From a virus: DNA of 31,228 nt. The stretch covers positions 1 through 31,228 of IMG/VR virus record IMGVR_UViG_3300009128_000939; one strand, 5' to 3'. Below the pieces are notes generated by a model. That model did no database searches. It was given only the letters and a program-made list of their open reading frames with translations, and was not told the origin of the DNA. A program made the translations under genes and the position numbers. Of this stretch, positions 1 through 31,228 are shown one piece after another; the stretch's first letter is position 1, and each line of letters starts with the position of its first letter.

Positions 1-499
1 CGGCACCGCCAGCCCCGCCGTCTGTTGAGGTTGCAGCCCCACCGACAGCACCCGCACCACCACCACCGCCCGCAGCCTGGGAGGCATTATGACCAGCACC
101 ACCCGCATTGCCTTGGCCTGATGGAGTGGCTGCGCCAGCGGCGGAATTATAAGAACCGCCACCACCGGAACCGCCAGCCGTGCCAGCCGTGCTAGGCGTA
201 GCACCACCACCGCCTCCGGTAGAGGTAACAGAATCAAAAACCGAATTGGAACCGTTTGAGCCGTTGTTATCGCCTGTGCCACCAGCACCGCCACCGCCTA
301 CAGTCACGGTTAAGGGTGTGCTGTCTGCAACCGATAAGCCTGTAGCAGTTTTGTAACCTCCTGCGCCACCGCCACCACCGCCCGGAGATGAACCACTAAG
401 CGCACCGCCACCAGCACCACCAGCCACCACAAGGTATTCAACCTCAGAAGGGGCGACTAGCGCACCGCCATAGCGGTAAGGATTAAGTATAACCCCCAT
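1..499 (-). CDS. Glycine-rich tail fibre-like protein (3' end outside window)
   Basis: Reading leftward from an ATG at 499, the frame is open to the window edge (about 166 residues seen). It starts MGVILNPYRYGG, continues with VEYLVVAGGAGGG and then very long Gly/Ala/Ser/Thr tracts. The YLVVAGGGGGG pattern followed by poly-glycine is typical of phage glycine-rich fibre or fibre-tip proteins, whose packed glycine helices form receptor-binding tips. The ATG overlaps the stop of the upstream fibre gene (TAATG), so the two are translationally coupled. The C-terminus is not visible, so the full length and any host-binding tip are unknown. The fibre assignment rests on composition and context only. 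Confidence 0.75.
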   Translation of the reverse strand, partial: MGVILNPYRYGGALVAPSEVEYLVVAGGAGGGALSGSSPGGGGGGAGGYKTATGLSVADSTPLTVTVGGGGAGGTGDNNGSNGSNSVFDSVTSTGGGGGATPSTAGTAGGSGGGGSYNSAAGAATPSGQGNAGGAGHNASQAAGGGGGAGAVGGAATSTDGGAGGA

Positions 500-1533
500 T
501 ATGTCTTGTAACCGATTAGGTAAACTTTCAGGCCCGCACCAGCAACCGTCGAGCCGATCTGGTCTATATCAACCGTAATCTCCGCATCGTCAGCTAGGGA
601 CGCGTCGGAAATCACCGCCGGAGTTGCCGCCGTGGTGGAAGTTTTCTCAGAGGCATCAATAGTCAGCTTGGTGGAGAGGATTGTTACACCGCCCTCGTTA
701 ATATCCACCGTCAATGTCGCGCCCGTTGGGGCCGTGGTTGCGGAACACCGAACCGCCGTCAGCGTGAAGGCGTAGGGCATACGGAATGTTGCCTTGGCCG
801 TTCCTGTAGTCAGGGCTGTAGTTTCGTCTGAACAGGCAATTGAGATGTGTTCTGTGGGGGCCGTTGATCCCGTCCTAGTGGCGTTGTCCGCATCGTAAGC
901 CTGGACCGTAACCCCTATATCGGCGTCAACAACAATTGTGGCGTCGTAAGCTTGGACATCAGTTCCAATGACAAGCCCGAGCGTGGTTCTTTGTGCCGCC
1001 GCACTCGCATCATCCAGCAATGCAGCACCCGCCGCCGTAATCGTATAGGTGGAATCCTTGAGGGTCTTTCCACCCGTTCCGTCAAACAGGGCAATAGCCG
1101 AATCCGTGGCACTCGCGGGGCCGGAAACGTCACCCGAACCCGCCAGATCGGAAAGCAAAACCTTTTTCAAGGTGGAGGCGGAATCGTCATAAGTCATAAC
1201 GTAATCCGCACCCGAATCCGGCGACCCGTCAGCCGTCAAACTGCTTATATCAACGGCCAGCGTGCCGGTTGTGGAGATTGTGCCACCCGACAGCCCCGTT
1301 CCTGCCGTAACGCCCGCCACCGCGCCGCTAACGCCGCCAGAGAAGGTCGCTACGCCCGTAACAGCCAAAGTGCCGGTGGACTTAACTCCTGTCGTCGAAA
1401 CCTGTAATGCAGAAGCCGTCCCCTCCCCGTCCTCCACATCTCTCAGGGTTGTATCAATACCGGCATTGGAATTGGAAACCTGCACTAAATCCTTATAGCT
1501 GTTTCCGGGCTTCTGCCCTGTAAGCGCGGTCAA
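499..1533 (-). CDS. Tail fibre-like virion protein
   Basis: About 344 residues rich in Gly, Ser, Thr, Ala and Asp. The N-terminal part (TGTLAVTGVATFSGGVSG) resembles the repeated beta-strand shaft of phage fibres. The stretch ALFDGTGGKTLKDST is a motif often seen in phage tail fibre and collar proteins. The C-terminal 110 residues form a less repetitive domain. I place the start at TTG 1533: GGGAGG lies about 7 bp upstream and the codon overlaps the preceding stop as TTGA. A further upstream in-frame TTG at 1548 would lie on top of that ribosome-binding site. The role is probably host adsorption, together with the glycine-rich protein downstream. The exact family is not recognised. Confidence 0.7.
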   Translation of the reverse strand: MTALTGQKPGNSYKDLVQVSNSNAGIDTTLRDVEDGEGTASALQVSTTGVKSTGTLAVTGVATFSGGVSGAVAGVTAGTGLSGGTISTTGTLAVDISSLTADGSPDSGADYVMTYDDSASTLKKVLLSDLAGSGDVSGPASATDSAIALFDGTGGKTLKDSTYTITAAGAALLDDASAAAQRTTLGLVIGTDVQAYDATIVVDADIGVTVQAYDADNATRTGSTAPTEHISIACSDETTALTTGTAKATFRMPYAFTLTAVRCSATTAPTGATLTVDINEGGVTILSTKLTIDASEKTSTTAATPAVISDASLADDAEITVDIDQIGSTVAGAGLKVYLIGYKT

Positions 1534-2267
1534 ACCAAATCCTCCCAATTATCGTTCGTCCAGTCCGCCCATGTATTGAGTGTCACCGTCGCGACATCCT
1601 GCACCCCGTCATTCTTTGGTGACGCCATCCCCAAGGTTGGGGCAGAACCAGACCTCCCCAACGCCTTATCAACCCTTTTTTGGTATGCCCTCTCGTCGGG
1701 TTCCCATTCAAAGCCCTTGCGCTTCAACCAACGCCAGATAATGCCGTCCGCCATAAGGCTTTCAGAGATTTTCCCGGTATCGTCATCCGCCGTCCATGCG
1801 GTTTGCCCAACCGAACCAGATGATTGGCACCACTGGTCCGAGATATATTCAAAGGCCACCGTCTCCACACTCGTCGGTGTTGGCGTGATGATGATGTTCC
1901 CGCCCTGGATACGAAACCGCCCGAAGGGGTAATTGGTTCCTGACGCCTGGTCCGCCTGGTATCCCTGCGGAGAAAGCGGCCCTCCCACCGGACGTCTTGT
2001 GGTGCGGTTCCAGATCGTGTCATTCAGCATCCGGTCGTAATCAGAGGCCACCGTGGACAGCGCGTATGACGCCGTTCCGTTGGCGGTGCTGAATGTCTCC
2101 TCGGTGATTAATTCCTGCCATGGACCACGCTCTGCCAGTTCCGCGCCTTCCTTGTTGGCAAGGCCCAGCAGCGTTCTCACGGTCTGGTCGGTTGAGTCGA
2201 TAATGGCGGTAGGACGCGCAACGCCTATTTCGTCGGCTACGTCCTGCAACATGGAAAGAAGCGTCAT
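1530..2267 (-). CDS. Head-tail adaptor-like structural protein
   Basis: 245 residues. The N-terminus (LLSMLQDVADEIGVARP, then STDQTVRTLLGLANKEG and ELAERGPWQEL) follows the helical pattern of a widespread podovirus protein usually annotated as phage adaptor or connector. Such proteins form a ring under the portal and join head to tail. The middle is beta-rich (FRIQGGNIIITPTPT) and the C-terminal helix includes WRWLKRKGFEWEPDERAYQKRVDKAL. The ATG overlaps the upstream stop (ATGA). Its position after the capsid genes and before the fibre genes fits an adaptor. Family membership is from pattern recall and has not been searched. Confidence 0.65.
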   Translation of the reverse strand: MTLLSMLQDVADEIGVARPTAIIDSTDQTVRTLLGLANKEGAELAERGPWQELITEETFSTANGTASYALSTVASDYDRMLNDTIWNRTTRRPVGGPLSPQGYQADQASGTNYPFGRFRIQGGNIIITPTPTSVETVAFEYISDQWCQSSGSVGQTAWTADDDTGKISESLMADGIIWRWLKRKGFEWEPDERAYQKRVDKALGRSGSAPTLGMASPKNDGVQDVATVTLNTWADWTNDNWEDLV

Positions 2268-2821
2268 GCGGCTTTCTTTTTCCCTTTCTTTTCGACCTTG
2301 GCGGCGAGTTCGGCCACCTGGGATTTCAACATTTCGATTTCGTCTTTTTGCCGTTCGTTCTCGGCGGCCAGCTTTTCAAGTCCGGCGTTTCCGTTGGCCG
2401 CTTCCAATGCCGCCTTCGCCTTGGCAACAAGCTCCCTTGCCCCCATGCCGACGTTCTGGATTCCGGTATCGGAAAGCGCCGCCAAAGCCTCGACGGTGGG
2501 GATGTTCATGTGCTTGAGTTCGGCAATTTGCGACTTGGAAAGCGCTGGCCACTGCTCGATAGGCCAGCCCTCGACGGCAATTTCCTCGTTCTTCTCGTAA
2601 AACTCCCACTCACGGGGCCAGCGTTGCTTGTCGCTGTCCTTGATGGGGCGAATCACCTCATCCCGCGATCCCGCCGTCATGATCTTGACGAAGGGCTTGT
2701 CCACATAAACAGGGTGGCCTTCTTCTTCCGATTTGAACTTGTGATGCACGGCCTCGGTAAAGAACTCGACGAATTGCGCCTTGTCCTGCTCCAGTCCTAC
2801 AATGTCTCCGTTATTCAGCAT
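2264..2821 (-). CDS. Virion-associated protein with C-terminal coiled coil
   Basis: 185 residues. The N-terminal half (VYVDKPFVKIMTAGSRDEVIRP, PREWEFYEKNEE, WPALSKSQIAELKHMNIPTVEAL) matches a conserved protein often found between the capsid and adaptor genes of tailed phages, with a helix-hairpin-helix-like segment (ALSDTGIQNVGMGARELVAKAKAAL). The C-terminal 45 residues are a charged heptad-like coiled coil ending in a lysine-rich tail (KVEKKGKKKAA). The function is unknown; a minor virion or assembly role is likely from context. It overlaps the upstream DUF115-like gene by about 11 bp and is coupled to the downstream adaptor by ATGA. Confidence 0.6.
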   Translation of the reverse strand: MLNNGDIVGLEQDKAQFVEFFTEAVHHKFKSEEEGHPVYVDKPFVKIMTAGSRDEVIRPIKDSDKQRWPREWEFYEKNEEIAVEGWPIEQWPALSKSQIAELKHMNIPTVEALAALSDTGIQNVGMGARELVAKAKAALEAANGNAGLEKLAAENERQKDEIEMLKSQVAELAAKVEKKGKKKAA

Positions 2822-3623
2822 GTTTCGCTCCTTTTAGTTTCTTGTGGATATGGGCCAGCAACCCGTCACCATGAACGGTGAGGGAAAACATCCAGCCCCA
2901 TTGTTGTATAAACTCGGTGAATACCGCCGCCTGCTTGGCAAGATACGGCATGGTCTTGAACAACCGCCCGCCACACCAGACCTCTATAAACTGGTGATTC
3001 TCGTCGGTGCGATTGGTGTAAACGTGGGTCGTGTCCTCGCAACAGGCGTCGCAACCCACCATCTCGAATTTACGAAACCCCAACACCAACCCAAGGGTTA
3101 AACAACTCAATGACGGGGTGCCAAGGCATGTCACCAGAAGCGGGTTTTCATCGGGGATAACCGCCACCTCGCCTATGTCTGATCTAGCGTGCCACATGGT
3201 GACGTCTCGGCCCTCGAGTCGGTCGAAGGCCGGTGGATGGGCGTGGGAGGGTATAAAATACCTGCACCCTTCCGGGTATTCCTCACAAAGCGCATCAGGC
3301 CACGGGGCAACCTCAAGAAAGGCAAACCCCCAGGGGTAAATTCCCTCCCTCACAAGGAAGTCGTGGGCCTCATTTACGCAAATGATTTTATTGTCTGTAT
3401 TTTTTAAATAATCGAGATGGGTCTTTAACGACGGGCCACCGCCAACAATAACCAGCGTGTCGTCGCGTATTTCCCCGGCTTCCAAACGTGGCAGGGGTCT
3501 TTTGCAGTTCTCGCGGATATGGCCTAAAGCCTCGTCAACCTGTTTGGGGTTAAATTCCCGTGAAAACTCCAGCGGGGAAAGTCCGGGGGGGATTTCTCCC
3601 CCCCGGTCAGTCCTAGAATCCAC
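2811..3623 (-). CDS. DUF115 / MptE-like putative transferase
   Basis: 270 residues beginning at GTG (3623), overlapping the end of the decoration-like gene by 11 bp. Residues about 56-72 contain the Rossmann-like loop LVIVGGGPSLKTHLDYLK, and the C-terminal half has LGLVLGFRKFEMVGCDAC. Both features are characteristic of the DUF115 (MAF-flag10 / 6-hydroxymethylpterin pyrophosphokinase-like) superfamily, which includes enzymes linked to flagellar glycosylation and nucleotide chemistry. No in-frame ATG lies near the start, so GTG is the best choice, although no strong ribosome-binding site is visible. A GC-rich hairpin lies within the first 15 codons. It is unusual to find an enzyme in the capsid cluster; it could modify a virion protein or the host surface. 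Confidence 0.6.
   Translation of the reverse strand: MDSRTDRGGEIPPGLSPLEFSREFNPKQVDEALGHIRENCKRPLPRLEAGEIRDDTLVIVGGGPSLKTHLDYLKNTDNKIICVNEAHDFLVREGIYPWGFAFLEVAPWPDALCEEYPEGCRYFIPSHAHPPAFDRLEGRDVTMWHARSDIGEVAVIPDENPLLVTCLGTPSLSCLTLGLVLGFRKFEMVGCDACCEDTTHVYTNRTDENHQFIEVWCGGRLFKTMPYLAKQAAVFTEFIQQWGWMFSLTVHGDGLLAHIHKKLKGAKHAE
3583..3606 (-). promoter_or_regulatory. Perfect 9-bp G/C hairpin at start of DUF115-like gene
   Basis: Arms CCGGGGGGG (3583-3591) and CCCCCCCGG (3598-3606) enclose a 6-nt loop. The element sits 18 bp inside the coding sequence, just downstream of the highly expressed capsid and decoration genes. No U-run follows in the transcribed direction, so it is not a classical terminator. 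It could stabilise the upstream mRNA end, attenuate translation of the enzyme, or be a chance result of Gly-Pro codons. Confidence 0.45.
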
Positions 3624-4095
3624 CAGACTTGGGATGGGTCATGATAACCTCAGTCCCGCCCGCCGGAGTGCCAAGCGCCGTGACAACCACAACACCGTCA
3701 ATCTTGGTCGTGGTGGTCGCGTCGTCAAGCGAACCGGCAGTAGCCGAAGTGTAAAGGGCAACGTCAGCCGCGCAAGATGCAAGCACCGCGCCGTTGATGT
3801 TGGAACCCTTCGTGGCAACCCAGCCGTAATCGTTATCGGCAAAGGCCACCTGTGCAGCACCAATCATCCAACCGTCATCGGCCATCGCAGTCGTCAGCGA
3901 GGCCGCCTCAAAGTTTTCGTCAATGCCGACGAAATCATACTGGGTGATTGCACCGTTGGCGTGGACATACATATACACCCCGCCGTCATTGGTGGAGACA
4001 CACTTGCCGAGAGCGAATCCCGGCGTGCCAGCTTCGGAATCTGCGGGTGTGGCCGTCAGGTCAACACCAGTAGAACCGTCAATGGTATAAGCCAT
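3613..4095 (-). CDS. Head decoration-like protein
   Basis: 160 residues, starting MAYTIDGSTGVDLTATPADSEAG. It is rich in Ala, Gly, Thr, Val and Asp with an alternating beta pattern (GVYMYVHANGAITQYDFVGIDENFEA, KIDGVVVVTALGTPAGG). Small beta-rich proteins immediately downstream of the major capsid gene are usually head decoration or stabilisation proteins. A very strong ribosome-binding site (GGGAGGG, about 6 bp from the ATG) indicates high expression, as expected for a stoichiometric capsid component. The assignment is from position and composition; no family motif is certain. Confidence 0.6.
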   Translation of the reverse strand: MAYTIDGSTGVDLTATPADSEAGTPGFALGKCVSTNDGGVYMYVHANGAITQYDFVGIDENFEAASLTTAMADDGWMIGAAQVAFADNDYGWVATKGSNINGAVLASCAADVALYTSATAGSLDDATTTTKIDGVVVVTALGTPAGGTEVIMTHPKSGGF

Positions 4096-4106
4096 TATTC
4101 CCTCCC

Positions 4107-5078
4107 TTAATCTTTGAGAACGCCCTGGAGCGAAGCATTGCTCAGGGTCATGTTACCGGCCCAGCCAATCAGCTTGACCACGGAATCCTGATTCACAGCA
4201 TGGCGATCCGGCGAAAGCGGAACCATGTTGCGGTCACGATGCGGACGATAGTGGATGTAATCCGAATTGAGGAAATACATATGATTGCTCGGCGCATCGG
4301 CACCGAACCCACCATCAAGAACAACGTCTGCGCCCATGTATTTGAGCGAGGTAAAGCCAGCAGAGGCCATCTTGTCGTCAGTGACGCGCTGAATGGTCTG
4401 GAGGCTTCCCAGATAGAGGTTGTAATAATTGTTGTCGGCAACGATCAGGTCAGGATGATCGGTTCCACGAACCAACTGGTTGTAAACCGTGTTCATGTAG
4501 CCCTGAATGTTGCTTGACGTAGCGGCACCGCCGCCGTCAGTGGTGGAATCGTAAGAGATATTCCGCCAAAACGACCAGTTGGCGCGGTTAATACCGCCAA
4601 CCGTTCCCGTCGAGGGGCTATCGGCAACAAGCAACTGCAAGCCACCGATTTCCTTGGACGAGGAACCCGTGCCGTCGGAATACACACCGTCGGACAGGGT
4701 GTTGACCATGGAACGCTCGGCGTTCTTCACGCGGGATTCCAGAAGGTCGATAATCGCTTCCTTGCCCGAGTTCTGAAGCTGCTCCAGGCCCGAAATCGAC
4801 ACGGCGACAGCAAGCTGCTTCCAGTCAAACTCGGCGCTGGTGAATACGTCCTGGGGCGTAATTTCAAGGTTTTCATACCCCGAATACCACATGGTTGTGC
4901 CGTTGGCGGCGTATTCCAGTTCCTGGTTGATCTTACGACCGCCGGAAAGCGGGCGCATGTTGCCTTTCTTCTTCAGCCGATGAAGAAGGGCGTTGTTGTT
5001 CGACACGTTGTCCGCCAGCTTGCCGGAGCGATTGCTGATGGTCGTCGTGACGATTTCCGAGAGATTCGGAGATGCCAT
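4107..5078 (-). CDS. Major capsid protein
   Basis: 323 residues. It starts MASPNLSEIVTTTISNRSGKLADNVSNNNALLHRLKKKG and continues with a segment MWYSGYENLEITPQDVFTSAEFDWKQ. This is the N-terminal pattern of a family of HK97-fold capsid proteins common in podoviruses and small siphoviruses of Proteobacteria. The C-terminal part has strands such as LIVADNNYYNLYLGSLQTIQRV and ends GWAGNMTLSNASLQGVLKD. It lies directly after the scaffold gene and before the decoration-like gene, and carries an AAGGA ribosome-binding site. No protease gene is seen, so maturation may not involve cleavage. Confidence 0.9.
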   Translation of the reverse strand: MASPNLSEIVTTTISNRSGKLADNVSNNNALLHRLKKKGNMRPLSGGRKINQELEYAANGTTMWYSGYENLEITPQDVFTSAEFDWKQLAVAVSISGLEQLQNSGKEAIIDLLESRVKNAERSMVNTLSDGVYSDGTGSSSKEIGGLQLLVADSPSTGTVGGINRANWSFWRNISYDSTTDGGGAATSSNIQGYMNTVYNQLVRGTDHPDLIVADNNYYNLYLGSLQTIQRVTDDKMASAGFTSLKYMGADVVLDGGFGADAPSNHMYFLNSDYIHYRPHRDRNMVPLSPDRHAVNQDSVVKLIGWAGNMTLSNASLQGVLKD

Positions 5079-5118
5079 TTTTCTGACTTCCTTTTTTTAT
5101 TGTTTTTGTTCGGAAGCG

Positions 5119-6174
5119 TTAGAACTGGGCCGCGATTTCCTCCCTGAGAGAAGGTTTCGGACCCGCCGGGGATTCGCCCGATGGTGAACCTGTAACGCTG
5201 GACGAGGCATTGGCCGCATCCGCCGCTTTCTTTTTCACGGCTTGCGTGTTGGATTCGCTTACAGCCTTCTTTTCGTTATCGAGAAGGGCCTGCCTTGTTT
5301 CGGTGTTTCCCCATACCGCCCTGTCGTAAGCCAATTCCAGAACCTCCTTGTTGGGTTTGTTCGGATCGGTGGCGCGGATTTGCACAATAATGCCTTCCAT
5401 GTCCTTCACAACAGCCTCGTAATGGGGGCGCAACAATTGTCCGTTGGCGTCCTTCTCACTGGCAAAGGCGTTAATTTCCCCCTCCACGGAGGCAAACGCG
5501 GCTTGCTGTCTGTCGTTCTGGTCACGTTGCATCATCGCCCGCAAGTCAGACACTTCGCGTTGTAGCGCGGTGGTCTGCGGGTCGGCGTATTCCTGTGCTT
5601 CGGTTAAGGTGTTGATGTCAACGGCGGCTAATTGTGATAGCCCCGTGATAATGTCGGCCTTCTGCTGCGGTGTCCCGTGTTCCAGCGTGTGAACCATGTT
5701 TAACGCCCCCTGGAATGCAACGAGAGGGGTGTCGCCCTTCGATTGCAGATAGGGGATATACGGTGTCACGATCTGCTGGAACTCGTCCGCGACCTTGGCC
5801 TTGTCGTCCATTGTCGTTTTGAGTTGCGTTACCCCGCTATCCATTTCCTCCTCACGCTGGAGGATATAGTCACGGGCCTCTTTCGGCAGGGCGCTGAATA
5901 CCTCTTTGTATTCTGCTTTCCATGAGGCGGGCGCTTGTGGCGCTTCCTCTACTGCCTCCGGCTCGGCTTGTGGCTCGTCGCCGGTTGATTCTTCCGCCGG
6001 TTCTTCGGCGGGTGGTTCTTCTGCTTCGCTTTCAGGCTCCTCGTCCTTGGCCGCAAACCGCCCCTTGTCGTCACGGGTCGGGCCTTCTTCCGCCGGTTCC
6101 GCATCGAAAGCGTCGGTTAATGCCTCCCGGAGATCATCCCCGGTATCTTCAATTTCTTCGTTTTCTTCTTCCAT
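5119..6174 (-). CDS. Capsid scaffolding protein
   Basis: About 351 residues from the ATG at 6174. The ORF is open another 22 codons upstream, but AGGAG lies 9 bp before this ATG, and the upstream extension is Arg/His-rich and unlike the rest. The protein is extremely acidic at the N-terminus (many Glu, Pro and Ala to about residue 90), then long helices (SWKAEYKEVFSALPKEARDYILQREEE, ALQREVSDLRAMMQRDQNDRQQ). It ends in a short KPSLREEIAAQF tail that is a plausible capsid-binding helix. Acidic, helical and located just upstream of the capsid gene, it fits an internal scaffold that guides procapsid assembly and then leaves. Confidence 0.85.
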   Translation of the reverse strand: MEEENEEIEDTGDDLREALTDAFDAEPAEEGPTRDDKGRFAAKDEEPESEAEEPPAEEPAEESTGDEPQAEPEAVEEAPQAPASWKAEYKEVFSALPKEARDYILQREEEMDSGVTQLKTTMDDKAKVADEFQQIVTPYIPYLQSKGDTPLVAFQGALNMVHTLEHGTPQQKADIITGLSQLAAVDINTLTEAQEYADPQTTALQREVSDLRAMMQRDQNDRQQAAFASVEGEINAFASEKDANGQLLRPHYEAVVKDMEGIIVQIRATDPNKPNKEVLELAYDRAVWGNTETRQALLDNEKKAVSESNTQAVKKKAADAANASSSVTGSPSGESPAGPKPSLREEIAAQF

Positions 6175-6288
6175 TGCTCCATTCTCCTGTGGGCTTTTGT
6201 TGAAAGTGCGGTGGGGTGCGCGGGAGCGGCGCGCAAACACCCACCTGCCCGGCCAGGGTTTCGTTTTGCTCCTTTATGTGGCCGGGTG

Positions 6289-6579
6289 TTAGTTCAGCGC
6301 CCTAATGATCTCATCGCGGGGGCTGTCCAGTTCCTTACGTTTGTTGTTCATTTTCTCATTGCCGACCTCGACGCATCCGGCGTCCCGTGTGGCCTTGGCA
6401 AAGGCCCGTTTGGAATCGTAATACTTGCCGTCACAGACGTTTTGCGTGCGGTCCATCTCGTCGGAGATAATCAGCGGGGCACCGTCCCCCGGTTCCCATT
6501 TCGAGGGCGGCTCCTCGCATCGCTCCCCACTGTCCTTGTCATACCAGAGGCCGTCGGCCTTAAGCGTTTTGCCCGGCAT
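6289..6579 (-). CDS. Small conserved phage protein between portal and scaffold
   Basis: 96 residues (MPGKTLKADGLWYDKDSGERCEEPPSKWEPGDG, then CDGKYYDSKRAFAKATRDAGCVEVGNE). Small proteins with the YDSKRAF-ATRDAGC-EVGNE pattern occur at this position in other podovirus-like genomes. The function is unknown. The start overlaps the end of the portal gene by 20 bp. Three cysteines are present but do not form an obvious metal site. A 114-bp non-coding gap without recognisable signals separates it from the scaffold start. Confidence 0.65.
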   Translation of the reverse strand: MPGKTLKADGLWYDKDSGERCEEPPSKWEPGDGAPLIISDEMDRTQNVCDGKYYDSKRAFAKATRDAGCVEVGNEKMNNKRKELDSPRDEIIRALN

Positions 6580-8584
6580 TCATCTGCTCCTTGATTCTTT
6601 GATTTCCCTCAATCTCAGCCGCCTTCAATTCCATGTTGCCGACCATCTCCTGCTCTCGTAACGCCATGTCTGCCTGTTGGCCCTGCGCCTTCAGGGCCAT
6701 GTCAGCCTCGGCCTTCTGCATTTCCGCGCTCTTGTCGCCGTGAACGGCGTCCAGTTCGGCTTTAAGCTGTTCGACGACCTGTTGGGCCTCCATCAGGCGC
6801 GGGTCGTCCTGGGGCTGTGAGAGGCGTTCCTGCAATCCCTCCATAGCCCTGTCAAAAGCCGCCTCCATGGTGCGCCCGGTCTTAAATCCCCTCACGGTGA
6901 ACATCATCATTTCACCGACCAGCGGGGCCATCTCAGGGGCGGCCTGCATTAACGGGAAGGCGCGCTCGATAAACGACGACATGGCCTCGATAAACTGGAT
7001 GCGGGCTTCCTTTTCCGCCTGTTCGTCGGGCTGGATGGTTGAATCGGTTTCAATGTCGATGCGGAAAGACCGCTTTACCTCGTTCCGCAACAGGTCAATG
7101 ACTTGGGGAAAGAGTTGCATATCTTCTTCATCCATCAGCTTGACGCCCGACATTTCTGCAATGCGCTCGGGGTCAAACTTCTCGGCAATCAGTTCCGCCT
7201 TCATGCGGATAATATCGCGGGCAAACCGCTGAACCTCCGTCTGCCTGTCCCTTATGCGGAGAGAGGCAAACTGTCCCTTTAACCGTTGCGCTGTCGCTGT
7301 CTCGGAGGCTTGTGACGTGCCCCGGATAATGTCCGATATACCGGTAATCTCGAACAACGCATCCTTCGCCTTGTCCCGTGCGTCATACAGCCCCGCCAGA
7401 ACCGTGGCGATCTGGTCAATGGGGAGATAGTCAATAACCCCTTTCAACCCGCCCTTCTCGGCAAAGGTCGCCCATTGATCCACGGGAACAAGAACATTCT
7501 CCCGGCCCTTGATGATCTGCCCGAGATTCGCCGCGACGCTTGAATCATACACACCGGCAATTTTCAGGCTTTCAAGAAGCAGGTTGATCCGCGCCGTCAT
7601 TTCGTCAATTTCGAGCACCTGGTCCTGATACAGAACATAATCGGGAATGGGGTTGAGGCTGTCTGTCGTCAAGGTGGCGTATAACGGTCGCGGACAAGGG
7701 AAAAACCCCCTGAGATTCAGCGGGTCTTTCTTCCTGTCGAGCAATTCCTTGTGGTCACGGGCAATCCAGTAAACGGTCTTGGTGGTCTTGTCCCATATCT
7801 CCCAAACCGTCGCTTTCTTGAAGGCTTCATTCTGCTTGCCTTCGTCATCGAGTGCCGATTTGGGCTTATGATCGAGGGGAACCTTCTTGCCCTTGTCGCC
7901 AAATCGTTTCACCAGTTCATCACGGGTCATAAAGGCCCGCTTGGCAACCCACCTCACCTCACCCCAATACCGCGCCGGGTTGTGGAGGAAATCCATCCAG
8001 TGAATGTAATCGCAAACCGCTTCCTCGGACGTTACCTGCTGGTATGGCTCCTCCTGGGTAAAGGCCCGTCCATCCTCGCCATATTGCGCCCCCTCGGGAA
8101 AGCCTGTGCCGCCCGCCATAACATCGGCAACATCAGGCTCCAGATACTCAGGCTCCGGGGTGATGTCCTCAAACTCGGCATTGTATCGCACCCATGCCGC
8201 GCCCCGTGCGGTCAGAAGGTAATCGGTAACGCAAGAGCGCATAACCGTGTCGAAGTCGTAATTCTCCACCGCATAGCCGGTCGCCCTCTCAAGTATCTCA
8301 GAGGCGGCGCGTCCTACCGGGTCGCTGTCCTTGAATTTACGGGTTATCTCAGGATTGGGGGTCGCCGCATATAAAGCGGGCTTTAAGGTTTCGACGTTCG
8401 ACCACAGAAGATTGAACTTGCGTCCCCCCTTCTCACTTGAGGGGCGCTCATCACGATACCGCTTGATAACCTTCTTGGCCTGTCCCTCCCACTTCTCCCG
8501 GTCCTTCTCGGCCATGCGGATTTCGATATCCCAACGGTCATATTCACTCTTGGCGTCGGCTACCGTCTCAAGGGGTTCGTTCAA
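6560..8584 (-). CDS. Portal protein (P22-like)
   Basis: About 674 residues using TTG at 8584, which forms a TTGA overlap with the terminase stop and has GAGG about 6 bp upstream. The frame is open to 8695, but that extension would overlap TerL by 115 bp. The N-terminal part (FNLLWSNVETLKPALYAATPNPEITRKFKDSDP, AAWVRYNAEFEDITP) and the centre (PDYVLYQDQVLEIDEMTARINLLLESLKIAGVYD, ITGISDIIRGTSQASETATAQRLKGQF) fit the P22-type portal family. The dodecameric portal ring is the DNA entry and exit pore of the head. The C-terminal 110 residues are a Gln/Glu/Ala/Met-rich coiled-coil barrel, as in P22 gp1. Confidence 0.9.
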   Translation of the reverse strand: MNEPLETVADAKSEYDRWDIEIRMAEKDREKWEGQAKKVIKRYRDERPSSEKGGRKFNLLWSNVETLKPALYAATPNPEITRKFKDSDPVGRAASEILERATGYAVENYDFDTVMRSCVTDYLLTARGAAWVRYNAEFEDITPEPEYLEPDVADVMAGGTGFPEGAQYGEDGRAFTQEEPYQQVTSEEAVCDYIHWMDFLHNPARYWGEVRWVAKRAFMTRDELVKRFGDKGKKVPLDHKPKSALDDEGKQNEAFKKATVWEIWDKTTKTVYWIARDHKELLDRKKDPLNLRGFFPCPRPLYATLTTDSLNPIPDYVLYQDQVLEIDEMTARINLLLESLKIAGVYDSSVAANLGQIIKGRENVLVPVDQWATFAEKGGLKGVIDYLPIDQIATVLAGLYDARDKAKDALFEITGISDIIRGTSQASETATAQRLKGQFASLRIRDRQTEVQRFARDIIRMKAELIAEKFDPERIAEMSGVKLMDEEDMQLFPQVIDLLRNEVKRSFRIDIETDSTIQPDEQAEKEARIQFIEAMSSFIERAFPLMQAAPEMAPLVGEMMMFTVRGFKTGRTMEAAFDRAMEGLQERLSQPQDDPRLMEAQQVVEQLKAELDAVHGDKSAEMQKAEADMALKAQGQQADMALREQEMVGNMELKAAEIEGNQRIKEQMNAGQNA

Positions 8585-9900
8585 ATCCTGCCTCGTTCCT
8601 CTGGTTTCGCCGTTTTCCAGGCGTCGTTCATGGTCATAGTCTGCATGGTGCGTGGTTCTTCCGGCTTGGCCGGTTTGGGGGCAATCTCCCGCCACCCCAT
8701 TGCGAGGTATCGGAAGGCGTCCGCCGCATGGCTTGTCCAGTCATGCAGGGGGCGATCCCTGAACACATTGTTCTTTTCGTCAAAATCCGCCCGGTATTGG
8801 CGCAGTGCCTCGATACCGTCCCGGCATTTCACCTCGTCGAAATACATACGGGGCAACAAAACCCTTGCGGCGTTAATACCGTCATCAATCTTGTGGGCAG
8901 GTATCAGGCGCGGCTTGCGGCCCAAACCCTGCAAGGTTTCAATCCTTGTGCGCCCGGTTCCCAATTCCCGCACCTTGGCGTCATGGGGAACCCAGTCAAA
9001 CTTGTATTTATAAGGCTTGCTCTCAAGCACCTTGGCGTAATGGCCGAGGCTAAAACCACTGTTCTCGTAGAAATCAATGACGCGGATTTCATTGCCCGCC
9101 GCCTGCCAGAACCAGATAGCAGTTGAATCCCCTATCCCCAAATCCCAGACCGTGTGGACTTCCAGTTCCGGGTCATAGGGAACATCACATATCCGCCTGT
9201 CCCGTTCCGCGTCGGCTATCTCCTTGCCGAAATAAGCCCCGGCAATCGCCGCCTCAAAGGAACACTCATATTCCTGGGCGTATTGCCCCGGCGTCATGTC
9301 CTTACGAGCCAGACCCAGCTCCTCGTCGTCGATCAGACTGGTTTCAGAGGCCCGCAGCATCATGTCGAACCACTTGGGGTCTTTCACAGCGCCGTCATAC
9401 ACATCGAAAAAGGCGTTGCGCCCTTTCGGGGTGCCGATAAACACCGCCCAGCCCTTGCGATCCGACAAGGCCGGTCTGACAACCTCCCCCCATGTGCGGG
9501 GGTTCATGTCGGCGTATTCGTCGAGAATCACCCCGTCAAGATAGATACCGCGCAACGTGTCCGGGTTGTCGGCCCCGTAGAGCCGCACACGCCCCCCGTT
9601 CCAGAAATCTATACGGAGTTCCGACTCATTGGCTTCGGCCAGCCCTGCCGCCATTAACGGCGCAACCGCCTCCTTTAGATACGTCCAGGCAACATCCTTG
9701 GCCTGCTTGTAAAGGGGCGCGATATAGGCAAAGCGCGGGTTCTTGTTTTCACAGCGTAGAGCGAAGTCCACAAGATCGTGAACGCACGCCACGGTCTTTC
9801 CCGCCCGCCTGTGGCAGACAAGGGCGGCGAACCGTGTTTCCCTCTTGTGAAATGTTACAAACTGTTTCCGTGGCCGATAGCCGAGATCAATCTGCGTCAC
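8581..9900 (-). CDS. Terminase large subunit
   Basis: 439 residues from GTG 9900. ATPase: Walker A-like RRAGKT (residues 31-36), Walker B VILDEYAD (124-131), coupling motif GTPKG (156-160). Nuclease: VWDLGIGDSTA (251-261, with the metal-binding Asp) and HAADAFRYL (391-399). This is the DNA-packaging motor that cuts concatemers and translocates DNA through the portal. The GTG start overlaps the end of terS by 14 bp, and the end overlaps the portal start. Length and motif order are complete. The packaging mode (cos or headful) cannot be told from these motifs alone. Confidence 0.95.
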   Translation of the reverse strand: MTQIDLGYRPRKQFVTFHKRETRFAALVCHRRAGKTVACVHDLVDFALRCENKNPRFAYIAPLYKQAKDVAWTYLKEAVAPLMAAGLAEANESELRIDFWNGGRVRLYGADNPDTLRGIYLDGVILDEYADMNPRTWGEVVRPALSDRKGWAVFIGTPKGRNAFFDVYDGAVKDPKWFDMMLRASETSLIDDEELGLARKDMTPGQYAQEYECSFEAAIAGAYFGKEIADAERDRRICDVPYDPELEVHTVWDLGIGDSTAIWFWQAAGNEIRVIDFYENSGFSLGHYAKVLESKPYKYKFDWVPHDAKVRELGTGRTRIETLQGLGRKPRLIPAHKIDDGINAARVLLPRMYFDEVKCRDGIEALRQYRADFDEKNNVFRDRPLHDWTSHAADAFRYLAMGWREIAPKPAKPEEPRTMQTMTMNDAWKTAKPEERGRI

Positions 9901-10225
9901 GCGGAACGCCGGTGAATACCGACACGGACCCGGAATGCTCTACGTCCTGCTTTTCAGACCACCGCATCCTGGCCTTTGTCCACCAGATTAAAGCCGTTGT
10001 GTCGCCGCTTGTGGCCTTCTGGTAAAGGGTCTGCGCTATCTTGGCGTTTGCTTTTGTGGCCGCCGTGTCCAGTTCTTCGCGGTAGTGTTCCCGTAAGGTC
10101 TTGGGCGCAACGCCTATCACCACCGCAATATCATCTTGCAGGATACCGCCCGCCGCCATAGCCTCTACCGTCTTGCGGCTTTGGTCTGTAGGTTCGTGCT
10201 TGGGCCTTCCACCTTTATCTTTCAT
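9887..10225 (-). CDS. Terminase small subunit-like DNA-binding protein
   Basis: 112 residues. The N-terminus KGGRPKHEPTDQSRKTVEAMAAGGILQDDIAVVIGVAPKTLREHYREEL is a helix-turn-helix of the kind used by small terminases to recognise the packaging site. The next helices (AATKANAKIAQTLYQKATSGDTTALIWWTKARMRW) match the usual oligomerisation region of this group. It is immediately upstream of TerL and coupled to the Mom-like gene by ATGA. It should bind pac or cos and load TerL. Confidence 0.85.
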   Translation of the reverse strand: MKDKGGRPKHEPTDQSRKTVEAMAAGGILQDDIAVVIGVAPKTLREHYREELDTAATKANAKIAQTLYQKATSGDTTALIWWTKARMRWSEKQDVEHSGSVSVFTGVPRDAD

Positions 10226-10932
10226 TCGGCACCCGTTGATTTTGGAGCGTGGCGGTCAGTGCTGCCCTGCCGCTGTGCCGCTGGAACGGCCATCGCCTGC
10301 TTGCCACGCTTAATGCCTTTGTACATGCCCGCACCCGCTTCCTCAATTGCGCTGAATGGCAATTCAGGGACGGTCAGCCTTTCTCGGCACGCCTTATCTA
10401 GAAAATAGATATACCTCATCTGGAAACCGGGCAATGTTTCGGAGCCGGAAAAATCCCTCTTGCTCGTCCCGTGCTTCGCCGCAACGCTACCATCTGCGAG
10501 ACGCACAATGGTACTGTTCTTCTTCAACCCACAAAGGACAAAGCCGCTGGCTCTGTAGATAGTCCCGTCCCCGCATTGAGTGCCGTCCGCGAAGGATACC
10601 ACCCACTTGATCTGCGGATATTGTCTTTTGATAAGCCGAAAGGCCACCCCTATTGCGCGGCTCTCGCTGTTACGCGGCAGCCTCTCTCCGAAGGCCATGC
10701 GATTTAGTTCCAGCATGTCGTTCCATTTGGCTCCGGCGACCAGACCCAACAAATTGCGCCTATCAATTGGAGGGCCAAACTGCATAGCACCCTCTAAGCG
10801 CCCATCAAGGAACACGCCCATATGCAGCTGACTATTCTGCACCACCTTGCCGCTGTAATGGATACGCCTAACAAGGGCCGCCGCGTCTTTTGCGGATATT
10901 GGCTCGACACGCAAATCTTTAGCCGACGCCAT
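10222..10932 (-). CDS. mom: Mom-like DNA adenine modification protein
   Basis: 236 residues from the ATG at 10932, which overlaps the ParB-like gene by 14 bp; an upstream extension to 11004 exists but lies inside that gene. The core (LELNRMAFGERLPRNSESRAIGVAFRLIKRQYPQIKWVVSFADGTQCGDGTIYRASGF) carries the motifs of the Mom family, GNAT-fold enzymes known from phage Mu. Mu Mom converts adenine in DNA to a carbamoylmethyl (acetamido) derivative that blocks many restriction enzymes. Length agrees with Mu Mom (about 240 residues). It sits between a ParB-like gene and terS, so modification would be made late, just before packaging. Activity on this phage DNA is inferred. Confidence 0.85.
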   Translation of the reverse strand: MASAKDLRVEPISAKDAAALVRRIHYSGKVVQNSQLHMGVFLDGRLEGAMQFGPPIDRRNLLGLVAGAKWNDMLELNRMAFGERLPRNSESRAIGVAFRLIKRQYPQIKWVVSFADGTQCGDGTIYRASGFVLCGLKKNSTIVRLADGSVAAKHGTSKRDFSGSETLPGFQMRYIYFLDKACRERLTVPELPFSAIEEAGAGMYKGIKRGKQAMAVPAAQRQGSTDRHAPKSTGAE

Positions 10933-11551
10933 ATTGCCCCACAAACATCTCACAAACGCGGGACAAAGCGTTCCCGTTCCCGTTTTCGTTTGGTGAGTCA
11001 ACAAACTCGCCCATCTCTTTGGCTATACGCAAGGCGTTAGAAACACTGTCGGCCTGCTCGTCGTGAAGTGTAAACGTCATTTGCTGGAAAGGTGACTTTT
11101 CACCATCCGGGAGGTCCGGGTATTCATCAATTGGCGTTGGGTTTAATGCGTCTAATTCGCCTTCATCGAAGCCAAGGGCTCCAATGTCAAACCCAAGTGC
11201 ATCTAACTCGCCGATCTCACAGCGCAACAAATCCAAATCCCACCCGGCGTTCAGGGCCAGCTTGTTATCAGCAATAACCAGGGCTTTGCGCTGCGCCTCG
11301 GATAAATGGTCAAGCGCGATACAAGGCACATCATCCATGCCAAGTTTCTGCGCCGCCAAAAGCCTGCCGTGGCCAGCGATAATTCCCCGATCCCCGTCAA
11401 TCAACAAAGGGTTGGTAAAGCCAAACTCCTTAATGCTGGCCGCTATCTGCGAAACCTGTTGCTCGCTGTGCGTCCGGCTGTTGTTGATATACGGAATCAG
11501 GTCAGAAACCGCGATATACTCAATTTCCTTTTTATCCACGGTAAAAACCAC
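10919..11551 (-). CDS. ParB/Srx-like domain protein next to Mom
   Basis: 210 residues from GTG 11551, with GGAG 10 bp upstream. The N-terminal 100 residues are a ParB-like domain: VSDLIPYINNSRTHSEQQVSQIAASIKEFGF, then the conserved box GIIAGHGRLLAA (56-67) and LDHLSEAQRKALVIADNKLA. In many phages this domain is fused to a DNA methylase; here it stands alone and is followed by an acidic linker and a short C-terminal domain. ParB/Srx domains bind CTP or ATP, and some act as nucleases. The adjacency to Mom suggests a partner role in DNA modification or target selection, but this is inference. It is not accompanied by ParA, so a partition role is unlikely. Confidence 0.85.
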   Translation of the reverse strand: MVFTVDKKEIEYIAVSDLIPYINNSRTHSEQQVSQIAASIKEFGFTNPLLIDGDRGIIAGHGRLLAAQKLGMDDVPCIALDHLSEAQRKALVIADNKLALNAGWDLDLLRCEIGELDALGFDIGALGFDEGELDALNPTPIDEYPDLPDGEKSPFQQMTFTLHDEQADSVSNALRIAKEMGEFVDSPNENGNGNALSRVCEMFVGQYGVG

Positions 11552-11732
11552 GTTTAATCTGCTCCGTCTTTCCTCCGGGGTGTCCCGTCAGTCTTGGTTG
11601 ATTTGATCCCTCGTAAATCTGCTCCGGGTCGTATTCGATTGATTTACCCCCCTGGTGTATCCGTGCAATCTCCCGCTTCCATTCCTCTAGATCGTCGAAG
11701 TCTTTGGGGATTAGCTTTATGTGGTCTTGCAT
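11532..11732 (-). CDS. Small hypothetical protein, first gene of late operon
   Basis: 66 residues (MQDHIKLIPKDFDDLEEWKREIARIHQG, then KSIEYDPEQIYEGSNQPRLTGHPGGKTEQIKRGFYRG). The composition is charged and the reading frame overlaps the ParB-like start by 20 bp. No strong ribosome-binding site precedes the ATG. A short upstream ORF (11770-11747, 7 codons) with GGAG before it could act as a leader. No family is recognised. If real, it is the first protein of the late transcript after the terminator at 11.91 kb. Confidence 0.45.
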   Translation of the reverse strand: MQDHIKLIPKDFDDLEEWKREIARIHQGGKSIEYDPEQIYEGSNQPRLTGHPGGKTEQIKRGFYRG

Positions 11733-11863
11733 TCAGGTTGTTTCATTTATGCGCCGTCGAGTCCGTCCATGACGATTCTCCAAAAGATAACCCCGCAAGC
11801 CGGAACCTACATACCTCTTTAAACTGGTGGAGTCGTCCGGGCGCCGCCCCCGGAGTTTGCCGT

Positions 11864-11885
11864 TAAGATCATTTAACTGATCTTA
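11864..11885. repeat. Inverted repeat TAAGATCA-6-TGATCTTA
   Basis: Perfect 8-bp arms with a 6-nt A/T loop, downstream of the terminator at 11.91 kb in the leftward direction. It could be a regulator-binding palindrome or a weak hairpin. It does not match the AATAAG/CTTATT operator of the immunity region. Confidence 0.4.
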
Positions 11886-11910
11886 TTTGGCCGTTCTACT
11901 CGACCCCATG

Positions 11911-11944
11911 AAAAAACCCGGCAGGATTGCTCCGACCGGGCTTT
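11911..11944 (-). terminator. Strong intrinsic terminator
   Basis: Leftward RNA reads CCCGG-TC-GGA-GCAA-TCC-TG-CCGGG and then six U (11916-11911). This gives a 5-bp GC clamp, a small internal loop, a 3-bp stem and a GCAA tetraloop. The A residues before the stem can pair with the U tract. It separates the replication operon (12029 and beyond) from the late operon (11732 and below). Because a promoter candidate lies only about 50 bp upstream, it may also be the site of late-gene antitermination. Confidence 0.8.
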
Positions 11945-11995
11945 GTGTGCGCCTCAAGGGTTTAATCTTGACGCACGAATTACATGTTATCTGGT

Positions 11996-12024
11996 TACAT
12001 ACACTTTTCGGGCAAAGGTGTCAA
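11996..12024 (-). promoter_or_regulatory. Candidate late promoter
   Basis: Leftward: perfect -35 TTGACA (12024-12019), 17-bp spacer, -10-like TATGTA (12001-11996). It begins just after the stop of the last early gene (TAG at 12031-12029). The -10 is weak (3 of 6 consensus bases), which would be typical of a phage promoter that needs an activator or antiterminator. Transcripts would start near 11990 and meet the terminator at 11944-11911 almost at once. Confidence 0.5.
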
Positions 12025-12028
12025 GCGG

Positions 12029-12700
12029 CTATTTCCCCCTCACCAGCTCGGCAAACCGCCCCAGCCACTGCCTTAATATTTCCACCAACCCCTCCGTCGG
12101 GATTTTATATCTCCGCGCCGTTTCCTTTAACCCCGTCCCGTCGATCACCACCCCTAGAATCATATCCGCGTTAATCACTGATTCTTTCAACTCGTCGAGC
12201 CATGGCAAATACGCTTTTGACCTGATTAACGACAAATCTTCCGTCAGTGGTTCGTATTTACCCCCTCCCCCTCGATCATACCGCCCAATCCGAGCCATGC
12301 ACGGCGCGGTGGTGGCGATGTAGAGCCTCTCGATGGTCAGAGCCGCAGAAAGGTGTTCATCGGCCAAGCGCCCCGCTTTATAGAGCCGCGCAATCGGCCC
12401 TGTAATCTGTGGCTTGGTCGCTGTCTCGCCTGTCGGCCCATCCTCGTTGTTCAGATTGGCGTATTTAAATTCCTCTAACAGTTCAACCAACTCAAACACG
12501 GCCAGTTGAGCAAAATGCCGCGCCGGTCCCGCACACACATTGGCTTGCCCCTGATATTTGTTTAGCAGTTGGACAGCCTTCTCCCGTGCGTCTGTCTTGC
12601 GCCCGACAAATTCAAACCTCAAAGCAGAGAGCGTTTTCATAAACAACCCCCATTCCTCTGTACTGGTGGCGCAATTGGGGAGAGGAATTACCTTGTTCAT
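12029..12700 (-). CDS. Hypothetical protein with C-terminal HTH-like segment; late regulator candidate
   Basis: 223 residues. No certain family. The N-terminal half is helical (FVGRKTDAREKAVQLLNKYQGQ, HFAQLAVFELVELLEEF). The middle contains IERLYIATTAPCMARIGRYDRGGGGKYEPLTEDLSLIRSKAYLPWLDEL. The end (VVIDGTGLKETARRYKIPTEGLVEILRQWLGRFAEL) looks like a helix-turn-helix, with GTGLKETARRYKI as turn and recognition helix. It is the last gene of the replication operon and lies directly upstream of a promoter and terminator pair. That is the position of the antiterminator Q in lambdoid phages, so a late-gene regulator is a reasonable guess, but only from context. Confidence 0.6.
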   Translation of the reverse strand: MNKVIPLPNCATSTEEWGLFMKTLSALRFEFVGRKTDAREKAVQLLNKYQGQANVCAGPARHFAQLAVFELVELLEEFKYANLNNEDGPTGETATKPQITGPIARLYKAGRLADEHLSAALTIERLYIATTAPCMARIGRYDRGGGGKYEPLTEDLSLIRSKAYLPWLDELKESVINADMILGVVIDGTGLKETARRYKIPTEGLVEILRQWLGRFAELVRGK

Positions 12701-12745
12701 TCTTCCCCTTTCTGCCAGTTCATGCCGCCCTCTCCCTTATTTCCA

Positions 12746-13201
12746 TTACGCCACACCATTCCAACCGGCCACCATCTGCGCCTTTTGCGCCCGGTGGAGT
12801 TTGGCCCTCTCCCGGTTTTTGTGCTGCTCGCAAAACGTCAGAAAATCGGCAATCGAGGGCGGGCTTGGGTATTTGTGGGTGCGGATTAAATCCGTTGCCG
12901 CCTGATCGAGAACGCAATCTGGAAACTCTGAAAACTGCCGGAACCATTCCTTCATTCCGCCCTCACTCGGCGGGGTCAGAACCGAAAACAGCCGGTCCAG
13001 AACAACCGCTAAACCCTTTTCTCCCGCCGGGGATAATCGCTTTTCCTCGGCAATCACCACCTGGGCCGCGTCATTCGCCACACTCACCGAAACAGGTAAA
13101 TCCATGTTACCGTCCCATTCCTGCAACGATCCGGCTCCGTCGCTCGTCGTCAGAGATTTCCCCCTTGCGGGTAGTTTGACCACTTCGCCTATTTGCTTCA
13201 T
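12746..13201 (-). CDS. Replication-associated protein (helicase-loader-like position)
   Basis: 151 residues from the ATG at 13201 (MKQIGEVVKLPARG). AAAGGCG precedes it by about 5 bp, and the longer frame to 13354 lies inside the DUF1376 gene. The visible C-terminal region (GGMKEWFRQFSEFPDCVLDQAATDLIRTHKYPSPPSIADFLTFCEQHKNRERAKLHRA) is helical. The pattern 'fp..vl..a..dl......pp..adf' resembles proteins annotated as DnaT/P-like or 'phage replisome' partners that follow DUF1376 genes. No Walker motif is present, so it is not a DnaC-type ATPase. The role in loading host helicase is inferred from position. Confidence 0.55.
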   Translation of the reverse strand: MKQIGEVVKLPARGKSLTTSDGAGSLQEWDGNMDLPVSVSVANDAAQVVIAEEKRLSPAGEKGLAVVLDRLFSVLTPPSEGGMKEWFRQFSEFPDCVLDQAATDLIRTHKYPSPPSIADFLTFCEQHKNRERAKLHRAQKAQMVAGWNGVA

Positions 13202-13841
13202 TTTTTCGCCTTTTCGCTTCCATTCTGCAAAAATTCCGATAAGCGGCGCGGTAACATTTGTAGGTTTTCCCGGTGGCTTGGCAGTATCCGCGCAAATCCT
13301 CCAACACCGCAGGGGGGTCGCATCCATACCGGATTGCGTATTGCTCGTCGTCATGGGTTAAAACAAAATCATCCAACAGGGGTTTTTCTTTTTTATATAT
13401 TTTTTCTTTCTTTCTTTCTGGTATCTGGCTTCTGGTATGCTGCCTTGTTTTTTGCAGCCCTTTTCCCGTTAAGTTGTTGATTTCCCTTAATTCTGCCCTT
13501 TTCTCGGCGGTTTTTAATCCACCTTTCGCGCCATTTTCGACAAACTTTCGCGCTTCTTTCGCGTCGTTTTCGCGCGTTTTTTCTGCCCGAAAATTATCCA
13601 AACACTCTCCGCTTACGAAAATCTTGCCCTTGTCGATCAGTTTTTGGCGGATGATTTTCCACTTACGAACAGAGCAGCCACAGGCGCGGGAAATCCATTG
13701 GGGGTCGTCTGGTATTGCCGCGCCCCTGTCGTAAATCAGATCGAGACAAACCGAATATGCGCCCTTCTCCTCAAGGGATAATTCCAGGGTGCCGGTGATG
13801 AAGTCGGCCCCATAACGCTTATACCAAGGCCGTGCGCTCAA
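13107..13841 (-). CDS. DUF1376 (YdaU-like) replication protein
   Basis: 244 residues from TTG 13841, which overlaps the upstream stop as TTGA and has GGAAGGTGG just before it. The N-terminal 90 residues (RPWYKRYGADFITGTLELSLEEKGAYSVCLDLIYDRGAAIPDDPQWISRACGCSVRKWKIIRQKLIDKGKIFV) are a clear DUF1376 domain, a winged-helix-like module found in phage replication proteins such as YdaU of the Rac prophage. The centre is a lysine-rich linker and the C-terminal part (DDFVLTHDDEQYAIRYGCDPPAVLEDLRGYCQATGKTYKCYRAAYRNFCRMEAKR) is helical, as in replisome organisers. It probably marks or opens the phage origin. Confidence 0.8.
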   Translation of the reverse strand: MSARPWYKRYGADFITGTLELSLEEKGAYSVCLDLIYDRGAAIPDDPQWISRACGCSVRKWKIIRQKLIDKGKIFVSGECLDNFRAEKTRENDAKEARKFVENGAKGGLKTAEKRAELREINNLTGKGLQKTRQHTRSQIPERKKEKIYKKEKPLLDDFVLTHDDEQYAIRYGCDPPAVLEDLRGYCQATGKTYKCYRAAYRNFCRMEAKRRKNEANRRSGQTTRKGEISDDERRSRIVAGMGR

Positions 13842-14125
13842 GCCGCCACCTTCCTTGCGAACGCCCTGCAATTCCCGCATAGGCGGTTGAACCTTCCGTC
13901 AGCCGTGAAATCCTTGTGGCATCTCAGGCATGTGCGCCCCACCTTTTCAATCTGCGGGTTCTCTGTTTTGATATAATCCTCAACCGTTCCTCGTCTGGTA
14001 TAAAAACGGTGGGCGCAGGTCTTTGGGCGTCGGGTCAGCCTCTTGCCGATCTGCCGCCATGTTGCTTTGCGTTCCCGCATGGCATCCATTATCCTGTCGT
14101 CCTCCGACGTCCATTGTTTTCTCAT
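13838..14125 (-). CDS. SANT/Myb-like plus zinc-finger DNA-binding protein
   Basis: 95 residues from the ATG at 14125 (ATGA overlap with the DnaA-like gene). The N-terminal half KQWTSEDDRIMDAMRERKATWRQIGKRLTRRPKTCAHRF fits a SANT/Myb-type helix-turn-helix. The C-terminal half has two CxxC pairs, CLRCHKDF (near residue 67) and CGNC (near residue 84), making a four-cysteine zinc finger. Both modules suggest nucleic-acid binding. It sits between a DnaA-like gene and the DUF1376 gene, so a part in origin recognition or early regulation is likely. No exact family is claimed. Confidence 0.7.
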   Translation of the reverse strand: MRKQWTSEDDRIMDAMRERKATWRQIGKRLTRRPKTCAHRFYTRRGTVEDYIKTENPQIEKVGRTCLRCHKDFTADGRFNRLCGNCRAFARKVAA

Positions 14126-14463
14126 GCCGCCTTCCTCATACGCCATGTCTGGGATAGTTTTCGTGTTGCTTCCTTGCGCTTAAACGTCACCCTCGCGCCG
14201 ATCCGTGTAATAAGGGCGGCGAGGTTAGGATTGCGCTCAACCCGGCTCTCCGCAGCGTTTATGCCCTTGATTATGGTTGTGTGGTCACGATCCAACATCC
14301 GTCCGATTTGGGGCAGGGAAAGACTGGTGGAATTTCGCGCGATCAACATGACATATTGGCGAGGCCATGCAATATTCCTTGACCTGCGGGGAGAAAATAT
14401 CCACTGAATCGGAATATCAAATTCCTTCGATACCTCAATAGCGATTTGCTCAACAACGTTCAT
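14122..14463 (-). CDS. DnaA domain IV-like protein
   Basis: 113 residues. Residues 28-70 (RSRNIAWPRQYVMLIARNSTSLSLPQIGRMLDRDHTTIIKGI) match the C-terminal DNA-binding domain of bacterial DnaA, including the DHTT signature that contacts DnaA boxes. The AAA+ ATPase domain is missing, so it can bind DnaA boxes but not assemble a DnaA filament. It may recruit host proteins to the phage origin or compete with host DnaA. It is coupled to neighbours on both sides (14-bp overlap with the membrane-protein gene; ATGA with the zinc-finger gene). Confidence 0.85.
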   Translation of the reverse strand: MNVVEQIAIEVSKEFDIPIQWIFSPRRSRNIAWPRQYVMLIARNSTSLSLPQIGRMLDRDHTTIIKGINAAESRVERNPNLAALITRIGARVTFKRKEATRKLSQTWRMRKAA

Positions 14464-14659
14464 TGAAGGCCCTCCTCACCGCGTATTTTCTCAGAAAGGC
14501 CCATAACGTATAAATCACCGTCACTTCCGTGGCCGACTGGACGGAGGGAACAAATCCCCAAAATGGCAGAACGTAATAGGTGAGAAGCCACGAACCGACA
14601 AAACCGACAAAAACATCCGTCAGGGTTTCAATTATGGAGTGACGGCGGGTTTGCTTCAT
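14450..14659 (-). CDS. Small membrane protein (DUF7220-like)
   Basis: 69 residues from the ATG at 14659 (ATGA overlap with the preceding gene). The starting pattern KQTRRHSIIETLTDVFVGFVGSWLLTYYVLPFWG and a second hydrophobic helix (EVTVIYTLWAFLRKYAVRRAFNE) fit a small two-helix membrane protein family frequent in phage early regions. I recall it as DUF7220 but am not sure of the number. The role is unknown. It is not next to the lysis genes, so it is probably not a holin. Confidence 0.7.
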   Translation of the reverse strand: MKQTRRHSIIETLTDVFVGFVGSWLLTYYVLPFWGFVPSVQSATEVTVIYTLWAFLRKYAVRRAFNERC

Positions 14660-15159
14660 GCCGCCCTCCCGTAAAAGGCCGTTGCCGGGATTTCTTCCTT
14701 GCCAAACAGATACCAGGCGCAATTATCTTTACCCGTCATCTTGGAATCGGGAATCCATTTCACCCGTCCAACCGACACGATCTTGACGCAGCGCTTCATG
14801 TATTCCGCAGATTGTTTCGTGTGCATCCAGTCGGCATCGAATAAAAGCCATGTCGGCGCTATGCTCGACAGGTGCAGAATGAGAGGGTGGAGGATTTTTC
14901 TATCCCACGGCGGGTTGGTGATAAAACAATCACCTAAACACTGGTCTATACTCAACGCATCAACACCGCCTTTAATGTCTGATTCAGCCATGCAAACATG
15001 GCCGTTCTTCCATAAGTGCCGCGCCAGATCGCCATCACCGTAACAAGGTTCATCGAACCCTGTGGGGATTTTTAAATGCGACAAAAGCGGAATCACGGCC
15101 TCATAAGGCGTCGGGTAAAAGTCCCGGTCTATACGCGGAAAATCAGACCGCTTACCCAT
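14656..15159 (-). CDS. Class I SAM methyltransferase-like (putative DNA adenine methylase)
   Basis: 167 residues from the ATG at 15159, overlapping the nuclease gene by 8 bp. The motif-I region is FDEPCYGDGDLARHL, preceded by the DFYPTPYEAVIPLL signature of phage and plasmid N6-adenine methylases. The catalytic motif is FITNPPWDRKILHPLI. The sequence between motifs (HVCMAESDIKGGVDALSIDQCLGDCF) fits a short Rossmann fold. It may methylate DNA for self-protection or timing. The protein is small and the motif I glycine pattern is atypical (EPCYGDGD), so activity should be verified. Confidence 0.7.
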   Translation of the reverse strand: MGKRSDFPRIDRDFYPTPYEAVIPLLSHLKIPTGFDEPCYGDGDLARHLWKNGHVCMAESDIKGGVDALSIDQCLGDCFITNPPWDRKILHPLILHLSSIAPTWLLFDADWMHTKQSAEYMKRCVKIVSVGRVKWIPDSKMTGKDNCAWYLFGKEEIPATAFYGRAA

Positions 15160-15484
15160 CACCACCCGCCAGTTCGATATAAACACGGAACGGCATCACA
15201 ACCAAAGTCTCCCGGTTATCCTCTCGCAGAAACAGAGCGTCATTATCGCCCAGCCATTCATTCAGCCATTTGGGGAATTGTTTTCGTGCCTTCACTTCGC
15301 AAACCAGGGGGGCAGATCGTCCCACGGGGTAAACGTCAATATCGGCGTCGTGGGTGTAATGGGAGGCTCCCGACATAGGGACTCTCACGGCGTCAATGCC
15401 GTGGTCTTTGTGGAGATTGACGATTTCCCGCTCAATCCTCGCGCCTTTGTCTCTGCTCTTTTTCCCCACCCCTTTTCCTTTCAT
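15152..15484 (-). CDS. PDDEXK nuclease, Holliday junction resolvase-like
   Basis: 110 residues. SRDKGARIEREIVNLHKDHGIDAVRVPMSGAS supplies the N-terminal helix with the conserved Glu. DADIDVYPVGRSAPLVCEVKARK gives the D...ExK catalytic core. This matches the small archaeal Hjc / phage resolvase and VRR-type nucleases. It lies in the replication operon, so it probably resolves branched replication or recombination intermediates before packaging. Confidence 0.75.
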   Translation of the reverse strand: MKGKGVGKKSRDKGARIEREIVNLHKDHGIDAVRVPMSGASHYTHDADIDVYPVGRSAPLVCEVKARKQFPKWLNEWLGDNDALFLREDNRETLVVMPFRVYIELAGGDG

Positions 15485-15525
15485 GGGTGTTGTTATTCGT
15501 TACGCCGCCGCCCTCTGTGTGAATT

Positions 15526-15858
15526 TCATGGCAGGCGGTGGTGCATGGCTCCGGCAATGCCTTTCATGCGCCGCCAAAATTTCACCAGCTTTCTTTCCTC
15601 GCGGTGGTCAATCTTCCCGCCCAAGGCGTCGGCATATTCCAAACTGCCTTGCGCGAGATAAAAGTTGGCATCCATGTGATTGGTGTCGAACCCGTCAATG
15701 TTGTGGGTTTCCATGACGGTAAAAACAGCATTTAAAAGATCAGGCCTGGAATCCGTCGCCCGCTCCACCGATTGCGCCGACGCGCACAATTCCGCGAAAA
15801 GAGCCGTCTGGGAATTACGGTATGTGCAGCGTGAATTACTGGAACCGGCGTGACTCAT
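15526..15858 (-). CDS. Hypothetical early protein
   Basis: 110 residues, coupled to the YdaS-like gene by ATGA, ending MKGIAGAMHHRLP. Seen are an N-terminal Ser/Asn-rich segment, then helices (TALFAELCASAQSVERATDSRPDLLNAVFTVMETHNIDGFD) and a charged C-terminal helix. I do not recognise a family. Its place, second in the early leftward operon, parallels YdaT in the Rac prophage, but I see no sequence similarity that would prove this. Confidence 0.55.
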   Translation of the reverse strand: MSHAGSSNSRCTYRNSQTALFAELCASAQSVERATDSRPDLLNAVFTVMETHNIDGFDTNHMDANFYLAQGSLEYADALGGKIDHREERKLVKFWRRMKGIAGAMHHRLP

Positions 15859-16070
15859 GCGGCCTCGTCCCGTGGGTATAAATCGGGGCGCAGATCATGG
15901 CGGGAAACGCCGGTGATCTTCTCCACATCCAGAACCCGTGTTGCGGGAACCCTTCGCCATTGTGAAACAGCCGCGCCGGAAATTTCCAGCTTTGCCGCCA
16001 GCTTGGACACCCCTGTGGCGCGGGTGATCGCGCTGGTAAGGGCCTCGTCTCTGTTTGTGGGATTTGTCAT
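15855..16070 (-). CDS. YdaS/Cro-like HTH regulator
   Basis: 71 residues from the ATG at 16070. A longer start three codons upstream lies inside the -10 box of the promoter and cannot be on the main transcript. The core ALTSAITRATGVSKLAAKLEISGAAVSQWRRVPATRVLDVEKITGVSRHDLRPDLYP is the YdaS/Cro-type helix-turn-helix. In Rac, YdaS is the Cro analogue, followed by replication genes including the DUF1376 protein YdaU, and the same order is seen here. It is the only repressor-like protein in the window and is the best candidate to bind the three operators next to it. The mRNA appears leaderless. Confidence 0.8.
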   Translation of the reverse strand: MTNPTNRDEALTSAITRATGVSKLAAKLEISGAAVSQWRRVPATRVLDVEKITGVSRHDLRPDLYPRDEAA

Positions 16071-16077
16071 GAACCGC

Positions 16078-16098
16078 ATAATAAGAAACGCTTATTAT
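16078..16098. promoter_or_regulatory. Operator O1
   Basis: Perfect inverted repeat: 8-bp arms ATAATAAG and CTTATTAT around AAACG. It overlaps the spacer and -10 of the leftward promoter, so binding would block RNA polymerase. It shares the core AATAAG-N5-CTTATT with O2 and O3. Confidence 0.8.
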
Positions 16099-16106
16099 CT
16101 TGTCAA
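16078..16106 (-). promoter_or_regulatory. Leftward early promoter (PR-like)
   Basis: -35 TTGACA (16106-16101), 17-bp spacer, -10 TATTAT (16083-16078): a near-consensus sigma70-type promoter. The expected +1 is at 16071-16070, at or one base before the ATG of the YdaS/Cro-like gene. Operator O1 covers the spacer and -10. Confidence 0.85.
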
Positions 16107-16137
16107 GAACTTCGTGGGGTTTATTTTTGCCTGTTGT

Positions 16138-16154
16138 AATAAGTTTCGCTTATT
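16138..16154. promoter_or_regulatory. Operator O2
   Basis: Inverted repeat AATAAG-TTTCG-CTTATT in the middle of the divergent region, 7 bp upstream of the -35 of the rightward promoter. It could activate or cooperate rather than block. It has the same core as O1 and O3. Confidence 0.75.
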
Positions 16155-16160
16155 TTGTTC

Positions 16161-16189
16161 TTGACAGGACAATAAGCGTTTCTTAATAT
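16161..16189 (+). promoter_or_regulatory. Rightward early promoter (PL-like)
   Basis: -35 TTGACA (16161-16166), 17-bp spacer, -10 TAATAT (16184-16189): near consensus. The expected start is close to 16196, giving a leader of about 175 nt before the first gene. Operator O3 fills the spacer at the same phase as O1 in the leftward promoter. Confidence 0.85.
16171..16187. promoter_or_regulatory. Operator O3
   Basis: AATAAG-CGTTT-CTTAAT, one mismatch from a perfect palindrome. The 15-base core AATAAGCGTTTCTTA is identical to O1 read on the opposite strand, so the two promoters present the same site in the same geometry. Confidence 0.75.
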
Positions 16190-16308
16190 GGGGACACCCA
16201 ATAGGGAACGGCCCCGCCCGAAGCCGTAAGTCAACAGAGGGCAACGCATCTTCAAGAAAGGGTGCAAATCGGTCGGATTGCAAGCCCGGCCTTTCGTGAA
16301 AACCGGAC

Positions 16309-16350
16309 GCGGCGGGGGCAAATCCTCCCCTCCCACACCGCCCCCGCCGC
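16309..16350 (+). promoter_or_regulatory. 11-bp GC hairpin in leader of recombination operon
   Basis: Arms GCGGCGGGGGC (16309-16319) and GCCCCCGCCGC (16340-16350) pair perfectly around a 20-nt C-rich loop. The hairpin ends about 12 bp before the AAGGAG ribosome-binding site of the first gene. No U tract follows, so it is not an ordinary terminator. It may control translation, RNA stability or antitermination. Confidence 0.55.
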
Positions 16351-16372
16351 AGAAGGCTTCAAGGAGTGAATG

Positions 16373-16627
16373 ATGGCCCGTTATTTCAAATACCCCCTCA
16401 ACAAAATTGCAGCCACGGCTGACGAGTTGGACGTGGAGATTCTGGACAACATAGAAGAAAAGGTTGCCGCCCTGATTAAATATCTCGAAGGCCAGAAAAA
16501 ACAGACTGAGGGACGAGACGCCGAAAGAGCCGTTGAAGGCATGATTGGCCATGTGAGGGACGCAGCCTTCGACACCATCACCGATGTTAAAGAATGGCTG
16601 ATTATGAATTTGGAGGACGCAGCATGA
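16373..16627 (+). CDS. Hypothetical protein, first gene of rightward operon
   Basis: 84 residues (MARYFKYPLNKIAATADELDVEILDNIEEKVAALIKYLEGQKKQTEGRDAERAVEGMIGHVRDAAFDTITDVKEWLIMNLEDAA). Two adjacent ATGs exist (16370 and 16373); the second has the better spacing (6 bp) from AGGAG. It is helical and acidic with no HTH, so it is not an obvious repressor. In lambda the corresponding place is taken by N. No functional family is recognised. Confidence 0.65.
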   Translation: MARYFKYPLNKIAATADELDVEILDNIEEKVAALIKYLEGQKKQTEGRDAERAVEGMIGHVRDAAFDTITDVKEWLIMNLEDAA

Positions 16628-16743
16628 AGGATTTTGACCAGCGCGACTTCTTTGTCGGCCTGTTTTGTTTCGGCCTCCTGTTCTCGGTGCTTTTAACCCT
16701 TATGGGTATAGCCCCGGCAATTGATATGGAGTTAATGCGGTGA
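16624..16743 (+). CDS. 39-residue membrane peptide
   Basis: MKDFDQRDFFVGLFCFGLL, then FSVLLTLMGIAPAIDMELMR. The start overlaps the previous stop as ATGA, and its stop overlaps the next start as GTGA, so it is locked into the operon by coupling. It carries one hydrophobic segment of about 20 residues. The function is unknown; host takeover or superinfection exclusion are possibilities for such small early membrane proteins. Confidence 0.6.
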   Translation: MKDFDQRDFFVGLFCFGLLFSVLLTLMGIAPAIDMELMR

Positions 16744-16964
16744 ACTTCGGGGATAAGGTTTTCATAACAGGTAAGACCAGATTGCTAGGCCGTGTGGTGG
16801 ATCACTTCACCGACAACGGTTCTCAGGCCCATTTGGTTTTTGCCGAGGACGGCATGGATCATATCTGCTTTGAAGGCTCGATTATCCCCGCAATTTTTCC
16901 CGATTCGATGGTTATCGTCGCAAGGTCGGCAGACACCCCTTCGGATGTGGAGCCGGTGGCATGA
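16740..16964 (+). CDS. Small hypothetical protein
   Basis: 74 residues from GTG 16740, coupled by GTGA to the membrane peptide. NFGDKVFITGKTRLLGRVVDHFTDNGSQAHLVFAEDGMDHICFEGSIIPAIF is beta-rich and has the look of a small SH3-like barrel. No family is recognised. Confidence 0.6.
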   Translation: MNFGDKVFITGKTRLLGRVVDHFTDNGSQAHLVFAEDGMDHICFEGSIIPAIFPDSMVIVARSADTPSDVEPVA

Positions 16965-17167
16965 CTGACGAGGAATTTAAAACCGCCAAGGCTGAAATCG
17001 ACACAGACAAGGCGGGTCATGCTACCGCCGCCCTTCTGTCTGCAAGGAACGCTCTGATTGAGGCAATGGAGATAAGCCCGACCGAATTGGACGGCGCGGA
17101 AATCCTCAATATCACCGAGGAAATCCGTGAACTCTGCAAGCACATTCCAGAAAGGAAAGCGGCATGA
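16961..17167 (+). CDS. Small hypothetical protein
   Basis: 68 residues (MTDEEFKTAKAEIDTDKAGHATAALLSARNALIEAMEISPTELDGAEILNITEEIRELCKHIPERKAA). It is helical and acidic, with ATGA overlaps at both ends. No family is recognised. Confidence 0.55.
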   Translation: MTDEEFKTAKAEIDTDKAGHATAALLSARNALIEAMEISPTELDGAEILNITEEIRELCKHIPERKAA

Positions 17168-17337
17168 GCAAGGAAATGTATATAGCAGCCCATGAACAAA
17201 TGATTAAGGAGTTTATGGAGGAGAACCCGGAAGCGACGGAGGACGAGGCATACGTAAAAACGGCGGACGCAGCTTATGGCCGCATGGTCAACAATATGAC
17301 AGCACAGGCCGACGCATACGCAGACAGGGAGAAATAA
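17164..17337 (+). CDS. 57-residue conserved phage protein upstream of Erf
   Basis: It begins MSKEMYIAAHEQMIKEFMEENP and continues EATEDEAYVKTADAAYGRMVNNMTAQADAYADREK. Proteins of this size and pattern (KEMY-AHE, EAY, AY-RM) are common near recombination genes in phages. It overlaps the previous gene by ATGA and Erf by TAATG. The role is unknown. Confidence 0.65.
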   Translation: MSKEMYIAAHEQMIKEFMEENPEATEDEAYVKTADAAYGRMVNNMTAQADAYADREK

Positions 17338-18008
17338 TGTTTCATTCAGAAAAGATTGACCAGATCGCCGCAGCCTTAGTGAAGGCCCAAGGTGAAATCG
17401 TCCCAGCCACAAAAGAGAGCGAAAACCCGTTCTTTAAATCCAAATATGCCGATTTGGGGTCTGTCTGGCGAGCCTGTTCCACCGCCCTCCACAGTAACGG
17501 GATTGCCGTCATCCAAGGCGCAGAGCCTGGGGCGGGGGAGAACATGAAAGACGCGAGGAACTTCCTCTCCTGCACCCTGCTTCATTCATCGGGCCAGTGG
17601 ATCAAGGGTGTGTTCCCCCTCGTTTCCGGCAAGCCTCTTGACCCGCAATCCATGGGTGCCGCCATCACTTATATGCGCCGCTATTCACTGGCCGCAATGG
17701 TGGGGATTACACAAGAGGACGACGACGGCAATTCCGCTATGCCCCGTGACGGATCGGAAATGGCGGGGGGCGCTGCATCGGTAGCAGCCGAACAGAAAAG
17801 AAGGAAAGCCCAGCCACCTGCACCACTGAACGAAACCGTCCAGCCCCTTGTTGATGAAATTTGGGAAACAACCGACTTGTCGGGGTTGGAGAAGTGGCAA
17901 GCAAAATCCAAGGATGAAATCGACAAGCTGAAAGAGGCCGACAAGAAAGAAGTCCGAACGGCCTATATGCAGAAACGGGAATCATTCAACAAGAAGGTAG
18001 CCGCATGA
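17337..18008 (+). CDS. erf: Erf-family single-strand annealing protein
   Basis: 223 residues. The N-terminal 125 residues (KIDQIAAALVKAQGEIVPATKESENPFFKSKYADLGSVWRACSTALHSNGIAVIQGA, and PQSMGAAITYMRRYSLAAMVGITQEDDDGN) match the ERF superfamily core, with the signature FFKSKYADL and the GAAITYMRRYSL stretch. The C-terminal part is a variable linker and helices. Erf-type proteins anneal complementary single strands during phage recombination and circularisation, as in P22. It is followed directly by SSB (ATGA), its usual partner. Confidence 0.95.
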   Translation: MFHSEKIDQIAAALVKAQGEIVPATKESENPFFKSKYADLGSVWRACSTALHSNGIAVIQGAEPGAGENMKDARNFLSCTLLHSSGQWIKGVFPLVSGKPLDPQSMGAAITYMRRYSLAAMVGITQEDDDGNSAMPRDGSEMAGGAASVAAEQKRRKAQPPAPLNETVQPLVDEIWETTDLSGLEKWQAKSKDEIDKLKEADKKEVRTAYMQKRESFNKKVAA

Positions 18009-18373
18009 ACATTTTTACTTTCACCGGACGGATCGGCAAGGACGCCGAAACCCGCACCACTCAAAACGGAACGAGCGTGACGTCTTTCTCCGTCGCTAAT
18101 GACGTTGGTTGGGGTGACAACAAGAAAACCCTATGGATTGATTGCACTCTCTGGAAGGAACGCGGCGAGAAACTTTGCCAATACCTGAAAAAAGGAACGC
18201 CGGTCACGGTATCCGGTGAGGCCACGGTTCGCGCCTACACGAAAGACGGCGAAGCCAGGGGCGTTATCCAGGTCAGCGTCAGGGATATTGAATTGCAGGG
18301 CGGCAAGCAGGAACAGGCCAGCACCGGCCAAGGCCCTGCCCCGGCAGAATCCAACGACGATATTCCGTTCTAG
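18005..18373 (+). CDS. ssb: Single-stranded DNA-binding protein
   Basis: 122 residues. OB-fold: FTFTGRIGKDAETRTTQNGTSVTSFSVAND, LWIDCTLWKERGEKLCQYLKKGTPVTVSGEATVRAYTKDGEARG. The C-terminal linker ends in the acidic tip NDDIPF, which in SSBs recruits partner enzymes. It is shorter than host SSB, as is usual for phage copies. Coupled to erf. Confidence 0.95.
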   Translation: MNIFTFTGRIGKDAETRTTQNGTSVTSFSVANDVGWGDNKKTLWIDCTLWKERGEKLCQYLKKGTPVTVSGEATVRAYTKDGEARGVIQVSVRDIELQGGKQEQASTGQGPAPAESNDDIPF

Positions 18374-18376
18374 CCT

Positions 18377-18712
18377 ATGACCCTCCCCCCGAAAATACGA
18401 AAGCAACCCAAGAAGGAAAAACGGGTTAGATCGCCAGCCCATAGGAATTGGGTGAGACAACACTTCTGTTGCGTTCCTGAGTGTCACAGGGAGCCGATTG
18501 AAGCGGCCCATGTGAGAACGGGAACAGGTGGGGGAATGGGAATGAAGCCGGATGATTGCTGGGTTATCTCCCTTTGCCGGGATCACCACGGCGAGCAACA
18601 CCGGATAGGCGAAAAACCTTTCGAGGAAAAATACCAGATCGACATGAAGGCATTAGCAATTGAGTTTGCCGACAAGTCCCCCCACCGGATGAAGCTGAGG
18701 AAAGCCGCGTGA
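18377..18712 (+). CDS. DUF968 / Ref-like HNH nuclease
   Basis: 111 residues. CCVPECHREPIEAAHVR supplies two or three cysteines and the AH of an HNH-like core, followed by CWVISLCRDHHGEQHRIGEKPFEEKY with the second metal-binding part (C..HH...H). This is the pattern of the DUF968 / YbcO-like family related to the P1 RecA-dependent nuclease Ref. It lies directly after ssb and before an intrinsic terminator. It probably cuts DNA during recombination. Confidence 0.8.
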   Translation: MTLPPKIRKQPKKEKRVRSPAHRNWVRQHFCCVPECHREPIEAAHVRTGTGGGMGMKPDDCWVISLCRDHHGEQHRIGEKPFEEKYQIDMKALAIEFADKSPHRMKLRKAA

Positions 18713-18718
18713 TTCCCT

Positions 18719-18757
18719 ATCCAGACAGAACCCGCCCACCTGTTCTGGATTTTCTTA
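18719..18757 (+). terminator. Intrinsic terminator after nuclease gene
   Basis: ATCCAGA-CAG pairs with CTG-TCTGGAT with one bulged T (18719-18728 with 18740-18750), followed by TTTTCTT. It lies in the 68-bp gap after the DUF968-like gene and before the 88-residue gene. Moderate strength; it would reduce expression of the downstream genes unless antitermination operates. Confidence 0.5.
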
Positions 18758-18780
18758 ATGGGCGTTAATGGAGTGATTAA

Positions 18781-19047
18781 ATGAGCGAAAAAAAAGAACC
18801 ACTGCCTAGCATCGACCGCACTTCAAGCGGCCTGAGAGATGCGTTACTGGATGAAATCGACGCTATGAGGGCTGGCGAAAGCAACGCAACGCGAGCCAAC
18901 GCGGTTGCAAAGCTGGCTAGTCAGGTCGTCGATACTGTCCGCATGGAAATGGAAGTCCAGCGCCATGCAGAAAAAGTTGCGGCGAGTGCAACCGCTATAG
19001 GCGACGCCAAGTTACCCACTGCGCTTGCCTTGGGCGTGGCAGCTTAA
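18781..19047 (+). CDS. Hypothetical phage protein, helical
   Basis: 88 residues. LRDALLDEIDAMRAGESNATRANAVAKLASQVVDTVRMEMEVQRHAEK is one long helical unit that I recall from recombination regions of other temperate phages, but no function is assigned. GGAG lies 7 bp upstream of the ATG. It is followed 2 bp after its stop by the next gene. Confidence 0.65.
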   Translation: MSEKKEPLPSIDRTSSGLRDALLDEIDAMRAGESNATRANAVAKLASQVVDTVRMEMEVQRHAEKVAASATAIGDAKLPTALALGVAA

Positions 19048-19049
19048 CC

Positions 19050-19754
19050 ATGGAACGCTCCCCCAAAGGCCCAGGATCATCGAAATACAATTACCGTCTT
19101 TCTGAGGCGGTAAGCATCATACGCCAGATGCGGAGTTTCCGGCACTTGCGGGGGAGCGTTTTTATCGCGATAAACCAGATCAAAGACGGGGAGTGGACTG
19201 ATGGGAGATACAACTACTCCGTTGATGCGGAGTTGAGTGGCCTCGCCATTTCAAAACACATCCATGAAGAAATCCGGTTTAACGGTAAAGATTATATAGC
19301 AAATCGGGATTTTTTGCTGGCCGCTGTCAAAACAACAGCCTACGGCAAGCCTTTTGGTAGAGAAGATGAGCCATGGGAGGAGATTATTGAGAGCGACCTT
19401 GCGTGGCGCGACTACGCCGGGGAATACCCGTCGATTGAAGTCGTTATTAGAAAAAGACACTATCACTTATATGATTTGCTGCGCGGCCTTGCAAATGTTT
19501 ATGGGGTATCCTGCTTCGTTTGCGGTGAGAAAACTTACTACAAACGGCAGCGCGACACTATGCGGGGATTTGGTGTGACCGGGCATGACGAGCTCGTGTC
19601 CCGGCTGTGCCAGTCATGCCACCGGAAGTTCTCAAAATTCCACAATCGAATACACGGCCATGGCGTTCCACATGGCGACGAAAAGACGGGGCTTCTTTGG
19701 CTCGCTAATATTGCACAAAAACAACCCGCTTGGCTGACGAGGAAAGCAGCATGA
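19050..19754 (+). CDS. Hypothetical protein with C-terminal HNH-like zinc motif
   Basis: 234 residues, family not recognised. The first 150 residues contain SEAVSIIRQMRSFRHLRGS and a beta-rich part with IHEEIRFNGKDYIANRDFLLAAV. The last 85 residues have CFVCGEK (near 165) and LCQSCHRKFSKFHNRIHGHG (near 189-205), two Cys pairs with following His residues, as in HNH endonuclease zinc folds. It may be a nuclease. The nearest context is recombination genes; the next gene, the DUF1367 protein, is coupled by ATGA. Confidence 0.6.
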   Translation: MERSPKGPGSSKYNYRLSEAVSIIRQMRSFRHLRGSVFIAINQIKDGEWTDGRYNYSVDAELSGLAISKHIHEEIRFNGKDYIANRDFLLAAVKTTAYGKPFGREDEPWEEIIESDLAWRDYAGEYPSIEVVIRKRHYHLYDLLRGLANVYGVSCFVCGEKTYYKRQRDTMRGFGVTGHDELVSRLCQSCHRKFSKFHNRIHGHGVPHGDEKTGLLWLANIAQKQPAWLTRKAA

Positions 19755-20182
19755 AAGCGGTTTTCGTAAAACAGTTGGGTTGCCTCCGTCCTGTCGATGA
19801 ACAGGGAGAGGAAATGCTTTCCAAGATCAAGATGAATGGTCAGGTCACTGTTGAGGTGAAGAAGGCCCGCAACCCCAACCATCACCGTAAAATGTTCGCC
19901 CTGCTCAACACGGTTTATGAAAACACAGACGAAAGGTTCCCCTCCGTGGATGCGCTTTTAACTGTGGTGAAAATCATGGTCGGGCATTGCGACACGGTGA
20001 TTGATAAGAACGGCAACCCTTTCTATTGCCCCAAATCAATCAACTTCGCCAGCATGGATCAAACTGCCTTTAACGAGTTTTACGACAAGTCCCTGGATGC
20101 CATCTGCAAAAGGATCATGCCCGGCACAACACGCGAAGAATTAGAGGGTGAGGTTCAGATAAAAACGGGACGGGCTGCATGA
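19751..20182 (+). CDS. DUF1367 family protein
   Basis: 143 residues from the ATG at 19751 (ATGA overlap; the in-frame extension to 19730 would run into the previous gene). The signature KARNPNHHRKMFALLNTVYENTDERFPSVDALLTVVKIMVGHCDTVIDKNGNPFYCPKSINFASMDQTAFNEFYDKSLDAICKRIMPG matches DUF1367, common in lambdoid recombination regions. The molecular function is unknown. Confidence 0.8.
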   Translation: MKAVFVKQLGCLRPVDEQGEEMLSKIKMNGQVTVEVKKARNPNHHRKMFALLNTVYENTDERFPSVDALLTVVKIMVGHCDTVIDKNGNPFYCPKSINFASMDQTAFNEFYDKSLDAICKRIMPGTTREELEGEVQIKTGRAA

Positions 20183-20358
20183 AGCCCTTTCTTCTCATAT
20201 TCGGTTTTGCAATGGGGTCTTTCATGTCTCCGGGATACGGCCCCGAAGTTGAGATTATCGAGAGGGAAGTCTTTGTGATTATCGACCCCCCGCCCATTCC
20301 GAATGCCAGAATACCGCTAAGGGTAAACGGAAGTTATCCAGAGGGATTTTTTGAATGA
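20179..20358 (+). CDS. 59-residue protein with N-terminal hydrophobic segment
   Basis: It starts MKPFLLIFGFAMGSFMSPG, a short hydrophobic segment that could be a signal or membrane anchor, then EVEIIEREVFVIIDPPPIPNARIP and an end at FFE. It is coupled on both sides by ATGA. No family is recognised. Confidence 0.55.
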   Translation: MKPFLLIFGFAMGSFMSPGYGPEVEIIEREVFVIIDPPPIPNARIPLRVNGSYPEGFFE

Positions 20359-20540
20359 ACGCAGTTGAAAGATGGAAAGCTCTAACCAACGGAGAAAGCC
20401 TATCCGTATCACAAGTGATCGAGGCTGGCGACTTACTGGCCCGTGAACTGGAACAGGTTATCCAGGCTTGTGAGGCGTGTAATTCCAACTGTGGGAAATC
20501 CTCCCCCTCGCGGACAAACGAGACAAAGGCAGATGGATGA
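20355..20540 (+). CDS. Small hypothetical protein
   Basis: 61 residues (MNAVERWKALTNGESLSVSQVIEAGDLLARELEQVIQACEACNSNCGKSSPSRTNETKADG). A helical N-terminus, then a short Cys/Ser-rich tail with three cysteines. It overlaps the GNAT start by 8 bp. No family is recognised. Confidence 0.5.
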   Translation: MNAVERWKALTNGESLSVSQVIEAGDLLARELEQVIQACEACNSNCGKSSPSRTNETKADG

Positions 20541-20988
20541 TGAAAGCGCAGAAAAAGCCGTCAAATATGCCGCCGACCTCATGCGGAAGAATTACGAGGC
20601 AGTGGGGTTCCTACCTATCCCGCGCCTCCTGGGCTACGCCAAGGCGGGCCAGTTATGGCTTCAATACGAGAACGACGAACCCTGCGGGTATCTTGCCTTC
20701 GGCAACGGCTGGCCCGTCCTCAAGGTCTATCAATGCTGCATCCAGACAGATGCGAGGCGGGCGGAACACGCGGCTACGCTCATTCGCGCTCTTATCCAAG
20801 TCGGCCAGGATCGGGGCTGCCTATCCATTTCCCTTTGGTGCGCCGAGGATTTGGAAAGCAACCTTTTCTGGCGGGCAATGGGCTTCCGCCAGGTCGCAAC
20901 ACGGGATAACGGAAACCGCCGGGGGCGGCTTCATATCGGGTGGGAGTATCGCCTTGAAAACGACCTATTTTCGGGGCTTGCGGCCTAG
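20533..20988 (+). CDS. GNAT-family acetyltransferase-like protein
   Basis: 151 residues from the ATG at 20533. Motif A region QTDARRAEHAATLIRALIQVGQDRGCLSISLWCAEDLESNLFWRAMGFRQVATRD is the GNAT acetyl-CoA-binding and C-terminal pattern (ESN-FW-AMGF). The N-terminal part KNYEAVGFLPIPRLLGYAKAGQLWLQYENDEPCGYLAFGNGWPVLKVYQ gives the preceding strands. The substrate is unknown. The same pattern appears in phage proteins in the accessory part of early operons. It is the last intact backbone gene before the cargo region. Confidence 0.8.
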   Translation: MDDESAEKAVKYAADLMRKNYEAVGFLPIPRLLGYAKAGQLWLQYENDEPCGYLAFGNGWPVLKVYQCCIQTDARRAEHAATLIRALIQVGQDRGCLSISLWCAEDLESNLFWRAMGFRQVATRDNGNRRGRLHIGWEYRLENDLFSGLAA

Positions 20989-21033
20989 TGCGGCCCCGTC
21001 CGTGAAACGAACGAACACGGAGGGCGGGGAATA

Positions 21034-21060
21034 ATGCGCCGGATTTCCGAATATTGTTGA
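21034..21060 (+). pseudogene. Possible 5' stub of an interrupted gene
   Basis: A GGGCGGGGAAT ribosome-binding-like stretch precedes ATG CGC CGG ATT TCC, which stops after eight codons (MRRISEYC). It lies exactly at the left border of the methylase cargo. It may be the start of the gene whose tail (integrase) lies on the other side of the cargo. This is suggestive only. Confidence 0.2.
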
Positions 21061-21083
21061 GGCGTTTTTCTCGTAATGGGCCG

Positions 21084-23684
21084 GTGAACGACCTCTTAAA
21101 CCAGTCCCCTGGAAACAATCAGAAAAGCCAAATTGAATGCCTTGGGCTGATTTTCGAGAGTGAGGACGCGCGACGAGACCATTTTATAAAGCTGCTGACC
21201 GAGAAGCTGAAGGATCCCAATTTTCGGAACCAAGAAGGCTTTCCACAAGGCACCGACGAGGCGATTCTTGCGATGTCGGATCCACCCTACTACACGGCCT
21301 GCCCTAACCCGTGGCTCGAAGATTTCGTGAATCAGTACGGAACTCCCTACGGCTCGGCAGAGCAGTTTGCAAAAGAACCCTTCGCGTTTGACGTTAGTGA
21401 AGGAAGAAGCGGTATTTTTTACGATGCTCACAGCTACCATACAAAAGTTCCGCACAAAGCAATCATGCGCTACGTTCTTTATTATACAAAGCCTGGAGAT
21501 TTGATTGCTGACACTTTCTGTGGAACCGGAATGACGGGAGTGGCCGCACAGTTGTGTGGCAATAGAAAAGCTGTCGAAGACTTAGGCTATCGCGTTGACG
21601 AAAAGGGAACAATTTTTGAACCTGTTCATATTGCAGGAAAGATTGAATGGCGCGAGTTTTCGAAACTTGGCGAAAGAAAAGCCCTTTTAAATGATTTGTC
21701 CCCCGCAGCTGCATTTATTGCAGCTAACTACAACTCCAAGATCAATGTCGCGCGCTTTAAGCAAGAGGCAACTCAACTACTCGATGACGCAGAACGAGAG
21801 TTAGGTTGGATATATGAAACCAATCACAGCAGCTCGACAATAAAGGGAAAAATTAACTACATCATCTGGTCAGACGTTTTCACATGTCCAGAATGCGCAG
21901 GTGAAATTATTTTCTGGAAATCGGCCGTTGATCATAAATCCGGCTCTGTTCGCGACCAGATTGATTGTCCTCACTGCTCGGCGGGAGTGACCAAGAGAAC
22001 ACTGGATCGTTGCTGGACAACCTTCAATGACCCAAAGCTCTCACGGCCCATCCAAATCGCGAAGCAAGTTCCGGTTCACATTAACTACTCAATTGGCAAA
22101 ACTCGGTATGAAAAAGAGCCAGACGAAAACGATTTGGGCATTTCTGAGCGGTGTATGCAGGAGCTTGTTAAGTACGATTACCCCATCAAAGAATTGCCCG
22201 ATGGTGAAAAAACTGGCGAACCTATCCGAATGGGCATAAATTTTGTCCATCACTTCTACACGCACCGCAATCTCTTGGCGCTGGCGTTTCTTCGAAAGCG
22301 CGCCGAAAACGGTGTGTATAGTAATGCCCTAAATTTTCTCATAAATTCCTACGACTTGACACACAGCACAATGATGAGCCGTGTGATATTCAAGGGAGGT
22401 GGGAAAAAGCCAGTTCTGACTGGATATCAATCGGGAACACTATATTTTTCCTCTCTTCCCGTTGAGAAAAACATCTTCGAGGGAATTCGCAAGCAAAAAC
22501 TCAAAATTATAGTCGACTCGCTTGCGCTTGTTTCGTCGTCTCAAGCAATTCAGGCGAGCAGCGCAAGCCGCTTGAATGTTCCCGATTCATCAATTGACTA
22601 TCTTTTCATAGACCCGCCATTTGGCGCGAACATAATGTACTCCGAGTTAAATTTTCTCGCCGAATCTTGGTCAGGTGTTATGACCAATACTTTATCGGAA
22701 GCAATTGAAAGCAGAACTCAAGGCAAAAGCCTCGACGATTATCGGCGCCTCATGAGCTCAAGTTTTGCAGAGGCATATCGAATACTGAAGCCTGGGCGTT
22801 GGATGACTGTAGAGTTCTCTAATACCAAAGCATCAGTTTGGAATAGCATACAAACGAGCCTACAGGAGGCGGGTTTCGTTGTGGCTAACGTTTCCGCTTT
22901 AAATAAGAAGCAAGGCAGCTTCAACGCGGTAAACAATAAGACTTCAGTCAAGCAAGACCTAGTCATTTCTGCCTACAAGCCAAATGGTGGACTTGAAGAA
23001 CGTTTTATTAAATCTGGGGGCAGTGAAGAGTCAGCTTGGGACTTCGTGCGAACTCATTTGCGGGACCTTCCAGTCGTAAAATCAAGAGCAAATGAGCTCA
23101 CCTACATTTCCGAACGTGATCCTAGAATCATTTTCGACCGAATGGTCGCTTGGTTTATTCGACATAATGTACCAGTGCCGCTCTCAAGCCATGACTTTCA
23201 GGAAGGCCTTCGCACGCTATTCTCAGAGCGTGACGGTATGGTTTTCCTGCCGGAACAGGTCACCGAGTACGATCGTAAGCGTGCGCATGCAACGCAAGCA
23301 CCTCAGATAGAACTATTCGTTTCAGACGAGCGTTCGGCGATTGACTGGCTCATTGATTTCCTCAGCAAGCGCCCCTCGAGCTATCAAGACATTCACCCTG
23401 AGTTCACTACGCAGCTTGGCGCCGGATGGAAAAAACACGAGGAGAAGCCCGAACTTGCGGCACTCCTGGAGGACAATTTCCTACGCTACGACGGTAACCT
23501 AGACGTGCCAAACCAGATCCACAGCTACCTTTCTAGCAACTTTAAGGACCTGCGAGGACTGGAAAAGGACGACCCGCGTCTTAAGGCCAAAGCCAAGGAC
23601 CGCTGGTACGTGCCCGACCCCACCAGGGACGCCATACCTTTGCCGACATCCTTATGGAGAAGGGCGCGTCATTGCGGGATTTAA
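21084..23684 (+). CDS. Adenine-specific DNA methylase with Zn ribbon (COG1743/DUF1156-like), C-terminus replaced
   Basis: About 866 residues from GTG 21084; the frame is open to TTG 21054. Numbered from GTG, the order is: catalytic-type motif SDPPYYTACPNPW (65-77), SAM-binding DTFCGTGMTG (143-152), two zinc pairs CPEC (268-271) and CPHC (295-298), and a second motif IDPPFGANIMYSELNF (509-524). This is the layout of COG1743 methylases, often found in defence islands beside DUF499 ATPases and helicases that are absent here. The last 18 residues (IPLPTSLWRRARHCGI and the few before it) are out-of-frame integrase sequence, so the natural C-terminus is lost. The DNA is visibly richer in A+T than the flanking phage genes, consistent with recent acquisition. 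Whether the truncated enzyme works is unknown. Confidence 0.85.
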   Translation: MNDLLNQSPGNNQKSQIECLGLIFESEDARRDHFIKLLTEKLKDPNFRNQEGFPQGTDEAILAMSDPPYYTACPNPWLEDFVNQYGTPYGSAEQFAKEPFAFDVSEGRSGIFYDAHSYHTKVPHKAIMRYVLYYTKPGDLIADTFCGTGMTGVAAQLCGNRKAVEDLGYRVDEKGTIFEPVHIAGKIEWREFSKLGERKALLNDLSPAAAFIAANYNSKINVARFKQEATQLLDDAERELGWIYETNHSSSTIKGKINYIIWSDVFTCPECAGEIIFWKSAVDHKSGSVRDQIDCPHCSAGVTKRTLDRCWTTFNDPKLSRPIQIAKQVPVHINYSIGKTRYEKEPDENDLGISERCMQELVKYDYPIKELPDGEKTGEPIRMGINFVHHFYTHRNLLALAFLRKRAENGVYSNALNFLINSYDLTHSTMMSRVIFKGGGKKPVLTGYQSGTLYFSSLPVEKNIFEGIRKQKLKIIVDSLALVSSSQAIQASSASRLNVPDSSIDYLFIDPPFGANIMYSELNFLAESWSGVMTNTLSEAIESRTQGKSLDDYRRLMSSSFAEAYRILKPGRWMTVEFSNTKASVWNSIQTSLQEAGFVVANVSALNKKQGSFNAVNNKTSVKQDLVISAYKPNGGLEERFIKSGGSEESAWDFVRTHLRDLPVVKSRANELTYISERDPRIIFDRMVAWFIRHNVPVPLSSHDFQEGLRTLFSERDGMVFLPEQVTEYDRKRAHATQAPQIELFVSDERSAIDWLIDFLSKRPSSYQDIHPEFTTQLGAGWKKHEEKPELAALLEDNFLRYDGNLDVPNQIHSYLSSNFKDLRGLEKDDPRLKAKAKDRWYVPDPTRDAIPLPTSLWRRARHCGI

Positions 23685-23776
23685 TGGATGCGGGGGGATG
23701 GGCAGACCAGAAGTCAGCCATGAGATACACAACCAAGCGTGTGGAGAGGGTGCGGAAGGCGATGGAGATACGATAG
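23630..23776 (+). pseudogene. Tyrosine integrase C-terminal remnant
   Basis: A frame of 48 codons reads RHTFADILMEKGASL, then RDLMDAGGWADQKSAMRYTTKRVERVRKAMEIR and a stop. It holds the Arg of HxxR (in RHTFA), the GGW position equivalent to the H/W residue, and the catalytic Tyr in MRYTTK, as at the C-terminus of tyrosine recombinases. Everything upstream of RHTFA is missing and replaced by methylase sequence. No start codon suited to an independent gene is present. The phage therefore carried an integrase gene here that was destroyed by insertion or recombination. Confidence 0.85.
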
Positions 23777-23789
23777 ATGTAAAGGTTGA

Positions 23790-23927
23790 AATGCCGGGGT
23801 CTATGATCTGGGAGCCGCGTATCCGTCTGGTGATGCGTTCAGAAAACTCCCTTTGGAACTGAAGCAGGGTATCCCTTCATACATCAAGCAGAATGTGAAT
23901 TTAGAACGGTTAGAGAATGTTAGATAG
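23790..23927 (+). pseudogene. Unidentified gene tail upstream of hsdM-hsdS
   Basis: Forty-five codons open without a start codon between a TGA (23787) and TAG (23925-23927): NAGVYDLGAAYPSGDAFRK, then LPLELKQGIPSYIKQ and NVNLERLENVR. The stop overlaps the hsdM start by 11 bp, like two genes of one operon. It may be the 3' end of the gene that preceded hsdM in the donor (for example hsdR), but I do not recognise it. Confidence 0.4.
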
Positions 23928-26403
23928 TGTCACCAAGAAACGCATAGACGACTTACGCAACATTCTGGTTGGGAAACTACCAAGTCCGCAGAGTCAGGTG
24001 GAACAAATCACCACAGGACTGATTTACAAGTTCATGTATGACATGGATGAGGACGCAGTCGAAATGGGTGGTGTTCCATCCTTCTTTGTTGGTGATTATG
24101 AGAAATACTCTTGGAAGCACTTATTTGACCCTAAATTAGGGGGTGCAGATAAGGTGCAACTCTACAGTGATGCGATTGAGAATATGTATACCAATCCATC
24201 TGCACCACCTTTGTTCAGAGAGATTTTTAAGAACTCATTTCTTCCATTCAAAGACCCCTCGACCCTCAATATGTTTTTGAAAGAGGTAAATGAGTTTCAC
24301 TATTCTCATTCAGAAAAGTTGGGAGATGCATTTGAAGATCTTCTTTCCTCCATGGGGTCTCAAGGAGATGCAGGGCAGTTCAGAACACCACGGCACATAA
24401 TCGACTTCATTGTTGAGTTGGTGAACCCACAGAAGAATGAAACCATCCTGGACCCAGCATGTGGCACAGCAGGTTTCTTGATTTCATCCTATAACCGCAT
24501 TCTGTCTCAAAACACTGATAAAAAATTGGGTGACAAACTCAATGCATCAGAACGCAAACAAGTTGGTGACAATCTCGTTGGGTATGACATATCACCAGAT
24601 ATGACACGAATCTCTCTGGTGAATATGTATCTCCACCAGTTCGCAAGTCCTCAAATTCATGAATATGACACCCTATCATCTGAGGACAGGTGGAACGAAT
24701 ACTACGATGTGATTCTTGCAAATCCACCGTTCTTCTCACCTACTGGTGGCATCCAACCCCATTCACGATTTGGAGTGCAATCAACAAGGGCAGAGGTTCT
24801 GTTTGTCGATTACATCATGGAGCACCTTAAACCCAATGGTCGTGCAGGTATCGTTGTTCCAGAAGGTATCATTTTCCAAACAGGAACAGCATATAAAACA
24901 CTGAGAAAGAAACTTGTTGAGGATTGTTTGGTGGGGGTGATTTCTCTTCCAGCAGGTGTATTTAAACCATACTCTGGTGTGAAAACATCAATCCTTATTT
25001 TGGATAAGGAACTCAATCAAAAGTCACACAACATCTTTTTTGCAAAAGTTGAGAATGATGGTTTCAGTCTTGGGGCACAAAGAACACCCATTTCGGCAAA
25101 TGATTTACCAGATGTTCTATCGCAAATAACCGCATTTAGTGAAAGCAACGAATGTAATTTGCAAGTGGCAACAAAGGAGGAAGTCCTCACAAACAGAGAT
25201 GTTTCACTGAATGGTGCAACATACAAAATTTCGGAGTTGACCAACTCAGATTACGAGATGGTTAGTATCGGCAATAAAGACTACTTTGAAGTTTTATCTG
25301 GTGGGACACCAAAGTCTGATGAAACCTCATACTGGAACGGTCAATTGAATTGGATTTCACTTGTCGATTTACCAGCATCAAATTTGATTACGCAGATTCA
25401 TAACTCTGAACGCACTATTACTGAACTTGGATTAAAAAAGTCATCTGCAAAGATGATACCTGTGAACTCTGTGATTGTTTCTACTCGTGCAACAATTGGA
25501 AGAGTTGGGATTAACCGTATTCCGTTATCAACCAATCAAGGTTTCAAAAATATTGTCATTAAGGATGAGTCTCGTGTTTCTTGCGAATATCTCGCATACA
25601 TGATGACTAACCTAACAAACCAGATGTTGGAGTTGGCAAGTGGAGGCACTTTCAAAGAAATTTCCAAAACCAACTTCGTGTCATTAAGTATTCCTCTTCC
25701 ACCAATCGAAATACAGCAACAGATTGTCGATGAATTAGAGGGTTATCAGAAGATTATTGATGGGTGCAGACAGGTTGTTGAGAATTACAAACCAACCATC
25801 GACATTGACCCTTCATGGGAAACCAAGTCACTCGAAGAGATTAGTGAAGACTTCTCGAATGGTCTCAATTTTTCTAAAGAACAGGTAGGGCAAGGAAGTC
25901 GGTTCGTAAATGTAAAAGACCTCTTTAATCACAACATAATCGTTGAAGATAGTTCTTTGAAAAGAGTCCAAGTATCCGATAAGGAACTCTCAAAAAAACG
26001 ATTAAAAAAGGGGGATGTTCTCTTTGTTCGGTCATCAGTCAAGTATGAGGGTGTGGGGTATACAGCAATAATTGACGAATTATCCGAAGATACTGTGTTT
26101 GCAGGTTCCATTATCAAAATGTCACCGAGTCTAAATATAGTTAATCCCTTCTACCTAGGGGCACTCCTGAGAACACCGACATATCGCAACATCATAGTCT
26201 CTTTAGGTAATCGTGTAACGATTACAAATATTTCTCAAGACAGCATTAAATCAATAAAGGTTCCTGTCCCATCACTAGAAGAGCAAAATAAAATAGTGTC
26301 TGGTCTCAAAGAGGAAATGACATTTATTGAGGGTAATCGAACATTGATGGAATCATTCTCCCAAAAAATCCAAGACAGGATTAGCAAGGTTTGGGGTGAA
26401 TAA
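23917..26403 (+). CDS. Fused type I HsdM-HsdS modification protein
   Basis: 828 residues. N-terminal HsdM: GQFRTP (153-158), SAM motif I DPACGTAGFL (179-188), catalytic NPPF (269-272), then the usual AGIVVPEGIIF and PYSGVKTSILIL blocks to about 370. From about 440 the protein is HsdS: a first target-recognition domain (GGTPKSDETSYWNGQLNWISLVDLP, GFKNIVIKDE), the central conserved helix region PLPPIEIQQQIVDELEGYQKIIDGC (near 600), a second recognition domain, and the repeat VPVPSLEEQNKIVSGLKEEM. One polypeptide thus carries both methylation and two half-site specificities. No nuclease domain and no hsdR gene are visible, so it can only modify. The DNA is strongly A+T-rich relative to the phage backbone, indicating transfer. 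Confidence 0.9.
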   Translation: MLDSVTKKRIDDLRNILVGKLPSPQSQVEQITTGLIYKFMYDMDEDAVEMGGVPSFFVGDYEKYSWKHLFDPKLGGADKVQLYSDAIENMYTNPSAPPLFREIFKNSFLPFKDPSTLNMFLKEVNEFHYSHSEKLGDAFEDLLSSMGSQGDAGQFRTPRHIIDFIVELVNPQKNETILDPACGTAGFLISSYNRILSQNTDKKLGDKLNASERKQVGDNLVGYDISPDMTRISLVNMYLHQFASPQIHEYDTLSSEDRWNEYYDVILANPPFFSPTGGIQPHSRFGVQSTRAEVLFVDYIMEHLKPNGRAGIVVPEGIIFQTGTAYKTLRKKLVEDCLVGVISLPAGVFKPYSGVKTSILILDKELNQKSHNIFFAKVENDGFSLGAQRTPISANDLPDVLSQITAFSESNECNLQVATKEEVLTNRDVSLNGATYKISELTNSDYEMVSIGNKDYFEVLSGGTPKSDETSYWNGQLNWISLVDLPASNLITQIHNSERTITELGLKKSSAKMIPVNSVIVSTRATIGRVGINRIPLSTNQGFKNIVIKDESRVSCEYLAYMMTNLTNQMLELASGGTFKEISKTNFVSLSIPLPPIEIQQQIVDELEGYQKIIDGCRQVVENYKPTIDIDPSWETKSLEEISEDFSNGLNFSKEQVGQGSRFVNVKDLFNHNIIVEDSSLKRVQVSDKELSKKRLKKGDVLFVRSSVKYEGVGYTAIIDELSEDTVFAGSIIKMSPSLNIVNPFYLGALLRTPTYRNIIVSLGNRVTITNISQDSIKSIKVPVPSLEEQNKIVSGLKEEMTFIEGNRTLMESFSQKIQDRISKVWGE

Positions 26404-26418
26404 AGTTCGATAAACCTT

Positions 26419-26457
26419 ACGGTGTCTCTATTGCATTTATAGATTAGGGAACACCGT
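26419..26457 (+). terminator. Inverted repeat after hsdM-hsdS, weak terminator candidate
   Basis: Arms ACGGTGT (26419-26425) and ACACCGT (26451-26457) enclose a 25-nt loop and are followed by CAGTTTTAA. The loop is long for an intrinsic terminator. It could also mark the end of the inserted segment. Confidence 0.35.
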
Positions 26458-26466
26458 CAGTTTTAA

Positions 26467-26628
26467 GGGGGGGATTTGGTTGAACTTCGCGCCGTGAAGC
26501 CGGGGAAGTATCAGGGCCGTTGGATTGCCGAGGTCTGGCACAACGGAATCAACCTGTCTGAAGCCCTTAAATCAGAGGGGCTAGGCAGGGATTATCGCGG
26601 GGGGAAACGAAAGGGGTGGTGTGACTAG
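26467..26628 (+). pseudogene. Thermonuclease (SNase)-like C-terminal remnant
   Basis: Fifty-three codons after an in-frame TAA (26464): GGDLVELRAVKPGKYQGRW, then IAEVWHNGINLSEALKSEGL and GRDYRGGKRKGWCD. The order V-L-R-V-K-GKY-GR-A-V-NG-NLSE-L--EGL-R-Y-GGKR--WC is typical of the C-terminal third of phage staphylococcal-nuclease-like proteins. The catalytic N-terminal part is missing, replaced by the hsdM-hsdS segment. A TTG at 26476 follows a GGGGGGG stretch, so a short peptide might still be made. The stop shares its CTAG with the stop of the converging spanin gene. Confidence 0.65.
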
Positions 26629-26843
26629 CGGCAGAACTCGTCCATAGCCATATTATGACTGACGATCTGCTCTGCTGTTCGCCGTGTTAGGTCATCATCC
26701 TCACTTGGGTTAATCTTCTTTACCCAACCGCACCCTGTCCCGTGCGCGGAGCATCCGCTTAAGACGATCCCGCAAATCAGTATCAGACATGCCAGATACC
26801 TTCTCGTCGATTTCGTTCCGCCTGTTTGCGTGTTCTGATTCAT
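26625..26843 (-). CDS. Rz1-like outer-membrane spanin lipoprotein
   Basis: 72 residues. A hydrophobic segment LACLILICGIVL ends in the lipobox LSGC (28-31), followed by a short periplasmic part (SAHGTGCGWVKKINPSEDDDLTRRTAEQIVSHNMAMDEFCR). It overlaps the inner-spanin-like gene by 134 bp in a different frame, the nested arrangement characteristic of Rz/Rz1. It probably fuses the outer to the inner membrane at lysis. It lacks the proline-rich tail of lambda Rz1, so the identity relies on lipobox and nesting. Confidence 0.6.
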   Translation of the reverse strand: MNQNTQTGGTKSTRRYLACLILICGIVLSGCSAHGTGCGWVKKINPSEDDDLTRRTAEQIVSHNMAMDEFCR

Positions 26844-26946
26844 CCTCAGCTATATCCTTTTCCGCCTCGGCTCTCCCCCAAGCCTTGAGCGCATAGACCA
26901 GCGCACCAAGGGCAAGGGACAGAAGGCCAAAGAACAGCCAAGCCAT
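26710..26946 (-). CDS. Rz-like inner-membrane spanin
   Basis: 78 residues: N-terminal transmembrane helix MAWLFFGLLSLALGALVYAL, then a highly charged coiled-coil periplasmic domain (GRAEAEKDIAEDESEHANRRNEIDEKVSGM, LRDRLKRMLRARDRV). It overlaps the holin-like stop as TAATG. It fits an i-spanin that partners the nested lipoprotein. Confidence 0.65.
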   Translation of the reverse strand: MAWLFFGLLSLALGALVYALKAWGRAEAEKDIAEDESEHANRRNEIDEKVSGMSDTDLRDRLKRMLRARDRVRLGKED

Positions 26947-27110
26947 TAGTCTTGTGTGATAGCGGCAACAAGGCCAGCCACGGCAACCCCAGCCGACACG
27001 ATAGCGGCGGTCTGTTCGGGGCTAATGCCGACACCTATCGCTGTAAGGGCTGAAACAAGGCCCATCCAGGTAGAGCGTTCGCTTAAGCGATCAAGAATCC
27101 AGTCCATCAT
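26946..27110 (-). CDS. Small holin-like membrane protein
   Basis: 54 residues (MMDWILDRLSERSTWMGLV, then SALTAIGVGISPEQTAAIVSAGVAVAGLVAAITQD). One or two hydrophobic segments are rich in Gly and Ala. Proteins with the SERSTWMGL-TA-GV-I-PEQ-AI-AAG pattern are commonly annotated as phage holins or lysis-module membrane proteins. It lies between the spanins and another membrane gene, with AAGGA upstream. It would time endolysin release. Confidence 0.65.
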   Translation of the reverse strand: MMDWILDRLSERSTWMGLVSALTAIGVGISPEQTAAIVSAGVAVAGLVAAITQD

Positions 27111-27312
27111 CTTCTTTTTCCTTTATTGTGCGTAAAATATGGCCCCTTGTGCAAATCGACGGGGGTTCGGCGGGTATTGAACAGCCAACCTCAGTAACCA
27201 CGGCGGCGGCTATGGTGGCAGCACAACCACCAACCAAAACGACAACCGCCCCCACGGTGAATATGAGGGCGATAGGTCCAACCAATGCGTATTTGATTAA
27301 GTGCTTCAGCAT
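27091..27312 (-). CDS. Small membrane protein of lysis cluster
   Basis: 73 residues (MLKHLIKYALVGPIALIFTVGAVVVLVGGCAATIAAAVVTEVGCSIPAEPPSICTRGHILRTIKEKEDDGLDS). One long hydrophobic stretch from about residue 7 to 40, then a Cys-containing part and a charged tail. A second holin or antiholin role is possible from context. The end overlaps the holin-like gene by 20 bp. Confidence 0.55.
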   Translation of the reverse strand: MLKHLIKYALVGPIALIFTVGAVVVLVGGCAATIAAAVVTEVGCSIPAEPPSICTRGHILRTIKEKEDDGLDS

Positions 27313-27551
27313 TTCAGCACCTTCCGTTTTTTAATCTGTGTCTTGGGTATGGTTATCTCCCCAAATCCCATATCCCTGTCCATGTGAGGGCAGAGAGTTA
27401 TGTGGGCGGGGGTTTCGGATAAAAGCCACCCCACCGATTGAATAAGCGGCAGGGTTTGTTTTTTTAAATCAGTAAGGGGCGTCCAGTCTGGAGAGCCACC
27501 CACAGCGTCGATCCAGTCAATGAGGAGGAGTTTCACTTGCTTTTTATCCAA
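27306..27551 (-). CDS. Conserved small phage protein
   Basis: 81 residues if TTG 27551 is used; a GTG five codons downstream overlaps the stop of a 9-codon ORF (MAENWIKSK) as GTGA and may be the true start. IDWIDAVGGSPDWTPLTDLKKQTLPLIQSVGWLLSETPAHITLCPHMDRDMGFGEITIPKTQIKK matches small phage proteins of unknown function often close to lysis genes. It overlaps the membrane-protein gene by 7 bp. Confidence 0.55.
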   Translation of the reverse strand: MDKKQVKLLLIDWIDAVGGSPDWTPLTDLKKQTLPLIQSVGWLLSETPAHITLCPHMDRDMGFGEITIPKTQIKKRKVLKC

Positions 27552-27565
27552 TTTTCGGCCATAAT
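27537..27565 (+). promoter_or_regulatory. Promoter candidate for isolated plus-strand gene
   Basis: TTGCTT (27537-27542), 17-bp spacer, CATAAT (27560-27565), about 45 bp ahead of the ATG at 27610. The -10 has five of six consensus bases and the -35 only three. It would give the plus-strand gene its own transcript, as for phage morons. Confidence 0.35.
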
Positions 27566-27609
27566 CTCCACGTTGCTGCTTAGGCTTCTAATCTGCGAAA
27601 GGATTAAAA

Positions 27610-27939
27610 ATGTCACACTTTACCCCCGAAGAAATGATCGCCCACGCTAAGGCTTGGATAGCCGCCGATGCACATCGCATGGCAAGCAGGCCCGACGGAT
27701 ACCCAAAAGCCGCATGGCGGGAGGCTAACCCGATAAGCCTGCCAAACTCATTTGAAGCCGAGGACTTGAATTACAAAACACGGCCATCGCGGGTTCTCTC
27801 TTTCGACTGCAACGGAACGCCATACGATTTATGGGTGTGGCGACTCGGGAAATCCCCCCAATGTATTGAACGGATTAACCTTCGCGGCCCGGATGCGTCG
27901 GAGCGTTTGGCTCGGTATTATTCAAAGGAATCCAAATAG
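27610..27939 (+). CDS. Isolated plus-strand hypothetical (moron-like)
   Basis: 109 residues. AAAGGA lies about 6 bp before the ATG. FTPEEMIAHAKAWIAADAHRMASRPDGYPKAAWREANPISLPNSFEAEDLNYKTRPSRVLSFDCNGTPYDLWVWRLGKSPQCIERINLRGPDASERLARYYSKESK has no family I recognise. It is encoded opposite to all neighbours, overlaps the next gene tail-to-tail by 22 bp, and has a promoter candidate. This fits a moron, that is an independently expressed accessory gene. It could serve the lysogen or early infection. Confidence 0.65.
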   Translation: MSHFTPEEMIAHAKAWIAADAHRMASRPDGYPKAAWREANPISLPNSFEAEDLNYKTRPSRVLSFDCNGTPYDLWVWRLGKSPQCIERINLRGPDASERLARYYSKESK

Positions 27940-29003
27940 GCTTTCTTAATTAAGGCAATAACTTCTGCCGGGGATTCGTTGCCTTGCAAAATAATCTCGT
28001 CATTCCAGCGGGGGCCACCATAGTTTTCCCTGGCATACATTCGCTGGAGCGTTTCCGGCAATTCATGGTCTGAAATGCGGATTTCGAAATCTCCGTTTGG
28101 AGAAACTAGATAACGGCTGGACATGCGCCCGGAGTTTCCCTTGGAGGCATGGCGCATAGTCCACCCCTCTTTCTTGAGAATGCGGGGGGCTGCTTCCATG
28201 TTTGCCCTGTTAATGGCCTGGGATGCACCATAACCACCCATTACGCCACGCCGCACATCTTCTGCAAATTTATTATTCCAAAGCGGGCCTATAATAGAGT
28301 CCGCCTTTCTTTCCCTTCTTATGTCGTCAAGTCGGCTCGACCTCCAACGCCTACTCAACTCCAAAGGGTCGAGGGATGGATTATAAGGCTTGTTATTTGA
28401 GCGCTGCTGCTGCTTCAGCATTATATTGTCAAATTCTTCAGCAATATCGCTTGAAGGCCCATCAAAAACTCCCTCACGCCTCAAAGTCTTGGCTGCGGTT
28501 TTGGGGTTAATTACGCCCCTTTTCCCCTCTTTAGCCAAAAGCCCCAAAGCCTTGGGATGGATCGCCCCACCCATAGCCAACGAGCCAACTGGCGCACTTG
28601 CCGCACCAAACGCACCACCAAGCCCCGCGACACCAAAAGCCGAACGCCTTGCCCCTTCTTCCATCGGGACTTGTCCAGTAACGGATTCCTCGTATGCCTT
28701 CACAGGATCGGCCAGCATTTGCGCGACCAGCCCACCCCACAGTTTTGCGGTATCCTTGACCGAAAGATTATCATCGGCGTTCCACGGCATTTCCGGGGCG
28801 CTCTTTGCGCCTTTCAGCCATGAAACCAACTGTTGATCGTAAAGGGACTGCATAAGCGGCGTTTGACGCATGTATTCAACGGGATCGTGGCCCTTGTAAT
28901 ACTCCCCCTGAATTAACGCTTTCGCCAGCTTGTTATCAGGAGGCGGCCCCTGCCTTGCCTGATCCATGAGGTTCCGCGCAAGCCGCCGCGTGATTTCACT
29001 CAC
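27918..29003 (-). CDS. Large virion-associated or accessory protein, LPD-like C-terminus
   Basis: 361 residues from GTG 29003, joined to the endolysin stop as TAGTG. The N-terminal part (ARNLMDQARQGPPPDNKLAKALIQGEYYKGHDPVEYMRQTP) is helical. A Gly/Ala-rich hydrophobic stretch lies near residues 120-150 (SAFGVAGLGGAFGAASAPVGSLAMGGAI). The last 60 residues (SRYLVSPNGDFEIRISDHELPETLQRMYARENYG) look like the small beta domain found at the ends of large polyvalent proteins and phage-ejected proteins. The function is unknown; an ejected internal protein or host-interaction protein is possible. Confidence 0.55.
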   Translation of the reverse strand: MSEITRRLARNLMDQARQGPPPDNKLAKALIQGEYYKGHDPVEYMRQTPLMQSLYDQQLVSWLKGAKSAPEMPWNADDNLSVKDTAKLWGGLVAQMLADPVKAYEESVTGQVPMEEGARRSAFGVAGLGGAFGAASAPVGSLAMGGAIHPKALGLLAKEGKRGVINPKTAAKTLRREGVFDGPSSDIAEEFDNIMLKQQQRSNNKPYNPSLDPLELSRRWRSSRLDDIRRERKADSIIGPLWNNKFAEDVRRGVMGGYGASQAINRANMEAAPRILKKEGWTMRHASKGNSGRMSSRYLVSPNGDFEIRISDHELPETLQRMYARENYGGPRWNDEIILQGNESPAEVIALIKKAYLDSFE

Positions 29004-29413
29004 TAATCAATATCCTTGTAAAACTTATGCCCCCCAATGATCCGGTTCGGCATTTTGCCCTTGGCCCATTTGGGATGAGAATTGATGGTGCAGTAATGTG
29101 TCGCTGCGTCCGTCGGGTCAGGGGTTATCCCCGCCATGCAGAAGGCAGCTATCTTGACGCACCTTCGGAACTGTTTATCTGTCGGGCCGACAAGATGGAG
29201 TTTGGCCCTGTTCGGGTCGTTGGGGAGCCAACAAGAGAACTGCCAAGCCTTCAAACAGACGGAGCGAATATCGTGGTCTGGTTCGCTCCACCAGCCGGGA
29301 CGACTAACCCGGTTTAAAATCACATGGGCGCAAGCTGCTACCCCCTCGTCTGATTCGCCTCTGGCCTCTCCATATAGGGTCTGACCAAAAACCTTCATGT
29401 CGTCATGGTTCAT
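29003..29413 (-). CDS. SleB-like cell wall hydrolase (endolysin)
   Basis: 136 residues, matching Hydrolase_2/SleB: FGQTLYGEARGESDEGVAACAHVILNRV (catalytic Glu in GEARGE, residues 15-20), W...P......SVCLKAWQFSCW, and a C-terminal THYCTINSHPKWAKGKMPNRIIGGHKFY with the family's H-Y and IGGH-FY pattern. These enzymes cut peptidoglycan glycan strands. No signal peptide is present, so release depends on holin. It sits in a set of coupled genes (ATGA upstream, TAGTG downstream). Confidence 0.9.
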   Translation of the reverse strand: MNHDDMKVFGQTLYGEARGESDEGVAACAHVILNRVSRPGWWSEPDHDIRSVCLKAWQFSCWLPNDPNRAKLHLVGPTDKQFRRCVKIAAFCMAGITPDPTDAATHYCTINSHPKWAKGKMPNRIIGGHKFYKDID

Positions 29414-29553
29414 TTAATTTGTTTCACCAAGTCCTTTATCATGTTGATTTGTTGCTGTTTGGTGATGGGGATTTCCTCCAGCACGGCATGGTTACGGGCG
29501 ATAACCAGACGGAAATCCTCTCCGTCACCTGAGAAGAAAGCAAGGGGCTTCAT
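29410..29553 (-). CDS. Small conserved phage protein
   Basis: 47 residues from the ATG at 29553, overlapping the metallophosphoesterase stop as ATGA; the frame open to 29619 lies inside that gene. It starts MKPLAFFSGDGEDFRLVIAR and continues NHAVLEEIPITKQQQINMIKDLVKQIK. The I-PITK-Q----I-DL pattern is a small phage protein seen near virion genes. The function is unknown. Confidence 0.65.
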   Translation of the reverse strand: MKPLAFFSGDGEDFRLVIARNHAVLEEIPITKQQQINMIKDLVKQIK

Positions 29554-30491
29554 ACGTGGATCACCTCCCCCCGGAATGTCGCCATGTTTTCCTTCGTTAC
29601 ATGCACGACTTCCGGCCACAGCAATTCTCCGTCCTTGAATGTTAAAACAGCAAAGCCGCTTATCCAGTTTTTCGGGTTGTCCTCGGTGTAATCCACGAAT
29701 TGAGGGCCGTCAGGCTCCGCGAGAGTCCCGCAATCAACACCCCACCTTGTTCCCGTGTAGTCCGTCCAGGGGGTGACTTTCAGGGAGTGCAGGTGGCCCG
29801 TGACCATCGACTTGCCGGAAGAAAGCGCGTTGTTGTGGGTGGCGTGAACCCCACCCTTGAAGCGATGTTTTATGACCACTTCATTGTTGATCCAGACAGA
29901 CCAGCACGGCTCCCAATAAGGGAAATGGTCCTTCAGATGAACGCCATGAATCTTGGCGTATTCCGGGGCGACATTCGCCAGTCTGGTTTCAAATCGCCCG
30001 TCATGGTTTCCGAGCGTCCAGATGCGTTGTGCTTTCGGGGCGGCTTGTTGAATTTCATTTAGGCGGTCTTGGCAGGATTCCAGTTCTTCAATCAGGGCGG
30101 GCTTATCTTCCCACCCGATTGAGGGGTGCCTTGAGACTGTCGCACCATCGAGAACATCACCATTCATAATAACGGCGCGGGGGTTTAACTCACTTGCAAA
30201 CCTGACGAAAGCCCTGTGAGCAGTAGATATTTCTCCCGGCCAGTAATGGGCGTCTGACCCGATGAGAACCGTCCCGTTTTTTATGGTCAGGGGTTGCCTT
30301 GCCGGGTGTTCAATTCCTGTGCGGGTGGTGTCGTTTGGCCCCTTGATCTGGATTGAAAGTTTCTTTTCCAGGTTGGCCCGCCTGGAATAGACATTACGGA
30401 CATTTAGTTTAAGGTGGTCCGCTAAAGCCTGCGCCCCAACCTTCCTGAAAAGGTCAATAAATTCCTCGTCCGAACATGCGGCCTTTGTCAT
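29550..30491 (-). CDS. Calcineurin-like metallophosphoesterase with N-terminal HTH
   Basis: 313 residues. Metal-binding motifs in order: GSDAHYW (78-84), MNGDVLDG (109-116), LGNHDGR (160-166), KHRFKGGVHA (208-217) and TGHLH (231-235). The N-terminal 45 residues (SDEEFIDLFRKVGAQALADHLKLNVRNVYSRRANLEKK) form a helix-turn-helix. Phosphoesterases of this kind with a DNA-binding N-terminus occur in phages and may act on DNA or nucleotides. It is found here among virion and lysis genes rather than in the replication operon. Confidence 0.85.
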   Translation of the reverse strand: MTKAACSDEEFIDLFRKVGAQALADHLKLNVRNVYSRRANLEKKLSIQIKGPNDTTRTGIEHPARQPLTIKNGTVLIGSDAHYWPGEISTAHRAFVRFASELNPRAVIMNGDVLDGATVSRHPSIGWEDKPALIEELESCQDRLNEIQQAAPKAQRIWTLGNHDGRFETRLANVAPEYAKIHGVHLKDHFPYWEPCWSVWINNEVVIKHRFKGGVHATHNNALSSGKSMVTGHLHSLKVTPWTDYTGTRWGVDCGTLAEPDGPQFVDYTEDNPKNWISGFAVLTFKDGELLWPEVVHVTKENMATFRGEVIHV

Positions 30492-30509
30492 ACAAAGCCC
30501 TTTCGGTTG

Positions 30510-30704
30510 TTAATCCGTTTTTCGCCACTCTTTGAATGTGATATGCAGGCGCAACGCCAAGAGGAAAACGCCGCCGATTAGAAGAATGGCTTGCAGAGTT
30601 GGCTCAAGGTATTGCCACCACATCGGGCTTGATATGGCACCGCTTCCCAAAGAAACATCCGTGGCTGTTTTGTGCTGTTCAATAAACTGCTCCACCCTAA
30701 TCAC
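30510..30704 (-). CDS. Small membrane protein (possible holin)
   Basis: 64 residues from GTG 30704, overlapping the preceding stop as GTGA; the longer frame to 30773 falls within that gene. IRVEQFIEQHKTATDVSLGSGAISSPMWWQYLEPTLQAILLIGGVFLLALRLHITFKEWRKTD has one strong transmembrane segment (LQAILLIGGVFLLALRL) and a charged tail. It could be a holin or an infection-time membrane protein. Confidence 0.6.
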   Translation of the reverse strand: MIRVEQFIEQHKTATDVSLGSGAISSPMWWQYLEPTLQAILLIGGVFLLALRLHITFKEWRKTD

Positions 30705-31180
30705 GCCCCCCGCCCCCCACTCGCGGCCTGATCCCAAATCTGTCTCGGGAAGGGACGCCCGGCGAAATAGCACCCGTCCTTAAAGAGCAAAACCATGACA
30801 CTTTCAGCGGTTCCATAGGTTCCGTTGTTAAAGGTAATCATGCCTGTTGCCTTGGGGACGCTTTCCCCCAGAACATCGGCTAAAGCCTGGGTGAGAACCT
30901 TGGTCATGCTCTCTGTATAAACGTCCACATTCCCCCTCGGGTCTGCGTGAATATGCTCCAAGGCCCGGTCTATGTCGGAATCACTCACCCCGGTTATGGG
31001 CTGTTCGTCCATGAGTTTTGCCCGCATGATTTCCTTCATAACCGCCTCTCGGGCTATGCGGTCGTTTTCAATGTCCTGTCGGGCTTGTGCCGCAACATCC
31101 TCGATCCTCTCACACTCCGCAGAAGCAGAAAGCGGACACAAAAAAACCACCGCAAAAAGGGTGGCAAGCAAAACTCTCAT
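30701..31180 (-). CDS. Secreted protein with signal peptide
   Basis: 159 residues. MRVLLATLFAVVFLCPLSASA is a clear Sec signal peptide with a likely cut after ASA. The mature part (ECERIEDVAAQARQDIENDRIAREAVMKEIMRAKLMDEQP) is helical, then NNGTYGTAESVMVLLFKDGCYFAGRPFPRQIWDQAAS. Two cysteines could form a disulphide. AAGGA lies about 8 bp upstream. The role is unknown; an exported protein in a virion-lysis cluster may act in the periplasm. Confidence 0.7.
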   Translation of the reverse strand: MRVLLATLFAVVFLCPLSASAECERIEDVAAQARQDIENDRIAREAVMKEIMRAKLMDEQPITGVSDSDIDRALEHIHADPRGNVDVYTESMTKVLTQALADVLGESVPKATGMITFNNGTYGTAESVMVLLFKDGCYFAGRPFPRQIWDQAASGGRGA

Positions 31181-31192
31181 GTGATGTTCCTT

Positions 31193-31228
31193 TTATGCAG
31201 CGTATTCCGTAACGGTGAGCGTGGTCGC
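31193..31228 (-). CDS. 3' end of an upstream late gene (cut by window edge)
   Basis: The last 11 codons read ATTLTVTEYAA and stop TAA at 31195-31193, with a ribosome-binding site for the next gene just after. Too little is visible for a family. It suggests the leftward late operon continues beyond the right edge. Confidence 0.35.
   Translation of the reverse strand, partial: ATTLTVTEYAA

Follow-up and report, generated by a model that had tools for sequence, protein, structure and literature searches.

How does a phage come to carry the modification half of a type I restriction–modification system without its nuclease, and what use might it make of it? The question is raised by a linear IMG/VR record (IMGVR_UViG_3300009128_000939), of which the whole stretch analyzed here, hereafter the window, covers positions 1 to 31,228 (31,228 nucleotides). 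In this window, a single uninterrupted ORF of 828 amino acids (aa) on the plus strand (positions 23917–26403), designated hsdMS, encodes both a methylase and specificity domains. Although phage methylases acting against restriction have been described, where they come from is seldom clear.

A Single-Chain Methylase with Two Target-Recognition Domains

According to Pfam, PADLOC, sequence alignment and a fold model, the hsdMS product is a single-chain type I-like adenine methylase with two target-recognition domains (TRDs). Its HsdM half (aa 1–440, 23917–25236, plus strand) features an N6_Mtase domain (PF02384, aa 133–437, E-value 1e-50), matches the PADLOC MTase_I profile over aa 2–437, with an N-terminus colinear with HsdM, and retains intact methylase motifs (DPACG at aa 179, NPPF at aa 269). 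It is followed on the same strand by TRD1 (about aa 445–592, 25249–25692), a central conserved helix region (IPLPPIEIQQQIVDELEGYQKIIDG..., about aa 593–636, 25693–25824; helix 597–623 in the fold model), TRD2 (about aa 637–785, 25825–26271) and a distal conserved HsdS helix with the stop codon (26272–26403; helix 787–826 in the fold model), two Methylase_S stretches being recognized by Pfam (E-value 7e-38). When aligned with about 27–28 homologues, HsdMS is colinear from end to end, its variable TRDs being bordered by conserved helices. The fold model (mean pLDDT 84, pTM 0.55, a value at which the positions of the domains relative to each other are uncertain) resembles solved M subunits (2okc, 5ybb, 2y7c_B) and the S subunit 1yf2.

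A first-pass annotation made from the sequence alone had described this ORF as an HsdM fused to two TRDs and devoid of a nuclease domain, and both points stand: neither Pfam nor PADLOC found a nuclease domain in HsdMS, and the protein is colinear with HsdM and with whole-length homologues. A Type IIB/IIG single-chain R-M-S enzyme was thus ruled out, since the N-terminus aligns with HsdM and no nuclease family is matched. With respect to a type I system, the HsdM-type adenine methylase and an HsdS with two TRDs are present and the HsdR subunit is missing; with respect to Type IMS, M and S lie in one chain and a separate functional HsdR is absent. A scan for sigma-70 promoters returned no more matches than in shuffled sequence.

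A Widespread Bacterial Arrangement

The same annotation had also treated the M-S fusion as notable in itself; it is in fact a common bacterial arrangement. Relatives of HsdMS are encoded at 76 genome loci, most of them aligning across all 828 residues, and an hsdR relative lies upstream in 69 of the 74 anchored bacterial loci, usually at most tens of bases away and usually coding for 820–860 aa. All the upstream genes in these 69 loci are relatives of one HsdR; in three examples, the encoded protein has HSDR_N_2, ResIII and SWI2_SNF2 domains, which identifies it as HsdR. Among the five loci without an upstream hsdR, four are at or near contig starts, and the last one (L072) has 10 kb of upstream sequence. 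On the Paracoccus plasmid pPZ02, a gene annotated as a DEAD-box helicase precedes an N-6 DNA methylase. The name Type IMS was introduced by Roberts et al. 2012 for an M-S fusion with a separate HsdR, on the basis of engineered EcoKI (PMC3510504). Judging from these loci, the M-S fusion with a separate HsdR is a widespread natural bacterial system that fits this description, and the present analysis documents such natural Type IMS-like systems as widespread in bacteria, although the name was first given to a laboratory construct.

Other viral contigs also encode M-S fusions, and hsdR is present in all 13 of those having a readable upstream side. In one of these 13 (L188, 3437–5991), hsdR is split into two overlapping frames before hsdMS, which may represent the onset of its loss. 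Given the 69 of 74 bacterial loci and the 13 of 13 readable viral contigs with hsdR upstream, its loss in our phage is a derived state and, in the data seen, specific to this phage lineage.

A Remnant of hsdR Directly Upstream of hsdMS

When the HsdR of a SAR116 locus (L011) was used as a tblastn query, only its residues 785–821 (of 821) were found, at 23814–23924 of the window (73% identity over 37 aa, E-value 2e-12), the match corresponding to its exact C-terminus. This hsdR scar (23814–23927, plus strand) thus consists of the last 37 codons and the stop codon (23925–23927), and the hsdR frame shares 11 bp with hsdMS, an overlap also present in the SAR116 locus. At the DNA level, homology to several bacterial operons starts at 23821, crosses the hsdR stop without interruption and extends within hsdMS as far as about 25109, with 86–88% identity to SAR116 and Paracoccaceae loci. 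The remnant, which the first-pass annotation had missed, shows that the source operon once held a restriction half, since lost; on this evidence, our phage is one that took an R-MS operon and lost R.

Absence of hsdR from the Closed Genome

Sibling contigs match the window at 99.98–100% identity, and two of them (IMGVR_UViG_3300007511_001042 and IMGVR_UViG_3300009405_000049) close the genome at 39,031 bp (31228 + 7803, about 39.0 kb): one starts inside the right end of the window and continues into its left end, while 5,172 bp of the sequence bridging the two ends are also covered, independently, by the second. An HsdR tblastn search of the extra 7.8 kb gave a best match with an E-value of 0.24, and the ResIII and HSDR_N_2 profiles had zero matches in the window or the sibling contigs (all three records). 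The initial observation that hsdR was nowhere in view therefore holds for the whole closed map, including the 7.8-kb remainder, where an hsdR just beyond the window could have lain; a full hsdR outside the window is thus ruled out. Together with the 3′ scar, this closed map strongly supports the modification-only reading that had been put forward. No separate hsdM was found in the phage either. A chimeric or erroneous assembly is likewise ruled out, because an independent contig (L002) shows the identical arrangement, with 100% identity over 8,744 bp, across the junctions. As for the phage itself, relatives of its portal protein are found in phages of Bradyrhizobium, Myxococcus (Mx8), Rhizobium and Ruegeria.

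Selection on the M Half and Exchange of TRDs

The M half is 87–91% identical to its marine alphaproteobacterial homologues (SAR116 and Paracoccaceae) and 93% identical to a truncated homologue (L021). Its pairwise dN/dS values against the four nearest homologues are 0.05–0.07, and the codon changes private to the phage are 31 synonymous and 7 nonsynonymous, for a neutral expectation, computed from site counts (971 N, 274 S), of about 78% nonsynonymous. As judged from these codon comparisons, the M half is under purifying selection, part of which may nevertheless have acted in the bacterial donor, prior to capture.

The TRDs have no such close relatives. TRD1 is best matched by the TRD1 of L014 (58% identity) and is 51–55% identical to domains in TRD2 position in L073, L055 and L046, while no relative of TRD2 exceeds about 32% identity among the fetched loci. 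Since the M half is so conserved and the TRDs are not close, the suggestion that specificity could change by swapping TRDs gains support from comparison, and domain exchange is visible across the HsdMS family. In L014, L073, L055 and L046, one TRD type is found in first position in some HsdMS proteins and in second position in others, a pattern suggestive of domains moving between positions.

Neighboring Scars and Other Modification Genes

Two further modification genes accompany hsdMS in this phage. An orphan BREX-3-type methylase of 876 aa (PglXI, 21054–23684, plus strand; PADLOC PglXI, 1171 bits) has intact catalytic motifs, but its last ~70–90 aa are replaced by an out-of-frame integrase scar, the C-terminus being lost exactly where the recombinase piece begins. 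It is 57% identical to the MTase of a Leisingera brxF-brxC-MTase-helicase-pglZ (BREX-3) operon; relatives at 47–57% identity include some that adjoin BrxC or BrxH genes, and none were found among the INPHARED phages (50,697 records). PADLOC detected no brxF, brxC or pglZ among ten right-half proteins, and none of the ORFs in the closed map is as long as BrxC (>1000 aa). The third gene encodes a Mom-family DNA modification protein (10222–11004, minus strand; PF25680, E-value 1e-50; phrog_1384, E-value 2e-49) and adjoins a gene for a ParB_N-like protein (10919–11551, minus strand). GC contents are 40% for hsdMS, 48% for PglXI and 55% for the structural region, a difference that also marks hsdMS and PglXI as cargo.

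In the integrase scar (23627–23776, plus strand), a tyrosine recombinase gene is represented by its C-terminal 49 codons (PF00589, profile positions 133–170 of 172, E-value 2.3e-7, over the cut-off). The scar retains the terminal RYTT as well as the last part of the HxxR box, lies directly upstream of the hsdR scar, and its sequence also occurs in the independent contig L002. Two sources were considered for it: an integrase regularly preceding hsdR in donor islands, an idea that was not supported (isolated cases only), and the integrase of a sibling phage record (G013), which was ruled out because its C-terminus differs. Either a formerly temperate lifestyle of the phage or acquisition together with the cargo may account for this fragment.

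Proposed Function and Alternative Explanations

In our opinion, hsdMS probably stems from a bacterial R-MS (“Type IMS”) operon acquired by the phage, of which only the modification half was retained, and the enzyme would mark progeny DNA as self. After acquisition of the operon, hsdR would have been lost except for its last 37 codons. Expressed during infection, HsdMS would bind a bipartite target via its two TRDs and methylate adenines within it, so that progeny DNA would pass as self in hosts whose type I system shares the target. Methylating phage DNA in advance to protect it from a host type I system, as already proposed in the first-pass annotation, is the most likely use of the gene. As a second layer, the orphan PglXI, possibly against BREX-3, and the Mom-family protein would add protection against other restriction systems.

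Standard type I enzymes contain two M subunits. The HsdMS fusion provides one M per two TRDs, hence the natural family must dimerize, release M, or act asymmetrically. As a precedent for the proposed protection, phage lambda grown with an engineered EcoKI M-S fusion, without HsdR, escaped EcoKI in vivo; in vitro cleavage by the fusion required extra HsdM (PMC3510504). Since no separate hsdM was found in our phage, the active assembly of HsdMS is uncertain.

At face value, the locus could also be read as decaying cargo, i.e., an R-MS/BREX fragment gained by illegitimate recombination, with useless methylase genes not yet lost. Three gene fragments do abut within about 300 bp, the selection recorded in the M half may be older than the capture, and the truncation of PglXI, which may point to partial decay of this cargo, counts against a protective role. 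Yet hsdMS keeps its full length and its motifs, few of its phage-private codon changes are nonsynonymous, it is found at 99.98–100% identity in several metagenome contigs, and two large methylase genes would presumably be costly to retain unused in a 39-kb genome, so that we regard this explanation as unlikely. HsdMS might instead recruit a resident host HsdR and thereby direct restriction with a new specificity against competing phages or against host chromosomal DNA lacking the modification, the DNA of the phage itself being methylated. The similarity of its M half to systems having HsdR is compatible with such a recruitment, as is the assembly of the EcoKI fusion with chromosomal HsdR/HsdM in vivo (PMC3510504), but the phage lost hsdR rather than keeping it, which makes the idea quite improbable.

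Slightly more doubtful still is a composite scheme, in which three layers of self-marking drawn from defense islands (the HsdR-less Type IMS methylase, the BREX-less BREX-3 methylase and Mom) would form one kit, with HsdMS also docking host HsdR and redirecting the restriction motor to new targets. Finally, orphan methylases can influence gene expression (reviewed in PMC12707154), and HsdMS could regulate phage or host genes epigenetically instead of countering restriction; its placement among other modification genes and the loss of the restriction half alone favor protection, and we give regulation the least credence of all.

Comparison with Known Systems

Natural HsdR-HsdMS operons (SAR116, Paracoccaceae, Pelagibacteraceae, Cloacimonadota and others) share the single-chain M-S layout (mostly 780–860 aa) and the hsdR-hsdMS junction with our phage, which differs from them in its truncated hsdR and in its TRDs. 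The engineered EcoKI and CC398-1 fusions (PMC3510504, PMC6158711), in which M is joined to a two-TRD S, are methylase-active without HsdR, although the EcoKI fusion, which let modified phage escape restriction, probably uses some free HsdM (PMC3510504); unlike HsdMS, both are laboratory constructs from other sequence families. Among phages, the N-6 DNA methylase of Acinetobacter phage vB_AbaSI_5 is type I-like and a 976-aa protein of the gut phage MT836552.1 matches M + S; both are stand-alone, with no hsdR annotated or found nearby, but are only about 28–33% identical to HsdMS. As for BREX type 3, the phage PglXI is alone and truncated at its C-terminus, whereas the Leisingera MTase lies inside a BREX-3 operon.

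A phage methylase limited to modification is therefore of a known kind; what is new here is a domesticated Type IMS system whose deleted restriction gene is still legible, along with a BREX-3 methylase beside hsdMS and a Mom-family gene in the same genome. We found no description of such a domesticated Type IMS phage arrangement in the open-access literature. With an hsdR fossil preceding the methylase, the passage from a bacterial immune system to a viral disguise can be read straight from the sequence, while a phage BREX-type methylase without BREX makes viral evasion of BREX through self-methylation testable. The HsdM halves encoded by E. coli plasmids (CP042621.1, NZ_CP116482.1 and others), which are 51–54% identical over aa 1–438, could offer a tractable laboratory relative.
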